From positions 1 to 64,000 of the forward strand of contig NZ_JQEY01000006.1 of the NCBI RefSeq assembly GCF_000743715.1: a DNA stretch of 64,000 nt, given 5' to 3'. Position numbers and translations under genes: made by a program. The notes beneath the pieces were generated by a model that saw nothing but the letters and a program-made list of their open reading frames with translations, was not told the origin of the DNA and searched no databases. Positions 1 through 64,000 of the stretch are shown here, one piece after another. How positions within the stretch are numbered: the first letter of the stretch is position 1; every line of letters starts with the position of its first letter. The stretch comes from Palleronia rufa. Its GTDB lineage: Bacteria; Pseudomonadota; Alphaproteobacteria; Rhodobacterales; Rhodobacteraceae.

Positions 1-485
1 ACACGGCGGCGGCTCACGTCGGGGCGGTTCTGCTCCTCGGCGAGTTGGGTCTTTTTTTGAACGAGTAGCCCGTGCGGCGCACGAAGGCCCAGACGGTGCG
101 GTAGTCGACCTTGAGCCCGCGCTCGGCCAGTTCCACCACCAGTCCGCGCAGTGTGAACGGCTCCGTTATCCGCTCCAGAAGCCACGCCTCATGCCCGCCT
201 GCAATCTTGCGTGGCGGGTGGCCGCCTGTCCCTGCCGGAGCGCAACTCCCGGTCGCACGCAAACGCTGCGACCACTTCACAACACTGGACGGAGCCACAT
301 CCAGGGCCGCTGCGACCTGACGCACGCTCTCGCCCCCCAACAGCCGCGCCATTGCCCTCTCTCGAAGGTCCATTGAAAGTGCTCTACCCACTACTCGCCC
401 TCCATCTTGTGGTCGGCAACAGTGAATCACCAAAATGCAGGCCTGTGAATCCTCTATCGATTCAGGCTGATTTCATCCCGCTCTA
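1..485 (-). mobile_element. IS630-family element, partial (cut by window start)
   Basis: This is the 5' (transposase N-terminal) end of an IS630-family insertion sequence on the minus strand. Its 485 bases match positions 49380-49864 with no difference that I could find. The outer end falls at a TA dinucleotide (484-485), as expected for a family that inserts into and duplicates TA. The remainder of the element lies beyond the window start. It has the same orientation as the complete copy, so the two form direct repeats about 49.4 kb apart. Confidence 0.93.
14..373 (-). CDS. IS630-family transposase, OrfA part
   Basis: N-terminal half of an IS630-type transposase, which binds the element ends through a helix-turn-helix. 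The start is placed at the ATG opening [14 protein letters not shown]; the frame is open 20 codons further upstream without a better start. The HTH is seen as [20 protein letters not shown], about residues 15-34. The frame closes just after an A7 run (T7 at 52-58 on the plus strand), where a -1 shift would enter the catalytic OrfB frame; only about 50 bases of OrfB are inside the window. It is identical to the copy at 49393-49752. Confidence 0.88.
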   Translation of the reverse strand: MDLRERAMARLLGGESVRQVAAALDVAPSSVVKWSQRLRATGSCAPAGTGGHPPRKIAGGHEAWLLERITEPFTLRGLVVELAERGLKVDYRTVWAFVRRTGYSFKKRPNSPRSRTAPT

Positions 486-789
486 GCGTGCCCTATCGTG
501 CAATTCGGAAAGGTCATTTGACCAGCTCCGACGGCCACGATCGGCTGCGCACGCAGCTCACGGACGTCCCGGCGGCCGACAACCTCGCCCGCTGACGCAC
601 CACCCCGGACGGCCTTACGCCCTGCGAACATCAAAGCCGGATCGATCCACCCCCGACCCGATCCACCAGATGCCGGGACTGAACACCCAAGCAGTCGCCC
701 GGATCCGGCGTCGCCGCGGCTGCTTCGCCATCCGGCGCATCCCCGTCGCGCCCACCATCGCTGGTGGACACCAAGACCAAGCGACCCGC
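486..789. other. Intergenic stretch between IS630 copy and kinase relic, no gene seen
   Basis: About 300 bases between the insertion element and the histidine-kinase-like gene. Open frames here show no recognisable motif. It would be the natural place for the missing ATPase domain of the neighbouring kinase gene, but no N, G1 or G2 box can be read in any minus-strand frame, so the missing part seems deleted rather than merely frameshifted. Confidence 0.5.
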
Positions 790-1329
790 TCAGACAGAGC
801 GGTGGGGCCATACGCTTGCCTGCCTCTTGCGCATTTCCCGCGCGCTCTCTCGGTTGAGGATATCGGTCAGCCGATCTCCTGCGCCCTTTGCGGTTTCGAT
901 CAACCGGTGCACTTCGGGATCGCGCATCCTGAGGCCGATGATTTCCATGATCCCGGTCATTCCGTTCAGGGGGGTTCGCACATCGTGCAGAAAGGCGCGC
1001 CGTTCGGCAAAATCCTGGTGGACCTTCGCAGCGGCGACATGACGGGCCAACAGGATGACCGGTAGCAGCGACGACCAGACGAGCGGCAGCGCGTCGATCG
1101 CGCCCTCCGCCGCCGCAACGGCCAGCGTCACCAGCCCAGCCGATCCGCCGACCAGTGCGATCAGCCAGGGCAAGCGCGCCTGTAACACCAACATTGTTGC
1201 CGACAGGACCATCAGCACCCCGGCGGCGACCGCGGACCAGAAGGCCAGGGCCGGCGCGGCGAAGAGGCCTGAAACCCCCAAGCATAAGATGACAGAAACG
1301 TATCGTCGGGGTGTCGGTCTATCGATCAA
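790..1329 (-). CDS. Truncated membrane histidine kinase (HisKA only)
   Basis: Encodes 179 residues: about four or five hydrophobic segments (residues 10-95) followed by a HisKA dimerisation/phosphoacceptor helix with FLHDVRTPLNGM, the His being the likely phosphorylation site. The HATPase_c domain is absent: the frame ends about 50 residues after the His. The start is a TTG preceded by AAGGAG at good spacing. A kinase without an ATPase domain cannot autophosphorylate, so this is either a 3'-truncated pseudogene or a dimerisation-only remnant. The IS630 copy 300 bases downstream is a plausible cause. It follows sdhB on the same strand but is separated from it by a palindrome. Confidence 0.6.
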   Translation of the reverse strand: MIDRPTPRRYVSVILCLGVSGLFAAPALAFWSAVAAGVLMVLSATMLVLQARLPWLIALVGGSAGLVTLAVAAAEGAIDALPLVWSSLLPVILLARHVAAAKVHQDFAERRAFLHDVRTPLNGMTGIMEIIGLRMRDPEVHRLIETAKGAGDRLTDILNRESAREMRKRQASVWPHRSV

Positions 1330-1364
1330 TGCGGCGCTCCTTCGGCGTCACATTGGGCGAAAAC

Positions 1365-1384
1365 GGTTACCGGCCGGTAAACCC
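1365..1384 (-). terminator. Palindrome after sdhB, possible terminator
   Basis: A perfect 14-base palindrome (TTACCGGCCGGTAA, 1367-1380) lies a few bases after the sdhB stop. On the minus strand it is followed by CCGTTTTCG, a short U-rich tail. There is no proper loop, so an operator is also possible. It may end the sdh transcript or separate it from the kinase relic. Confidence 0.35.
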
Positions 1385-1386
1385 GA

Positions 1387-2166
1387 TCAGACGGCGCGTT
1401 CGATCATGAGCTTCTTGATCTCCATGATCGCCTCTGCAGGGTTCAGTCCCTTGGGGCAGGTCCGGGCGCAGTTCATGATCGTATGGCAGCGGTAGAGCTT
1501 GAACGGATCTTCAAGGTCGTCGAGCCGCTCACCGGTGGCCTCGTCCCGGCTGTCCACGATCCAGCGGTAGGCATGCAGCAGCGCGGCCGGTCCCAGATAC
1601 TTGTCGCCGTTCCACCAGTAGCTCGGGCAGGACGTCGAGCAGCAGGCACACATGACGCATTCGTAGAGCCCGTCGAGCTTTTTGCGGTCCTCCTCGGACT
1701 GCTTCCATTCCTTTTGCGGGGTCGAGGATTTGGTCTCCAGCCAGGGCATCACACTCTCGTGCTGCGCATAGAAGTGGCTCAGATCCGGGATCAGGTCCTT
1801 GACCACGGGCATGTGCGGCAGCGGGTAGACCTTGACGTCGCCCTTGACCTCATCGATCCCGTAGATGCAAGCCAGCGTGTTCACACCGTCGATGTTCATC
1901 GCGCAGGAACCGCAGATCCCCTCACGGCAGGAGCGGCGAAAGGCGAGCGTCGGGTCGATGTCGCTTTTGATCTTGATGAGCGCATCCAGCATCATCGGGC
2001 CGCAGCCGTCGAGGTCCACGAAATACGTGTCGACCTGTGGCGTGTCCCCGGAATCCGGGTTCCACCGGTAGATGTCGAATCGCTTCAGGTTCGACGCGCC
2101 CTCCGGTTTCGGCCACGTCTTTCCAGTGCGGATCTTGGAGTTCTTGGGAAGCGTGAGTTGTACCAT
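1387..2166 (-). CDS. sdhB: Succinate dehydrogenase iron-sulfur subunit
   Basis: Subunit B of complex II. It passes electrons from the FAD of SdhA to ubiquinone through three iron-sulfur clusters on the cytoplasmic face of the inner membrane. The 259 residues contain the [2Fe-2S] ligands C80, C85, C88 and C100, and a ferredoxin-like half with C170, C173, C176, C180, C227, C233 and C237 for the [4Fe-4S] and [3Fe-4S] centres, all in the expected spacing. Length is normal for alphaproteobacterial SdhB. It is the last gene of the sdhC-sdhD-sdhA-orphan-sdhB operon. Confidence 0.98.
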
Positions 2167-2182
2167 AGCGGGTCTCCCTAGG

Positions 2183-2512
2183 TCACAGGGTCAGGTTGGT
2201 CATCCCGCGCCCGGCAAAGCACTGAAGCGTGCCGGGGCGACGGGAGATGGTCAGAACGGTCTGTGCCGTCGCTTCGGTGGGTCCGGTCAGGGAATCCGAC
2301 GCGAGGCCCAGAAGCTCTCCGGTCGTGGCGTTGTCGATGACGCAGTCGAGCGCCGGCTCGAGCGGAACGCCAGGATAGCGGTTGACCAGCGTCTTGGTCA
2401 CGACGGCGCGCGCCGCGTTGCGCGTCAGCTGGTCCGAGGACACCGGCGTGCAACCGGCAAGCGCCAGGCCCACGGCCGCCGCCAACGCCGCATTCGCGCC
2501 AAAGACCCCCAT
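2183..2512 (-). CDS. Small lipoprotein encoded between sdhA and sdhB
   Basis: A 109-residue protein of unknown function with a lipoprotein-type signal: hydrophobic core [14 protein letters not shown], the Cys at about residue 21 being the probable lipidated residue. It sits four bases after the sdhA stop and 16 bases before sdhB, so it is surely co-transcribed with complex II. From memory, small orphan genes occur at this position in other Rhodobacteraceae; whether this one aids assembly or is incidental cannot be told. The start is the ATG that gives the signal peptide directly; the longer open frame overlaps sdhA. Confidence 0.7.
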
Positions 2513-2516
2513 GCCG

Positions 2517-4319
2517 TCAGTAGACCCGCGTCTTGGGCTTGATCTTGTCCAGATCGATGCCCCCCTCATTGTGGCCCAGCAGAGGGTTCACGTGGACCGG
2601 GCGATAGCTCAGCTCGACCTTGCCGTTCACCCGCGCGATGGTGTGGACGCGCCAGTTCTCGTCGTCGCGGTCCGGGTAATCCTCATGGGCATGGGCGCCG
2701 CGGCTTTCCTTGCGGGCTTCGGCACTGACGATGGTGGCAAGGGCGTTGGGCATCAGGTTGGTCAGCTCCAACGTCTCCATCAGGTCGGTGTTCCAGATCA
2801 TGGAGCGGTCGGTCACGCTGACGTCGTCCAGCTTGCCGGCGACCTCGTACATTCGTTCGACCCCTTGCGCGAGGGTCTCGTCGGTACGGAAGACGGCGGC
2901 ATCGTCCTGCATGGTCTTCTGCATCTCGTGGCGCAGCTGGGCCGTGGGCACGCTGCCCTTGGCGTGGCGCAGGGAGTCGAACCGGTCCAGTGCCTTGTCG
3001 ACCTGGGCCTCGTTGACCTTGCCGGGGCTGGAACCGGCATCCACGACCTCGCCGGCCTTGATGGCCGCGGCGCGACCGAACACCACCAGGTCGATGAGCG
3101 AGTTCGACCCCAGGCGGTTGGCCCCGTGGACGCTGGCGCACCCCGCCTCTCCCACGGCCATGAGACCGGGAACCACGCGGTCCGGCTCTGCCTCGGTCGG
3201 GTTCAGCACCTCGCCCCAGTAATTCGTCGGGATGCCGCCCATGTTGTAGTGGACCGTCGGCAGAACCGGGATCGGCTCCTTGGTGACATCGACGCCGGCA
3301 AAGATCTTCGCGCTCTCGGAGATGCCCGGAAGGCGTTCGGCCAGGGCCTCTTTGGGCAGGTGGTTCAGATTCAGGTGCAGGTGGTCCTTGTCGTTGCCCA
3401 CGCCGCGGCCCTCGCGGATCTCCATGGTCATGCAGCGCGACACGACATCGCGCGATGCCAGATCCTTGTAGGTGGGCGCATAGCGTTCCATGAAACGCTC
3501 GCCCTCCGAATTGGTGAGGTATCCGCCCTCGCCCCGCGCGCCTTCGGTGATGAGGCAGCCGGCGCCGTAGATGCCCGTGGGGTGGAACTGCACGAACTCC
3601 ATGTCCTGAAGCGGCAGGCCCGCCCGCGCCACCATGCCGCCGCCGTCCCCGGTACAGGTGTGGGCCGACGTGGCCGAGAAATAGGCGCGCCCATAGCCGC
3701 CCGTGGCCAGCACCGTCATCTTGGCGTTGAACACATGGATCGAGCCGTCCTCGAGACACCAGGCCACGACACCCTGGCATTGTCCGTCGTCACTCATCAG
3801 CAGGTCGATGGCGAAATACTCGATATAGAACTCGGCCCCCTGCTTGAGGCTCTGGCCGTAGAGCGTGTGCAGGATCGCATGACCGGTCCGGTCGGCCGCG
3901 GCACAGGTGCGCTGGACCGGGGGCCCCTCGCCGAACTCGGTGGTGTGGCCGCCGAAGGGCCGCTGGTAGATCGTGCCCTCTTCGGTGCGCGAGAAGGGCA
4001 CGCCGTAATGTTCAAGCTCGTACACCGCCTTCGGCGCTTCGCGCGCCAGATATTCCATCGCGTCCACGTCGCCCAGCCAGTCCGAGCCCTTCACGGTGTC
4101 GTACATGTGCCACTGCCAATGATCCGGCCCCATGTTGCCGAGGCTGGCGGCGATTCCGCCCTGCGCGGCCACGGTATGGGACCGCGTCGGGAACACCTTG
4201 GTGACGCAGGCGGTCCGCAGCCCCTGTTCGGCCAGGCCGAGGGTCGCGCGCAAGCCGGAGCCGCCGGCCCCGACCACGATCGCGTCGTAGTCGTGCGTTA
4301 CGTAGTCGTATTCAGCCAT
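2517..4319 (-). CDS. sdhA: Succinate dehydrogenase flavoprotein subunit
   Basis: Catalytic subunit of complex II, oxidising succinate to fumarate in the TCA cycle. The 600 residues begin with an FAD-binding Rossmann motif ([14 protein letters not shown], about 15-28), then [10 protein letters not shown] in which H48 is the expected covalent FAD attachment site. HPTG and TEGARGEGG, typical of the succinate-binding and capping regions, follow. Length matches the family. It is 13 bases after sdhD and followed closely by the orphan lipoprotein gene and sdhB. Confidence 0.98.
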
Positions 4320-4332
4320 GTCTCAGTCCTTT

Positions 4333-4722
4333 CTACAACGCCAGCCGCACCAGGGCGAAGAGCCCGGCGGCGAGCGCGGCGTAGGATATGCAGGTCAGCG
4401 CGATCAGAGCGATCTTGAGGGACATGCCGCGCGCATAGTCCTCCAGCATCGTCTGGGCGCCGTTCTTGAAGTGCAGCCAGCCGACCGTCAGCGTCAGCGC
4501 TGCAATGATTGCCGGAACGGGGCGGGAGTAATAGGCGAGCACCTCCTCATAGGGCGCGCCCAGCACGGGCCCGAAGGTGAACACGAACAGCGGCACCAGG
4601 ATCAGCAGACCGACCGACGACTGGATCATCGACCAGTAATGCTGGGTGCCGCGCTTTGCGGATCCCAGACCCTCGGCGCGCTTGCGATCGGTCAGGTAGG
4701 TCGAATGGGACATCTCGGACAT
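4333..4722 (-). CDS. sdhD: Succinate dehydrogenase membrane anchor subunit D
   Basis: Small membrane subunit (129 residues) that with SdhC anchors complex II and forms the haem b and quinone site. Three hydrophobic helices can be seen (about residues 34-55, 68-83 and 102-125). The stretch HFKNGAQTMLEDY between helices two and three is typical of alphaproteobacterial SdhD. It follows sdhC by 12 bases and precedes sdhA in the standard CDAB order. Confidence 0.93.
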   Translation of the reverse strand: MSEMSHSTYLTDRKRAEGLGSAKRGTQHYWSMIQSSVGLLILVPLFVFTFGPVLGAPYEEVLAYYSRPVPAIIAALTLTVGWLHFKNGAQTMLEDYARGMSLKIALIALTCISYAALAAGLFALVRLAL

Positions 4723-4734
4723 GGCCTGGCTCCT

Positions 4735-5118
4735 TCAGACGATCAGCACGGTGAGGATGGTGAGCACGACGGACCCGCCGATCACGCCCCATCCAAGGAC
4801 GCTCACCTGGTCCAGGCTGAACCCCCGCCCGGTGTCCCAGTAGAGATGCCGCAGACCGGCCAGCAGATGGTACCAGAGCGCCCAGAGCGACAGCACCATC
4901 ACCAGATCGCCGAACCAGGAGGTGATTACCCCATCCGCGACCGCAAAGGCGTCGGGTCCGGCCGCCGCGGCAACCAGCCACCACGTGACGAGCAGGCTGC
5001 CGACGATGAGCGCGTTGCCGGTGATGCGGGTCAGGATCGACGTGATCGAATTGAGCTGCGGGCGATAGATCTGCAGGTGCGGGCTCAGGGGCCGGTTGCC
5101 CCGGTTCACATCGGCCAT
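4735..5118 (-). CDS. sdhC: Succinate dehydrogenase cytochrome b556 subunit
   Basis: Cytochrome b subunit of complex II (127 residues). The N-terminal SPHLQIYRPQ and the helix-two motif HLLAGLRHLYWD, with H84 the likely haem ligand, are family signatures; three membrane helices are present. It is the first gene of the sdh operon. The 168-base leader between it and the upstream mch stop carries a pair of GTGATCAC-like boxes. Confidence 0.96.
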   Translation of the reverse strand: MADVNRGNRPLSPHLQIYRPQLNSITSILTRITGNALIVGSLLVTWWLVAAAAGPDAFAVADGVITSWFGDLVMVLSLWALWYHLLAGLRHLYWDTGRGFSLDQVSVLGWGVIGGSVVLTILTVLIV

Positions 5119-5245
5119 TTCGGTGTCCTTCTTCTGGCTGGCCGCGGCTGGCGCGGCACTGGCTGTCCTTTAAGTAGCAACTTCCCCCGCGGTGTCACGC
5201 GGGATCGGACGGGTCACAACGCCGCGCAAGACCCCGACTTCGCCC

Positions 5246-5276
5246 TTGTGGTCACAAACGGAACGGTTGCGATCAC
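5246..5276 (-). promoter_or_regulatory. Twin GTGATCAC-like operator upstream of sdhC
   Basis: Two boxes, TTGTGGTCACAA (5246-5257) and GCGATCAC (5269-5276), lie about 130-160 bases before sdhC. Read on the coding strand they are GTGATCGC, 13 bases, GTGACCAC. The same arrangement (perfect GTGATCAC boxes 12 bases apart) occurs before sucC at 11383-11410. I infer a common regulator binding site; the TTGT...ACAA form fits FadR-type GntR proteins, and one is encoded at 22972-23649. A separate hairpin (CCCGCG stem, 5186-5203) lies between the boxes and the gene. Confidence 0.5.
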
Positions 5277-5286
5277 ACTCGGCGGC

Positions 5287-6330
5287 TCAGACCGGCATCA
5301 GCGCCCAGTAGTCGAGGTCGAGCAGAACATGGGGCAGATATTTTCCGTCATCGCCCCTGAGGCCCTCCCGGTCCGCGTTGGTCGCCACCAGCCGCAGCCG
5401 GATCGCACCGACACCCGGCGCGTCGGTTTCGGCCGTGTCCAGCACCTCGGACCAGGCGCGGACCGTGTCCTTGGCGAAACAGGGGTTGGCGTGCGCGCCG
5501 CCGTTCAGCGCGACCATCAGCTGCGCATTGGCCAGCCCGTCGAAAGACAGCGCCCTGGCAAGGGAGATCACGTGACCGCCATAGATCAGCCGCCTGCCAT
5601 CCTCCCGCGCCGTGGCGTCGAAATGGACCTTGGCGGTGTTCTGCCAAAGGCGGGTGGCCATCATGTGCTCGGCCTCCTCGATCGTGACGCCGTCCCCGTG
5701 GCGGATGACCTCACCGACGCTGTAGTCGCCCAAGCGATGCGGCGCGCCCGCCAGCCCGGTATCGTAACTGCTGAAGTCCAGTCCCTTCGGCACCACCAGC
5801 TGAGCTGGATCCACCGCGGCCGCAAGGTCCGGCACGACCGTCTCGGGCGCCCGCGCCTGGGGGTCGCGCTTTCGCACCATGACCCAGCGCACGTAGCGCA
5901 TCACCGGATCGCCGTGCTGGTTCGTGCCCGTCGTGCGCACCCAGACCACCCCGGTCCTGCCGTTCGAGTTCTCCTTCAGCCCGATGATCTCGGATGCGGC
6001 CGTCAGCGTATCGCCGGGCCAGACCGGCGCCAGCCACCGGCCTTCGGCATAGCCCAGATTGGCGACCGCGTTCAGCGACACATCCGGCACCGTCTTGCCG
6101 AAGACGATGTGGAACACGATGAGCGCATCCATCGGGCTGCATGGCAGTCCGCAGTCCCGGGCGAACACGTCCGAGGACGCAATCGCATGACGCGACGGAT
6201 AGAGCATTTGGTAGAGTGCGCGCTCTGCGGTCGTCACGGTACGGGGCACCGAATGGCGAATCACCTGACCGACGCGGTAATCCTCGAAGAAACGGCCGGC
6301 GGTGCCCTTCGGCGCGGGGGCGGGCGTCAT
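5287..6330 (-). CDS. mch: Mesaconyl-CoA hydratase (double MaoC domain)
   Basis: A 347-residue MaoC-like hydratase with two hot-dog halves (roughly 10-160 and 190-345). In Rhodobacter the enzyme of this size encoded next to sdh hydrates mesaconyl-CoA to beta-methylmalyl-CoA in the ethylmalonyl-CoA pathway of acetate assimilation. The call rests on length, the two-domain layout and the linked malyl-CoA thioesterase gene in the same operon; a generic MaoC dehydratase remains possible. It is last of a four-gene minus-strand operon and starts by ATGA overlap with the DUF1737 gene. Confidence 0.83.
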   Translation of the reverse strand: MTPAPAPKGTAGRFFEDYRVGQVIRHSVPRTVTTAERALYQMLYPSRHAIASSDVFARDCGLPCSPMDALIVFHIVFGKTVPDVSLNAVANLGYAEGRWLAPVWPGDTLTAASEIIGLKENSNGRTGVVWVRTTGTNQHGDPVMRYVRWVMVRKRDPQARAPETVVPDLAAAVDPAQLVVPKGLDFSSYDTGLAGAPHRLGDYSVGEVIRHGDGVTIEEAEHMMATRLWQNTAKVHFDATAREDGRRLIYGGHVISLARALSFDGLANAQLMVALNGGAHANPCFAKDTVRAWSEVLDTAETDAPGVGAIRLRLVATNADREGLRGDDGKYLPHVLLDLDYWALMPV

Positions 6331-6527
6331 TGGTCGCCCAGCTTCAGGTCGGGATCGTAGGGGGCGTGGTCGTGCTTCACCACTGCCTGGGCGCAGCGCA
6401 TCACCCCGTTGTTCTGGTCGTAGGCATAGCCGGGGGGGCCGTGAAGCTCCCAGCCCTTGGACAGCGCCTCAGAGACCTTGTGACAGAACGCGGACGTGTC
6501 GTCGCCCGTCAGCAATCGGTAGATCAT
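6327..6527 (-). CDS. DUF1737 domain protein
   Basis: A 66-residue protein of the DUF1737 type, a small widely distributed alphaproteobacterial family without known function. The typical pattern of YRLLTGDD at the start, then WELHGPP and a short beta hairpin ending in QAVVKH can be seen. It lies three bases after the NnrU-like gene and overlaps mch by four bases, so it is translated with the ethylmalonyl-CoA pathway genes. Confidence 0.8.
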   Translation of the reverse strand: MIYRLLTGDDTSAFCHKVSEALSKGWELHGPPGYAYDQNNGVMRCAQAVVKHDHAPYDPDLKLGDQ

Positions 6528-6530
6528 CGG

Positions 6531-7091
6531 TTACCCCGGAAATGGCCAGACGCCGAGCCACGCATGGATCGCCGTGATGATGGCATACAGAACCACGGAG
6601 ATGACGAGAAGCCGCACAGTCCCCCTGGTCGAACCGCCGGTGTAGGGGTCCGGCGCGGGTTCGTTGGCGTTGATGACAACCATTTCCACCACCGCCCAGA
6701 CCAGCAGCGTCCCGAACATCACGATGGACGCGAGATCGCCGTTCACGGTCAGGTGCAGACCCGCCCAGAGCGCGAAGCCGGTCAGTTGCGGGTGCCGCAA
6801 CTTGCCCCTGAGGTTCGATTTCGATGAGCCGAGTCCGAAGAGCGCGATGGCAAGGATCATGCCCAGATTGACCAGATGCACGGTCCAACCGGGTGTCGTG
6901 TAGACCGGCAGGAAGGGTGCGGCGCGGTAGCCCATCACCATCAGCACCACGGACACAAGCAGCGCCAGGGCAAAGACTGCCTTGGACGCCTTGCCCATCC
7001 GCACCTGCAAACGGGCGCGGGCGGCCGGGGCGACCCGTTTGAAGAGATGCGCCGCGATCCACAGCGCCAGTCCCAGGACAAGGAGTTCCAT
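6531..7091 (-). CDS. NnrU-family membrane protein
   Basis: A 186-residue polytopic membrane protein with about six hydrophobic helices and the NnrU signature RHPQLTGFALWAGLHLTVNGD cut into its parts RHPQLTGF and HLTVNGD. NnrU proteins were named for nitrite/nitric-oxide metabolism; related proteins include isoprenoid-ring enzymes, so the actual role here is open. Start and stop overlap the neighbour mcl2 by one base (TGATG), showing translational coupling. Confidence 0.78.
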   Translation of the reverse strand: MELLVLGLALWIAAHLFKRVAPAARARLQVRMGKASKAVFALALLVSVVLMVMGYRAAPFLPVYTTPGWTVHLVNLGMILAIALFGLGSSKSNLRGKLRHPQLTGFALWAGLHLTVNGDLASIVMFGTLLVWAVVEMVVINANEPAPDPYTGGSTRGTVRLLVISVVLYAIITAIHAWLGVWPFPG

Positions 7092-7948
7092 CAGCCTTTC
7101 CCTCCCGCCGCGGCCGCCTTGGCAAGCGTGGCGCGTGCCGTGGCGACATGAAGGTTTTCCACGATCCTGCCGTCCACCACGGCAACCCCCTGCCCCGCGG
7201 CGCCGGCCTCCTCCCAGGCCGCGATCTGGCGCCGGGCCAGGCTGACCTCCGCCTCTGACGGAGAGAACACCTCATTGCAGATCGCGACCTGGGCGGGGTG
7301 GATCAGGGTCTTGCCGTCCATACCCAGCGCCCGGCCCTGCTGACATTCCGCGCGCAGGCCGTTGTCGTCCTTGAAGGCGTTGAACACGCCGTCCACGCAG
7401 ACGATGCCGCCCATGCGCGCGGCGGCCAGGCAGGTCTGAAGGGCCATCATCAGCGGCATCCGGTCGCCGCCGGTCTCGCACCCCAGTTCCGCGGCCAGAT
7501 CGTTGGTGCCGATCACGAACCCCTCGATCCGGGGCGACATGGCGATCTCGGCCGCGTGGAATACCCCGCGGGTGGTTTCCATCATCGCCCAGATGCGCGT
7601 CTCCGCCGTCGTGCGGTCCTGCGACAGCCTTGCATCCAGCGCCTCTATATCCGCGCGACCGTTCACTTTCGGCAGCAGGATCGCCTGCGGACCCGTATCC
7701 GCGATGGCCTCCAGATCGCCAGCGCCCCATTCCGTGTCGAACCCGTTGATCCGCACCACGCAGGCGCGGCCGCCGTAGCCGCCGGCGCGCAGCGCATTGG
7801 CCAGCGTCTCCCGCGCGGCGACCTTCTCATCTACCGCGACAGCGTCTTCGAGATCGAAGATGATCGCGTCGACGGGCAGCTCGCGCGCCTTTTCCAGCGC
7901 CCGTTCCTTCGAGCCGGGGATGTAGAGTACCGATCGCCAGGGCCGCAT
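7091..7948 (-). CDS. mcl2: (3S)-malyl-CoA thioesterase, CitE-like
   Basis: A 285-residue HpcH/HpaI-CitE family TIM-barrel protein. LYIPGSKERALEKAR (substrate CoA side), FDLEDAVA and MMETTRGVFHA (acidic Mg ligands) are visible. In Rhodobacter sphaeroides a paralogue of this size, clustered with mch and sdh, hydrolyses (3S)-malyl-CoA to malate and CoA, which with malyl-CoA lyase gives net malate synthase activity. Shorter than malyl-CoA lyase Mcl1 (about 318 residues), supporting the thioesterase call. It is the first gene of the operon. Confidence 0.8.
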   Translation of the reverse strand: MRPWRSVLYIPGSKERALEKARELPVDAIIFDLEDAVAVDEKVAARETLANALRAGGYGGRACVVRINGFDTEWGAGDLEAIADTGPQAILLPKVNGRADIEALDARLSQDRTTAETRIWAMMETTRGVFHAAEIAMSPRIEGFVIGTNDLAAELGCETGGDRMPLMMALQTCLAAARMGGIVCVDGVFNAFKDDNGLRAECQQGRALGMDGKTLIHPAQVAICNEVFSPSEAEVSLARRQIAAWEEAGAAGQGVAVVDGRIVENLHVATARATLAKAAAAGGKG

Positions 7949-8118
7949 CGCTCATCCTTCCGCACGCCAGACCGTGCCCGGAATTGGCACGACCCGGGAC
8001 TGTGCCGCAACCCCCTTGCCGCGGCGCGGCGGGGTGCACCGTACGCTGCCGTAAGCCCGCATCAGGGGTCGGCGTCGCAGCGTCAGCATCGCAACGGCCG
8101 TTCAGCAGGAGTGCCCCC

Positions 8119-8424
8119 ATGTCCCGTACGTTTCTTCTTTCGACCCTCTTTTCCGGCACCATTGCCCTCTCTCTCGGGCAGGCCCGCGCCGAGCCTTCCT
8201 GCGCGCCCCGCGCGGATGTTCTGGCGAAACTGGCCCAGGATTTCGGCGAGGAGCGCCGTTCGATCGCCCTGGCCGAGAGCGGCGTGGTGCTCGAGACCTT
8301 CGCAAGCCAGGGCGGCTCCTGGACGGTCCTGGTCACCCGGCCGGACGGCACCAGCTGCCTGCTCGCCTCCGGCCCGTATTTCGAGGAAGTGGATGAGCCC
8401 CTGCTGAGGGGAGAACCCAGCTGA
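8119..8424 (+). CDS. Small secreted protein of unknown function
   Basis: A 101-residue protein with a clear Sec signal peptide (MSRTFLLSTLFSGTIALSLG, cleavage after AEA/ARA near residue 24). The mature part contains two Cys, at about residues 28 and 79, which could form a disulfide in the periplasm. No family recognised. The gene is divergent from the mcl2 operon and convergent with the TauE gene, their stops being adjacent at 8424/8425. Confidence 0.7.
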   Translation: MSRTFLLSTLFSGTIALSLGQARAEPSCAPRADVLAKLAQDFGEERRSIALAESGVVLETFASQGGSWTVLVTRPDGTSCLLASGPYFEEVDEPLLRGEPS

Positions 8425-9180
8425 TCAGGCCAGCCCGTCCCAGATCAACTTCGTCCCGGTCACGGCAAGAAGCACGTAGGTCACCCGGAAGAACCATACG
8501 GCCGGGATCCGGCGATGCAGCCAGATGCCGGTCAGGATCCCCGCGACGGCAACCGGCGCAAGGTAGAGATCGGCGATCAGCGTATCGCGGCTGATCGCGC
8601 CCAGCAGCGCGTAGGGGCCGATCTTCATCAGGTTGATCGCCCAGAAGACCAGCACCGTGGTCGCCTGAAAGACTTCCTTTTCGACCTTCCGCGACAGCAG
8701 ATAGACCGCCGCAGGCGGTCCGCCGGCATGGGACACGAAGCTGGTGAACCCCGCGACCCCGCCCCAGATCCAGCCAGCGACCCGTCCCCCCGGCAGCCCG
8801 TCGGTGCGGATCAGCCCCCGGTCGCGGGACATCTGGAACGCCACGAAAAGAAGCGCGATCGACCCGATCAGCACGCGCGTGACATCGGCATCCGCGCTGC
8901 GGAACACCAGCGCGGCCAGAACGGTCCCCGGAACCGCGCCGAGGCAGAGCGCCGCGGCGGCGACCGGATCCCACTTCCGCCAGTAAGCCGGCAGTGCGGT
9001 CACATCCATGACCATCAGCAGCGGCAGCATCAGCGCCAGCGCGGTCTGCGGCTCCGTGACCAGCGCCAGGATCACCGCGCCGGCGAACGCGGCCCCCGAT
9101 CCGAACCCGCCCTTGGAAATCCCCGCGACCAGCACCGCCGCCACCGCAGCCAGCAAGATCGGAGCGGAGGTCAGGTCCAT
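8425..9180 (-). CDS. TauE/SafE-family anion exporter
   Basis: A 251-residue membrane protein with about seven or eight helices and the TauE/SafE pattern: GISKGGFGSGAAFAG in the first repeat and GFTSFVSHAGGPPAAVYLL in the second, with the conserved Gly/Pro-rich HAGGPP. Members export sulfite, sulfoacetate or related organic anions; the substrate here is unknown. It is a single gene between convergent and divergent neighbours. Confidence 0.88.
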   Translation of the reverse strand: MDLTSAPILLAAVAAVLVAGISKGGFGSGAAFAGAVILALVTEPQTALALMLPLLMVMDVTALPAYWRKWDPVAAAALCLGAVPGTVLAALVFRSADADVTRVLIGSIALLFVAFQMSRDRGLIRTDGLPGGRVAGWIWGGVAGFTSFVSHAGGPPAAVYLLSRKVEKEVFQATTVLVFWAINLMKIGPYALLGAISRDTLIADLYLAPVAVAGILTGIWLHRRIPAVWFFRVTYVLLAVTGTKLIWDGLA

Positions 9181-9323
9181 AGCTTCCCACTATCGCAAGG
9201 ATTTCCGGCAGGCCATGTCCTTTGACACGGGGTCGCCGGCGGCGCGATGGGAACCAACCACGTCATACAGCATTCTGTCCAACAGAACGCGGCCTCGGGT
9301 CGCGCCAACGGAGGATACTTCCA

Positions 9324-10202
9324 ATGAACCGCATTTTTACAACAACCGCACTTTCCGCGCTTCTGCTGACCGGCGCCGCCTATGCCGAGCAGCACACGAC
9401 CACGGACAGCGCGGCGATGGATCAGACCGGCTCCGGCGGGGTCTTCGCACAGGTCCCGGCAAATCCCGATCTGCAGCGCGGCACCGACCTGATCGGCATG
9501 ACGGTCTATACCATGATGGGCGGGAGCGGCGGCGATCAGCCGGCGGCTGACTCCGGCTCCGCGGACACGACATCCTCGGACACGAGCGGCAGCGCGGACA
9601 GCGGCTCGGCCACGGCACAGGATCAGCGCCAGAGCATCGGCGAGATCAACGACCTCATCATCACCCGGGATGGCTCTGTCGACTACGTGATCGTCGGCGT
9701 CGGCGGCTTCCTCGGGATCGGTGAGCGCAACGTCGCCGTGAACATGGACTCTCTGGAGTACAACCCGCCGATGCAGGATGGCGGCGAGATGTTCCTGACC
9801 ATTCCGGCGTCGCAGAGCGAAATCGAGAACGCTCCCGAATTCGATCCGGCCTCGCTCGAAGCGGGCGGAAGCGCGGGATCGTCGATGGATAGCGGACAGG
9901 CCACGGGGGACGCCGCACAGCAGTCCGGACAAGCAGCAGAGCAGGCTGGCCAGAATGCGGAACAGGCCGCGGAGGAAGCCGGCCAGAACGCCGAACAGGC
10001 CGCGGAGGAAGCCGGCCAGAACGCCGAACAGGCCGCCGACGCGGCAAGCCAGGAGGCCGAGCAAGCCGCGGAGGATGCGGGTCAGGCGGCCGAGAATGCT
10101 GCCGAAGAAGCCGGCCAAGCGGCAGAAGATGCGGGCCAGGCTGTCGAAGATGCGGGCCAGGCAGCCGAGCAGGAAGTCGAGGAAGAGACTTCCGGCAACT
10201 GA
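9324..10202 (+). CDS. Exported PRC-barrel protein with Ala/Gln/Glu repeat tail
   Basis: A 292-residue protein with a signal peptide ending at AAYA (residue 21), a PRC-barrel-like core (QSIGEINDLIITRDGS to NVAVNMDSLEY, about 100-150) and a tail of about 90 residues built from an 11-residue unit close to AEQAAEEAGQN. The tail is predicted to be amphipathic helix, as in LEA/apolipoprotein-like stress proteins. PRC-barrel proteins of this kind are exported in many alphaproteobacteria, function unclear. GGAGGA lies 8 bases before the ATG. A strong terminator follows. Confidence 0.75.
   Translation: MNRIFTTTALSALLLTGAAYAEQHTTTDSAAMDQTGSGGVFAQVPANPDLQRGTDLIGMTVYTMMGGSGGDQPAADSGSADTTSSDTSGSADSGSATAQDQRQSIGEINDLIITRDGSVDYVIVGVGGFLGIGERNVAVNMDSLEYNPPMQDGGEMFLTIPASQSEIENAPEFDPASLEAGGSAGSSMDSGQATGDAAQQSGQAAEQAGQNAEQAAEEAGQNAEQAAEEAGQNAEQAADAASQEAEQAAEDAGQAAENAAEEAGQAAEDAGQAVEDAGQAAEQEVEEETSGN
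9921..10187 (+). repeat. 33-bp tandem repeat array inside the PRC-barrel gene
   Basis: Imperfect 33-base direct repeats, best preserved with copies starting at 9960, 9993 and 10026 (GAACAGGCC at each). They encode the 11-residue AEQAAEEAGQN-type units and degrade toward the 3' end. Copies are contiguous with no spacers, so this is a coding minisatellite, not a CRISPR array. Confidence 0.85.
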
Positions 10203-10244
10203 GTCGCACACGCTTCGTGCGGTCCAGCACCGATTTGCTGGCAG

Positions 10245-10269
10245 GCGGCCACCTTCGGGTGGCCGCTTT
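10245..10269 (+). terminator. Rho-independent terminator after PRC-barrel gene
   Basis: Nine-base perfect stem GCGGCCACC/GGTGGCCGC closed by a TTCG tetraloop and followed by TTTC, 43 bases after the stop. This separates the PRC-barrel gene from mdh. Confidence 0.85.
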
Positions 10270-10307
10270 CGCGCGCGGGACTTGCCTTGAGGCCGATCAG
10301 CCCGTAA

Positions 10308-11306
<999 letters not shown>

Positions 11307-11334
11307 GGTTCAGCCGATCCCGACGATAAACGCA

Positions 11335-11359
11335 CGCCCGCCGCTCCGGCGGGCGTTTT
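11335..11359 (+). terminator. Rho-independent terminator after mdh
   Basis: Stem CGCCCGCC/GGCGGGCG (11335-11342 with 11348-11355), five-base loop, followed by TTTT. Located 28 bases after the mdh stop; it separates mdh from the suc operon promoter region. Confidence 0.85.
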
Positions 11360-11382
11360 CGTTCCACTCCAGCCCATGAAGC

Positions 11383-11410
11383 GTGATCACACGAATTTTT
11401 TTGTGATCAC
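11383..11410 (+). promoter_or_regulatory. Twin GTGATCAC operator upstream of sucC
   Basis: Two identical 8-base palindromes GTGATCAC (11383-11390 and 11403-11410), 20 bases apart centre to centre, i.e. on the same helix face, with a T-tract between them. The second is extended to TTGTGATCACAA. They lie about 110-140 bases before sucC and resemble the pair before sdhC. Binding by a GntR/FadR-type regulator is my inference from the TTGT...ACAA shape. Confidence 0.55.
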
Positions 11411-11519
11411 AAAATGGCGACGTTAGCGCGGCCACTGGCCTTTCTGGTTCAAACCGTTTGTCCCCGACGCATGGCCATGTCATCTCCTGCGGCCAACGGA
11501 CACATGCCGGAGATGCCAC

Positions 11520-12713
11520 ATGAACATCCATGAGTACCAGGCCAAGGCCCTTCTGCGGGAGGTCGGCGCACCGGTCTCCGACGGCCGGGTCGTCACCCGC
11601 GCGGAAGAGGCCAAGACCGCCGCCGGTGAGCTCGACGGCCCGCTCTGGGTCGTGAAGGCGCAGATCCATGCGGGCGGGCGCGGCAAGGGGTCCTTCAAAC
11701 AGGCCGATTCCGGTGAGAAGGGCGGCGTGCGGCTGGCGAAATCCGTCGAAGAGGCCGCCGAAGAGGCCCGCAAGATGCTGGGCCGTACCCTGGTCACGCA
11801 TCAGACCGGCCCGGCCGGCAAGCAGGTCAACCGCATCTATATCGAGGACGGCTCCGGGATCGAGACCGAGCTCTACCTTGCCCTTCTCGTGGACCGTCAG
11901 ACCAGCCGCATTTCGTTCGTCTGCTCGACCGAAGGCGGCATGGACATCGAGGAGGTCGCCGCCGCCTCGCCAGAGAAAATCCTCAGCTTCGACGTGGATC
12001 CGGCCACCGGCTACCAGCCCTACCACGGGCGCCGCGTGGCCTTCGCGCTGGGTCTGACCGGCGGGCAGGTCAAGCAATGCGTAAGGCTGATGGGCATCCT
12101 CTACGCGGTCTTCGTGGACAAGGACATGGAGCAGCTTGAGATCAACCCGCTGATCGTCACCGACGGCGGCGATCTCAAGGTTCTCGATGCCAAGATCGCC
12201 TTCGACGGCAACGCGCTCTACCGGCATCAGGACATTGCCCAGCTTCGGGACGAGACGGAGGAGGACTCGAAGGAACTTCAGGCCTCCAAATACGATCTGA
12301 ACTACATCGCGCTGGACGGTGAGATCGGCTGCATGGTCAACGGCGCGGGCCTGGCCATGGCGACCATGGACATCATCAAGCTCTACGGCGCCGAGCCCGC
12401 GAACTTTCTGGACGTGGGCGGCGGTGCGACCAAGGAGAAGGTGACCGAGGCGTTCAAGATCATCACCAGCGATGACAACGTCAAAGGTATCCTTGTCAAC
12501 ATCTTCGGCGGTATCATGCGCTGCGACGTGATCGCCGAAGGCGTTGTCGCCGCGGTCAAGGAAGTCGGCCTGAAGGTGCCGCTGGTCGTCCGGCTGGAAG
12601 GCACCAACGTCGAGAAGGGCAAGGAGATCATCAACTCCTCCGGCCTCGACGTGATCGCCGCGGACAACCTGCGCGACGGTGCGGAAAAGATCGTGAAAGC
12701 GGTGAAGGGGTGA
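11520..12713 (+). CDS. sucC: Succinyl-CoA synthetase beta subunit
   Basis: ADP-forming succinate-CoA ligase, beta subunit (397 residues); with SucD it converts succinyl-CoA to succinate with nucleotide triphosphate synthesis. The N-terminal ATP-grasp fold starts [16 protein letters not shown] and has the glycine loop GGRGKGSFK; the C-terminal CoA-ligase domain has [15 protein letters not shown]. Length is normal. It opens the suc cluster behind the twin GTGATCAC boxes. Confidence 0.98.
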
Positions 12714-12717
12714 GACG

Positions 12718-13035
12718 GTGAAGGTCTGGGAGACCGAATTGACAGCAGGGGCGGTCAGGAACCGGAACATCAAGCTTGAGGGTGGCCCGTTTTTCCTTGC
12801 ACCCTATACCGGCGGTGCAAGGGAGTCCGAAGCGCCCACCAAACGCCTGAGCGTGCAGTTCAAGAACGGACCGCGGGCCCCCATGTGGGTGTATGGCGAC
12901 AAGAAAATCCTCACGCCAAGGGTCGGCCCGGTCGGTGAATTCTTCGCCGCGAATAGCATCCGTGAAGATCGGTCGGTGCGGATCAAGATCACGCAACCGG
13001 CCTTGGGCGAGCTTTTGGTCGAGAAGGTGTCCTAG
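12718..13035 (+). CDS. Unknown 105-residue protein between sucC and sucD
   Basis: A basic, soluble-looking 105-residue protein starting with GTG four bases after the sucC stop, with AAGGGG at proper distance. It has no signal or membrane segment and no motif I recognise; the composition (many Gly, Lys, Arg, beta-type pattern from FFLAPYTGG to VRIKITQPA) suggests a small beta-rich domain. The ATG is absent and the frame is well kept, so it appears real, but its link to succinyl-CoA synthetase is only positional. Confidence 0.6.
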
Positions 13036-13042
13036 TTTGAAA

Positions 13043-13336
13043 ATGCCCCCAGCCCCCCAATCCTCTCCCCTCCTCATCGGCGCCGCTCTCCTTGGCGCCG
13101 GGTTGATCCTGCGCAACTGGCAGCCGTCCGCCCTGTCGCTGCCCGAGCCGCCCGACGTTCCGCATCGCGACAGCGGCTGGCAAAAGGCCGCGCGCCGCAC
13201 ACGCGATGTGTTCGCCCGTGTGCTTCCTGGCAACATGACCGGCTCTATCGGGCGCACCCTGGTGATCATGGGGGCGGGACTGGTTCTGATCCGTCTGCTC
13301 GACATGGCCGTGGACGATCAGGAGGCCCTGTTTTGA
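13043..13336 (+). CDS. Small membrane protein, unknown
   Basis: About 97 residues with a hydrophobic helix near each end ([14 protein letters not shown] and [16 protein letters not shown]) and a basic middle. Start could be ATG at 13043 or TTG at 13037, directly after the previous stop. No family recognised. It is inside the suc cluster, followed by 295 bases without an evident gene before sucD. Confidence 0.5.
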
Positions 13337-13631
13337 CATATGCCATATCGGCCTTTCCGATGATCCCTGCGGATCTGTCCCTTGCCGGCATCGGTGCGCC
13401 GGACCGCCGCCTGACAGGCGGACCCGGGTCCGACCAAGACGGCGGGTGTCCGCTCCGCCGGACGCGCCATGGCCGCCGGGACAAGGGACACCGGGCCACC
13501 GAACGGCCGGATCGCTACCGACCGCACCGGACCGACGCCGCTCCGATCCGCAGCCCTATCCAAAGCCCGTCCGGCGGGGATCCCGTCTCCGCCATCGCAC
13601 GATCGAACAACCCGAGCCGAAAAGGGACCTC

Positions 13632-14513
13632 ATGGCCATTCTCGTAGACGAAAACACAAAGGTGATCTGCCAGGGGTTCACCGGCTCCCAGGGGACCTTT
13701 CATTCCGAACAGGCGATCGCCTACGGCACCAGGATGGTCGGCGGCGTCACGCCCGGCAAGGGCGGGCAGAGCCACCTCGACCTGCCGGTGTTCAACTCCT
13801 GCCATGAGGCGGTGGCCGAGACCGGCGCCAATGCCAGCGTGATCTACGTCCCGCCCCCTTTCGCGGCCGATTCGATCCTGGAGGCCATCGACGCGGAGAT
13901 ACCCCTGGTGGTCTGCATCACCGAAGGGATCCCGGTGCTGGACATGATGAAGGTCAAGCGCGCCCTCGACGGGGCCAGGACCACGCTGATCGGGCCGAAC
14001 TGCCCCGGCGTCATCACGCCCGGTGCCTGCAAGATCGGCATCATGCCCGGTCATATCCACAAGCGCGGCAAGGTGGGCGTGGTCAGCCGGTCCGGCACGC
14101 TGACCTATGAGGCGGTCAAGCAGACCACGGACGTGGGGCTGGGCCAGTCGACCTGCGTCGGGATCGGCGGCGATCCGATCAAGGGAACCGAGCATATCGA
14201 CGTGCTGGAGTGGTTTCTGGCGGATGACGAAACGCAAGCGATCATCATGATCGGAGAGATCGGCGGCCAGGCCGAGGAGGACGCCGCTCAATTTCTGGCC
14301 GACGAAAGAAAGGCCGGGCGCTGGAAGCCAACGGCCGGATTCATCGCCGGGCGCACCGCGCCCCCGGGCCGGCGGATGGGCCATGCGGGCGCCATCGTGT
14401 CGGGCGGCAAGGGCGATGCCGACTCCAAGATCGCGGCGATGGAGGAAGCCGGCATCGTCGTGGCCGACAGCCCCGCCGGTCTGGGTGAGGCCGTGCTGAA
14501 GGCGATCGGCTGA
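13632..14513 (+). CDS. sucD: Succinyl-CoA synthetase alpha subunit
   Basis: Alpha subunit of succinate-CoA ligase (293 residues). It binds CoA in its N-terminal Rossmann fold ([13 protein letters not shown], then GGVTPGKGG) and carries the phosphohistidine H251 in [25 protein letters not shown] is the usual phosphate-loop region. AAAGGGA lies before the ATG. The 295-base leader between the previous small gene and sucD is unusually long for this cluster and might hold a second promoter; only a weak CCGCC/GGCGG hairpin is seen in it. Confidence 0.98.
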
Positions 14514-14517
14514 CACC

Positions 14518-14928
14518 ATGACGGGCGACGCGCACAGATCGGTCTCCCGCGCCGCGTTCTGGAGTGTGGCGCCGGGCCTGGCCGTCCTGTCGGCGATCCC
14601 GGCGGTGTCGGATACGGTCCGCGTGCTGACCGCCCTCTGCGTGCTGGCCGCGCTCTGCCTTCTGGCGGTGCGCCGGATGCGGGACGCGGGCCGACCGCCC
14701 GCCCGCCTTCTGCGGCCGGGCGCGCCGCTCCTGACCCCGGGCGCGATCCGGGCATGGGCCGCCGGTGCGACCGATCCCCATGCGGCGTCCGATCCCGGCA
14801 TCGCACATCCCCTGCCGGGATGGGTCGTCCCGATGCTCTGGGCCGCATTCGCAGGCGCCGGCGCGCTGGCCGCAACCTGCCTCGGGACGCTCTTTTGGTG
14901 GCTTTCGCGTCCGGGGGCGCGGCCATGA
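14518..14928 (+). CDS. Membrane protein, DUF805-like relic or relative
   Basis: A 136-residue protein with hydrophobic helices at about 17-31, 38-50 and 101-126 and the phrase RRMRDAGRPP, which resembles the RRLHDTGRSG hallmark of DUF805 proteins such as the one encoded next. It starts four bases after sucD and its stop overlaps the next start (ATGA). I infer a diverged DUF805-type paralogue; function unknown. Confidence 0.6.
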   Translation: MTGDAHRSVSRAAFWSVAPGLAVLSAIPAVSDTVRVLTALCVLAALCLLAVRRMRDAGRPPARLLRPGAPLLTPGAIRAWAAGATDPHAASDPGIAHPLPGWVVPMLWAAFAGAGALAATCLGTLFWWLSRPGARP

Positions 14929-15451
14929 CCTTCGTCGATGCGGTGCGCATCTGCTTTGCCAAGTACATCACCTTTTCGGGCCGCGGCCCGCGCAAGGAAT
15001 ACTGGTACTTCGTCCTGTTCCTGATCATCGGCAGCGTCGTGGCGGGGGGGCTCGATTCGCTTCTCTTCGGCGGCGTCACGATCACGGTCCAGCCCGGAGA
15101 TGTCGCAGCGGAAAGCGACGGACCGATCGCGTCGGCCTTCGGTCTGGTGACCATCGTGCCGTCGATCTCCGCCGGCTGGCGGCGGATGCACGACACGGGC
15201 CGCTCGGGCCTCTACCTGCTCTATCCGATCATCGTCGTCGTCGGCATCCTGACCTTCACCGGCCTGCTGGCCGGGTTCGATCCGCTGCTGCAGGGCGATT
15301 TCGGCGCCCTGGTCGCCGGCGGCTCATCAATCGTGATCGGAATCGCCCTCTTCGTCCTTTTCCTCTCCCCGCTCCTGGTGCTCTGGTGGCTCACGCGCCC
15401 GTCCGAGCCGGGGGCGAACGACTACGGCCCAAATCCGCATGAGGTGTCCCC

Positions 15452-15455
<4 letters not shown>
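14925..15455 (+). CDS. DUF805 family membrane protein
   Basis: A 176-residue integral membrane protein of the DUF805 family. Seen: the N-terminal FSGRGPRKEYWYFVLF and the family hallmark RRMHDTGRSGLYLL, with three to four helices and a polar tail ending NDYGPNPHE. It overlaps the upstream membrane gene and sucA by ATGA junctions at both ends, so its translation is coupled to the E1 subunit of 2-oxoglutarate dehydrogenase. The family has no proven function. Confidence 0.83.
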
Positions 15456-18415
<2,960 letters not shown>

Positions 18416-18419
18416 GACC

Positions 18420-20039
18420 ATGACCGAAGTCCGCGTGCCCACCTTGGGCGAATCCGTGTCGGAGGCCACGGTCGCCACCTGGTTCAAAAAGCCCGGCGAC
18501 AGCGTCGAGACCGATGAGATGCTCTGCGAGCTGGAGACCGACAAGGTCACGGTCGAGGTGCCCTCCCCCGCGGCCGGCACCCTGGACGAAATCGTCGCCC
18601 AGGAGGGAGAGACCGTGGGGGTGGACGCGCTTCTGGCGCATATCGCGGAGGCCGGCGCCGCCGGACCGGAGGAAACCGCGCCCCGCAAGGACGAGGACAA
18701 GGCCGCCGACAAGAAGAGCGCGTCCGGCGACGACGGGGGGTCCCCTGACAAGCCCGCGGCGGAAGACGATGCGAAAGACGACGACGACGCCTCCGGCGAG
18801 GAGGTCGAGGTCATGGTCCCGACCCTGGGCGAAAGCGTGTCCGAGGCGACGATCGCGACCTGGTTCAAGAAGGAAGGCGACAGCGTCGAGGCCGACGAGA
18901 TGCTGGCCGAACTGGAGACCGACAAGGTGTCGGTGGAGGTGCCCGCGCCGGCGGCCGGGACGCTGACCAGGATCCTCAAGCAAGAGGGAGAGACGGTGGA
19001 AGCCGGCGGCCAGCTTGCGGTCATGACCCGCGGCGGCGGCGGCAAGCCCCACTCCAAGGACGAAGGCACGCCGGAGACGACAGAGGATCCCGACCGGCAG
19101 GGCGGCAAGGATCAGGGCGGCCGCACCGGTGAGGACGCGCCATCGGCCAAGAAGCTGATGGAGGAAAAGGGCCTGTCCCCCGACGACGTGACCGGCACCG
19201 GCAAGGACGGCCGCATCATGAAGGAGGACGTCCTCAAGGCGGTCGGGTCCGGCGGCACTCCGAAGGCGAAATCGTCCGGCGCGTCCGATGCGTCGAAGTC
19301 CGAGGCGCCCAGGCGCGCGCCCTCTCCCGCCCAGGACGCCGACCGTGAGGAACGGGTCAAGATGACCCGGCTGCGCCAGACCATCGCCAAGCGGTTGAAG
19401 GACGCCCAGAACAACGCCGCGATGCTGACCACCTACAATGAAGCCGACATGACCGCGATCATGTCGCTCCGGGCCGAGTTCAAGGAGCTGTTCGAGAAGA
19501 AGCACGGCGTCAAGCTGGGCTTCATGTCGTTCTTCGCGAAGGCCTGCTGCCATGCCCTGAAGGAAGTCCCCGAGGTCAACGCAGAGATCGACGGCACCGA
19601 GGTCGTGTACAAGCACTTCGTCCACATGGGTGTGGCCGTCGGCACGCCGAACGGGCTGGTCGTCCCGGTCGTGCGCGACGCCGACCAGAAGAGCTTTGCC
19701 GAGATCGAGCAGGAGATCGGCGCGCTCGGCAAGAAGGCCCGCGACGGCAAGCTGAAGATGGACGAGATGCAGGGGGGCACGTTCACCATGTCCAACGGGG
19801 GCGTCTACGGCTCTCTCATGTCCTCGCCGATCCTGAACCCGCCGCAGTCGGGCATCCTGGGGATGCACAAGATACAGGAGCGCCCCATGGTGGTGGACGG
19901 TCAGATCACGATCCGCCCGATGATGTACCTTGCCCTCAGCTACGATCACCGGATCGTGGACGGCAAGGGCGCGGTGACGTTCCTGGTTCGGGTCAAAGAG
20001 GCGCTGGAAGATCCGCGCCGCCTGCTCATGGACCTGTAG
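18420..20039 (+). CDS. sucB: Dihydrolipoyl succinyltransferase E2, two lipoyl domains
   Basis: E2 core of the 2-oxoglutarate dehydrogenase complex (539 residues). Two lipoyl domains are present, each with ELETDKV (lipoylated K42 and K169), separated by an acidic, Asp/Glu/Lys-rich linker. A peripheral-subunit binding domain ([18 protein letters not shown], about 241-258) and the acyltransferase domain with catalytic HRIVDG follow. Most characterised E2o proteins, such as that of E. coli, have one lipoyl domain, so this is a longer variant. The ATG is four bases after sucA. Confidence 0.97.
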
Positions 20040-20045
20040 GCCGCC

Positions 20046-20411
20046 ATGCGGCGTCCTCTGTGGCTGTGGATCCTGATCGGGCTCTACGCGCTCATCGGCG
20101 TGAGCCAGCTTGCCTATGTGGTCTCCGGCGTCTTTCGCGGCGCGTCGGTCGGTCCCGATCCGGGCGTTGCCGTCCTGTCGGTGCTGGTCGGGGCCGCCGC
20201 GACGCTGACCGCCGTCTGGACCTGGCAGGGCGACCGCCGCGCGGTGCTGTCTGCGCTGTTGTTTCTGGGGTTCTTCTCCGCGGCCGTGCTCTGGGGCACG
20301 GCGGTGATGGGCTATCCCACACGATGGGCCGCGATGCTGGGGTGGTTCGTCCTCTTCGCGACCATGGCGCAGTTCCTGCGTATCGCGCAGCAAAGGGGAC
20401 ATCTTTCATGA
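20046..20411 (+). CDS. Small four-helix membrane protein, unknown
   Basis: A 121-residue protein that is almost entirely membrane helices (about 4-26, 40-58, 66-84, 90-108). No motif recognised. It starts six bases after sucB and overlaps the next gene by ATGA, so it is part of the suc-lpd transcript. Confidence 0.65.
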   Translation: MRRPLWLWILIGLYALIGVSQLAYVVSGVFRGASVGPDPGVAVLSVLVGAAATLTAVWTWQGDRRAVLSALLFLGFFSAAVLWGTAVMGYPTRWAAMLGWFVLFATMAQFLRIAQQRGHLS

Positions 20412-20728
20412 CACGGATCTGGAGGGGCCTTGCGCTCTTGCCGCTGCTGGCCGCCTGTACCGCGCCCGTCCCGCGCGACGTCGCCGTGCGCCACACCGCC
20501 TCTACGGAGACGGCCGGGGGCGGGGCGCGCTGGCATCTGTTTCTGTTCGATCCGCGGGAGCCGAGGGACCTGGACACACGCATCGCCCTTGCGCGCGCGC
20601 AGGTGGCGCGGGAGTCCGACTGCCGCTGGGCCGAACGGCCCCGCGCCGAGATCGCGGCGCGCACCGCCGAGCAGGGGGCGCGCTACGCGGACACGCTGCT
20701 TGCCGCCCCGCTGGTCTGCCGGACCTGA
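20408..20728 (+). CDS. Small lipoprotein, unknown
   Basis: A 106-residue protein with a lipobox (LALLPLLAAC, Cys at about 17). The mature part is Arg/Ala-rich with two further Cys (about 78 and 104) that could form a disulfide, and ends VCRT. No family recognised. Coupled by ATGA overlap to the preceding membrane protein. Confidence 0.65.
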   Translation: MTRIWRGLALLPLLAACTAPVPRDVAVRHTASTETAGGGARWHLFLFDPREPRDLDTRIALARAQVARESDCRWAERPRAEIAARTAEQGARYADTLLAAPLVCRT

Positions 20729-20791
20729 CTGGACAGGCCCGAACGCGCGTGGTTCAGTTCGAACTCCGAAATTCCGGGAGGGATCAGTGAC

Positions 20792-21043
20792 ATGCAGCTT
20801 CTTTTGCGTCTCGACACACACGACCGGTCGGCCTTTCGCGCGGCCTACGACCAGACGCGGGACTCCCGCAACCAGGCCGGACTGACGCAGCTCCAGCTGT
20901 GGGAGGACGTGGACAGCCCCGACCGGCTCTGGGCGCTCTTCGGCGTCGCCGACCGCGACCGCGCCGATGCCTGGCTGGCGAACACATCGGCGCTGGCGGA
21001 CCATCTGCAGACCCACACGGCGCACTTCCTTGCCACCGCCTGA
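20792..21043 (+). CDS. Small alpha-beta protein, unknown
   Basis: An 83-residue soluble protein, MQLLLRLDTHDR to HTAHFLATA, with a beta-alpha pattern like the dimeric alpha-beta barrel/monooxygenase-like fold; that is a guess from pattern only. A good GGGAGGGA site precedes the ATG. It lies between the lipoprotein and MAPEG genes in the suc-lpd run. Confidence 0.6.
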   Translation: MQLLLRLDTHDRSAFRAAYDQTRDSRNQAGLTQLQLWEDVDSPDRLWALFGVADRDRADAWLANTSALADHLQTHTAHFLATA

Positions 21044-21055
21044 ACGGGTGCCGAC

Positions 21056-21466
21056 ATGACACCGGAACTTCTTGTGCTGGTGCTTGCCGGGCTGCTCCAG
21101 GGTCTGCAATTCGTGCTCTACGCCGTTCCCGCCAACCTCGACCTTGGCCTGCGCAAGACGCTCGGCCCGCGCGATCCCCAGGGGCCGGAGGCGCCGCTGG
21201 AGCGTCAGGTGTCGGTCCTGACGGGGCGTCTCGGCCGCGCGCTGTCGAACCATTTCGAGGGGCTGATCCTGTTCGCCATCGCCGTGATGGCGATTGCCGT
21301 CTCCCGGCAGTCCACACCGTTCACTGTGCTCTGCGCCTGGGTCTACCTCTTGGCCCGGATCCTCTATGTTCCCGCCTATGCTTTCGGCTGGGTGCCCTGG
21401 CGGTCGATCATCTGGGCAACGGGTTGGGGCGCTACCATGTTGATGCTCACGGCCGCCCTGATATGA
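21056..21466 (+). CDS. MAPEG-family membrane protein
   Basis: A 136-residue, four-helix membrane protein of the MAPEG type (membrane-associated eicosanoid/glutathione metabolism). Typical features: RLGRALSNHFEGLILFA in the second helix region and the ARILYVPAYAFGW stretch. Bacterial members often occur without a known substrate. It is 12 bases after the preceding gene and 27 before lpdA. Confidence 0.82.
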   Translation: MTPELLVLVLAGLLQGLQFVLYAVPANLDLGLRKTLGPRDPQGPEAPLERQVSVLTGRLGRALSNHFEGLILFAIAVMAIAVSRQSTPFTVLCAWVYLLARILYVPAYAFGWVPWRSIIWATGWGATMLMLTAALI

Positions 21467-21493
21467 CGGCTCCAACCGATCAGGAGATCATCC

Positions 21494-22882
21494 ATGTCCA
21501 GCTATGACGTCATCATCATCGGATCCGGCCCCGGCGGCTATGTGTGTGCCATTCGCTGCGCGCAACTGGGACTCAGGACCGCCTGCGTCGAGGGGCGAGA
21601 GACCCTGGGCGGCACCTGTCTGAACGTCGGCTGCATCCCGTCCAAGGCCCTGCTTCACGCCACCGAGATGCTTCATCAGGCAGAGCACAACTTTGCCAAG
21701 ATGGGCCTGAAGGGAAAGTCGCCCTCCGTCGACTGGAAGGAGATGCTGGGCTACAAGGACAGCACCATCGAGACCAACACCAAGGGTGTCGAGTTCCTGT
21801 TCAAGAAGAACAAGGTCGACTGGCTGAAGGGCTGGGCCGAGATCCCCGAACCCGGCAAGGTCAAGGTCGGCGACGAGGTGCATGAAACCAGGAACATCGT
21901 CATCGCCAGCGGCTCGGTCACGGCGCCCCTGAAGGGCGTGGAGATCGACGAGGAGATCGTCATCACCTCCACCGGCGCCCTTGAGCTGTCGAAGATTCCC
22001 AAGAAGATGGTGGTGATCGGCGCCGGCGTCATCGGGCTGGAGATGGGTTCTGTCTATGCGCGTCTGGGCGCGGATGTGACGGTGGTAGAATACCTCGACA
22101 CGGTGACCCCCGGCATGGACATGGACGTGCGCAAGCAGTTCCAGAAACTTCTGTCCAAGCAGGGGATGACCTTCGTTCTGGGTGCCGCGGTCCAGGAGGT
22201 CGCGGTCAGAAACAAGAAGGCGACCGTGGCCTATACGATCAGGAAGGACGACAGCGAGGCCACGCTGGAGGCCGACGCCGTGCTGGTGGCGACGGGGCGC
22301 CTGCCCTACACGGACGGGCTTGGACTGTCGGATCTGGGTGTCGAAACCACCGATCGCGGCCAGGTCAGGACCGACAAGCACTGGAAGACGAACGTCGACG
22401 GGATCTACGCCATCGGCGACGCCATCGCTGGCCCGATGCTCGCCCACAAGGCCGAGGACGAGGGGATGGCCGTCGCCGAGGTCCTGGCCGGCAAGGCGGG
22501 CCACGTGAACTACGACGTGATCCCGGCCGTGATCTACACCCACCCGGAGGTCGCCAGCGTCGGCCAGACGGAGGACGCGCTGAAAGAGGCCGGTACGCCC
22601 TACAAGGTCGGCAAGTTCTCGTTCATGGGCAACGGCCGCGCCAAGGCCAACTTTGCCGCCGACGGTTTCGTCAAGATCCTGGCGCATCAAGAGACCGACC
22701 GGATCCTGGGCGCCCATATCATCGGCCCGATGGCGGGGGACCTGATCCACGAGATCTGCGTGGCGATGAGCTTCGGCGCCTCTGCGGAGGATCTGGCCCT
22801 AACCTGCCACGCCCACCCCACCTATTCCGAGGCGGTCCGCGAAGCGGCGCTTGCCTGCGGCGACGGCGCGATCCACGCCTGA
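21494..22882 (+). CDS. lpdA: Dihydrolipoamide dehydrogenase (E3)
   Basis: FAD-dependent E3 (462 residues), reoxidising the dihydrolipoyl arms of SucB and reducing NAD. Seen: N-terminal FAD loop [13 protein letters not shown], redox disulfide C42/C47 in [13 protein letters not shown], central NAD loop [13 protein letters not shown], and the C-terminal active-site His in [19 protein letters not shown] precedes the ATG. Located with sucAB, it most likely serves 2-oxoglutarate dehydrogenase. Confidence 0.98.
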
Positions 22883-22971
22883 GAAATGGCCCGTCAGGGC
22901 CCTGCATGGCGGCGGATCTGCCCCCGAACAGGCGGGTGCCGCAGCCCGGACTGCCGCGAAGAGACCTCGGC

Positions 22972-23649
22972 CTATCCCGCGTCGCCCGCCAGGATCAGCC
23001 GCAACCCCCCGGTCACGTCGGACCGCACGGCCAGCCTCAGGCCGGGCTCGTCCCCCGCCCGCAGCGCCGCGATGACAAGGCGATGCCCGCCCGGTGGCCG
23101 GGTCCGGTTCAGCCGGCCATAGAGGCTGCGCATGGTCGGGCCAAGCTGAAGCCACACGGTTTCGGCCATGGCCAGCATCGCCGGGGCCTGCGCGCGGAGA
23201 TAGAGCATCCTGTGGAACTCCAGGTTCAGGCGGATGTAGGCCACGGCGTCCTGTTTCACGATCGCCTCCGCGATCGCACCGTTCAGCGCCTCCATCCGGT
23301 CGAGCAGCGCCATGTGTGCGCGCGGCAGCGCGCGGCTGGCCAGCTCCACCTCCAGCAGCGCGCGCAGGGCGGCCAACTCCTCGATCCGCTCGGCCGACAG
23401 CTCCGGCGTGGAAACCCGGCCCGACGGGCTGAGCGACAGCGCGCCTTCCGCCGCCAGCCGCCGTACCGCCTCACGCGCGGGGGTCATCGACACACCGTAT
23501 TCGGCGCCGATCCCGCGAAGGGTCAGCGCCTGACCCGGACGGATCTCTCCATGCATGATCCGCGTCCGCAGCTGGCGATAGACGCGGTCATGGGCGGATT
23601 GGGTCTGCGCGGGATCGGGCCGCGTGGCGGGCGCCATGGGCGTTGTCAT
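22972..23649 (-). CDS. GntR-family regulator with FCD domain
   Basis: A 225-residue FadR-subfamily transcription factor: winged helix from about 17 to 85 (VYRQLRTRIMHGEIRPGQAL, then GVSMTPAREAVRRLAAEG) and an all-helical FCD ligand domain. FCD metal sites normally use Asp and three His; here the D-x3-H motif reads N-x3-H (NLEFH) and the C-terminal His is not evident, so the metal site may be altered. The gene follows the YgjP protease by ATGA overlap and is convergent with lpdA. It is a candidate regulator of the twin GTGATCAC boxes, by inference only. Confidence 0.88.
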   Translation of the reverse strand: MTTPMAPATRPDPAQTQSAHDRVYRQLRTRIMHGEIRPGQALTLRGIGAEYGVSMTPAREAVRRLAAEGALSLSPSGRVSTPELSAERIEELAALRALLEVELASRALPRAHMALLDRMEALNGAIAEAIVKQDAVAYIRLNLEFHRMLYLRAQAPAMLAMAETVWLQLGPTMRSLYGRLNRTRPPGGHRLVIAALRAGDEPGLRLAVRSDVTGGLRLILAGDAG

Positions 23650-24371
23650 CCGCGGGCGCCCCCGCCCGGTCTGTCCGGCGCCTCGAAGCGCCAGGCATGC
23701 AGGGCGGCGCCATGCTGGCGGAGCCATCCGCGGTGGACGCGCCAGTCGGGGCAGAGGCGGGCCACCACCGCCCAGAAGGCCGGCGAATGGTCCATCCGGA
23801 CAAGGTGCGCGACCTCATGGGCCACGACGTAGTCCAGCACCGGCGCCGGCGCCATGATCAAGCGCCACGACAGCATCAGATCCCCATGGGACGAGCATGA
23901 GCCCCACCGCGACCGCGTGTCGCGCAGGCTCAGCCGCCCCGGCGTGCGCCCGACCCGGCCCGCGTGCCGCGCCGCCGCCTCGGCGATCCGGTCCCGCGCC
24001 AGGGCCTTCAGCATCCCCGCCACCTGGGGCCCCGCCGCCCTGCCCGCCCGGACGCGGACCTCTCCGGCAAAGATGCCGGGCGCGCCTTCGACGACCCTGT
24101 GCGGCACCGACAGGACCGGCAGCACCGCGCCGGGCGCCACCTGCCGGGGTTCGACGCACCGCGCGATCTGCGCCCGGAGCCAGGGCACCTTGGCGCGGGC
24201 GAATTCCAGCGCCTCGGCATCGCTGACCGCGAAGGGCCGGGTCAGCGTCACGCGCCCGTCGAGCGCGGATACCCTGAGCGTGACGCGCCGCGCCCGGGCA
24301 GAGGCTTTCAGCACGATCCGGAGCGGAGGATCGCCCGGAAGGGTACGAAGCGGAAGGGTGGCGGCGGTCAT
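23646..24371 (-). CDS. YgjP-like zinc metalloprotease (DUF45)
   Basis: A 241-residue protein of the YgjP/DUF45 family. The zinc-protease HExxH reads HEVAHLVRMDH, with the nearby His of DHSPAFW as the usual third ligand, preceded by the family sequence DTRSRWGSCSSHG. The N-terminal half is the beta-rich SRP1-like region. Cellular substrate unknown. It is divergent from the FYDLN gene and upstream of the GntR gene in a two-gene operon. Confidence 0.88.
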   Translation of the reverse strand: MTAATLPLRTLPGDPPLRIVLKASARARRVTLRVSALDGRVTLTRPFAVSDAEALEFARAKVPWLRAQIARCVEPRQVAPGAVLPVLSVPHRVVEGAPGIFAGEVRVRAGRAAGPQVAGMLKALARDRIAEAAARHAGRVGRTPGRLSLRDTRSRWGSCSSHGDLMLSWRLIMAPAPVLDYVVAHEVAHLVRMDHSPAFWAVVARLCPDWRVHRGWLRQHGAALHAWRFEAPDRPGGGARG

Positions 24372-24477
24372 GCGTCATCCTATCCCGCACCGCATCGCCG
24401 CGAAAGCCTTTGACACCCCTCCGGGCCTGTGGCAGTGGACGGCGATCCCGAAAATCAGCGATCGGAAGAGTGTGGCC

Positions 24478-24798
24478 ATGCCCAAGGAAGACTGGGGAAC
24501 GAAGCGGATTTGCCCGACCACCGGCAAGCGCTTCTACGACCTCAACCGCAACCCTGTCGTCTCGCCCTATTCGGGCGAGGTCGTGCCCCTCGACACCGGC
24601 AAGAGCAACCGGACCATGCTGGCCGACAAGGAAGACAAGTCGAGCAAGAAGGACCAGACAGAGGAAGAGGACGTCGTTCTGGAAGAGGACGATGATGCCG
24701 ATGTCGATCTGGGCGACGACGTTCTGGACGACGAAGACGACGACAACGTGTCCCTGGATGAGATCGCGGACGTCGCGGACGACAGCAACGACGATTGA
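24478..24798 (+). CDS. TIGR02300/FYDLN acidic protein
   Basis: A 106-residue protein with a conserved N-terminal head (WGTKRICPTTGKRFYDLNRN, residues 6-25, including a lone Cys and the FYDLN signature) and a tail made almost wholly of Asp and Glu. This is a recognisable alphaproteobacterial family of unknown function. The ATG is chosen because the family begins there. It lies just upstream of the tRNA-Ala gene. Confidence 0.88.
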   Translation: MPKEDWGTKRICPTTGKRFYDLNRNPVVSPYSGEVVPLDTGKSNRTMLADKEDKSSKKDQTEEEDVVLEEDDDADVDLGDDVLDDEDDDNVSLDEIADVADDSNDD

Positions 24799-24883
24799 GC
24801 CGCCTTGCTGCCGGGTTTTTCCCTTGAACCCGTCCCCGACGTCTTCTAGAGACAGCGCGATGCTGCCCCAACGGGCAGATCGA

Positions 24884-24959
24884 GGGCCCTTAGCTCAGCT
24901 GGGAGAGCGCCTGCATGGCATGCAGGAGGTCAGCGGTTCGATCCCGCTAGGGTCCACCA
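24884..24959 (+). tRNA. tRNA-Ala (GGC)
   Basis: A 76-base tRNA: acceptor stem GGGCCCT/AGGGTCC (one G-T pair), D arm with AGCTCAGCTGGGAGAGC, anticodon loop ATGGCAT reading GGC, T arm with GGTTCGATCCC, discriminator A and encoded CCA. It decodes GCC/GCU alanine codons. DNA immediately downstream (25-29 kb) is patchy and full of relics, compatible with use of the tRNA as an integration site, though no duplicated tRNA 3' end was found. Confidence 0.98.
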
Positions 24960-25140
24960 CCTCATTTCGAAACGCGCCACATGGATTCCGATTTTTGGCC
25001 ACGCCGGTCGGCTGTACGTTTGGTTTGAAAAGTCGTTTCAGTAGGTTCTAGACCTGCCCACGGAAGCGTTCCGAAGGCCGCGGACGACCCCTATGTGACG
25101 AGCATGCGGTTCCTTGCCAGGTGTCCTGAGAGGGTTCGCC

Positions 25141-26052
25141 TTAACGACCCACGGGCAGGAGTGCATAGTCCAGCACCGCTTCGCGTCCGGCCCGCAGCGC
25201 GGAGCGGCGCGAGGCGGTGTTCAGCCCGTCGATCGTGCCGATGAGCAGGCGGCCCGGATCGAGATCGGCGCGGGCGGCCCAGGCCCTCTGGGCCAAGGCC
25301 GCGAACCCTTGGCCGTTGAAGGCGCGCAAGACGACCTCTTCGTTCACCTCGTCGCCCTCGATCCACTCCACCGCGCCCGGGGCCGCGGCTAGCAGGCCGA
25401 CCGTTCGCTCGGTGCAATCCACCATCGCACGGATCGCCTGAATCCGGCCTTCGCGGTGCCAGCGCCGCAGCTCGTCCGCATCCGCCGCCGAGATGTTTCG
25501 CGCCAGCGCCGGCTCGGTCCTGGTCAGCTCCTCGTACTTTGCGGACACCGTTGCGACGGCGTCCTCGGCATCCGCGAAGGGAGCGAGCGCGACGCGGCCG
25601 TCCGGCGGGGCCATATCGCCGTAGCGGGCGGCGTGAATGGCCATGTCGATGCGGGCGCCCGGCGTAAGCGCCGCGCTGGGCGCGACGAGCGTGCGGAGAT
25701 GGAGCGGCGCGAAGGCCGTCCATTCCGCCGCCACGCAGGAGCATAGCGCCTCCCAATCCTCGAAGTCGTGCGCTACGACCTCAACGAAGGGCCGCGCAAG
25801 GTCTTTTCCGTAGAACCGGACGCCGCCGAGCAGCCGCCCCCTGCCAGCACGGACGAGGCGGTGGTTGTAGTCGCCCGGCGCTACACCCGGCAGGTCGATG
25901 TGATCCGAGAACAGGCGCGCGAAGGCGGGGTCCGTGATCCGCGCGGCCTGCTCGTGGAGCCACACGCCGAGCATCTTGGCACCGCGCGCGCCGAACAGGC
26001 GATCCGCAAGGGCGACTTGAGGCGCCAGGGAGGGCCAGTCCATCGGGGTCAT
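25141..26052 (-). CDS. GNAT-like protein, function unknown
   Basis: About 303 residues. The C-terminal half has GNAT acetyltransferase flavour: TVGLLAAAPGAVEWIEGDEV, then a segment with DGLNTASRRSALRAGREAV, which resembles the acetyl-CoA-side helix with its N-x2-SRR pattern. The N-terminal half (DYNHRLVRAGRGRLLGGVRFYGKDLARPFVE split here) is unassigned. The start is the ATG at 26052, since the frame's first codon upstream is TTG. Isolated on the minus strand in the decayed region after the tRNA. Confidence 0.55.
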   Translation of the reverse strand: MTPMDWPSLAPQVALADRLFGARGAKMLGVWLHEQAARITDPAFARLFSDHIDLPGVAPGDYNHRLVRAGRGRLLGGVRFYGKDLARPFVEVVAHDFEDWEALCSCVAAEWTAFAPLHLRTLVAPSAALTPGARIDMAIHAARYGDMAPPDGRVALAPFADAEDAVATVSAKYEELTRTEPALARNISAADADELRRWHREGRIQAIRAMVDCTERTVGLLAAAPGAVEWIEGDEVNEEVVLRAFNGQGFAALAQRAWAARADLDPGRLLIGTIDGLNTASRRSALRAGREAVLDYALLPVGR

Positions 26053-26299
26053 GCCGCCGCTTTCAATCAAATGGACCAGAGCGGCAATGTCTCAGTTGAG
26101 CGCAACGGATGACTATGGTCGGGTGACATCGGCAATCCGTTCCCGATGGGTCAGATCAGCCTGAGTTCCATGATAACACCCGATCGGGACGTGCTCGAAC
26201 GCGTTTTGGATGTGCACCCAACGGACCCGGGTGAGTGGGCGACATTCCTGCCGCGTGATGCTAGCCCTTGTGGGCAATGTCTGTCCGGAAGGTCCGTCA

Positions 26300-26935
26300 G
26301 TGTCCAATGCCACCACTCTCATCCCGCCCCACACGATCACCTCAGAAGCGGAGTTGGATGCGCTCTACGCCGCCCCGACGGCGCCTTCGGTGGCCAAAGA
26401 GATCGTGCGGCTGAACGCGCCCTACCGTGCGATGATAGAGGCGTCCCCGTTCTGCACGCTTGCCTCCATCGGACCGCAGGGGCTCGACGCGTCGCCCCGA
26501 GGCGACGGCGCAGGCTTCGTGCAGGTCGTGGACGACTGGACGCTCGCGCTGCCCGACCGGCGGGGCAACAACCGCATCGACACGCTGCGCAACGTAGTGC
26601 GCGACCCGCGCGTGGCGCTGCTGTTCCTGATCCCCGGCTGCAACGAGACCCTGCGCGTGAATGGGCGCGCCCGCATCTCGACCGACCCCGACCTGCTCGC
26701 CTCGTTCGCGGTAGACGGCAAGGCACCCGTCACGGTGCTGGTGATCGCGATTGACGCGGTGTTCTTCCAGTGCGGACGGGCGGTACTGCGGTCCGGGCTG
26801 TGGTCCCCGGAGGCGCATGTGGACCGCTCGACGCTGCCGAGCGCGGGGGCCATGCTGCGCGCGACCTCCGAGGATTTCGACGCGGAAGGTTACGACCGCG
26901 CTCTGCCCGCCCGCCAGCGCGCAACGCTCTACTGA
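26300..26935 (+). CDS. PPOX-type FMN-binding flavoprotein (MSMEG_1061-like)
   Basis: A 211-residue protein of the pyridoxamine-phosphate-oxidase-like split-barrel family. The sequence ASPFCTLASIGPQGLDASPRGD (as ASPFCTLASIGPQG and DASPRGD) and LPDRRGNNRIDTLRNV is characteristic of the long MSMEG_1061-type FMN proteins. The start is taken as GTG at 26300, behind GGAAGG; the open frame extends 30 codons upstream without family features. Substrate unknown. A broken VOC gene follows directly on the same strand. Confidence 0.83.
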   Translation: MSNATTLIPPHTITSEAELDALYAAPTAPSVAKEIVRLNAPYRAMIEASPFCTLASIGPQGLDASPRGDGAGFVQVVDDWTLALPDRRGNNRIDTLRNVVRDPRVALLFLIPGCNETLRVNGRARISTDPDLLASFAVDGKAPVTVLVIAIDAVFFQCGRAVLRSGLWSPEAHVDRSTLPSAGAMLRATSEDFDAEGYDRALPARQRATLY

Positions 26936-26951
26936 CTTATGGGGTGACCGG

Positions 26952-27288
26952 ATGTTGTCGGGCGTTGGCATTGGGACCAACGATCTTGCCGTAGCAGGCC
27001 GGTTCTGCGACGCCGTGCTCGCGACGATCGGCATGCATTGCGCGTTAGCGGAGGAAGGCGAGCGTGCAGGTGCGGACGGCGGACCACGCTCTTTGCCCTC
27101 ACTCCCCATGACGGCCGCAAGGGCACGCGGGCCGTGTTCCATGCCCCCGACGCCGCAGACATGCGCGCGTTTCATGCGGCCGCGCTCTAGGGGGGTGGCA
27201 CGGACGACTGCACACCCGGTCCGCGCAACTACTACGATGCTCACCTGCGCGATCTGGACGGCAAGAAGGGGAGTCCTCCCCGCTTCGT
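26952..27288 (+). pseudogene. Broken VOC/glyoxalase-family gene
   Basis: Begins MLSGVGIGTNDLAVAGRFCD, a normal VOC-family start, then loses frame near 27060. The rest reads in another frame as LFALTPHDGRKGTRAVFHAP, continues to MRAFHAAAL, meets an in-frame TAG (about 27190) and resumes GGGTDDCTPGPRNYYDAHLR. At least one frameshift and one stop, so it is inactive. It was probably co-transcribed with the PPOX gene 16 bases upstream. Confidence 0.8.
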
Positions 27289-27289
27289 G

Positions 27290-28086
27290 GACAGGTAACC
27301 GGTAGCGGAATTTAGCTGGATTTGCGCGCGCCTTTCCAGTCCCATGGGTGAGTTGTCGCCGAGGGCCGGATGGCGGCGGCTCGGATTGTACCGGCCGTCG
27401 ACGAACTCGAAGACGGCCAGCGCGCGTCTGCCCTGGTGCGGAGCCGAGCAGCGTGCATTCGAGCGTGGTGAAGAAGCTCTCGCATATGCGCTGCCCGCCA
27501 GGCGATTGCAGCGTGATCTGCCGAGAGGGGCATTGTCGTCGGCATCGCTAACCGATCCCATCGAAAGGACGCGGACGTTCTTGCAGCGCGGGCCGAACGG
27601 TGAGGTGGATCGGCATCCCTGCCGGTGGCAGGATTGCCCGCTGGACGAGTTGCGATTTCCGGTCGGCATGGCGGGAGACGTCCCATGGCCGCCGCCGACC
27701 GATCGCCATGTTCATGGCATCACTAACCAGCTGCACCTAGAGGTCGTGGCCCATTGACCAGCCCAAATGCAGCGCGGCCCGGCACCCGGGACGACAAACC
27801 CGCGGTTGAAGCCTGCCCAGGTCGGACCGTAAGTGATGTCTGCCACCATTGGTCGATCTGGCGCGTGAGCCCCGAAATTCCGGTTGACCAGATCATTGGC
27901 CAGTCGAACCCGATCACCCCGGATCGTGGGGCGCGTGCCTTCACGATGGCGGACGCCAAGCAAAGCCGCCGCTCTCATATGTCTTTCGACCGGCTTGCGA
28001 CCGACACTGAATCCCTGATTAGCCACTCCGACATGGATGCGCGGAGCGCCCTGGGCCGTCTTTGACGCGACGTGGATTTTGCCGAT
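27290..28086 (-). mobile_element. IS3-family relic (orfB, decayed)
   Basis: A degenerate OrfB of an IS3-family transposase, read across three minus-strand frames: GAPRIHVGVANQGFSVGRKP, VADITYGPTWAGF, AMNMAIGRRRP, SMGSVSDADDNA, and finally FEFVDGRYNPSRRHPALGDN with QLNSATG near the end. These match the usual order of motifs in the integrase core of IS3 transposases. Several frameshifts and stops are present and no OrfA is seen. Inactive. Confidence 0.82.
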
Positions 28087-28119
28087 CCGTTCAGACAGGT
28101 GACCATCGGCCCGTTGCGG

Positions 28120-28340
28120 TATCTGCGCGAGACGTATGCGCCATCTCCGGTTCAGCAGATGAGGCAACTTCGGTGCGTCCCCGGCTGCCGGCGATCTCGA
28201 CCGCTCCGGTGTGCTGTGTCTGCTTTTCCATCCCGATGCAGGTCTTGCGCCAGACACGGCGGTTGGGGCCGCCATGCTTGCGTGCATTGCATTCGCCTTC
28301 ACCCTCGAGCTTGATGGCGGTGCTGTCCGCTGCCCGGCAC
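28120..28340 (-). mobile_element. IS5-family relic (internal fragment)
   Basis: A fragment of an IS5-type transposase on the minus strand: ADSTAIKLEGEGECNARKHG followed by RRVWRKTCIGME and, after a frameshift, GDAPKLPHLL. These are the usual DSTGIKVEGEGEWNARKHGG and GDAPMLPELL landmarks. Both ends of the original gene are missing. It abuts the IS3 relic, suggesting stacked insertions. Confidence 0.8.
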
Positions 28341-28344
28341 CGCG

Positions 28345-29073
28345 TCGCAAGACAATGTCCCGAGATCGGCAGATGCACCCGCCCTTTTGCCTGGCACTAC
28401 GGGCCGCCCGTCAAAAGCGCCCATGCCCGATGATCTGATCTTCTGAAAATCCCAGCGCTCTGCCGTGCCGGGCGGAACTTCTTCGACGCCGCAACCGTGG
28501 ACGCGGCGGGCAAGGCGACGTGCACCGGCAATTCGCACGACAGCAGATCAGCCGGGGCCGACCGACCCGGTATGCCTCCGCCATGCCCCGTCCGCTCAAG
28601 CAGATCATCTTGCGGGAGCGCGACACGTACGTTTTCCAGACCACCACTCCCCATACAGGTCACCCGCGCCTTCATGATCCGCGAACTCTGCGGCGTTCGC
28701 GGACCCGTCGACCTTGGCTTCGGCGATCCGGCACGGCGGGGCTGTTCGAGGCCCCAGAGACGGGGGGGTCCGAGCCGCCGGGGACGGGCGCGCCAGTACC
28801 GACCCGGAGCTGCACGCCTTCGTCAGCGGCCGAGCCGGCCACGGGAACTCCTGCTGACAAGCCCCAGAAAAAGCGGGCCAAACAGGTGAAAGAACACAAA
28901 GAGAAACAGCGCGGCGCAACCCGACCGCCAAGCGCAGACCGCGCTTCGCCAGATGGCGCGCCCTGCGGTGACGGCCCGGCGCGTTGCAGGCCATTCTGAT
29001 TTCGTTTGCGCAAGGGCCCTATTGCGGCGCGGGCAGCGGCTCGCGCTGCAAGACCTGGCGTGCGCGCCAGCGC
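28345..29073. other. About 0.7 kb without a supported gene
   Basis: Between the IS5 relic and the ThiF-like gene. All frames give Arg/Pro/Ser-rich shadow peptides. One minus-strand stretch (about 28823-28960) encodes a hydrophobic run ALFLFVFFHLFGPLFLGL, but without a convincing start or family. Probably decayed DNA belonging to the same disturbed region. Confidence 0.4.
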
Positions 29074-30114
29074 TCAATCGGATCCGCAGACCGGACACCC
29101 GGCGCGCCGCGACAGGCGGATCTCGCGGTGCTCGCCCCAGAGCGCATCATGGATCGCCATCCGCCCGCGCATCCCCCGCCCCGCCCCGGTGATCTCGCGC
29201 ACCGCCTCGGCGGCCATCATCGCGCCCATGATCCCCGGCAGGGGCCCCAGGACGCCCGCCTCCGCACAGCTTGGCGCCAGTCCCGGCGCGGGTTTGTCGG
29301 GAAAGACGCAGGCATAGCAGGGCGTGCCGTCAAAGGGCGCGTAGGTGGTCAGCTGACCCTCCCACTGGCTCAGCGCGCCCGATACCAGCGGCACCCGCGC
29401 GGCCACACAGGCCGCGTTCAGGACGTAGCGGGTGTCGAGATCGTCGCAGCCGTCCAGCACCAGATCGTACTCTGCCACCAGGTCGCCGGCGATCTCTTCC
29501 GTCAGCCGCCGGTGATAGGGCCGCACGTCCACGAACGGGTTCAGCGCCCGCATCGCCGCCTCAGCGGAGAAGACCTTGGGCATCCCGATCCGCTGGTCGG
29601 TATGGATCACCTGCCGTTGCAGGTTCGTCGCCTCCACGGAGTCGTCGTCGATGACGCCGATCCGCCCCACCCCGGCCGCGGCAAGATAGAGCAGCGCCGG
29701 AGAGCCGAGGCCCCCCGCCCCCACCACCAGCACGCGGGCTTCTTTCAGCCGCCGCTGCCCGGTTCCGCCCAGCTCGCGCAGCACCACGTGGCGCGCGTAG
29801 CGGTCCAGCTCTCCTCCGGCGAACGCGCCGGGCGCGACTTCCGCCGGCCGGTTCTCCGGGCGGACCCGCTCCCTGACGCGCGCCAGCCCCGCCCGGTAGA
29901 GCAGGATCAGCGCCGCGGCGCCGCCCAGCACCAACCATTCCGCGAACCCGCCGCCCAGTGCCCGGCGCAGCCCGCTGCCGTCCGGCAGCAGGATCGTCAG
30001 CGCCAGGACCAGCACGTAAAGAAGGCCCAGCGCGTTCGTCCGCGCCTGGCGCGGCCAGCCCATCCGCCCCCCCGCGACCCAGATCACAGCCGCCAGAAAA
30101 AGGACCAGCGCCAT
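29074..30114 (-). CDS. ThiF/MoeB/HesA-family adenylyltransferase with membrane N-terminus
   Basis: An E1-like adenylating enzyme that activates the C-terminal Gly of a ubiquitin-like sulfur carrier (MoaD or ThiS). Of 346 residues the first 75 hold three hydrophobic segments, an addition seen in some Rhodobacteraceae; then VVGAGGLGSPALLYLAAAG (ATP loop), DLVLDGCDDLDTRY, and zinc-binding CYAC and CPVC pairs at the end. The start is the ATG overlapping the dut stop (TGATG). It is last of the coaBC-dut operon. MoeB versus ThiF cannot be separated here. Confidence 0.88.
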   Translation of the reverse strand: MALVLFLAAVIWVAGGRMGWPRQARTNALGLLYVLVLALTILLPDGSGLRRALGGGFAEWLVLGGAAALILLYRAGLARVRERVRPENRPAEVAPGAFAGGELDRYARHVVLRELGGTGQRRLKEARVLVVGAGGLGSPALLYLAAAGVGRIGVIDDDSVEATNLQRQVIHTDQRIGMPKVFSAEAAMRALNPFVDVRPYHRRLTEEIAGDLVAEYDLVLDGCDDLDTRYVLNAACVAARVPLVSGALSQWEGQLTTYAPFDGTPCYACVFPDKPAPGLAPSCAEAGVLGPLPGIMGAMMAAEAVREITGAGRGMRGRMAIHDALWGEHREIRLSRRAGCPVCGSD

Positions 30115-30575
30115 CAGCCCCGCCCGGTCGAGCCGAAGCCGCCTGCGCCGCGCGCCGTGCCGGGCAGGGCCTCGACCGCCTCGAACGCGACGCGCATCAC
30201 TGGGGCGACCACCGCCTGCGCGATCCGCTCCCCGTGGCCGATCGTCACCGGGTCGGCGCCGAGGTTCACCATCAGCACGCCGACCTCGCCGCGGTAATCC
30301 GCATCCACCGTACCGGGACTGTTGACCAGAGTCAGGCCGTGCCGCGCCGCAAGGCCCGAGCGCGGACGGATCTGCATCTCCGTTCCCTTCGGAAGCGCCA
30401 CGGCCAGCCCTGTGGGGATCACCGCGCGCGCCATGGGTGCCAGCGTCACCCCCGCCGCGCGGTCGCCGGGCGCCAGGTTGGCGCGCAGATCGGCCCCCGC
30501 GGCCCCGGCGCTGGCGTAATCGGGCAGCGGCACCGCCGCGTCGGCGCCGGGCAGGCGCGTCACCGCGACCTTCAT
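30114..30575 (-). CDS. dut: dUTP diphosphatase
   Basis: Trimeric dUTPase (153 residues), hydrolysing dUTP to dUMP and pyrophosphate. All five motifs can be seen, including [23 protein letters not shown] and the C-terminal Gly-rich arm [11 protein letters not shown]. It overlaps coaBC by four bases (ATGA) and the ThiF-like gene by one, forming a coaBC-dut-thiF-like operon as in many proteobacteria. Confidence 0.97.
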
Positions 30576-31765
30576 GCCAGCGCCTCCGCGATCCGGGCGA
30601 CCAGCCGTGCGGCCACCGCATCCTTGCCCGCGCGCGGCCAGTCCTCTGCCCCGTCGCCGGTTATCAGCGTCACCGCGTTCTCCGCCCCGCCCATGATCCC
30701 CGAGCCCGGAGACACGTCGTTGGCCAGGATCCAGTCGCAGCCCTTGCGCGCGCGCTTGGCGGTGGCGTTGGCGGTCACGTCGTCGGTTTCGGCGGCGAAG
30801 CCCACCACAAGCAGCGGGCGCCCCTCCGCCATGCCGGCCACATGGGCCAGGATGTCGGGGTTTTCCGTGAACTCCAGCACCGGCGACCCGCCCTGCCCCT
30901 TCTTGATCTTCGATCCCGACGGCCCGGCCACCCGCCAGTCCGCCACCGCTGCGGCGAAAATCGCCGCATCCGCGGGCAGCGCTGCCGTCACCGCCTCCAG
31001 CATCTGCTGCGCGGTCTCCACCCGGATCGCCTCGACCCCGTCGGGCGCCGCCACGGCGGCCGGTCCGGTCACGAAACTGACCCGCGCGCCCAGCGCGAGC
31101 GCCGCCCGCGCGATGGCCGCGCCCTGGGCGCCGGACGAGCGGTTGGCGATATAGCGCACCGGGTCGATCGGCTCATGGGTCGGTCCGCTGGTGATCAGCA
31201 GATGCCGCCCCGAAAGCGCCCCGCCGGACAACCGCGCCGTCACCGCCGCCAGGATGTCGGCGGGTTCCGCCATCCGCCCCGGCCCGTGCTCGCCGCAGGC
31301 CATGTCGCCCACCGCCGGGCCGACCACGGCGATGCCGTCGCCCGTCAGCGCCGACAGGTTCCGCCGCGTCGCCGGATGCTGCCACATCCTTACGTTCATC
31401 GCCGGGGCGATCAGAACGGGCGTGTCGGTGGCCAGCAGCAGCGTCGAGGCCAGATCGTCCGCCAGCCCCGCGGCCATCTTCGCCATCAGATCCGCGGTGG
31501 CCGGCGCCACCACCACCAGATCGGCGACGCGGGACAGCTGGATATGGCCCATCTCGGCCTCGTCGGTCAGATCCCACAGGTCGGAATAGACCTTTTCCCC
31601 GGCCAGGGCCGAGACCGACAGGGGCGTGACGAATTCCGATCCCGCCCGGGTCAGCACCGGCGTGACCAGAGCCCCGGCGCGGGTCAGGCCGCGGATCAGC
31701 TCCAGCGACTTGTAGGCCGCGATGCCGCCGCCGATGATCAGAAGGATGCGTTTGCCCGTCAGCAT
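30572..31765 (-). CDS. coaBC: CoaBC bifunctional coenzyme A biosynthesis protein
   Basis: Fused phosphopantothenate-cysteine ligase and phosphopantothenoylcysteine decarboxylase (397 residues). The N-terminal flavin-binding decarboxylase shows [18 protein letters not shown] and [15 protein letters not shown] with its catalytic Cys. The C-terminal ligase shows [19 protein letters not shown] and KIKKGQG. Length is normal. Confidence 0.97.
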
Positions 31766-31802
31766 GGGCGGACCCTAGGGCGGGGCCGCGGGACGGGCAA
31801 GC

Positions 31803-32651
31803 TCACCGGAGTGCGGCGCAGGGGTCGCCGTCGCGGCCCTGAGGAACGGGACCGTCCACCCAGACGTCGAACGGCGCGTCCGGGGGGCCGCCGGTCCCCT
31901 GCCCGATGGCGGTCACCGACAGGTCCGGGCGCGCCCGGGCGATCAGCGCCGGCACGGCCCGGTCGGTGCGCGCATGGCCGTTGCCGGTGATCACAGCCAC
32001 CGGGCCGCCGGTCCGGTCCAGCGCCTCCAGGGCCGCCGCCGCCAGCGCGGCGTCGCGCAGCCGCTGCACCTCGACCATGCCCGGCAGCAATGCCTCTGGC
32101 AGCAACCCGCAATGGGCCGCGTCCTGCTCTGCCACCATCTCCGCCTGCACGGTGGGCGGCAAGGACGTCTCCAGCCCCAGGTCCGGTCCCCGGTACACCG
32201 CCGCCGCGCCGTCCGATGCCGCGCGGGATATATCTTGCGCTCCAACCTCGGCGCCGAGGATCAGCGCGTCCCCGGCCGCGGCGAAGATCGGCGCATAGGC
32301 ATCGAAATCGCCCCATCCCCGCGCCTCCCAGTCCAGTGCGGCGCCCAGGTCCGCGGACCCGCGCCCGGCCATCGCCACGGGGCCCAGCGCCTCCGGCAGC
32401 ATCTCGAACACCACGGCCGCGGCCCCCATCCGCGCGACCCAGGCGGCCTGGTTGGCATGGTGGGCGGGCGCGTCATGCGCCTCGCCCATCACGACGATAT
32501 CGGCCTCCAACGGAACCTCGGCCGCGGTCAGTGCCTCGGAAAAGGACGGCGCCGCCCCGATCGCCAGGGCGGCGCCGGCAAGCACCGAAATGCCTGTCGC
32601 AACGGACGGGCGCAGAACCCTCAGGATAGGAAGTTCCGCACTTCCGCGCAC
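31803..32651 (-). CDS. ChaN-family haem-binding-like protein
   Basis: A 282-residue ChaN/DUF399 protein with an N-terminal hydrophobic signal (about 18-39). The family signature VVMGEAHDAPAHH is visible at about 53-65, as are FEMLPEAL and TGNGHARTDRAVP. The family is erythromycin-esterase/TIKI-like; Campylobacter ChaN binds haem in the outer membrane. The GTG start overlaps the 3' end of rpoH2 by 31 bases, and a start slightly further downstream is possible. Confidence 0.82.
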   Translation of the reverse strand: MRGSAELPILRVLRPSVATGISVLAGAALAIGAAPSFSEALTAAEVPLEADIVVMGEAHDAPAHHANQAAWVARMGAAAVVFEMLPEALGPVAMAGRGSADLGAALDWEARGWGDFDAYAPIFAAAGDALILGAEVGAQDISRAASDGAAAVYRGPDLGLETSLPPTVQAEMVAEQDAAHCGLLPEALLPGMVEVQRLRDAALAAAALEALDRTGGPVAVITGNGHARTDRAVPALIARARPDLSVTAIGQGTGGPPDAPFDVWVDGPVPQGRDGDPCAALR

Positions 32652-33499
32652 TGGGTTTCGAGCGATTTGCGCATCTTGCCGAAGGCCGCGGCCTCAAGCT
32701 GGCGCACGCGCTCCTTGGACAGGCCCAGCTCGGTGCCAAGGCTTTCCAGGGTGCGCGGCTGATCGCGCAGCTTGCGCTCGCGGACGATGAAGCGCTCGCG
32801 GTCGTTGAGCTGGCTCATGGCGTCCACCAGCCAGACCCGCAGCGTGTCGATGTCCTTGGCGTGGGTGACGGTTTCATCGGCCTGGGCGCTGTCGTCCTCC
32901 AGCGCGTCGATCCACTGGCGCCCCTCGTCCTCGGTCGACTGGGTGGCGTTCAGCGAGAAGTCCGAGCCGGCGAGACGCCCCTCCATCATCTCCACGTCGT
33001 GGAGCGGCACGCCGACCTCCACGGAAATCATGTGCCGCATCTGGTGGCGGTCGAGCCGCTCGCCCCGCGACGCGGCCTCACGCTCCAGCCGCGCCTGTAC
33101 CCGGCGCATGTTGAAAAACAAGGACTTCTGCGACGATGTTGACCCGGTGCGCACCATCGACCAGTTGCGCATGACGTAGTCCTGGATCGACGCCTTGATC
33201 CACCAGACGGCGTAGGTCGAAAACCGCACGCCGCGATCCGGGTCGAACTTATCGGCGGCCTTCATCAGTCCCAGCCCCGCCTCCTGGATCAGGTCGTTCA
33301 TCGGCGCGCCGTAGCGCTTGAACTTCGCCGCCATGGAGATCGCCAGGCGCATGTAGGCGGTAATCAGCCGGTGCAGCGCGGCCTCGTCGCGTTCGTCGCG
33401 CCAGGCATAGGCCAGTCTCAGCTCCGTTTCGGCATCGAGCAACTCTGCCTGCATGGCGCGCCGCGACAGGGTCTGGTCGGAAAATCCATCGAAAGCCAC
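32621..33499 (-). CDS. rpoH2: RNA polymerase sigma-32 factor, RpoHII type
   Basis: Alternative sigma factor (292 residues). Region 2 reads YMRLAISMAAKFKRYGAPMN, then LIQEAGLGLMKAADKFDPDR and FSTYAVWWIKASIQDYVMRN; region 4 ends ESLGTELGLSKERVRQLEAA. The N-terminus (MAFDGFSDQTLSRRAMQAEL) and sequence style match the second RpoH of Rhodobacter, which serves the singlet-oxygen/oxidative stress response, rather than the RpoHI heat-shock factor. Starts with GTG behind GGGGG. Function is inferred from the family. Confidence 0.93.
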   Translation of the reverse strand: MAFDGFSDQTLSRRAMQAELLDAETELRLAYAWRDERDEAALHRLITAYMRLAISMAAKFKRYGAPMNDLIQEAGLGLMKAADKFDPDRGVRFSTYAVWWIKASIQDYVMRNWSMVRTGSTSSQKSLFFNMRRVQARLEREAASRGERLDRHQMRHMISVEVGVPLHDVEMMEGRLAGSDFSLNATQSTEDEGRQWIDALEDDSAQADETVTHAKDIDTLRVWLVDAMSQLNDRERFIVRERKLRDQPRTLESLGTELGLSKERVRQLEAAAFGKMRKSLETQCAEVRNFLS

Positions 33500-33719
33500 G
33501 TTCTTTACCCCCAGGACAGATGATTCGTTGCGTGCGTGTGGTGCCGTATGAACAACGTGTTACCGAGCGTACACGAAGCACCTACGAACAACCGGGAAGA
33601 AAGTTCCAGCGAAATGTTGCAATGCGCGTCGAACGGCCTAATCGACCGCTCGGCGCGGTGATGGCGCGGGTCACGGATCCTGATTGGACCCGCGCGCCCG
33701 GCTGCGGCAGGCTCGACCG

Positions 33720-34628
33720 ATGACACATCATCTGTTTCTCGGCGAACCCGGCTACTCCTCCTGGTCGATGCGGATCTGGCTTTTGGCGGATCGGTTCGAC
33801 CTGCCTGTCCGGGTCACCTGGTGCACGTTCTACCAGACCCCGGACCTTGCCACGCAGATCGGCCACGCGCCGGCCCGCAGCGTTCCGTTCCTGCTCTGCG
33901 ACGATGGCGCCGAGGTGCGCGAGAGCATCGCCATCGCCGAGGAACTGGCCGCGCGCCACCCGGCGGCCGCGATCTGGCCCAAGGACCCGACGCTGCGCGC
34001 CCTCGCCCGGTCCCTGGCCGCCGAAATGCACGCAGGTTTCACAACCTTGCGGACACTCTGTCCCATGGTTTTGCGCACCGCCTATGCCGATGTGCCGGTG
34101 CCGCCGGAGCTTGCCGCCGACCTTGCCCGCATCGCCCTGATCTGGGAGGACGCGCTGGACCGCTCCGGCGGGCCGTGGCTGTGCGGGGGCTATTGCGCAG
34201 CCGACGCCTTCTTCGCCCCGGTCGCGGCGCGGATCGCGGGCTACGGCTTGCCGGTCCCGGACCGCGCTGCCGCCTATGTGGCCCGGCACCTCTCTGATCC
34301 CGGCTTTCGCCGCTTCCGCGCGCTGGGACAGGTCACCGACGTGCCCTGGGGCCCCGACCGGCATGAGACCGTCTATCGCCGCGACCATCCGCGGCGCCCT
34401 TGGCCCGGTCCCGCACCGCGTCCCGCCCGCGCCTGTCACGATACACCGCAGAACGACGCCTGCCCCTATTCCGGCCGCGCGCCCACGCACATGCTGGTGA
34501 TGGACGGCCGGGTCTGGGGGTTCTGCAACGCCATCTGCCGCGACAAGACCGCAGCAGATCCCGAAGCCTGGCCGGCCTTCATGGCCATGGTTGCGGGCAG
34601 GTCGGAGGCGGCCGTTAACCGATCCTAA
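33720..34628 (+). CDS. Glutathione S-transferase with extra C-terminal domain
   Basis: A 302-residue protein. Residues 1-80 form a thioredoxin-like GST N-domain (LFLGEPGYSSWSMRIWLLAD, then RSVPFLLCDDGAEVRESIAI), residues 90-200 the helical GST domain. An additional segment of about 70 residues follows, with CPYSGRAPTHMLVMDGRVWG and FCNAICRDKTAADPEAW: four Cys in all counting CHD, CPY, FCN and ICR, which could bind metal. The extra domain is outside the standard GST length. Divergent from rpoH2 and 24 bases before yifB. Confidence 0.85.
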   Translation: MTHHLFLGEPGYSSWSMRIWLLADRFDLPVRVTWCTFYQTPDLATQIGHAPARSVPFLLCDDGAEVRESIAIAEELAARHPAAAIWPKDPTLRALARSLAAEMHAGFTTLRTLCPMVLRTAYADVPVPPELAADLARIALIWEDALDRSGGPWLCGGYCAADAFFAPVAARIAGYGLPVPDRAAAYVARHLSDPGFRRFRALGQVTDVPWGPDRHETVYRRDHPRRPWPGPAPRPARACHDTPQNDACPYSGRAPTHMLVMDGRVWGFCNAICRDKTAADPEAWPAFMAMVAGRSEAAVNRS

Positions 34629-34652
34629 AGCCGGGCGGCATAGCGATTGACC

Positions 34653-36161
34653 ATGATCGCGCGCGCCTACTCCGTGGCCTTCGAAGGCATCGAGACCCGA
34701 GAGGTCGAGGTCCAGTGCGCCCTCAGCCCGGGCGTTCCGGCCTTTTCCATCGTCGGCCTGCCCGACAAGGCGGTGAACGAGGCGCGCGACAGGATCCGCG
34801 CGGCCCTCCAGTCGCTCTCCATCGCCCTGCCGTCGCGGCGGATCACGGTGAACCTGTCGCCGGCGGGCCTGCCGAAGGAGGGCGCACATTTCGACCTGCC
34901 AATCGCCCTGGCGCTCCTGGCCGCCATCGACATCCTGCCGCGCGACGCGGTGGAGGGCATGACCGCGATGGGCGAGCTCTCGCTCGACGGGGCGCTGGTG
35001 CCGGTGGTCGGCGCGCTGCCGGCCGCGATGCATGCCGCCGGCCACGGCCGCGCGCTGATCTGCCCCAAGGGCTCGGGGGCAGAGGCCGCGTGGGTCGCGG
35101 ACGCCACGGTGCTGGCGCCCGACAGCCTGGAGCGCGCCATCGCCCATATCACCGGCCGCTGCCTGCTGACCCCGGCGGAGCCCGGAGAGGTCACGACCGG
35201 CGGCAGCGGTGCCGATCTGATCGACGTGCGCGGTCAGGACCGCGCCAAACGCGCGCTCGAAATCTCTGCGGCCGGACGGCACCACCTGATCCTGGTGGGT
35301 CCTCCGGGGGCGGGAAAGTCCATGCTCGCCCGGCGCCTGCCCGGACTTCTGCCGCAGTTGTCGCCGCGGGAGGCGCTCGACACCTCGATGATCCACTCGC
35401 TCGCCGGGCTGATCGACGAGGGGGGGCTGACCCGCACGCGCCCCTTCCAGGAGCCGCATCACACCGCCTCCATGCCGGCCATCGTCGGCGGCGGGAAGGG
35501 CGCCAAGCCCGGCCAGATCAGCCTGGCTCACAACGGGGTGCTCTTCATGGACGAATTCCCCGAATTCGCCCGCCCGGTGCTGGAGACCCTGCGCCAGCCG
35601 GTCGAAAGCGGAGAGGTCGTCATCGCCCGCGCCAACGCCCATGTGCGCTATCCCTGCCGATTCCTGCTGGTGGCCGCGGCCAATCCGTGCCGCTGCGGCC
35701 ATCTGGCGGATGCGGCGCGCGCCTGCAGCCGCGCGCCGCAGTGCGGCGACGACTATCTGGGCCGGATCTCGGGTCCGCTGATGGACCGGTTCGACCTCAG
35801 GGTAGAGATCCCGCCGGTCGGCGTCGCCGATCTCGACATGGCACCGTCGGGAGAGACCTCCGCCGCCGTCGCGCTGCGCGTGGCCGCCGCCCGCCGCGTC
35901 CAGGCCGCCCGCTATGCCGACGCACCCGGGGTGGACACCAACGCCGACGCGGCGAACGGCCTCCTCGATTCCGTGGCCGCCCCCGATGCCGAAGGCAAGG
36001 CGCTGCTGCTCAAGGCCGCCGACCGGTTCCGGCTTTCCGCGCGCGGCTATCACCGCATCCTGCGCGTGGCCCGCACCATCGCCGATCTCGATGCCTCCGA
36101 CCGGGTCGAGAGCGACCACATCGCAGAGGCCCTGTCCTACCGGCTGTGTTCGTTCAACTAG
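34653..36161 (+). CDS. YifB/ComM-family Mg-chelatase-like AAA ATPase
   Basis: A 502-residue protein: N-terminal ChlI-type domain (IVGLPDKAVNEARDRIRAAL), AAA core with Walker A GPPGAGKSMLARRLPGLLP, Walker B FMDEFPEF, sensor region NPCRCGHL with further Cys (ARACSRAPQC), and the C-terminal Mg_chelatase_C domain ending DHIAEALSYR. The homologue ComM is a hexameric helicase driving branch migration in natural transformation. The ATG at 34653 is chosen; a TTG two codons upstream is also possible. Confidence 0.93.
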   Translation: MIARAYSVAFEGIETREVEVQCALSPGVPAFSIVGLPDKAVNEARDRIRAALQSLSIALPSRRITVNLSPAGLPKEGAHFDLPIALALLAAIDILPRDAVEGMTAMGELSLDGALVPVVGALPAAMHAAGHGRALICPKGSGAEAAWVADATVLAPDSLERAIAHITGRCLLTPAEPGEVTTGGSGADLIDVRGQDRAKRALEISAAGRHHLILVGPPGAGKSMLARRLPGLLPQLSPREALDTSMIHSLAGLIDEGGLTRTRPFQEPHHTASMPAIVGGGKGAKPGQISLAHNGVLFMDEFPEFARPVLETLRQPVESGEVVIARANAHVRYPCRFLLVAAANPCRCGHLADAARACSRAPQCGDDYLGRISGPLMDRFDLRVEIPPVGVADLDMAPSGETSAAVALRVAAARRVQAARYADAPGVDTNADAANGLLDSVAAPDAEGKALLLKAADRFRLSARGYHRILRVARTIADLDASDRVESDHIAEALSYRLCSFN

Positions 36162-36833
36162 GGCGTGTTGACCGGCCTGATGGGTGTCGCGGCGGTGGAG
36201 ATGGATGTGCCGAAGCTGTCGCCTGTCGTGCAGCGGCGCGTGGCGATGGCCCGGTATTCCTTCACCTTTCCCAAGGAGTTTTCGATCGGATGCCACCGTT
36301 TTCAGGGGTATCGGTCGAATTCGTCCGGGAGATCCCGGCGCCGGTCAGCGCATCGCGCCGCCGATTCGCGTCGAATACGCGATCCGCGAGGAACCGGCCA
36401 TGGGACAGCCCGCCGAAACAGGGCTGCCACGCAGGTCATCGAGCTGAGGTCGATCATATCGCCGAGCGCGCCGGTCAGAGCCGTGGTGGTCATGCCGCCG
36501 CGAGAACGTCCGGTGGCCCGGTTCCGGCCCCCCTTTTTGCACCCTCAGCGTGAACCGAATTCCGTCTTCCGGACTCCGCCAGTGGATCGCGCCATGGGCA
36601 GCCGGTCTGGGCACTCCAGAGCACGACCTGCGCGAAAACCGGGGAGCAGGGGATCGGCGGCGGCGCGTGGATGGGTCGCGCCGGCCTAGCCGGCTCTCGG
36701 TCGCGACAGACGGGACCGGCGACCGACATCGGTCCAGGATCTCGGCTGGGATCCCATGTCAGATCCGGATAGCCGCTCGTATCGTCGAAGTGAGGCGCCG
36801 GGGCGTCCGGACCCTGTGCGGCGACGCCTGCGG
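36162..36833. other. 0.67 kb with a possible IS5-type relic
   Basis: Between yifB and gshB (convergent). No intact gene. The minus strand has short stretches that may descend from an IS5-family transposase C-terminus (e.g. GGMTTTALTGALGDMIDLSS in one frame), and GGGCGTGTTGACC at 36162 resembles an insertion-element end, but the match is weak. Treat as decayed intergenic DNA. Confidence 0.35.
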
Positions 36834-37775
36834 TCACCGCAGACGACCGTCGATGGCGTCCCATATCCGGCCTGCGATGTCGGTCCCGGCGAATCGCTCC
36901 ATCTCCTGGATGCCCGTTGGCGAGGTCAGGTTGATCTCGGTCAGGAACCCGCCGATCACGTCGATCCCGACGAAAACCTGGCCCTTCTCTCGCAGGAGCG
37001 GGCCGATGGCCGCGCAGATCTCGCGGTCGCGCTCGGTCAGACGCGCCGGTTCCGCCCGCCCGCCCACATGCATGTTCGAGCGGGTCTCACCGGCCTGCGG
37101 CACACGGTTGATCGCGCCCGCCGGCTCTCCGTCCACCAGGATCACCCGCTTGTCGCCCGCCGATACCGCGGGCAGGAACTTCTGTGCGATCAGCGGCTCC
37201 CGGTTGATGCCGGCGAAGAGCTCGTGGAGGGACGCGAGGTTGCCGTCGCCTTCCTTCAGCCGGAAGACGCCCGCGCCGCCGTTGCCGTAGAGCGGCTTGA
37301 CGATGATGTCGCCATGCGCGGCCTTGAAGGCGCGCAGCTGCGCCAGGTCGCGGGCGATGAGCGTGGGCGGGATAAGGTCCGGAAACTGCAGCACGAGCAG
37401 CTTTTCGGGGTAGTTCCGCACCCAGAAGGGGTCGTTGACCACCAGCGTCGTCCCGGAAAGCCGGTCGAGGAGATGGGTGCTGGTGATGTAGCCCATGTCG
37501 AACGGCGGATCCTGACGCAGCCAGACGACATCGGCCTGGGACAGGTCCATCTCGCGCCGGTCGCCCAGGATCGCGTGACCGCCCCGGACCCGCCGCACCT
37601 CCAGATCCCGCACAAGCGCCACCACCCGGCCGTCCTTCCAGGCCAGCGTGTCGGGCGTATAGACAAGAAGACGGTGACCGCGGGCCTGTGCCGCCTCGGC
37701 CAGCCGAAAACTGCTGTCGGCATCGATGTCGACGGCCTCGATCGGGTCCATCTGGAAGGCAACGGTCAGGGCCAT
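36834..37775 (-). CDS. gshB: Glutathione synthetase
   Basis: ATP-grasp ligase (313 residues) joining gamma-glutamylcysteine and glycine. The N-terminus MALTVAFQMDPIEAVDIDAD, RQDPPFDMGYITSTHLLD, NDPFWVRNYPEKL, VKPLYGNGGAGVFRL (ATP loop) and FVGIDVIGGFLTEINLTSPT are family landmarks. The start is the ATG at 37775 behind GAGGAGA, not the longer frame. Downstream gene on this strand lies across a decayed region. Confidence 0.97.
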   Translation of the reverse strand: MALTVAFQMDPIEAVDIDADSSFRLAEAAQARGHRLLVYTPDTLAWKDGRVVALVRDLEVRRVRGGHAILGDRREMDLSQADVVWLRQDPPFDMGYITSTHLLDRLSGTTLVVNDPFWVRNYPEKLLVLQFPDLIPPTLIARDLAQLRAFKAAHGDIIVKPLYGNGGAGVFRLKEGDGNLASLHELFAGINREPLIAQKFLPAVSAGDKRVILVDGEPAGAINRVPQAGETRSNMHVGGRAEPARLTERDREICAAIGPLLREKGQVFVGIDVIGGFLTEINLTSPTGIQEMERFAGTDIAGRIWDAIDGRLR

Positions 37776-37851
37776 CTGGGTCTCCTCGGCAAGCCACGCC
37801 CCTTCTGTGGACCGCGGTCCGCAAAGGAGCAAGCGGCCCGACCGCCCCGGA

Positions 37852-38361
37852 TCAGAGGAATGCGTTGGCGATGACCGAGATCAGACCGCAGCCATCGACC
37901 AGCGCGATGTCGAACCGCGCCGGCGTCAGGCTTCCCGCCGGTTCATCGCCCAGGAATTCCTCACCTGCCGCAAAGAGCCGGGCGGTCTGCCGTCGGGACA
38001 GCCGCTCGATCGCCCGGTCGTGGGTCGCCCCTCTCTTGACCTCGACGAAGACGACCTCCGGACCGTCCCGGAACACCAGGTCGATCTCACCCGACCGGCC
38101 GCGCCAGCGCCGCGCGGCGAGCGACAGACCCCGGTCCGCATAGTGGCGCTCGACCTGCGATTCGGCAGCCAGGCCGCCCCAATGGGCCGTCGCGCCGCCG
38201 GCCGCCCGGCCGCTGGAGGGCCCACCGCGGCGTTCGGAGCCGGGCTTGCGAACGCCGCCCCCGGCGCGCCCCGTCACGCGCTCCAGAACGGCGACGCCGC
38301 CGGATTGCGTTCCGAAATCGAAGGCGCGCTGGCGCGGATCCGGGGCGTGCCGCATCCTCAT
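37852..38361 (-). CDS. yraN: YraN-family endonuclease-like protein
   Basis: A 169-residue protein of the UPF0102/YraN family. The nuclease-like core shows ERHYADRGLSLAARRWRGRS, then GEIDLVFRDGPEVVFVEVK with the E-I-D and E-V-K of the PD-(D/E)XK fold. The start overlaps rsmI by ATGA, as commonly found for rsmI-yraN pairs. There is a low-complexity Gly/Arg-rich N-terminal stretch. Biochemical role unproven in the family. Confidence 0.87.
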   Translation of the reverse strand: MRMRHAPDPRQRAFDFGTQSGGVAVLERVTGRAGGGVRKPGSERRGGPSSGRAAGGATAHWGGLAAESQVERHYADRGLSLAARRWRGRSGEIDLVFRDGPEVVFVEVKRGATHDRAIERLSRRQTARLFAAGEEFLGDEPAGSLTPARFDIALVDGCGLISVIANAFL

Positions 38362-39200
38362 CCCTCCCGTCCCAGCCTCAGGGCAATCTGGTAGACATCG
38401 CGCCGCGCGGCGCCCGTCGCTTCCGACACCATCTTCGCCGCGTCCTTCACGCTCAACTCCTTCAACGCCTCCCCCAGGGCGGAGGCGATCGCGTCCTCTC
38501 CGGGCACCTCCCGGTCGCGGTCGATGACCAGCACGATCTCCCCCCTGGGCGGATCCAGTTCCGCCCCCGACAGTAGCTCGGACAGGCGCCCCTGGCGAAC
38601 CTCTTCGAACCGTTTCGTTAATTCCCGGCACAGCGCCGCCTCCCGGTCTCCCAGCACTGACAGAATTTGCCTAAGGCTTTGCGAACATCTCTGCGGCGCC
38701 TCGAAGAACACCAGCGTCGCTGGCACGCGCGCGAGCTCCCCGAGGACCCGCCGCCGCGCCCCCGATCCCGGCGGCAGGAACCCCGCGAACAGGAACCGGT
38801 CGGTCGGCAGGCCCGAGAGGCTCAGCGCGGCCAGCGCGGCCGACGGGCCGGGCGCGGCGGTCACCGCATGGCCCGCGCCCCGCGCGGCGCGGCCCAGCGC
38901 ATAGCCCGGATCGGCCACCATCGGCGTCCCGGCGTCGGAGGCGTAGGCCACCGACTGCCCCTCTTCCAGCGCCTGCAGGATCCGGGGCCGCATCCGCGCG
39001 CCGTTGTGGTCGTGATAGGCCAGCACCCGGCGCCCGTTCAGCGCCACGCCGTGGATCTCCATCAGCCGGCGCAGGGTCCGCGTGTCCTCGGCCACCAGCA
39101 GATCCGCGGTGCCCAGGATGTCGAGCGCCCGCAAGGTGATGTCGCGCGCCGCGCCGATCGGCGTCGCCACCAGATAGAGTCCCGGAGCCAGACCGCTCAT
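38358..39200 (-). CDS. rsmI: 16S rRNA 2'-O-methyltransferase RsmI
   Basis: SAM-dependent enzyme (280 residues) methylating the 2'-O of C1402 in 16S rRNA. Tetrapyrrole-methylase fold: LYLVATPIGAARDITLRAL, LLVAEDTRTLRRLM, SDAGTPMVADPGY, AAPGPSAALAALSLSGLPTD and CRELTKRFEEVRQG are all family signatures. Divergent from the PBP-activator-like gene; followed by yraN. Confidence 0.97.
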   Translation of the reverse strand: MSGLAPGLYLVATPIGAARDITLRALDILGTADLLVAEDTRTLRRLMEIHGVALNGRRVLAYHDHNGARMRPRILQALEEGQSVAYASDAGTPMVADPGYALGRAARGAGHAVTAAPGPSAALAALSLSGLPTDRFLFAGFLPPGSGARRRVLGELARVPATLVFFEAPQRCSQSLRQILSVLGDREAALCRELTKRFEEVRQGRLSELLSGAELDPPRGEIVLVIDRDREVPGEDAIASALGEALKELSVKDAAKMVSEATGAARRDVYQIALRLGREG

Positions 39201-39278
39201 GGGCCGGCTTTCGATTTACACGGCAGACGCGCTTGCATAGAACCGGACCAGTCCAGACATCACATGAGGGGTCGTGCG

Positions 39279-40454
39279 ATGATCGCCCGTCTCGGTTCCA
39301 TCCGCAAGCAGACCCGCCGCGCCGCCATCGCGGGCCTGCTGTTCCTCGCCGCGTGCGGGCCTCTGCCGATCGTGTCGGGCGGCGCCGGCGGGCCGCGAAT
39401 CGATCCGTCGCAACCGGTCACCGTGGCGCTTCTGGTGCCCAAGAGCGACGGCAGCGCCGCCGGCGTGGCGCGCGGAATCGAGAACGCCGCCCGCCTGGCC
39501 GCCAATTCGCTGGACGGGGCCACGCTGGATCTGCGGGTCTACGACACCGCCGGCACGCCGACCGGCGCCTCCGCCGCCGCCACCCGGGCGCTGGACGACG
39601 GCGCGCAGATCATCCTGGGGCCGCTCTACAGCCAGTCGATCAGCGCCGTCAGCCCCGTGGTCGCGAACCGGAACGTCAACGTCCTGGCCTTTTCCAACAA
39701 TCCCGCCGTCGCCGGCGGCAACGTCTTCGTCCTGGGCCAGACCTTCCAGGACGTGGCGCGGCGGCTGACCCGGTTCGCCCGCGCCGAGGGCCGCCGCTCG
39801 GTCGCCATCGTCCACGCCCAGGACGTCGCCGGCACGGCCGGGCGCGACGCCATCGCGGCGGCCGCGCGCTCCGCCGGGCTGCGCGTCGCCACCGTCCAGG
39901 GCTACCCCCTCTCCCAGCGCGGGATCCAGGACGCCGGGCCCCGCATCGGCCAGGCCGTCACCGCCTCCGGCGCCGACACGGTGTTCCTGACCGCCAATGT
40001 GGACAGCGACCTGCCGCTCATCGCCGAGACGCTGCCCGCCAACGGCGTCAGCCCGTCGCAGGTGCGCTACCTGGGCCTGACCCGCTGGAACGCCCTGCCC
40101 CGCGCGCTGACCCTGGCGGGGCTGCAGGGCGGGCTCTTCACCCTGCCGGACCGCGGCGCCACGGCCGCGTTCGAGCGCCGCTACGCCGCCGCCTACGGCA
40201 ATCAGCCCCACCCGCTGGCGGGGCTCGGCTTCGACGCGGTGCAGGCGGTCGGATCGCTGATCGCCCAGGGACGGCGCGATGCGCTCTCGGCCGGGGCGCT
40301 GACCCAGCGCGCGGGCTTCCGCGGCGCCTACGGCGCCTTCCGCCTGCGTCCCGACGGCACCAACGACCGGGCGCTCGCCGTAGCGCAGGTCCAGAACAAC
40401 CAGGTCGTCATCCTTGACCCAGCGCCCCAAGGTTTCGGCGCCGCCGGCTTCTAG
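39279..40454 (+). CDS. LpoA-like penicillin-binding protein activator
   Basis: A 391-residue lipoprotein with lipobox LLFLAACG (Cys at about 25) and a type-I periplasmic-binding-protein fold: VTVALLVPKSDGSAAGVARG, ILGPLYSQSISAVSPVVANR, and LGFDAVQAVGSLIAQGR. This arrangement is usual for alphaproteobacterial 'penicillin-binding protein activator' proteins between rsmI and gshB-type genes. The start at 39279 follows GAGGGG; an ATG at 39264 is in frame too. glnD overlaps its 3' end by 41 bases. Confidence 0.85.
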   Translation: MIARLGSIRKQTRRAAIAGLLFLAACGPLPIVSGGAGGPRIDPSQPVTVALLVPKSDGSAAGVARGIENAARLAANSLDGATLDLRVYDTAGTPTGASAAATRALDDGAQIILGPLYSQSISAVSPVVANRNVNVLAFSNNPAVAGGNVFVLGQTFQDVARRLTRFARAEGRRSVAIVHAQDVAGTAGRDAIAAAARSAGLRVATVQGYPLSQRGIQDAGPRIGQAVTASGADTVFLTANVDSDLPLIAETLPANGVSPSQVRYLGLTRWNALPRALTLAGLQGGLFTLPDRGATAAFERRYAAAYGNQPHPLAGLGFDAVQAVGSLIAQGRRDALSAGALTQRAGFRGAYGAFRLRPDGTNDRALAVAQVQNNQVVILDPAPQGFGAAGF

Positions 40455-43227
40455 GCCGGTCGGACCCGACGACCGCCACCGCCTGCCGCCGGAACTCATC
40501 GTCCCGGCGGCAGAGCTCTTCGACACGGACGCCATCCGCACCGCCATCGGCGACCGGATCGCCCGGGGCGGCCGCGACACCGTACGCGATGCCGCCGTGG
40601 CGATCCTGCGCCGGGCCAGACAGGACGGCCGCGCCGCCATCGCCGCGGCCTTCGCGGCGCATCCGCGCGACTCCCGCGCGACCGTGTCGGCCTATTCCTG
40701 GCTCACCGACCGCTTGATAGAGACCGTGTTCGACACGGTGACCGCGCATCTCCACCCCTGCCCCACCCCGACCGAGGGCGAGCGTCTGGCGGTCTTCGCC
40801 GTCGGCGGCTACGGGCGGGCCGAGATGGCGCCGTTCTCGGACGTCGACCTGCTGTTCCTGACCCCGTGGAAGCTGACCGGCTGGGCCGAGAGCGTGATCG
40901 AATCCATGCTCTACATCCTGTGGGACCTGAAGCTGAAGGTCGGCCAGTCCAGCCGTACCGTGCGCGATTGCATCCATCTCGGCCGCCAGGACTATACCAT
41001 CCGCACGGCGCTGCTGGAGCATCGCTTCCTCTGCGGCCACGCCGGGCTGGCGACCGACCTGCACACCGCGCTCTGGACCGACCTCTTCGCGGGATCGGAG
41101 GCCGATTTCATCGCCGCCAAGCTCGATGAGCGCACCGCGCGCCACGCCAAGCAGGGCGGCCAGCGCTACATGGTCGAGCCCAACGTGAAAGAGGGCAAGG
41201 GCGGTCTGCGCGACCTGCAGACGCTGTTCTGGATCGCCAAATACGTGAACCACGTGCGCGACGTGGCCGACCTGGTGGACAAGGGCACCTACAGCCGGGA
41301 CGAGTTCGACGGTTTCGTGCGGGCCGAAAGCTTCCTTCTGGCGGTGCGGTGCCACATGCACCTAGCGGCCGGGCGCGCCATGGACCAGCTGACCTTCGAT
41401 CTGCAGGTCGAAGTGGCGGAGCGGATGGGCTACGCGGACGGCAAGGGCCGCCGCGCGGTCGAGCATTTCATGCAGGACTATTTCCGCCATGCCACCCGCG
41501 TGGGGGAGCTGACGCGGATCCTGCTCAGCGCCCTGGAGGCCGACCACAAGAAGGAGGCCCCGTCGCTCACCGGGCTGTTCCGCCGCCGCCGCCGCACCCG
41601 TCCCGGCTACGCGATCAAGCAGAACCGGCTGACCTTCGCCGACGCCGGAGCCGCACTCTCGGACCGGCTGAACCTGATCCGCATCTTCGACGAGGCGCTC
41701 AGGATCGGCACGTTGCTCCATCCCGACGCCATGCGCCTGATCGCCGCCAACCTGCACCTGATCGACGACGAGGTCCGGCGCGACCCGGAGGCCATCCGCA
41801 TCTTCTTCGACCTGCTTCTCAAGCACGGCAATCCGGGCCGCGCGCTCAGACGGATGAACGAGCTTGGGGTGCTCTCGGCCTTCGTTCCGGAATTCGAGCC
41901 GATCGTGGCGATGATGCAGTTCAACATGTACCATCACTACACGGTGGACGAACACACCATCCAGTGCATCGTCACCCTGTCCCGCATCGAACGCGGCGAG
42001 CTTGCCGACGAATTGCCCGCCGCCACCCGCATCGCCGGAAAGGGCCTGCCGCGGCGGGTTCTCTATGTCGCGCTGTTGCTCCACGACATCGGCAAGGGCC
42101 GGGACGAGGATCACGCCGTCCTGGGCGCCCGCATCGCACGCAAGGTCTGCCCGCGGATGGGGATGAACCGCGCCGATACCGAAACGGTGGAGTGGCTGGT
42201 GCGCTATCACCTGCTGATGTCGGACATGGCCCAGAAGCGCGACCTGAGCGATCCGCGCACGATCCGCGACTTCGCCAAGGCGGTGCGGACCCGCAAGCGG
42301 CTGGACCTGCTGACGCTGCTGACCGTCTGCGACATCCGCGGCGTCGGGCCCGGCACCTGGAACGGCTGGAAGGCGCAGCTTCTGCGCACCCTCTACGACG
42401 AGACGGCGGCGGCGCTGGAGAACGGGCTGGAGGCGCTCAACCGCGAGAGCCGCGGCAACGAGGCCAAGCGCCGGTTGCGCCAGGCGCTGCCCGACTGGGA
42501 GGCCCGCGACCTGCGCACCGAGACGGGACGCCACTACCCGCCCTACTGGCAGGGCCTGGGCACCGAGGCGCATGTCACCTTCGCGCATCTGCTGCGCCGG
42601 ATCGACAACGGCAACGTCCATCTCGACATCGAGGATGACGAGGACCGGGACGCGACCCGGATCTGCTTTGCCATGGTCGACCATCCGGGCATCTTCTCGC
42701 GGCTGGCCGGCGCGCTGGCGCTGGTCGGCGCCAATGTGGTAGACGCGCGGACCTACACCTCAAAGGACGGCTATGCCACGGCCGTGTTCTGGGTCCAGGA
42801 CGGCGACGGCCATCCCTACGATCCCTACCGGATCCCGCGCCTGAAGGGGATGATCGACAAGACCCTGAAGGGAGAGGTCATCGCCCGCGACGCCATGGAA
42901 AGCCGCGACAAGATCAAGAAGCGCGAGCGCGACTTCCGCGTGCCCACCAACATCGCCTTCGACAACGACGGCTCCGAGATCTACACCATCATCGAGGTCG
43001 ACACCCGGGACCGTCCCGGCCTGCTGCACGACCTGACGCGGGTGCTGGCGGGGGCCAATATCTCGATCGCCTCGGCGGTGATCGCGACCTACGGCGCCCA
43101 GGTGGTGGACACGTTCTACGTCAAGGACATGTTCGGGCTGAAGATCTATTCCGAGGCCAAGCAGAGGGCGCTGGACCGCAAGCTGCGCGAGGCCATCGAC
43201 AGCGGCGCCCGCCGCGCCCGCACCTGA
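40414..43227 (+). CDS. glnD: PII uridylyltransferase/uridylyl-removing enzyme
   Basis: Nitrogen-status sensor (937 residues) that uridylylates PII at low glutamine and deuridylylates it at high glutamine. Domains in order: nucleotidyltransferase with GGYGRAEMAPFSDVDLL (about 128-144), helical linker, HD domain with LLHDIGKGRDEDHAVLG, and two C-terminal ACT domains (MVDHPGIFSRLAGAL and VDTRDRPGLLHDLTRVLAG). The first in-frame start is TTG at 40414, inside the previous gene; a GTG at 40432 is an alternative, so the N-terminus is uncertain. Confidence 0.95.
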   Translation: MTQRPKVSAPPASRPVGPDDRHRLPPELIVPAAELFDTDAIRTAIGDRIARGGRDTVRDAAVAILRRARQDGRAAIAAAFAAHPRDSRATVSAYSWLTDRLIETVFDTVTAHLHPCPTPTEGERLAVFAVGGYGRAEMAPFSDVDLLFLTPWKLTGWAESVIESMLYILWDLKLKVGQSSRTVRDCIHLGRQDYTIRTALLEHRFLCGHAGLATDLHTALWTDLFAGSEADFIAAKLDERTARHAKQGGQRYMVEPNVKEGKGGLRDLQTLFWIAKYVNHVRDVADLVDKGTYSRDEFDGFVRAESFLLAVRCHMHLAAGRAMDQLTFDLQVEVAERMGYADGKGRRAVEHFMQDYFRHATRVGELTRILLSALEADHKKEAPSLTGLFRRRRRTRPGYAIKQNRLTFADAGAALSDRLNLIRIFDEALRIGTLLHPDAMRLIAANLHLIDDEVRRDPEAIRIFFDLLLKHGNPGRALRRMNELGVLSAFVPEFEPIVAMMQFNMYHHYTVDEHTIQCIVTLSRIERGELADELPAATRIAGKGLPRRVLYVALLLHDIGKGRDEDHAVLGARIARKVCPRMGMNRADTETVEWLVRYHLLMSDMAQKRDLSDPRTIRDFAKAVRTRKRLDLLTLLTVCDIRGVGPGTWNGWKAQLLRTLYDETAAALENGLEALNRESRGNEAKRRLRQALPDWEARDLRTETGRHYPPYWQGLGTEAHVTFAHLLRRIDNGNVHLDIEDDEDRDATRICFAMVDHPGIFSRLAGALALVGANVVDARTYTSKDGYATAVFWVQDGDGHPYDPYRIPRLKGMIDKTLKGEVIARDAMESRDKIKKRERDFRVPTNIAFDNDGSEIYTIIEVDTRDRPGLLHDLTRVLAGANISIASAVIATYGAQVVDTFYVKDMFGLKIYSEAKQRALDRKLREAIDSGARRART

Positions 43228-43244
43228 CGCCCGGGAGACGCGAC

Positions 43245-43619
43245 ATGGCCCCGCCCCCGCCCACCGGATTGCGCCGCCTGGCCGCCGCGTTCGGCCATTC
43301 CCTGGACGGGCTCGCCGACATCTGGCGCAGCGAGGCGGCGTTCCGTCTGGAGGCGATCTGCCTGGCCGCCAGCCTGCCCGCCGCCGGCTGGCTGGGAGAG
43401 ACGCCGCGCCACGCAGCCACGCTGATCGGATCGGTGCTGCTGATCATGATCGTCGAGGTTCTGAACTCGGCCATCGAGGCGACCGTGGACCGGATCGGCC
43501 CGGAGCGCCACGACCTGTCGCGCCGCGCCAAGGACCTGGGTTCCCTGGCGGTCCTTCTCGCCGTGGTGCTGGCGGCGCTGCTGTGGCTCGCCGCCCTGCT
43601 GAGCCACGTGCGCGCCTGA
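43245..43619 (+). CDS. dgkA: Diacylglycerol kinase (prokaryotic type)
   Basis: A 124-residue, three-helix membrane kinase converting diacylglycerol to phosphatidic acid with ATP. The catalytic helix motif EVLNSAIEATVDRIG is intact, as is the N-terminal amphipathic segment. Starts 17 bases after glnD, probably co-transcribed. A hairpin-containing repeat follows the stop. Confidence 0.95.
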   Translation: MAPPPPTGLRRLAAAFGHSLDGLADIWRSEAAFRLEAICLAASLPAAGWLGETPRHAATLIGSVLLIMIVEVLNSAIEATVDRIGPERHDLSRRAKDLGSLAVLLAVVLAALLWLAALLSHVRA

Positions 43620-43651
43620 CAGGCCGGACGGCACCCGGCAGCGGGCCGGGG

Positions 43652-43700
43652 GCGAGGGGCCAGCCCCTCGCGCTCCCCGGGATATTTGGGGAAAGATGAA
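43652..43700. repeat. Rhodobacterales-type intergenic hairpin repeat
   Basis: A perfect eight-base stem GCGAGGGG/CCCCTCGC with loop CCAG (43652-43671), followed by CTCCCCGGGATATTTGGGG and AAAGATGAA. I recognise this composite (GC hairpin, then CCGGGATATTT and AAGATGAA) as an interspersed element common after genes in Rhodobacteraceae genomes. It may end the glnD-dgkA transcript. Recognition is from memory, not from a comparison run here. Confidence 0.5.
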
Positions 43701-43859
43701 GGGGGCGGGACGGGTCGTGATGCGGTGGAGCGCGCGCGCCTGCGATATCGCTTGTGCGAAACACGGTCGAAGGGCTTTGCCTTACAGACACCGTGCCGGA
43801 TTCGTCTCTTGGTCCAGCGCAACCGGTATGCGCAGACCGCAACCCCGACACGGAGGACC

Positions 43860-44155
43860 AAGTCCCGGCCGGCCGACAATCCGGCGCTCAAACGCAGGGG
43901 CTTGCCAAAGATCTGGTTCGACCCCGGGATGACCAGGGGGATGCGCCGGGCGGCAGGCGTGGCCGACAGCAAATCAACAGCGATGCCGCGATCCAGACGT
44001 GCCTTTCGATGAAGATGCTGGTCGGCATCGCGCTCACCAGCGCCGACGTGGCCGCCTTCGGCAGCGCGCCAGACACCGCGGCGTGGCGCGGCCTTGCGCC
44101 GCGAGCCGTAATCCGGCTGCGGGAAAGAATGGCTTGGGCCGATCTCCAGAGCAGG
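43860..44155 (+). mobile_element. IS5-family relic (N-terminal fragment)
   Basis: The start of an IS5-type transposase on the plus strand: NPALKRRGLPKIWFDPGMT, then, after a frameshift, SDAAIQTCLSMKMLVGIAL, both standard landmarks in that order. The frame is lost before the catalytic core, and the relic ends against an IS3 relic lying in the opposite orientation. Confidence 0.78.
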
Positions 44156-44174
44156 TGACCTGCCCCCCGCCGGT

Positions 44175-45105
44175 CCGCCGGTCATAGGGAGAGTTTGCGG
44201 GGATGGGATTGGTTGTCGGACCGGTGGTGTCGGGCAAGCGCGGGGGCGCGGCGCCGTCGAATTGCCCAAGCGCCCGGCGCTGAGAGCGGCGTCCGGTGTG
44301 CGGCCTGACGGCAGTGTCGCCGGTGCGCCGGAGGGCCCGTTTTCGCCGGGCATCGTCCGGGGTGTCGAAGAGTTCCTCGTTCGGCAGCTCGCCGCGCAGG
44401 CTGCCGTTGAATGACACGATAAGGGCATTCTGCTGCGGCTTGCCGTGGTCGATGTCGTGCCGTGGGACCGCGTTCCGATCGGCCCGTTGCAGAATGGCCC
44501 GGCTCGTCGCCACCGTTCCGTTGTCGCCGACACTGCAAGAGGGTTTCGCGCCGATCCGCACCAGCGCGTCCGGCGCGCGGGCGACACGGGCGCCCTGGTG
44601 CCGGCGATCAGGCCCGGTTCTCGCGGCAGCAATCGTCGATCACCGCGAGAATGCGGACCTTGCGAGAGGCGCCGAAGCTGACCGGCAGGCAGTCGAGCGG
44701 TTAGCGGGCATCGGGATGCGCCGCCCGTGGCATCGGCGTGCGCGTGCCCGAAGCCCGCTTGCGGCCACCTCGTCGCTTCACCGACAGCCCGTCCTCGCGG
44801 GAGAGCCGATACAGCTTGTCGTGGTCGATGATCCAGAAAAAGGCCGATCCGGCGGTAGCCGAATCGGCGCCGCTTGGCGCGTGAGCTCGGCATTTCCATC
44901 CGCCGGCGCCTTCAGCGTCGCGGCCCGGGACAGGTCCATGCCGCCATGCCCGGCTTTCGGCTTGCAGACTGTCGCGGGGCCAGCCCGTGACGGCGACAGA
45001 CGCCGGCATCTGGCATCCCGGCGTGCTGCTCCGTGATCGTCCCGATGATCCGCGCCTCCGCGAAGCGGCTCCTTCGCGGTTGAGCGGACGCCACATCGGA
45101 CTGAG
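44175..45105 (-). mobile_element. IS3-family relic (orfA and orfB, IS407-like)
   Basis: A decayed IS3-family element on the minus strand. OrfA remains as RFAEARIIGTITEQHAGMPD and AGVCRRHGLAP. After an apparent internal deletion, OrfB pieces follow in shifting frames: KRRRFGYRRIGLF, IDHDKLYRLSREDGLSVKRR, RKVRILAVIDDCCREN and GKPQQNALIVSFNGSLRGEL with NEELFDTPDDARRK. Many frameshifts; inactive. A further shortened copy of the OrfB end lies at 49890-50262 in opposite orientation. Confidence 0.85.
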
Positions 45106-45848
45106 GGATCTGGTGGGGGGGCAGACGATCGGTATCCGTGCAGACAGCTCTATCTGGGCGCAACGGCCGAGGTCAGGGCGCGGCGAGACGACAGGCCGGG
45201 CGCCGGACCGGCTCGACCGGATGCCCGTCCGCCAGCCCGTCAGGGTCTTGGCCATCGCCTTGGCGAACCGGACGATCCGGGCACCGATCGGGCGGGGCGA
45301 CCGCTACCGACCGTCGCAGCCCGAGAAAACCGGTGGCGTCCAGGCCCGTCGCGCACCGGTGGACCCGGAGATGGTGCGGCGCAACGCGAGGGGATGGCAC
45401 AGGCACGGCCGGGACGCCGCAGCACGACGAAAGGGCGATCCACCCCCCGACCGCGATCCGGAACGCCTCTCCGTCCGGAAGATGGGCGGTCATGTGCCAG
45501 CCCGGCTCTTCGGGCGCAACACACCTCCGTCAAGTCAGGACGACCCTTCCACCGGCGCCTGCCGTCCCCTGCGGATCGCGCGACAGGCACCGGTGATCGC
45601 CTTTCGACCCCGTGCCGCTACACCGCCGCCTGCATCACCGCGCCGCTTTGCCCGCGGGCTGTGACCGGACCCCGGGGGCCTCCTCCACAAGAGGTTTTCC
45701 GGCACGGGCCTGCCCAATCACACCCTCCCGCTTTGGGCCGCATCCGAAAAACCTTCATCGAAGCTGACCATTCGCGTCCGATTCCGGTCCGCGTGCCCTG
45801 CCCGCAGTTTCCCCTCGCCCCGCGCACAACTTTGCCTATAACCACTCC
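45106..45848. other. About 0.74 kb without a recognisable gene
   Basis: DNA between the IS3 relic and the M14-like gene. Open frames on both strands are Arg/Pro-rich shadows with no family motif and no good ribosome site. It may contain the outer part of the IS3 relic or other decayed insertions, and the promoter of the downstream gene. Confidence 0.4.
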
Positions 45849-46886
45849 ATGCCCCGCGCCCCGTTCCAGATCGGCGGACACGAGATCGCCGCCGGTACGC
45901 GCCGGACGGTGGATCTGCCCGTCTCCGTGCTCTCTGACCACACGCCGGTCAACATGTCCGTCCATGTGGTCCACGGACGCCGCGACGGGCCGACGCTGTT
46001 CGTCTCGGCCGCCGTCCACGGGGATGAGATCATCGGCGTCGAGATCGCCCGCCGGCTCATGCACGCGCCTCAGACCGATGCGATCCGCGGCACGCTGCTG
46101 GTCGTGCCCATCGTCAACGCCTTCGGATTCCTCAACCATTCCCGGTATATGCCCGACCGGCGCGACCTCAACCGCTGCTTTCCGGGATCCGAGCGCGGCT
46201 CTCTCGCGGCCCGGCTCGCGCATATCTTCATGACCGAGATCGTGGCCCGCTCGGATTTCGGCATCGACCTGCATTCCGCCGCGATCCACCGCTCGAACCT
46301 GCCGCAGATCCGCGTCTCGGCCTCCGCGCGGCGCACGCTGGACCTGGCCACCGCCTTCGGCGCGCCGCTGGTCATCCGCGCCCGCCTGCGCGACGGCTCG
46401 CTGCGCGCCGCGGCGCGCGAGAAAGGCGTCGACATCCTGCTCTTCGAGGCCGGCGAGGCGCTGCGCTTCGACGAGATGTCGGCGCGCATCGGCGCCTCCG
46501 GCTGCCTGCGCGTGATGCGCGCGCTCGACATGATCCCGGCCAAGCGCCTGCCCCGCCGCGCCTCCTCTCCGGTCGTGGTCACCGCGTCCTCATGGTTGCG
46601 CGCCCCGGCCGGCGGGCTGCTGCGGCTGTTCCGCGACGTGGGCGAGCATGTGGAGGCCGGCCAGATCCTGGCCATCGTCGCGGACCCGTTCGGCACCACC
46701 GAAACAGAGATCGCGGCGCCGGCGACCGGCGTCATCATGGGCCGCGCCACCATGCCCGTGGTCAACGAGGGCGACGCCGTCTATCACATCGCCGACGTGC
46801 CCGTGGACGACGCGGAGGACCGTCTGACCCAGCTTGCCGCCGATCTGGAAGCCGACCCGATGTTCGACGAGGACGAGATCCTCTAG
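45849..46886 (+). CDS. Succinylglutamate desuccinylase/aspartoacylase-family protein
   Basis: A 345-residue M14-type zinc carboxypeptidase-fold protein. Metal ligands: H and E of AAVHGDEIIGVEIAR (HxxE) and the His of GIDLHSAAIHRSN. NAFGFLNHSRYMPDRRDLNR is a family landmark. The C-terminal 80 residues are biotinyl/barrel-sandwich-like (GGLLRLFRDVGEHVEAGQIL, then ATGVIMGRATMPVVNEGDA). Substrates in this subgroup are amide-linked acyl amino compounds, not defined here. The start is the first ATG, following CTATAACCACTCC. Confidence 0.87.
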   Translation: MPRAPFQIGGHEIAAGTRRTVDLPVSVLSDHTPVNMSVHVVHGRRDGPTLFVSAAVHGDEIIGVEIARRLMHAPQTDAIRGTLLVVPIVNAFGFLNHSRYMPDRRDLNRCFPGSERGSLAARLAHIFMTEIVARSDFGIDLHSAAIHRSNLPQIRVSASARRTLDLATAFGAPLVIRARLRDGSLRAAAREKGVDILLFEAGEALRFDEMSARIGASGCLRVMRALDMIPAKRLPRRASSPVVVTASSWLRAPAGGLLRLFRDVGEHVEAGQILAIVADPFGTTETEIAAPATGVIMGRATMPVVNEGDAVYHIADVPVDDAEDRLTQLAADLEADPMFDEDEIL

Positions 46887-46953
46887 TCCCGCCTTCCGAA
46901 CCGCCGCCATATGCCCTAGATGGGTGCAAATTCCCCCACGAAGGACCGCGCGC

Positions 46954-48609
46954 ATGGCCGCTTACAAATTCGTCTACCACATGGACGGCGTGTCCAAGAC
47001 CATTCCCGGCGGCAAGAAGCTGTTCGAGAACATCCGCCTGAACTTCCTGCCCGGCGTGAAGATCGGCGTCGTCGGCGCCAACGGCGCGGGCAAGTCCACG
47101 CTGCTCAAGATCATGGCCGGCATGGACAAGGATTTCGCCGGCGAGGCCTGGGCGGCCGAGGGCGCGCGCGTGGGCTATCTGGCGCAGGAGCCGGAGCTGG
47201 ACGAGGCGCTGGACGTGCGCGGCAACGTGATGATGGGCGTCGCCGCCAAGCAGGCCAAGCTCGACCGGTTCAACGAGCTGGCCATGAACTATTCCGACGA
47301 GACCGCCGAGGAGATGGCCGCCCTCCAGGACCAGATCGACGCCGAGAACCTCTGGGACCTCGACACCGAGATCGACATCGCCATGGAGGCGCTGCGCTGC
47401 CCGCCCGACGACGCGCCCGTGGACACGCTGTCGGGCGGCGAGAAGCGGCGCGTGGCCCTCTGCCGGCTGCTGCTGGAACAGCCCGACATGCTGCTCCTGG
47501 ACGAGCCGACCAACCACCTGGACGCAGAGACCATCGCCTGGCTCCAGCAGCACCTGATCGACTACAAGGGCACCATCCTGATCGTCACCCACGACCGCTA
47601 TTTCCTCGATGAGATCACCGGCTGGATCCTGGAGCTCGACCGCGGATCGGGCATTCCCTATGAGGGCAACTATTCCGCCTGGGTCGAGCAGAAGGCCAAG
47701 CGGCTGGAGCAGGAGGCGCGCGAGGACAAGGCCAAGCAGCGCACCCTGTCCCGCGAACTCGACTGGATGCGCCAGGGCGCCAAGGCGCGGCAGGCCAAGT
47801 CCAAGGCCCGGATCCAGGCCTATGAGAAGATGGCCGGCCAAAGCGTCAAGGAGCGGCTCGGCAAGGCGCAGATCATCATCCCCAACGGCGAGCGGCTGGG
47901 CGGCAAGGTGATCGAGGTCGAGGGGCTGAAGATCGTCAAGGGCGACAAGCTCCTGGTGGACGGGCTCGACTTCTCCCTGCCCCCCGGCGGCATCGTCGGC
48001 GTGATCGGCCCCAACGGCGCGGGCAAGACCTCGCTCTTCCGCGCGCTCACGGGGCAGGACGAACCGGACGCGGGCAAGATCGAGTACGGCGCGACGGTCC
48101 AGCTGTCCTACGTGGACCAGTCCCGCGACGCGCTGACGCCGGGTGCCACCGTGTGGGAAGAAATCTCGGGCGGCGCCGAACTCATCGACCTGGGCGATGC
48201 AGAGATGAACTCCCGCGCCTACTGCGGCGCGTTCAACTTCAAGGGCGTGGCCCAGCAGAAGAAGGTCGGCCTCCTGTCGGGCGGCGAACGCAACCGCGTC
48301 CATATGGCGAAGCTGCTGAAATCCGGCGGCAATGTCCTGCTGCTGGACGAGCCGACCAACGACCTGGACGTGGAAACCCTGCGCGCGCTGGAAGACGCCC
48401 TGGAGGATTTCGCCGGCTGCGCCGTCATCATCTCCCACGACCGCTTCTTCCTGGACCGCCTCTGCACCCACATCCTCGCCTTCGAGGGGAACAGCCACGT
48501 GGAATGGTTCGAAGGCAACTTCGAGGCCTACGAGGAAGACAAGGTCCGCCGCCTCGGAGAGGACGCCGCGAAGCCGACGCGGGTGAAGCACAAGAAGTTT
48601 GCGAGGTGA
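46954..48609 (+). CDS. ettA: Energy-dependent translational throttle protein EttA
   Basis: ABC-F ATPase (551 residues) that binds the ribosomal E site and gates the first elongation steps according to ADP/ATP ratio. Two ABC cassettes: Walker A GANGAGKST and GPNGAGKTS, signatures LSGGEKRRVAL and LSGGERNRVHM, Walker B LLLDEPTNHLD and LLLDEPTNDLD. The inter-domain arm has the DWMRQGAKARQAKSKARIQA stretch typical of EttA. Complete and of normal length. Confidence 0.97.
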   Translation: MAAYKFVYHMDGVSKTIPGGKKLFENIRLNFLPGVKIGVVGANGAGKSTLLKIMAGMDKDFAGEAWAAEGARVGYLAQEPELDEALDVRGNVMMGVAAKQAKLDRFNELAMNYSDETAEEMAALQDQIDAENLWDLDTEIDIAMEALRCPPDDAPVDTLSGGEKRRVALCRLLLEQPDMLLLDEPTNHLDAETIAWLQQHLIDYKGTILIVTHDRYFLDEITGWILELDRGSGIPYEGNYSAWVEQKAKRLEQEAREDKAKQRTLSRELDWMRQGAKARQAKSKARIQAYEKMAGQSVKERLGKAQIIIPNGERLGGKVIEVEGLKIVKGDKLLVDGLDFSLPPGGIVGVIGPNGAGKTSLFRALTGQDEPDAGKIEYGATVQLSYVDQSRDALTPGATVWEEISGGAELIDLGDAEMNSRAYCGAFNFKGVAQQKKVGLLSGGERNRVHMAKLLKSGGNVLLLDEPTNDLDVETLRALEDALEDFAGCAVIISHDRFFLDRLCTHILAFEGNSHVEWFEGNFEAYEEDKVRRLGEDAAKPTRVKHKKFAR

Positions 48610-48699
48610 ATCTGCAAATTTCTCTCTCAAATTGTACTTGACGAGACAACGCTTTTGCCACTCAATTCCTGCGTGTATGCCGATTTACAAAGGACTAAA

Positions 48700-48814
48700 A
48701 TGAAAACTACTTGGATTGCACCACTTTTATACGTGACGATAATCTCTGGCTGCTCAACGATGAGCGATATAGACAACGGTCTTGAAGTCTTAAGAGGGCA
48801 GCCTGTAGACAGAT
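48700..48814 (+). pseudogene. Lipoprotein gene truncated by IS630 insertion
   Basis: Begins [20 protein letters not shown], a short lipoprotein signal with Cys at 18, and continues to LRGQPVDR before running into the IS630 left end at 48815. The continuation is not found on the other side of the element (there lies an IS3 relic), so the gene's 3' part is lost. The stretch 48610-48814 is visibly AT-richer than its surroundings, suggesting foreign origin. Confidence 0.6.
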
Positions 48815-49435
48815 TAGAGCATGATGAGATAAGCTTGAAGCGTATCCAGTATTGGCGAGGTAGTTCGCGCACTCCTGTGGGCTGAAGCGGTCGAGCAGTG
48901 TCCCGATCCTGCGCCACGTTGCCTCCATTGTGCGCTCGGCTGCGTTGCGGAGCATGTGTTTGAGCTTCGAGAAGACCTGTTCAATCGGGTTCAGGTCGGG
49001 GCTGTAGGGCGGCAGAAAAAGTAGATGCGCTTTCGCGTTACGGATCGCCTGCCGCACGGCTTGCCCTTTGTGGCTGCCCAGATTGTCCATAACCACCACA
49101 TCGCCCGGGCGCAGGGTTGGGACGAGCACGTGCGCGACATAAGCCCGGAACGCTTCGCCGTTGACGGGACCGTCCAAAACAAAGGGCGCGTCGATCCGAT
49201 CATGACGCAGCGCTGCGATAAAGGTCATGGTGCGCCAGTGACCATGCGGGGCCCGCCCGATCAGGCGTTCACCTCTGGGAGCCCAGCCGCGCAGCGGGGC
49301 CATGTTGGTCTTGGCCCAGGTTTCATCAATGAACACGAGACGACGGGGGTCGATCCGGCCCTGGTGCCGCTTCCAGCGCACACGGCGGCGGCTCACGTCG
49401 GGGCGGTTCTGCTCCTCGGCGAGTTGGGTCTTTTT
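48707..49435 (-). CDS. IS630-family transposase, OrfB (DDE catalytic part)
   Basis: Catalytic half, entered by -1 frameshift. DDE residues: D in [16 protein letters not shown] in [15 protein letters not shown], and E in [20 protein letters not shown], all in expected order. There is no stop codon inside the element: the frame passes through the left inverted repeat ([14 protein letters not shown]) and runs into flanking DNA to 48707, adding about 35 foreign residues. The protein may still be active, but its C-terminus depends on the insertion site. Confidence 0.85.
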
Positions 49436-49864
49436 TTGAACGAGTAGCCCGTGCGGCGCACGAAGGCCCAGACGGTGCGGTAGTCGACCTTGAGCCCGCG
49501 CTCGGCCAGTTCCACCACCAGTCCGCGCAGTGTGAACGGCTCCGTTATCCGCTCCAGAAGCCACGCCTCATGCCCGCCTGCAATCTTGCGTGGCGGGTGG
49601 CCGCCTGTCCCTGCCGGAGCGCAACTCCCGGTCGCACGCAAACGCTGCGACCACTTCACAACACTGGACGGAGCCACATCCAGGGCCGCTGCGACCTGAC
49701 GCACGCTCTCGCCCCCCAACAGCCGCGCCATTGCCCTCTCTCGAAGGTCCATTGAAAGTGCTCTACCCACTACTCGCCCTCCATCTTGTGGTCGGCAACA
49801 GTGAATCACCAAAATGCAGGCCTGTGAATCCTCTATCGATTCAGGCTGATTTCATCCCGCTCTA
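48815..49864 (-). mobile_element. Complete IS630-family insertion sequence
   Basis: About 1050 bases including the TA dinucleotides at both ends (48815-48816 and 49863-49864). Terminal inverted repeats: the left end TAGAGCATGATGAGATAAGC and the reverse complement of the right end TAGAGCGGGATGAAATCAGC agree at 22 of 28 positions over the outer 28 bases. It carries orfA and orfB on the minus strand, joined by an A7 slippage site. The right-hand 485 bases match the copy at the window start. Confidence 0.93.
49393..49752 (-). CDS. IS630-family transposase, OrfA
   Basis: N-terminal DNA-binding half of the transposase (about 119 residues from [12 protein letters not shown]). The helix-turn-helix and the second winged-helix segment [19 protein letters not shown] are seen. 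The zero frame ends 12 codons after the A7 run (T7 at 49431-49437 on the plus strand). A -1 shift there fuses it with OrfB to give one transposase of about 340-350 residues, the usual IS630 length. Same sequence as the copy at 14-373. Confidence 0.9.
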
Positions 49865-49889
49865 AAAGCTTTGTGCAACAGAGCCCCGC

Positions 49890-50262
49890 TAACCGCTCGA
49901 CTGCCTGCCGGTCAGCTTCGGCGCCTCTCGCAAGGTCCGCATTCTCGCGGTGATCGACGATTGCTGCCGCGAGAACCGGGCCTGATCGCCGGCACCAGGG
50001 CGCCCGTGTCGCCCGCGCGCCGGACGCGCTGGTGCGGATCGGCGCGAAACCTTCTCGCAGGGTCCGCGACAACGGAGGCGACGAGCCGGGCCATTCTGCA
50101 ACGGGCCGATCGGAACGCGGTTTTCTGGCGCGATATCGACCACGGTAAGCCGCAGCAGAATGCCTCTATCGCTTGCCCGAAACGACCAGTCCAACGACCA
50201 ATCTCAAACCCGCAAACTCTCGCTATCACCCAGAGACCGGCGGGGAGCAGGTCATCTCATAC
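49890..50262 (+). mobile_element. IS3-family relic, second shortened copy
   Basis: Related to the minus-strand relic at 44175-45105 but on the plus strand and with a different internal deletion. Read across frames: LAVIDDCCREN-type segment, GKPQQNAS, then a jump to PETTSPTTNLKPANSRYHPE. It starts right beside the IS630 right end, after AAAGCTTTGTGCAACAGAGC, whose reverse complement resembles common insertion-element termini. Inactive. Confidence 0.78.
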
Positions 50263-50374
50263 GCGGATCCGGTATATGCCTTACACTGTCCGCTCGCTGG
50301 TGACCTGACCACCCCCGTTCCGGTGGGGGGAAGGCCCGGCTGGAGGAGCGTCCGACGGGGCGACGGACGAATCG

Positions 50375-51364
50375 TCACTCGGCCGGCAGACGGTCGGCCC
50401 TTTTACTGCGAGTGGGACCGGCATGGGTGCCGTTGAGTTCCGCCTCTACGATAGGGCGGTTCATCCGCTTCGATTGCTGGAAGATCCGCCCGACATACTC
50501 GCCGATGATGCCCATGAACATCGCGTTGAGCGTTATGGACATCAGCAGCAGAATCGTCGTGGTCGCGAAACCGGCCGGCCAGTCTTGGCCCAGCAGGAGC
50601 TTGCCGAAAAGGTAGCCGATCAGCAGGACGAAGGTCACGGTGCCGACGGTGAGGCTTGTCAGCGTCGCGATCCGCAATGGCACGAGCGAGTGGTTCACGA
50701 TTCCGTCGATCGCCAGAGACATCATGGCCCGAAACGGAAATTTGCTGACCCCCGCCACCCGGGCGTCGCGGTCGTATTCGAAACCGGTCTGTTTAAAGCC
50801 CATTGCGCTGATCAGACCCCGCAGGTAGGGCGTGCTGTCCTGCAGATCCGCAAGTTGGTCAAGGATACGGCGATCGACCAGCCGGAATTCACCGACATTC
50901 TGGGGCAGATCGTCCTCACTCAGCCGGTCGATTACCGCATAGAAACTGCGCCGCAACATGGTGACGACGGGCCCGTCCGGCAGACCCCTGCGAATTCCGA
51001 AGACGACGGCGTTGCCGTCTTGCCAACTCTTCAGCATTCGCGGAATCAATTCCGGCGGATCCTGCAGATCGGCGTCGAGCTGGACCGCACAGTCGCCTGT
51101 CGCAGCCTGATACGCCATCAGGAGCGACCTTTGGTAGCCGCAGTTGCGCGACCACCGAAACACACGCACCCGCGGATCGGTTTTGGCCAACGTGGATAAT
51201 AGCGCGAATGTCTGATCGGTGGAGTGATTGTCCGCGAAGATCAGCTCCAGCTCATGCTCTGGCAGGGCCTCGAAGACATTCGCGATGCGGCCGTAGGCGC
51301 GCATCACATTGTCTTCTTCGTTGTAAACGGGGACGATGACTGTCACCTTCGTGGTCTCAAGCAT
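50375..51364 (-). CDS. GT2 polyisoprenyl-phosphate glycosyltransferase
   Basis: A 329-residue family-2 glycosyltransferase of the DPM1/GtrB/ArnC kind: VTVIVPVYNEEDNVMRAYGR at the start, ADNHSTDQT, the DxD-type QLDADLQDPPELIP, and two C-terminal helices (about 232-262 and 269-290) for membrane attachment. Such enzymes load a sugar onto undecaprenyl phosphate. It is last in the seven-gene CDP-sugar operon; its start overlaps the SDR stop (TGATG). IS relics lie just downstream. Confidence 0.9.
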   Translation of the reverse strand: MLETTKVTVIVPVYNEEDNVMRAYGRIANVFEALPEHELELIFADNHSTDQTFALLSTLAKTDPRVRVFRWSRNCGYQRSLLMAYQAATGDCAVQLDADLQDPPELIPRMLKSWQDGNAVVFGIRRGLPDGPVVTMLRRSFYAVIDRLSEDDLPQNVGEFRLVDRRILDQLADLQDSTPYLRGLISAMGFKQTGFEYDRDARVAGVSKFPFRAMMSLAIDGIVNHSLVPLRIATLTSLTVGTVTFVLLIGYLFGKLLLGQDWPAGFATTTILLLMSITLNAMFMGIIGEYVGRIFQQSKRMNRPIVEAELNGTHAGPTRSKRADRLPAE

Positions 51365-52314
51365 CAGACGTGTCCTCCTCCGATTACGGCAAGTCGCGGC
51401 TTGCGGCGCTCTACGGCCAGGGTTCTGGAGATGCCCTCGCGCAGCGTCAATGCCGGCTGCCATCCAAGCCTGTCGCGCAGGCGCTGGTTGTTGGCGATCA
51501 GGATGCTGGGCGAGCCCGCAGGCGTCCCGTAGCGGACCAGCCCCGGATCGGCGCCGGTCAGGTCCAGCACCGTTTCCGCGAGGTCGCGCATCGTCGGTGC
51601 GATCCCGGTCGACAGGTTGATGAGGCCAGGGCGGCCCGCGATCTTGCGCAGACCAGCAACGACATCGTCCACGTGGATCAGATCGCGACGATCGTCCGGA
51701 CATTGGATCGTCACCGTCCGGCCGGCAGGAAGATCCTCCATGAGCCGTGCCGCAAGGAAGGCGGTTGACTGGCCGGGGCCGTAGGTCAGGGCCAGCCGGG
51801 CGGTGGCGGCAGGAAAAGGCAGGTTCGAGGCCATCGCCTGAAGATAGAACGTTCCGGCAAGCAAGGCGGAGCCGTAGGCCGCATTGGGTGCGGCGGTGTC
51901 TTCTTCGGAGAAACTTCCGTTTCTGGAGCCATATTCCGCGATGCTGCCGGCACGTACAAAGCCGCTTGGCGGCCGTTCAGATGATGCGGCGGCGGCGGCG
52001 ACGTTGACCAAAGGCCGCAGATCGCCGTCGATGCTTGCAACCCAGTCGCCCATATCCACCTGTGGCAGCCGGCGTGTCGTGGCTGCCAGATGGAAAACCA
52101 GATCGACAGGGCGGTCGTGGAACACCGCGTTCAGTGCGTCCCGGTCGTTGAGGTCCAGACGCAGGACGGTCAGAAGGGCACTGCGTTCTTCGACGGACGG
52201 CCGCATGGCGTCGGGACGGGCCAGCACGACGACTTCGTGACCGGACCCAAGGTAGGATGCGGTGAGATGACGGCCGATGAACCCATCGCCGCCGGTAATC
52301 AGAATGCGCGCCAT
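51364..52314 (-). CDS. Extended SDR (NAD-sugar epimerase/reductase-like), lacks active-site Lys
   Basis: A 316-residue nucleotide-sugar SDR. The cofactor loop GGDGFIG (8-14) and FHLAATTRR are present, as is S124 and Y147. In the YxxxK motif, however, the Lys is replaced: the sequence is AYGSALLAG, with Leu at 151. Loss of this Lys normally removes catalysis, so the protein may be a pseudo-enzyme or use another residue. In its operon it would be expected to reduce or epimerise the 4-keto sugar. Confidence 0.83.
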   Translation of the reverse strand: MARILITGGDGFIGRHLTASYLGSGHEVVVLARPDAMRPSVEERSALLTVLRLDLNDRDALNAVFHDRPVDLVFHLAATTRRLPQVDMGDWVASIDGDLRPLVNVAAAAASSERPPSGFVRAGSIAEYGSRNGSFSEEDTAAPNAAYGSALLAGTFYLQAMASNLPFPAATARLALTYGPGQSTAFLAARLMEDLPAGRTVTIQCPDDRRDLIHVDDVVAGLRKIAGRPGLINLSTGIAPTMRDLAETVLDLTGADPGLVRYGTPAGSPSILIANNQRLRDRLGWQPALTLREGISRTLAVERRKPRLAVIGGGHV

Positions 52315-52317
52315 GAC

Positions 52318-53574
52318 CTAGATAAGCCGCGGTTTGGGCAGTGGCACCAGAAACTGCCCGCCCAGGCTGCGAAACGCAGCCTGCTGTTCGATGATTTCGT
52401 CGAGAAGGTTCCAGGCTAGGATCAACATGACATCCGGTTTCTTTTCGGCAAGGACGTCCATCGGGTAGACCGGTATCAATGTGCCCGGGGTCAGCATGTT
52501 CTGCTTCGAGGGATCCGGGTCGACCAGGAAATCAATCCTGTCCGCCCCCAGATCGAAATAGTTGAGAAGCGTGTTGCCCCTTGCCGGCGCGCCGTAGCCG
52601 ACGACAGTCTTTCCGTCCGCGCGGAGGGCATCGATCATGCGTACCAGGTCGTTCCTGGCCGTATGCACGCGGGCGGAGAAGGCCTCCCATGTCACGCGTC
52701 CGGTCAGTCCGGCGGCCGCCTCGGCATCGAGGACTGCGGTCACGGCGGCGGAGGGCTGCTCTCCGGTATCCGTCCGGCGAATGTGGACCCGCATGGAGCC
52801 GCCATGGACGGGCAGGAGCTGCACATCGACGATGTCCATATCCGTAGCGGCAACAAGCTTTCTTATCGACAGCAGGCTCAGCTCCGACACACGCTCATGA
52901 CACAGGGTATCGAACTGGTTGCCCTGAAGGATCTTCGCGCACCACGGCACTTCGATCACCAGGGTCCCGTCGTCGGCAAGCAAGATCGCCACGGCGCGCA
53001 TGAAAGCGTGCAGATCGCCGATGTGATTGAATGCACTGGCGGTCATGACCAACATGGCCCGGCCATGCGTCTCTGCGATGCGGCGGGCGCTGACGTCCGT
53101 CAGGGCGGTTTGCAGCACCTCGACAGCGGGCGCGCCCCACGGCGCAGCGCCATCGGTTGCAATGTCATGACCGAGCGTCCGCGCGCCCGACCGGTTCGCG
53201 GCAGAGAGTATCAGGACTTCGTTGTATCCGATCTCGACAACGGGGCCGTGGCCCGCCCCCGCGTCCGTGTTCAGCGCCAGAGTTTCGAGACGATCTTTCG
53301 TTGCGGGGTTGTCGGACGGGGCGCAGGAGGTGCGCTCGCAGATGGTTTCGGGGATCCGGCCGGCGACCTGCACCAGACCGCACGACAGGCAGACGTTCGC
53401 ATCGAGCGGAAAGACGGCTTGGGGCTCCTGCGCCCTTTCCGGGCTGACGAACGCGGTCGCGGGGGGATGAAGTCCCATCGGCAGGAACAAGAACAGATCC
53501 TTCGACCCGCAGCAGCGACAGCGAACCAGCAGGTCCGGCCGAGAGATCCCTATGGCATTCGGCTTCAGGAACAC
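52318..53574 (-). CDS. Sugar C-methyltransferase-like protein with altered active site
   Basis: About 418 residues, laid out like NDP-keto-sugar C-3 methyltransferases (TylC3/TcaB9): N-terminal zinc knuckle C19/C22 and C62/C65, Rossmann core, and a well-kept C-terminal domain (GYGAPARGNTLLNYFDLGAD, then LILAWNLLDEII). The core deviates: the SAM loop usually like VEIASNDG reads VEIGYNEV, and the catalytic YHEH reads CHER, losing the His base. Start is taken as GTG at 53574 behind GGGAGA; the frame is open upstream. Activity uncertain. Confidence 0.8.
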   Translation of the reverse strand: MFLKPNAIGISRPDLLVRCRCCGSKDLFLFLPMGLHPPATAFVSPERAQEPQAVFPLDANVCLSCGLVQVAGRIPETICERTSCAPSDNPATKDRLETLALNTDAGAGHGPVVEIGYNEVLILSAANRSGARTLGHDIATDGAAPWGAPAVEVLQTALTDVSARRIAETHGRAMLVMTASAFNHIGDLHAFMRAVAILLADDGTLVIEVPWCAKILQGNQFDTLCHERVSELSLLSIRKLVAATDMDIVDVQLLPVHGGSMRVHIRRTDTGEQPSAAVTAVLDAEAAAGLTGRVTWEAFSARVHTARNDLVRMIDALRADGKTVVGYGAPARGNTLLNYFDLGADRIDFLVDPDPSKQNMLTPGTLIPVYPMDVLAEKKPDVMLILAWNLLDEIIEQQAAFRSLGGQFLVPLPKPRLI

Positions 53575-53713
53575 AAAAACATCTCCCGATAGATGACCTT
53601 GGCACTCTGGCCGGTTACGGGGGCACTCGAAAAACGCGCACTGGGCTGGGGACGGGGATGCCGTGCGGATCCGCGGACCGCGCATGGCCTGTCGACCTTC
53701 GGGTCGACTCCGA

Positions 53714-54877
53714 TCACACGCTAGCTTTCGGCGTAGAAGTCAGGACCGTGCTCTGTGCGACCCCTTCGAAAGGGACCTTCTGCGCGGCGTCGTCACGGTT
53801 TTCCGGTGCAAAGACCCGCCGCTTGAAAACCGCGTTGTAAGGCCAGGTCTCGACCCAGACATGGATAAAATGTGTCGCGACGATGGTCAGGACGATCACG
53901 GGCGGGAAGAACAGCAGCCCGGACACGAGGATGTTGTCCGTGAACAGGCCCAGTTTCTGAAAGACCAACCGGGTCGCCAGGTAGGTGTAGGGATGCACCA
54001 GGTAGAGGCTGTAGCTGACCGTACCGATATAGAGCAGCGGACGCATGGTCATGATATGGCTGGTCAAGCTTGAGGACCGGACCGCGAAGAAGAAATAGAG
54101 CGCTGTGGACAGGATCGTGGCCCAAGCGATGGGATTTCTCATTTCCTCATGGACGTAGGCGAAGTGGCCCTGGGAGGCGATGAACACGAGGAGTACGAAG
54201 GCCGCGGCTTCCATCATGCGGGACGACCTCAACGGCAGGCAGAAGCCACGATCGTAGGCCGTTCGGACCAAAAGGCCGAACAAGAAGTACAGGGTCGCCG
54301 GATAGATGACCGCGAAGGCCAAGGCGGCGACGATCGCGACAGCGCCGACGAAACTGTTCGGGCGCTTGATCGTGAAGAGAATCACCATGGCGGTCAGCAG
54401 GTAGAAGAATGCCTCGAACGTCAGGCTCCAGGCGTTCGGGGCCAGTTGCACGGTCGGGGTGAAGAGGTCCATGAAGGTGAGCGCGGCGAAGATCGCGAGC
54501 AGATTGTTGTTCTCTGGCATCTCCATCGTGATGGCATTCAGGACGACGAACACGATCGTCATGAAGAAAAACAGCGGGTAGATCCGAAAGAAACGCCGTG
54601 ACGCGAATTCCTTGAGATCGTAGCGCATCACGCTGGGCAGGATCACGAACCCGCTTATGGTGAAGAAGAAATAGACCCCATAGGTGCCGAAATTCCAGAA
54701 CGGCTCGCTTGCATTCACGAACCCCGTCCGGTCGGCGTAGGCATGCTCGCGCAAACCGTTGAGGGTATGCGCAAGGAACACCATCATTGCGGCGAGGCCG
54801 CGCAATCCATGGACCGCATAGTTGAACTCCCGCGATCCGGACGACGCCGGATCGGAGGACTGTGCCGATCGTGACAT
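53714..54877 (-). CDS. Acyltransferase-3 (OafA-like) membrane protein
   Basis: A 387-residue polytopic acyltransferase that O-acetylates surface sugars. N-terminal family motif NYAVHGLRGLAAMMVFLAHT, then ISGFVILPSVMRYDLKEFAS and RRFFRIYPLFF; about ten membrane helices and a C-terminal YSLYLVHPYTY. Start is the ATG overlapping the rfbH-like stop (TGATG); the frame's first codon is a TTG one codon earlier. It probably decorates the glycan made by this operon. Confidence 0.92.
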   Translation of the reverse strand: MSRSAQSSDPASSGSREFNYAVHGLRGLAAMMVFLAHTLNGLREHAYADRTGFVNASEPFWNFGTYGVYFFFTISGFVILPSVMRYDLKEFASRRFFRIYPLFFFMTIVFVVLNAITMEMPENNNLLAIFAALTFMDLFTPTVQLAPNAWSLTFEAFFYLLTAMVILFTIKRPNSFVGAVAIVAALAFAVIYPATLYFLFGLLVRTAYDRGFCLPLRSSRMMEAAAFVLLVFIASQGHFAYVHEEMRNPIAWATILSTALYFFFAVRSSSLTSHIMTMRPLLYIGTVSYSLYLVHPYTYLATRLVFQKLGLFTDNILVSGLLFFPPVIVLTIVATHFIHVWVETWPYNAVFKRRVFAPENRDDAAQKVPFEGVAQSTVLTSTPKASV

Positions 54878-56121
54878 CAAAAGTCCCTCGCGAAATCGTT
54901 GAATGTGGCGTGCATGTGATCCAGGTGCTTCTGCTCAAGACCGTGATGGCAGGCGAGCAGGATGCCGCCGCGCATGACGTCATCGGCCATCGGATACCCT
55001 TCGTCGCGGGTGCGTGAGGTGACCTTGGCCATGGCGGGCTGGCGCAGGATGTTGCCGGTGAAGACGGGACGCGTCTGGATATTGGCGCTTTCCAGGGCCA
55101 TCTGCATCTGCTTGCGCGTGAACGGGGCGTCCTTACGGATGGTCAGCGGGAAGGCAAGCCAGCCGGTCCGCGATCCGGGCAGCTGCTCCGGCATGATGAA
55201 CCAGTCCTTGTACTCTGCAAAGAACGCCGCCTGCGCCGCGAAGTTCTTTTCGCGCTCGGAGATGTTGGTGTCGAGCTTGGAGAGCTGCACAAGACCGAAG
55301 GCCGCGCCGATCTCGGACGGCTCCAGGTTGTAGCCCAGCTCCTCGAACAGGAACTTGGCGTCGTAATCGTAGCCGCCCAGCTGGATGCCGAACCGGTTCT
55401 CCGCGGTCTCGCTGTCCGCGAACAGCGACGATGTCCGCCCCCAGGAGCGCAGCAGCAGCGCCTTTCGTGCCAGCGCGTCGTCGCGGACGCAGAGCATCCC
55501 GCCGTTCCCGGCGCAGTTGATGACGTGGCTGCCGTAGAAGCTGGTCGTGGAGATGTCGGAATAGACGCCGGTCGAAATGCCGTCGATCGTGGCGCCCAGG
55601 GTATCGGCGCTGTCTTCGATCAGCAGCAGGTCGTGACGGTCCGCGATCTGGCGCAGCTTGCGCCAGTCCGGCAGGTTTCCGATCAGAGAGGGGATCATCA
55701 TCGCGCGCGTCTTGGGCCCGATCATTTCCTCGACCGCATCGACGTCGATGTTGTACGTGCCGGGCGCGCAATCGACGAAGACCGGCACCAGCCCGTTTCG
55801 GACGATGGGCGCGACGGTGGTCGCGAAGGTCAGCGCGGGCGTCAGCACCTCGTCGCCCGGCTGGAGACCCAGGATCTCCATCGCAATGTAGTTGGCCGAT
55901 GAGCCTGAGTTGACCATGATCCCGTGGGCCTTGTCGAAGAGCTTCGACACGCCGGCTTCCATCTTGCGCACGTTGCGGCCCATCTGGGTAGAGGTCCGAA
56001 GGGTCTCGACCACCGCGGCGATCTCTTCCTCGCCATGCACAGTCTGTCCGTAGTTCACGCGCAGTGGCGCGGCCCCAGCCGTCGTGCCCTCTACGCCGGT
56101 CCGTTGATCGATACGGGTCAT
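54877..56121 (-). CDS. RfbH/DdhC-type sugar 3-dehydratase without Fe-S cysteines
   Basis: A 414-residue DegT/DnrJ-fold protein. The PLP Lys is replaced by His (H199 in SFYGSHVINCAGNGGM), as in CDP-4-keto-6-deoxyglucose 3-dehydrase (E1, RfbH) and ColD. E1 proteins also carry a [2Fe-2S] Cys cluster after LRDWGR; here the region reads LRSWGRTSSLFADSETAENR with no Cys, as in the iron-independent ColD. Expected role: removing the C-3 hydroxyl from CDP-4-keto-6-deoxyhexose. No E3-type reductase gene is present, consistent with that. ATGA overlaps on both sides. Confidence 0.85.
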   Translation of the reverse strand: MTRIDQRTGVEGTTAGAAPLRVNYGQTVHGEEEIAAVVETLRTSTQMGRNVRKMEAGVSKLFDKAHGIMVNSGSSANYIAMEILGLQPGDEVLTPALTFATTVAPIVRNGLVPVFVDCAPGTYNIDVDAVEEMIGPKTRAMMIPSLIGNLPDWRKLRQIADRHDLLLIEDSADTLGATIDGISTGVYSDISTTSFYGSHVINCAGNGGMLCVRDDALARKALLLRSWGRTSSLFADSETAENRFGIQLGGYDYDAKFLFEELGYNLEPSEIGAAFGLVQLSKLDTNISEREKNFAAQAAFFAEYKDWFIMPEQLPGSRTGWLAFPLTIRKDAPFTRKQMQMALESANIQTRPVFTGNILRQPAMAKVTSRTRDEGYPMADDVMRGGILLACHHGLEQKHLDHMHATFNDFARDF

Positions 56122-57194
56122 GCCGCCGCTCCTTCGTATGTGGATATCTGGTGGTCGCTGACATCGCGCATGTCCTCACCGCGTGCCTGCGCGACGTACC
56201 ACGCCGCGGTGATGTCGAGCGTGCGCTCCAGCGCCAGCCTGGGCCGCCAACCCAGCCGGCTCGCCGCCTTGGTGCTGTCGAGTCGCAGGACGCCGGCCTC
56301 ATGCGGCGCGTCGTTGGACTGCGCCAGCGAGAGGCGCGGGGAGCCCTGCCCAGGCCAGCGGTCGCAGAGCATCTGGCAGACATGGCCCACGTCGGCCACG
56401 CCGCCAGGATCGGGACCGAAGTTCCAGCCATCGGCAAGCTGGTCCGCCTCCGGTCCCAACATTCCGGCCGCGAGGGTCAGATACCCGCCCAAGGGCTCCA
56501 GTACATGCTGCCATGGACGGATGCTGCGCGGGTTGCGGATCGCCAGTTCGGTATCGCCGAATGCCGCGCGCATGAAATCCGGGATCAGACGGTCCTCTGA
56601 CCAGTCGCCGCCGCCGATGACGTTGCCGGCACGTACCGATGCGATCCGCGGACCATCCGGCGCCTGAAAGAACGACGCGCGCCAGGACGCCGTCAGAAGC
56701 TCCGTGCAGCCCTTGGAGGCGGAGTAGGGATCCTTGCCGCCCATGGGGTCGCATTCGCGGTATCCCCAGACCCACTCGCGGTTGTCGTAGCACTTGTCGC
56801 TGGTGACCACGATCGCCGCGCGAAGCGACGGCATCCGCCGCGCGGCCTCCAGCACGTGGGCGGTCCCCATGACGTTGGTCGCGAAGGTGCCGACGGGATC
56901 GGCGTAGGATGCGCGCACCAGCGGCTGGGCGGCCATGTGGATCACCACATCCGCGTCCACGTCCCCGATCGCGGCGGTGAGGGCGGCAGGATCGCGGATG
57001 TCGGCGAACCGGCTGTCCACCAGGTCGTCCAGCCGCGCCGCGGTCCAGATGCCGTTCGGCTGGTCCGGCGGCAGCGCCACGCCCGTGACGCGCGCACCGA
57101 GACGTGCCAGCCAGAGAGCCAGCCAAGCGCCCTTGAAACCGGTATGCCCGGTCAGCAGCACATGCCGTCCGCTGAGGGCCGACAAGGTCGTCAC
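56118..57194 (-). CDS. ddhB: CDP-glucose 4,6-dehydratase
   Basis: SDR enzyme (358 residues) converting CDP-glucose to CDP-4-keto-6-deoxyglucose, also called RfbG. Seen: VLLTGHTGFKGAWLALWLAR (NAD loop with family-typical GHTGFKG), VVIHMAAQPLVRASYADP, and the intact YxxxK as YSASKGCTELL. RNPRSIRPWQHVLEPLGGYL is characteristic of this enzyme. GTG start overlaps the rfbF stop (GTGA). Confidence 0.95.
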   Translation of the reverse strand: MTTLSALSGRHVLLTGHTGFKGAWLALWLARLGARVTGVALPPDQPNGIWTAARLDDLVDSRFADIRDPAALTAAIGDVDADVVIHMAAQPLVRASYADPVGTFATNVMGTAHVLEAARRMPSLRAAIVVTSDKCYDNREWVWGYRECDPMGGKDPYSASKGCTELLTASWRASFFQAPDGPRIASVRAGNVIGGGDWSEDRLIPDFMRAAFGDTELAIRNPRSIRPWQHVLEPLGGYLTLAAGMLGPEADQLADGWNFGPDPGGVADVGHVCQMLCDRWPGQGSPRLSLAQSNDAPHEAGVLRLDSTKAASRLGWRPRLALERTLDITAAWYVAQARGEDMRDVSDHQISTYEGAAA

Positions 57195-57994
57195 TTGACC
57201 ATTTCCATCCTGGAGGGCGGTACGGTCGCCCAGGGCGGCGTGCCCTCTTCGCAGAGGGTGTCGAGAAAAGTCCGGTCACGGATCGTGTCCATCGGATGCC
57301 AGAAGCCGTAGTGCTTGAACGCCATCAACTGACCGTCCTTGGCGATATTGGTCAGCGGCACCTGTTCCAGCGGATCGTCGTCGCCGGGGATGTAGTCAAG
57401 CACGCCGGGCTCGAACACGAAGAAGCCGCCGTTGATCCAGGTCTCATGCTTGCGCACCTTCTCCGTGAATTCGTTCACGCGGCCCGAATCGTCATCGGCG
57501 AGCTCCAGGTTGCCGAATCGCGCCGGCGGCTGAACGGCCGTGACCGTCGCCAGCTTGCCGTGGCTGCGGTGGAACGCCAGAAGCGCGTCGATGTCGATAT
57601 TCCCGACCCCGTCCGAATAGGTCACCATGAACGTGTCGTCGCCGATCCAGTCGCGAAGGCGCTTGAGACGTCCGCCGGTCATGGTCTTGGCGCCCGTGTC
57701 CACGACCGAGATCTTCCAGTCCCGCTCTGCCACGGGCGTCAGATCGCAGGTGCCCAGCGCGGGAGAAACCGTGATGTCATTCGTCACCAGGTGGAAATTC
57801 GAGAAGTACTGCTTGAGCAGAATCGACTTGTAGCCGGCCGCGACGATGAAATCCGAATATCCGAACTGGTTGTAGATATCCATCACGTGGACGATGATCG
57901 GCTTGCCGCCGACATCGACCATCGGCTTGGGAATCCGAACCGTCTCCTCGGCAAGGCGGGATCCGAGTCCCCCGGCGAGCAATACGACCTTCAT
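57191..57994 (-). CDS. rfbF: Glucose-1-phosphate cytidylyltransferase
   Basis: Makes CDP-glucose from CTP and glucose-1-phosphate (267 residues; also DdhA). Nucleotidyltransferase start MKVVLLAGGLGSRLAEETVR followed by IPKPMVDVGGKPI; NQFGYSDFIVAAGYKS, VTYSDGVGNIDIDALLAFH and FWHPMDTIRDR are typical of this enzyme. The start is the ATG at 57994 with GGAGGAC before it, not the longer frame. It opens the seven-gene operon; its upstream region is shared with the divergent formyltransferase gene. Confidence 0.96.
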   Translation of the reverse strand: MKVVLLAGGLGSRLAEETVRIPKPMVDVGGKPIIVHVMDIYNQFGYSDFIVAAGYKSILLKQYFSNFHLVTNDITVSPALGTCDLTPVAERDWKISVVDTGAKTMTGGRLKRLRDWIGDDTFMVTYSDGVGNIDIDALLAFHRSHGKLATVTAVQPPARFGNLELADDDSGRVNEFTEKVRKHETWINGGFFVFEPGVLDYIPGDDDPLEQVPLTNIAKDGQLMAFKHYGFWHPMDTIRDRTFLDTLCEEGTPPWATVPPSRMEMVK

Positions 57995-58208
57995 GCAGAC
58001 GTCCTCCGTTTCTGGACCGGCCCACCCGGCACCCGGGGCTGCAATCAGGTGTAGCGGAGACGCGTCGGGAATGAATGCCCTATGAGGGCCGTATTCGTCC
58101 CTCAAAAGGTGTATTCGGAGAGCAAATGTTCAGTTGAAGAGCGGCCGCAGGGCGGCTCATCCATGGTGCGGGCCGATCGGTCCGGGAACGACAACGCAGG
58201 TGCGCAGG

Positions 58209-59123
58209 ATGATTGACAGGGCTGATCGGCCGAAGACGGCATTTCTCGGTGCGGTTGAGGGGTCTCGCCGGGCGTTGGAGGCTCTGTGCGATGCCGGTCA
58301 TGTTCCGGATCTGGTCCTGACCATACCGGCAGAGGCCGCGGCGCGTCATTCCGACTACGCCGATCTGGCAGAGGTGGCGCGCAAGCATGATGTGCCGGTG
58401 TTCGAGACCAAGGACATCAACGACACAGCGACCCTGGCGGAACTGCGCGATCTTGCACCGGATTTGATCCTGGTCATCGGCTGGTCGCAGATCGCCAAGG
58501 CGGACTTTCGCGCCGTCCCGCGGCTCGGCACCGTCGGCTTTCACCCGGCGCCGCTGCCGCGCCTGCGCGGCCGCGCGGCCATTCCCTGGACCATCCTGGC
58601 TGGCCTTCAGGAGACCGCCGCGACGCTCTTCTGGATCGACGAGGGTTGCGACAGCGGCGATATTCTGATCCAGGGCGCCTTTCCGGTGGAGGCGCGGGAA
58701 ACCGCACGCAGCCTCTACGACAAGCAGATAGAGACGCTGTGCCGCATCCTGCCGGAGGCGCTCGACCGCATCGCCGCGGGCGACGACATCCGCACGCGCC
58801 AGGACGGCGCGCAGGCAAGCTACTGCGCCCGCCGCACGGCAGAGGACGGCAGGATCGACTGGACGCTGACCGCGGCTGACGTCGACCGGCTGATTCGTGC
58901 GGTGGGAGAGCCCTATCCCGGAGCCTTCACCGATCATGCCAAGGGGCGGCTCTGGATCGACTCGGCCAGGGTCCACGACGGTCCGCCGGGATATATCGGG
59001 ATGCCCGGTCAACTTCAGGAAGTTGGCGACACGCTCATCGTCAACTGCGCGGGCTTCTCGGCGATAGAGGTGATTGGATGGCGGGGTGAGCTTCCTGCCC
59101 GCCACACGGTGATGGGCCGATGA
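58209..59123 (+). CDS. Formyltransferase-fold protein (Fmt/ArnA-like)
   Basis: A 304-residue protein of the formyltransferase family. The folate-side motif reads GTVGFHPAPLPRLRGRAAIP with H112, and CDSGDIL supplies the catalytic Asp. The Asn usually two residues before the His is Gly here, as in some non-tRNA members. Residues 200-300 form a C-terminal OB-like domain (RTAEDGRIDWTLTAADVDRL, VIGWRGELP). A sugar-amine or amino-acid formyltransferase for the glycan is more likely than methionyl-tRNA formyltransferase, from context. Couples by ATGA to the next gene. Confidence 0.8.
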   Translation: MIDRADRPKTAFLGAVEGSRRALEALCDAGHVPDLVLTIPAEAAARHSDYADLAEVARKHDVPVFETKDINDTATLAELRDLAPDLILVIGWSQIAKADFRAVPRLGTVGFHPAPLPRLRGRAAIPWTILAGLQETAATLFWIDEGCDSGDILIQGAFPVEARETARSLYDKQIETLCRILPEALDRIAAGDDIRTRQDGAQASYCARRTAEDGRIDWTLTAADVDRLIRAVGEPYPGAFTDHAKGRLWIDSARVHDGPPGYIGMPGQLQEVGDTLIVNCAGFSAIEVIGWRGELPARHTVMGR

Positions 59124-60106
59124 GCGCACCCGTCCGCGTTCTCTTCACATCGGCCGGACGTCGTGCCGGTCTGGTCGCGTGTTTTCGCCAAAGTGCGGAG
59201 GCGCTCGGCCACCGGATCGAAGTTCACGCCTGCGATCTCTCGCCCGGGCTCAGCGCCGCGTGTCTGGCGGCGGAGCATGCCTTTCAGGTGCCGCGCTGCA
59301 CCGATGCCGGCTATATCGACGCCCTCCTTCAGTATTGCGATGCGCAGGCGATTGGCCTCCTGGTGCCCACCATCGACACCGAACTGGCCGTGTTGGCACG
59401 GTCTGCAGACCGGTTTGCGGCGCATGGAACCCGCGTCCACGTGGGATCCGAAGACTATATCGACGTGATCCGCGACAAGGGCGAGACCTGTGCCCGCCTG
59501 GCCCGGGCAGGGCTGGCCGTGCCGCGCACCTTCACGCTCGACGATCTGCGCGCGCCCGGGGCCGACCTGCCGTGGCCACTTTTCGCCAAACCCGCGGGGG
59601 GCAGCGCCAGCCGTGGGCTGGCCGTGCTCGAGGGGCCCGGGGACGTGGAGCGGGACTATCCGGAGCCGATGATCTTTCAGGAGTTCCTTCGGGGGCCGGA
59701 ATACACGATCAACGTGTTCGTGGACCGCGGCGGCCAATTTCGTACCGCCGTTCCGCACCTGCGGATTTCCGTCCGTGCCGGTGAGGTCGAAAAGGGGCGC
59801 ACCGTCCGGGATCCGCGTTTCACGCGGATCGCCCGCCAGCTTGTTGCGGCCATCCCTGGCGCGTCTGGCGCGCTGTGCTTTCAGCTCATCGACGATCCGG
59901 ACCGTGGCCCCTGCGTGTTCGAGATCAATGCGCGGTTCGGCGGAGGCTACCCGTTGGCACACGCATCCGGCGCGGTTTTCGCGCGCTGGCTTCTGGAAGA
60001 AATCACCGGACAGCCCGGCAGCGCCCATGACGACTGGGCGGCGGGGGTGGAGATGATCCGCTACGACGCAGCGATCTTCCGCGATGCAGAAGGCAACCGG
60101 CTGTGA
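59120..60106 (+). CDS. ATP-grasp ligase, unknown substrate
   Basis: A 328-residue ATP-grasp enzyme of the CarB-like small type found in polysaccharide loci. N-terminal VLFTSAGRRAGLVACFRQSA, PTIDTELAVLARSADRF, ATP loops PLFAKPAGGSASRGLAVL and IFQEFLRGPEYTINVFVD, and the Mg-binding CVFEINARFGGGYPLAHA. It should join a carboxylate, through an acyl-phosphate, to an amine or thiol. It overlaps its neighbours by four bases each side, between a formyltransferase and a HAD gene. Confidence 0.83.
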   Translation: MSAPVRVLFTSAGRRAGLVACFRQSAEALGHRIEVHACDLSPGLSAACLAAEHAFQVPRCTDAGYIDALLQYCDAQAIGLLVPTIDTELAVLARSADRFAAHGTRVHVGSEDYIDVIRDKGETCARLARAGLAVPRTFTLDDLRAPGADLPWPLFAKPAGGSASRGLAVLEGPGDVERDYPEPMIFQEFLRGPEYTINVFVDRGGQFRTAVPHLRISVRAGEVEKGRTVRDPRFTRIARQLVAAIPGASGALCFQLIDDPDRGPCVFEINARFGGGYPLAHASGAVFARWLLEEITGQPGSAHDDWAAGVEMIRYDAAIFRDAEGNRL

Positions 60107-60777
60107 GCCGCCCGTTCATCGTCTTCGACATGGACGACACGCTCTACCTGGAGCGCGATTTCTGCCTTTCCGGCTACCGCGCCGTCGGCGACGCGGCCCG
60201 GTCCGAGTTCGGCATCGACGGGCTGGAGGCCGCGGCAGGCAAGCTGTTTCTGGGCGGAGAGCGGTCGCGGATCTTCGATCGCGCTCTGACGGCGCTGGGC
60301 CACGCACCGGATCGGGGCATGGTAGACCATTTCGTTTCGATCTACCGGAGCCACATGCCCCGCATTGCACTCGCTCCCGACGCACGGAGGTACCTGGAGC
60401 GGATGGAGGGGCCGGGTGGATTGATCACCGACGGTCCTGCCGCGACCCAGGGTTCGAAGGCGGCGGCCCTGGGGCTTTCCAGGTGGCTGGATCCCATCCT
60501 GCTGACCGGCGCCATGGGCGCGGGGGCCGGCAAGCCGTCGCCGGTCGCCTACGCGGAGGTGGAGCGGCTGACAGGGCGGGCGGGCGACACCCTTGCCTAT
60601 GTCGCGGACAACCCGGCCAAGGATTTCGTCACGCCCCGGGCCCGCGGATGGCGCACCGTTATGATCGCCCGGGCCGAGCGCGTGCACACCGCGCCCGCGC
60701 CGAATGCTGCGCATGAGGCGCATCGCCGGATCGAGACGCTCGATGCCCTGGACGCCGCTCTGGACCTTATCGGCTGA
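60103..60777 (+). CDS. HAD-superfamily hydrolase
   Basis: A 224-residue HAD phosphatase: nucleophile D9 and acid D11 in VFDMDDTLYLERDF, Thr motif LITDGPAATQGSKAAA, Lys in GAGKPSPVAYAEV, and acidic motif YVADNPAKDF. GTG start overlapping the ATP-grasp stop (GTGA). Its 3' end overlaps the convergent GT39-like gene by 11 bases. Substrate unknown; position suggests a phosphorylated sugar or intermediate of the cassette. Confidence 0.85.
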   Translation: MSRPFIVFDMDDTLYLERDFCLSGYRAVGDAARSEFGIDGLEAAAGKLFLGGERSRIFDRALTALGHAPDRGMVDHFVSIYRSHMPRIALAPDARRYLERMEGPGGLITDGPAATQGSKAAALGLSRWLDPILLTGAMGAGAGKPSPVAYAEVERLTGRAGDTLAYVADNPAKDFVTPRARGWRTVMIARAERVHTAPAPNAAHEAHRRIETLDALDAALDLIG

Positions 60778-62359
60778 GCGCCGCCTCCGGCACCCACAGC
60801 ACGGCGTCGCCGTAGCGGTCGCTGAAATTTACCGCGGGATCGGGTCTGTAGCCATTGGCTTTTGCCCAGGCGACGAAGGGCGCTTCGAGATCGGGCGCGA
60901 AGCCGGTGAGCACGGCCGCCGGCGGCTCCGCGTCCAGAAGCGCGGCGACGCCATCCGGTCCGACAACGGCAAAGAGCGCGGTGTCGTCCGGGGCTCCCAT
61001 GGGCATGACGCGGTAGCCGAACGGCCCCGTTGCGAATTCCGGATAGACGGCAAGTCCGGCCTCCAGCGGATAGACCGGCGAAAGCGTCGCGATCCGCCCT
61101 GCCTCTCCGCCCAGGGCATCGCGGATGCTCTGTCCCGCGGCCTCGACCCTCTGGTGGGTCATCGGTGCGCCCAAGGCACCCTTGGCAAGGGCCTCCCCGA
61201 TCCGTGGCAGCGCCAGGACGAACATCGTGCCGACCAATCCCGCCAGCACCAGCCGGAGCGTTGGCTTGGCGCCTGGTGGAACGCCGCGCCACAGGATTGC
61301 GGGGATGAGCACGAAACCGATGATCGGCAGGACGAAATATTGCGGAAAGGACGGGGTGGGCAGGAAGCTGGCCGCCATGACGATCACCGTCACCGTCAGG
61401 GTGACGACCAGCGCCGCGATCGACAGACGCTCCCGCCCGGCGGTCAGCAGGGCGAGTACGATGGCCGCCACGGACAGGATCAGAAGATTGGTGTCGGCAA
61501 GCCAGATCTCGACGGCCAGACGCAGCTTTCCGGACAGACCCATGACGACGCCCGGCTCGCTGTACCTCATGGCGTCCCAATAGGCGAGATGCGGACCGGT
61601 ATGGTAGCCGGCGACATGGGCGATCAAGAGGTCCGGATCCGCCATGAGCATTGCGAAGAGCGGCGCCGCAGCAAGCAACCCGCCGACGGCCATTGGCAAC
61701 GTGACGGTGACCAGCCTTTCGCGGAACGGCAGGTGCCAGGGCAGCAGAAACGCCGCGATGGCGAGGGGCGGGACCAGCACGAAGCTGCTGATCTTGACCC
61801 CCACGGCGATCGACAGGCACACCCCGGCTCCGAAGGCCGCCAGCGCCCGGCGCCGCACCCCCGAAATCGCCAGCACGAAAAGCGCCAGCCCGCCGAAGGC
61901 CGGTCCGATCTGCAGGAAGTTGTTGGTGGCTGTCATGCCGGGCACGGTCAGCAGATGGATGTTCGCCGCGACCGCGACCACGGAGGTCAGCGCCACCATC
62001 CGGTCACCCGACAGCGCCCGCACGGCCGCCCAGATGCCCCATAGCGTGATCGCCCAGGCCAGCACGATACCGAGCCGCGCGGCCAGGACCAGATGATCGC
62101 CGGGAAGGATCAGGTAGAGGGCGCGAAAGTACCATGCCGAATAGGGAGTGTGGTTGTAGAAGATGTCTTCGTAGAGCGCGTATTGCCCCAGCAGGGCGGC
62201 CGGCGGGATGTAGAGCTGCTCATCCGCCCTGAGTTCGTACCCCAGCACCCGGAGGGCGATGCCCAGAAACAGGATCGCCATGAGCGCACCGGGAAGGAGC
62301 GCGGTAAGCCGCCCCGCGGAGACGCGCGTCCGGCCCGCGGGTTCACGCAGCGCCGTCAT
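60767..62359 (-). CDS. GT39-like (ArnT/PMT) membrane glycosyltransferase
   Basis: A 530-residue integral membrane protein with about ten to twelve helices. The first periplasmic loop carries an acidic RADEQLYIPP motif and FYNHTPYSAWY, as in GT-C fold lipid-linked-sugar transferases. These move sugars from a polyprenyl phosphate donor on the periplasmic side. The start is the ATG overlapping the GtrA stop (ATGA). Confidence 0.8.
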   Translation of the reverse strand: MTALREPAGRTRVSAGRLTALLPGALMAILFLGIALRVLGYELRADEQLYIPPAALLGQYALYEDIFYNHTPYSAWYFRALYLILPGDHLVLAARLGIVLAWAITLWGIWAAVRALSGDRMVALTSVVAVAANIHLLTVPGMTATNNFLQIGPAFGGLALFVLAISGVRRRALAAFGAGVCLSIAVGVKISSFVLVPPLAIAAFLLPWHLPFRERLVTVTLPMAVGGLLAAAPLFAMLMADPDLLIAHVAGYHTGPHLAYWDAMRYSEPGVVMGLSGKLRLAVEIWLADTNLLILSVAAIVLALLTAGRERLSIAALVVTLTVTVIVMAASFLPTPSFPQYFVLPIIGFVLIPAILWRGVPPGAKPTLRLVLAGLVGTMFVLALPRIGEALAKGALGAPMTHQRVEAAGQSIRDALGGEAGRIATLSPVYPLEAGLAVYPEFATGPFGYRVMPMGAPDDTALFAVVGPDGVAALLDAEPPAAVLTGFAPDLEAPFVAWAKANGYRPDPAVNFSDRYGDAVLWVPEAALSR

Positions 62360-62739
62360 CCTTCCCGCCTCCGCATGAGCCGTGACAGGACCAGGAACGA
62401 CAAGGCCGCCATGGGCAACAGCATCAGGCCTTGGGCGATGGCAGCGGGCATCACCTCGGACAGCGCCCATAGAAACAGAAGGTTGACGCCATAGAGCACC
62501 AGATAGGCCAGCGCGTAGGACGGCAGCCGACCGACGCCACGGGTGCCGAAAACGTAGCGGCCGTGGAGCATGTAGTTGAACGGGATCCCCAGGGCGAACT
62601 GGAGCGCCAGGGCAAGGCCCGGTGCCAGTCCCAACGTTAGTCCCAGCAGGAAGACGCCGTAGCCGAAGCCCGTATTCACCACGCCCGTGCCCAGGAACCG
62701 TGCGAACCGTGCGTCCATGAGCAGGCGGACAACCGTCAT
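62356..62739 (-). CDS. GtrA-family membrane protein
   Basis: About 127 residues with four helices. RFLGTGVVNTGFGYGVFLLG in the first helix and FNYMLHGRYVFGTRG between helices two and three are GtrA landmarks. GtrA proteins are thought to flip or help polyprenyl-linked glucose across the membrane and usually act with a GtrB-like GT2 such as that at 50375. The ATG at 62739 has GGAGAGAGG ahead of it; a start at 62760 overlapping the GT4 stop is the alternative. Confidence 0.87.
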   Translation of the reverse strand: MTVVRLLMDARFARFLGTGVVNTGFGYGVFLLGLTLGLAPGLALALQFALGIPFNYMLHGRYVFGTRGVGRLPSYALAYLVLYGVNLLFLWALSEVMPAAIAQGLMLLPMAALSFLVLSRLMRRREG

Positions 62740-62756
62740 CGAACCTCTCTCCTCGA

Positions 62757-63977
62757 TCATCTCACTGCCGCGCCCCGGGTGGCATCGGCGTCCGGCGCGC
62801 CCTTGCCCGGGCAGGCACCGTAGGCCGATCCCAGAAGCGCCTCGTAGGCACGTTCGACCGATTGCACGCTGGGGCGCAGGCCAAAGCGGGCATGCACGCT
62901 TTCTCTTGCGCGATCGGCGATCGAACGACGATAGGCCGGGCTGTCGGCCAGGTCCTGCACCGCGGCCGCGAAGCCGTCCAGATCGTCATGGGCGACCAGG
63001 AGCCCGGTTTTGCCGTGGTCGATGGCCTCCGGGTTTCCGCCGTGATCCGTGGCCACGACCGGAACGCCCAGATCCATGGCCTCGATCAGCGTGCGTCCGA
63101 AGGGCTCGTTCAGCGCGGTGACGATCAGCATGTCGAGCGCGCTCATCGGGCCCGCGATACCGGGTCTGTGACCCATCAGATGGACCCGGTCGCATAGCCC
63201 CAGGCGCGCGATCTCCGCCCGGACCGTGTCCATCATGCCGGGCGTCTCTTCCTGCCCGAAGATGCAGCCGTGGACCTCTCGATCCGGCATCCGCCCGGCC
63301 GCCCGCGCGATCACCTTGACGAAAACGTCCGGACGCTTGCGCAGATTGAGAAAGCCCACATAGCCCAGGACGAGCGCGTCCGCGCCGGCACCGATTTCCT
63401 GGCGCAAGCGGGCCCGTTCCGCCGTCACATCGCGGGGCGTCGGAGAGAAATCGAACGGGCTCCGCGCCACCTCGACCCGGTCGCCCATCACGCGCCTGGC
63501 CCGCGGCGGCGTCGCGAAATGCGACACGGTAAGCATCCGGTCGGCCAGGTGCGGGGCGAACCAGTTGGCGAACCGTTTGGAGGGGTCCTCGCGGTGGTGC
63601 CAGAGCAGCTTCGCCCCGCCCAGCTTGGCCGGAAGCGCCCAGTTCACATGCATCCGCCCGTCGTTGGTGTGCACGATGTCGGCTGCGGTCTCACGGATGA
63701 GACGGATCATCCGGGGAAGTGAACGGGCCATGTACGCCGCGGGAGAAACATCCAGCGCGCCGCGCACCGCTTTCGGGGCCATGATGGGCGCGTCGATGAT
63801 CCGCGTCTCGATACCGGCATCGCGCACGTAGTCTTCCAGGGTTCCGCCGCCGCGGTGCAGCAGGACCAGGGGGCGGAACCGCGCCGCGTCGAGGCGGCGC
63901 GCCACCGCGAGGGCCGACACATGGCTGCCGCCGACGGTGTCGCCGCCGACGAACGGAAAGAGAATGGTCGCTGACAC
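62757..63977 (-). CDS. GT4-type glycosyltransferase
   Basis: A 406-residue GT-B retaining glycosyltransferase. N-domain FPFVGGDTVGGSHVSALAVA, hinge VLGYVGFLNLRKRPDVFVK, and the donor-binding E-x7-E as EPFGRTLIEAMDLGVPVVAT. GTG start near the window end; first gene of a GT4-GtrA-GT39 operon. Acceptor and sugar unknown. It is complete inside the window. Confidence 0.9.
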   Translation of the reverse strand: MSATILFPFVGGDTVGGSHVSALAVARRLDAARFRPLVLLHRGGGTLEDYVRDAGIETRIIDAPIMAPKAVRGALDVSPAAYMARSLPRMIRLIRETAADIVHTNDGRMHVNWALPAKLGGAKLLWHHREDPSKRFANWFAPHLADRMLTVSHFATPPRARRVMGDRVEVARSPFDFSPTPRDVTAERARLRQEIGAGADALVLGYVGFLNLRKRPDVFVKVIARAAGRMPDREVHGCIFGQEETPGMMDTVRAEIARLGLCDRVHLMGHRPGIAGPMSALDMLIVTALNEPFGRTLIEAMDLGVPVVATDHGGNPEAIDHGKTGLLVAHDDLDGFAAAVQDLADSPAYRRSIADRARESVHARFGLRPSVQSVERAYEALLGSAYGACPGKGAPDADATRGAAVR

Positions 63978-64000
63978 GTCCGGTAGGTTCCGCTAAAAGG

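Follow-up and report, generated by a model that had tools for sequence, protein, structure and literature searches.

A formyltransferase-fold, ATP-grasp and HAD gene cassette of Palleronia rufa with a proposed role in the acylation of a bacillosamine-type sugar

Three co-directional genes with open reading frames throughout form a compact cassette on the forward strand of the 64,000-nucleotide stretch of Palleronia rufa DNA analysed here (the window). The first, FT (58209..59123, ATG start, 304 amino acids), encodes a formyltransferase-fold enzyme with an ArnA/Fmt-type C-terminal domain, in which PF00551 (E 2.9e-21) and PF02911 (E 6.4e-13) both score over their cut-offs. It is followed by AG (59120..60106, ATG, 328 amino acids), a PylC-like ATP-grasp ligase with the domains PylC-like_N PF21360 (E 8.6e-21), ATP-grasp_3 PF02655 and ATPgrasp_Ter PF15632, and by a HAD-family phosphatase, HAD (60103..60777, GTG, 224 amino acids; PF00702, E 2.9e-7, and PF13419), whose Asp9, Asp11, Lys144 and Asp169 are invariant and Thr109 almost so among 12 aligned sequences. 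The FT/AG and AG/HAD junctions, ATGA and GTGA, are overlaps of four bases each; coordinates and domains thus agree with the earlier note, which described a one-carbon transferase, a ligase and a phosphatase joined in this manner beside a CDP-sugar operon. That operon (51364..57991, reverse strand), a CDP-glucose operon, is divergent from FT and upstream of it, and encodes RfbF, RfbG, an RfbH-like protein, an acyltransferase, a C-methyltransferase and an epimerase. The divergent region of 217 bases between rfbF and FT (57992..58208, from the gene coordinates) is a candidate promoter region by position only.

The active-site segment of FT reads LGTVGFHPAPLPRLRG, with Gly110 at the place of Asn and with His112 and Asp148 kept, and the Gly110-Phe-His112 read in the sequence bears out the earlier remark that the usual Asn before the His is lacking. 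Gly occupies this place in 30 of 31 rows drawn from fetched loci at an FT profile score of at least 120 bits, some of which are one gene fetched twice, and the single row with Asn is P. rufa's own Fmt. Gly110 is hence not a local defect, and Gly for Asn is, on this alignment, a clade-wide state in FT. It had been suggested that the transferred group may differ as Asn is absent; the absence is real, but Gly alone is no proof of another transferred group since the state is clade-wide and the hydrolase domain of ALDH1L1, which has Ile, is also without Asn. Asn-x-His ... Asp is the catalytic triad of sugar N-formyltransferases, and because this triad is incomplete FT is classed as a formyltransferase-fold enzyme only, N-formylation of an amino sugar being its proposed role. 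The AF2 model of FT (pLDDT 89.9) matched Fmt and ArnA with Z about 31 and ALDH1L1 with Z about 28. In a tree of 30 chosen rows the FT clade was separate from Fmt, the deep part being weak (43 for the whole alphaproteobacterial group) and subject to a long-branch warning that includes the neisserial FT. Identity as an ArnA ortholog was rejected on motif and genomic partners. Matches to FT of about 30% were seen on Pantoea plasmids and are, where annotated, ArnA or located at an arn gene.

A survey of other genomes for the same three-gene order, proposed in the earlier note as a check, came out in favour of the cassette. The order FT-AG-HAD was found in Palleronia, Roseivivax, Ensifer, Sinorhizobium and Rhizobium. 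Across 198 genomes of the family FT occurs in five and AG in four, all within FT's five (hypergeometric P about 8e-8, a statistic that ignores relatedness), and the PIG-L deacetylase (E<1e-80) occurs in four, exactly those with AG. The association of the trio is more than chance, given that several genera have this order and that FT, AG and PIG-L have a common phyletic profile. The set named in the earlier note is real, and it also takes in a PIG-L gene outside the window. FT often adjoins PIG-L in alphaproteobacteria, a sign that a sugar amine is set free.

The genomic setting of AG was surveyed in the best 80 of 580 matches, from many phyla. Within these best 80, HAD lies no more than 300 nt from AG in 67 loci and is absent within 1500 nt in 11, and PGT, DegT and PglF are found anywhere in the locus in 52, 36 and 31, respectively, so that AG-HAD usually goes with bacillosamine-type genes. 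FT is present in just 12 of the same 80, adjacent to AG in five, and PIG-L in seven. Operons of the order PGT-FT-PIG-L-DegT-AG-HAD (L046, L050) and PGT-FT-PIG-L-AG-HAD (L051, L053, L057, L060) were recorded, as was PGT-AG-HAD-DegT-PglF in Actinobacillus, Aggregatibacter, Vibrio and Acinetobacter (L074, L085, L089, L105). Segatella has two short genes between AG and HAD, and AG on an E. coli plasmid was without HAD. In the window HAD adjoins AG, the arrangement of an AG-HAD glyceramide-type module.

A genus with a PglB2-like PGT-AG fusion, which we take to be Neisseria, carries AG in 25 of 46 genomes, and 20 of these 25 loci were read in detail over stretches of 12-13 kb. AG is 34.9% identical over 327 amino acids (E 3.9e-66) to the ATP-grasp half of the fusion protein (527 amino acids), which was found at one of the 20 loci (L170), and identities to the neisserial counterparts range from 32 to 37% for AG and from 27 to 33% for HAD. 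AG and the neisserial AG have the same best NCBIfam model, NF009405, all scoring below its cut-off. In a tree of 48 rows (the AG of the window and 47 chosen from 133 AG rows) a single branch separates the alphaproteobacterial group from the other labelled groups (96, starred), and another does so for the neisserial group (99, starred); ten other ATP-grasps stand apart without forming a single clade, and support for the deep root is weak. AG belongs with the ATP-grasp subfamily of the PglB2 C-terminus and, being a free-standing protein with no PGT fusion, is likened to that half of PglB2 and not classed as PglB2 proper.

The neisserial loci themselves hold DegT, PglF and PGT in all 20 cases, HAD in 18 (it was not seen at L176 and L177) and an FT in 15, FT missing in the other five, and no PIG-L was found in any of the 20 stretches. 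In 17 of the 25 AG-bearing genomes another FT lies beside AG, and it keeps the Asn in the 15 read. This neisserial FT is another branch, so that the neisserial trio is a parallel and not the same cassette; since PIG-L is lacking from these loci, they give no sign of two free amines, and their FT may act otherwise. AG-HAD and FT have likely been joined on two occasions, likely and not proven because the FT tree is weak deep down and carries the long-branch warning.

From the published text available, PglB2, an ATP grasp and phosphoglycosyl transferase, makes GATDH, a 4-glyceramido sugar (PMC11130364); in strain 8013 pglB2 and pglC are separated by a HAD gene, and a cryo-EM structure has the acetamido group at C2 and the glyceramido group at C4 (PMC10948894). 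The pgl locus of N. oralis contains a HAD and a formyl transferase (PMC6959607, S2 Fig legend), and for the type strain the available text gives GATDH at m/z 275.1 and no formylated form (PMC6959607), the bearing of which depends on the strain carrying FT. Literature searches returned no relevant description of an FT-AG-HAD trio and no paper joining ATP-grasp with bacillosamine. In the portions of the sources at hand, a genome paper on meningococcal pgl recombination (PMC4212839) makes no mention of formyl, a Tannerella paper mentions N-glyceroyl and gives no gene for it, and a Paracoccus exopolysaccharide paper and a marine-antigen review hold nothing of use on the cassette.

Beyond the genes of the cassette, their order, co-occurrence and family kinship, each proposed partner is present in the P. 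rufa genome. Contig C14 encodes PglF and DegT (59% and 70% identity to Palleronia THAF1), the DegT keeping the PLP Lys (SFCQDK), as well as a PGT (PF02397), so the genome holds a PglF-type dehydratase, a PLP aminotransferase and a PGT, none adjacent to the cassette. A PIG-L (C6:101662-102327, PF02585), 67% identical to that of Frigidibacter and a close relative of the FT-operon deacetylase, lies 41 kb from the cassette; its best NCBIfam match is BshB1, below cut-off. Trehalose genes and a Crp-like regulator are its neighbours.

The reading that we favour, giving it about an even chance, is that the cassette constitutes the acylation part of a pathway to a doubly N-acylated 2,4-diamino-2,4,6-trideoxyhexose (bacillosamine type) of exopolysaccharide, with AG and HAD forming a glyceroyl-type amide and FT adding an N-formyl group. 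We infer the substrates, the acyl group, the assignment of amines and the order of steps as follows. The PglF-like enzyme of C14 would dehydrate UDP-GlcNAc and the DegT enzyme would aminate the product at C4. For AG we propose activation of a small carboxylic acid and its coupling to a sugar amine. The group that AG and HAD would attach is a small hydroxyacyl, glyceroyl at position N4 being the likeliest by comparison with GATDH of Neisseria, and HAD would either free glycerate from phosphoglycerate or strip the phosphate from a phosphoacyl product after ligation. PIG-L would free the other amine (N2), which FT would formylate from 10-formyl-tetrahydrofolate. The small pathway for an N-acyl or N-formyl substituent on a sugar envisaged in the earlier note thus finds support in co-occurrence for both groups, but a CDP sugar would be a poor acceptor for it, and the usual partners PglF, DegT and PGT lie on another contig. 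In place of its amino-acid amide, glyceroyl is the more likely acyl group given the PglB2 parallel. Several observations speak against this best reading: its partners are split between contigs, PIG-L being distant as well; FT has neither the full Asn-His-Asp triad nor the SLLP loop; AG and HAD are only 32 to 37% and 27 to 33% identical to their neisserial counterparts; the neisserial loci show no PIG-L, and for N. oralis GATDH was given without a formylated form; FT occurs without this AG on pSymB of Sinorhizobium meliloti; and among the 80 AG loci 11 are without a HAD within 1500 nt and just 12 have FT.

A fuller version is offered tentatively, as something that may well be wrong. Alphaproteobacterial exopolysaccharides of such a type would contain a 2,4,6-trideoxyhexose that loses its 2-N-acetyl group to PIG-L, has N2 formylated by FT instead and carries glyceroyl at N4 from AG and HAD, perhaps by direct ligation of phosphoglycerate and later dephosphorylation, and AG-HAD would have been joined to FT twice, to the Gly type in alphaproteobacteria and to the Asn type in Neisseria. 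No description of a doubly N-acylated 2-formamido-4-glyceramido trideoxyhexose was found in the literature searched. Its predicted oxonium ion is m/z about 261.108, by arithmetic from the published values for diNAcBac (229.1) and GATDH (275.1), and a formylated GATDH relative may also occur in commensal Neisseria.

Rather doubtful, in our estimate, is a tandem acylation in which the sugar amine receives serine, alanine or glycine from AG, FT formylates the amine of this amino acid and HAD is a phosphoserine-type phosphatase. Such use of a single amine by both enzymes would suit the neisserial loci with FT and AG and no PIG-L, and the fold matches of AG include PylC (4ffr, Z 25.1), which uses amino acids, although biotin carboxylase and PurK are just as near. 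The related PglB2, however, gives glyceramide and not an amino acid in the available text of PMC11130364 and PMC10948894, the N. oralis base sugar reported at m/z 275.1 fits glyceroyl (PMC6959607), and the frequent adjacency of alphaproteobacterial FT to PIG-L again speaks for a freed sugar amine. It is also unlikely that FT and AG compete for one C4 amine and so yield 4-formamido or 4-glyceramido sugars as mixed glycoforms. One free amine is what is evident in the neisserial loci, and the two genes are separable: FT is present on pSymB of Sinorhizobium meliloti, where no AG match was found at E<=1e-20 (the annotation places a different ATP-grasp gene some 7.5 kb from that FT). Tight four-base coupling and the operons with PIG-L nevertheless suggest sequential use, and the reporter ions given for GATDH in the text at hand do not include a formyl form (PMC6959607).

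That FT is a 10-formyl-THF hydrolase or other one-carbon transferase, the catalytic Asn being missing, we consider decidedly improbable. The near-universal Gly of the 31 rows and the resemblance of its active-site segment to the ALDH1L1 hydrolase domain would agree with this, whereas its fold is nearer Fmt and ArnA, it is found alongside an amino-sugar deacetylase and aminotransferase, and in Neisseria the same surroundings, beside AG and HAD, are occupied by an FT that does have the Asn. Decoration of a CDP-sugar from the adjacent operon is suggested by adjacency and by RfbF plus RfbG in 14 of the best 80 of 580 AG loci, yet it is very improbable: 13 of those 14 come from alphaproteobacteria and the remaining one from a planctomycete (L076), the rest of the 80 are without the pair, and in Palleronia THAF1 the two blocks are about 7 kb apart. 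While RfbF (TIGR02623) and RfbG (TIGR02622) score above their cut-offs, the RfbH-like protein falls below and reads SFYGSH, with His in place of the PLP Lys, which marks it by sequence as the dehydratase type, so no amine is expected in the CDP branch, and no aminotransferase was found in the operon with domain and family profiles. Both points make a CDP sugar a poor acceptor, and the operon, in the same sugar region, is unlikely to be the substrate branch of the cassette; a CDP-sugar substrate was rejected on the RfbH His and on the AG loci without CDP genes. That FT is a second methionyl-tRNA formyltransferase, which the earlier note had named as refuting its view, is suggested by Fmt-like domain order and fold and by some public annotations, but is extremely improbable and was rejected, since FT scores 133.4 bits against the TIGR00460 (fmt) cut-off of 201.5, forms a separate clade, and shares its genome with an Fmt (250.6), a PurN and a PurU, each above NCBIfam cut-offs.

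The favoured doubly acylated sugar would connect the glyceramide sugar known from Neisseria with a gene trio found in exopolysaccharide clusters of marine bacteria and rhizobia, offer a reason for the joint travel of formyltransferase, deacetylase, ATP-grasp and HAD genes, and predict a sugar of defined mass. It would also give the neisserial HAD gene, for which no function is stated in the available text of PMC11130364, PMC10948894 and PMC6959607, a testable job in supplying or finishing the acyl group, and a free-standing AG-HAD-FT should lend itself to assay more readily than the PglB2 fusion, which is membrane-bound.

Among known systems, the closest solved structure to AG is 2pn1 (Z 36.0, 31% identity, E 2.2e-32, for an AF2 model of pLDDT 94.3), named by its depositors an Exiguobacterium 'carbamoylphosphate synthase large subunit', but the neighbours of AG do not suggest carbamoyl phosphate synthesis. 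With the hydrolase domain of the 10-formyl-THF dehydrogenase ALDH1L1, FT shares the lack of the catalytic Asn and a similar segment (IIYHPSLLPRHRG against VGFHPAPLPRLRG), but Ile stands there for the Gly of FT, and that domain is part of a dehydrogenase with no sugar context. The N-terminal formyltransferase of ArnA, acting on UDP-4-amino-4-deoxy-L-arabinose, has the same Formyl_trans_N/C two-domain build (2bln, Z 30.7) with His and Asp kept, whereas in FT Gly replaces Asn, the SLLP loop reads APLP, the fused dehydrogenase half is absent and the partners are others; FT reaches 154.7 against a cut-off of 777 with the bifunctional ArnA model. The nearest likeness is the GATDH pathway of Neisseria PglB2 with its downstream HAD, which has in common with the cassette the ATP-grasp subfamily, a HAD next in line and aminotransferase and dehydratase partners. 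The P. rufa system differs in that AG is unfused, FT is of another branch (Gly for Asn), PIG-L is in the set, the partners lie on another contig, and the setting is an exopolysaccharide region and not protein glycosylation.

The three frames are as the earlier note had described them, a formyltransferase-fold gene (58209-59123), an ATP-grasp ligase (59120-60106) and a HAD phosphatase (60103-60777), all on the forward strand and joined by ATGA and GTGA overlaps. By Pfam, the first holds Formyl_trans_N and Formyl_trans_C, the second PylC-like_N and ATP-grasp_3 and the third a HAD hydrolase domain, while none of the three had an NCBIfam model above cut-off. The window's genome (G000) has four genes with formyltransferase domains: PurN, Fmt and PurU, each above its own cut-off, and that of the cassette. 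Since the first three are accounted for by separate genes, the cassette enzyme is not one of the housekeeping three, and it is very unlikely to be a second Fmt. The ligase model (pLDDT 94.3) matched 2pn1 best (Z 36.0), followed at Z 25 to 27 by biotin carboxylase, PurK, GAR synthetase and PylC, all of which ligate via acyl phosphates; the modelled fold does not by itself identify the acid. Lys120, Lys157, Glu268 and Asn270 are among the residues invariant in all 23 aligned ligases, and Asp9, Asp11, Lys144 and Asp169 are invariant in all 12 aligned phosphatases.

In the formyltransferase tree, 14 of 15 alphaproteobacterial rows form one clade apart from Fmt (support 99), with the distant protein of genome G143 outside. 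The Asn before the catalytic His, which the earlier note had reported as lacking, is indeed replaced: every alphaproteobacterial row has Gly there, and the residue between this Gly and the His is Phe or Tyr, or Ala in the case of G143. The AF2 model of the formyltransferase (pLDDT 89.9) was matched along its whole length by Fmt and ArnA (Z ~31), and also by ALDH1L1 (Z ~28) and WbkC (Z ~24).

The neighbourhood survey recovered the three-gene order on one strand in plasmid records of Palleronia sp. THAF1, Ensifer canadensis, S. mexicanum, R. gallicum and Ensifer sp. PDNC004, and in genome contigs of Roseivivax (L030), R. mongolense (L042), Ensifer sp. (L045) and E. adhaerens (L055). Variants of the order include PGT-FT-PIG-L-DegT-AG-HAD in the operons of Kaistia and Frigidibacter (L046, L050; PGT, phosphoglycosyl transferase; FT, formyltransferase; PIG-L, deacetylase; DegT, aminotransferase; AG, ATP-grasp ligase) and PGT-FT-PIG-L-AG-HAD in four Sphingomonadales loci (L051, L053, L057, L060). 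In Leisingera and Roseibium, FT-PIG-L-DegT and AG-HAD blocks lie ~18 and ~28 kb apart on a single plasmid. Ligase relatives were present in 33 plasmid records (E≤1e-20) and phosphatase relatives in 31 (E≤1e-10), from largely the same genera. HAD was the next gene after the ligase in 10 of the 12 ligase-bearing plasmid records opened; among these 12, a Segatella record had the two separated by two short genes and an E. coli record had no HAD with the ligase. The E. coli IncR plasmid L023 (36.7 kb) carries an O-antigen-like block, flanked by transposase genes, which holds a ligase relative, a PLP enzyme and a GNAT gene, with HAD absent beside the ligase. A Ruegeria sp. B32 plasmid (L015, 1-15677) contains a large inverted repeat with a single formyltransferase gene in the middle and export, two GT4, HAD, ligase and nitroreductase genes twice in mirror order.

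The window's family was represented by 198 genomes (197 genera), of which five had the formyltransferase (E≤1e-30), four the ligase and seven PIG-L, the last in four cases at E below 1e-80. All three occur together in G000, G066, G057 and G105. The fifth formyltransferase genome, G143, has the distant protein and a weaker PIG-L, with the ligase not found at E≤1e-30, and a weaker PIG-L is all that G033 and G154 have. The probability of all four ligase genomes falling within the five formyltransferase genomes is ~8e-8 under an assumption of independence that the genomes do not satisfy. On contig C17 of G143 (L029, 8332-11990) there is a DegT-FT-PIG-L-PGT run, in which the distant formyltransferase reads GAHASLLP, with the Gly and yet with the SLLP loop.

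The partners of the ligase point to an amino sugar pathway. Within the best 80 of 580 ligase loci, HAD lay within 300 nt of the ligase in 67. PGT was present in 52 of the 80, DegT in 36 and the PglF-type dehydratase in 31; 62 loci had one or more of PGT, DegT and PglF. The order PGT-AG-HAD-DegT-PglF is that of Actinobacillus, Aggregatibacter, Vibrio and Acinetobacter, and the ligase presumably occupies the slot of the PglD acetyltransferase in pgl loci. In the window's genome, PglF and DegT (59% and 70% identical to their Palleronia THAF1 counterparts) and PGT are on contig C14, and the DegT retains its PLP-site Lys (SFCQDK). A second PglF-like gene (71% over 172 residues) lies truncated at an end of contig C26 (L116, 1-516). 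PIG-L is on contig C6, 41 kb downstream of the cassette (67% to the Frigidibacter enzyme); it stands at C6:101656-102336 (L026, 17656-18336), and its neighbours are trehalose-phosphate genes and a Crp-type regulator, with no sugar cluster. On contig C2 of G066 (90,721 bases) the cassette, PglF, DegT, PGT, PIG-L and the CDP genes share one replicon.

RfbF and RfbG accompany the ligase in 14 of the same best 80 of 580 loci, 13 of them alphaproteobacterial. The RfbH-like enzyme of the window has His (SFYGSH) at the aminotransferase Lys position, and judging by this substitution the CDP branch should therefore make no amine. At 54877-56121 the RfbH-like gene adjoins a C-methyltransferase (PF08484) and an epimerase, and the operon is taken for a CDP-3,6-dideoxy sugar branch, probably with C-methylation. 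A DDE_3 transposase (PF13358, 48707-49564) immediately left of the sugar genes may mark the edge of the polysaccharide region.

A neisserial set was defined from genome G302, in which the neisserial uptake sequence occurs 1437 times and whose genus was taken for Neisseria. The ligase was found in 25 of the 46 genomes searched (E 1e-111 to 1e-120). In the 20 of these 25 loci that were read, over 12-13 kb each, ligase, PGT, DegT and PglF were always present, HAD in 18 and the formyltransferase in 15, and PIG-L in none. One locus (L170) encodes a PGT-ligase fusion of 527 aa, whose ligase half is 34.9% identical to that of the window over 327 residues. In the genome search, 17 of the 25 had a match to the formyltransferase ~0.4 to 1.2 kb from the ligase, scoring 56 to 72 bits. 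Apart from matches of 109 to 137 bits, taken to be Fmt by score only, others of similar strength occurred only in G939 (79 bits, ligase absent) and G977 (60 bits, 1.9 Mb from its own ligase, with a second piece directly after, perhaps a broken Fmt); matches of 42 to 54 bits were taken, again by score, to be PurN-like. Two small genomes of family f41, G208 (contig C28, ~25-33 kb) and G497, have a few clustered neisserial uptake sequences, some as inverted pairs, perhaps in DNA acquired from Neisseria. In the 15 neisserial formyltransferases read, the Asn is in its usual place (INFHPALLP or INFHPAILP); they are placed elsewhere than the alphaproteobacterial clade, although only seven of them are in the tree and there under a long-branch warning. 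Formyltransferase and AG-HAD thus seem, from motif and tree, to have been brought together at least twice.

A review describes PglB2, an ATP grasp/phosphoglycosyl transferase, as the maker of GATDH, a glyceramido-acetamido trideoxyhexose (PMC11130364); a cryo-EM study confirms acetamido and glyceramido groups on C2 and C4, and according to its methods pglB2 and pglC have a HAD gene between them (PMC10948894). By this parallel, glyceroyl is our first guess for the acid that the cassette ligase would join. HAD might supply glycerate to the ligase or, alternatively, the ligase might join phosphoglycerate that HAD then dephosphorylates, and the present data fit both equally well. In alphaproteobacteria, PIG-L would remove an acetyl group and the formyltransferase add formyl in the same place, which would make sense of the formyltransferase. 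As PIG-L is missing beside the neisserial formyltransferase, the latter may act otherwise there, on another amine, in competition or on a tandem group. This missing neisserial PIG-L is the main loose end, and for that reason we give only an even chance to the reading as a whole, a glyceroyl-type amide made by ligase and phosphatase together with an N-formyl group on a 2,4-diamino-2,4,6-trideoxyhexose of an exopolysaccharide.

The trio was not found as a described system among the open-access papers listed. In a comparative study, HAD hydrolase and formyl transferase neighbours have already been labelled in the pgl locus of N. oralis in a supplementary legend, with no function given there, and the type strain is reported to carry GATDH (m/z 275.1; PMC6959607). 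ALDH1L1, which has Ile at the Asn position, has its fold in common with the cassette formyltransferase, and as neither has the Asn it offers a precedent for an enzyme without it.
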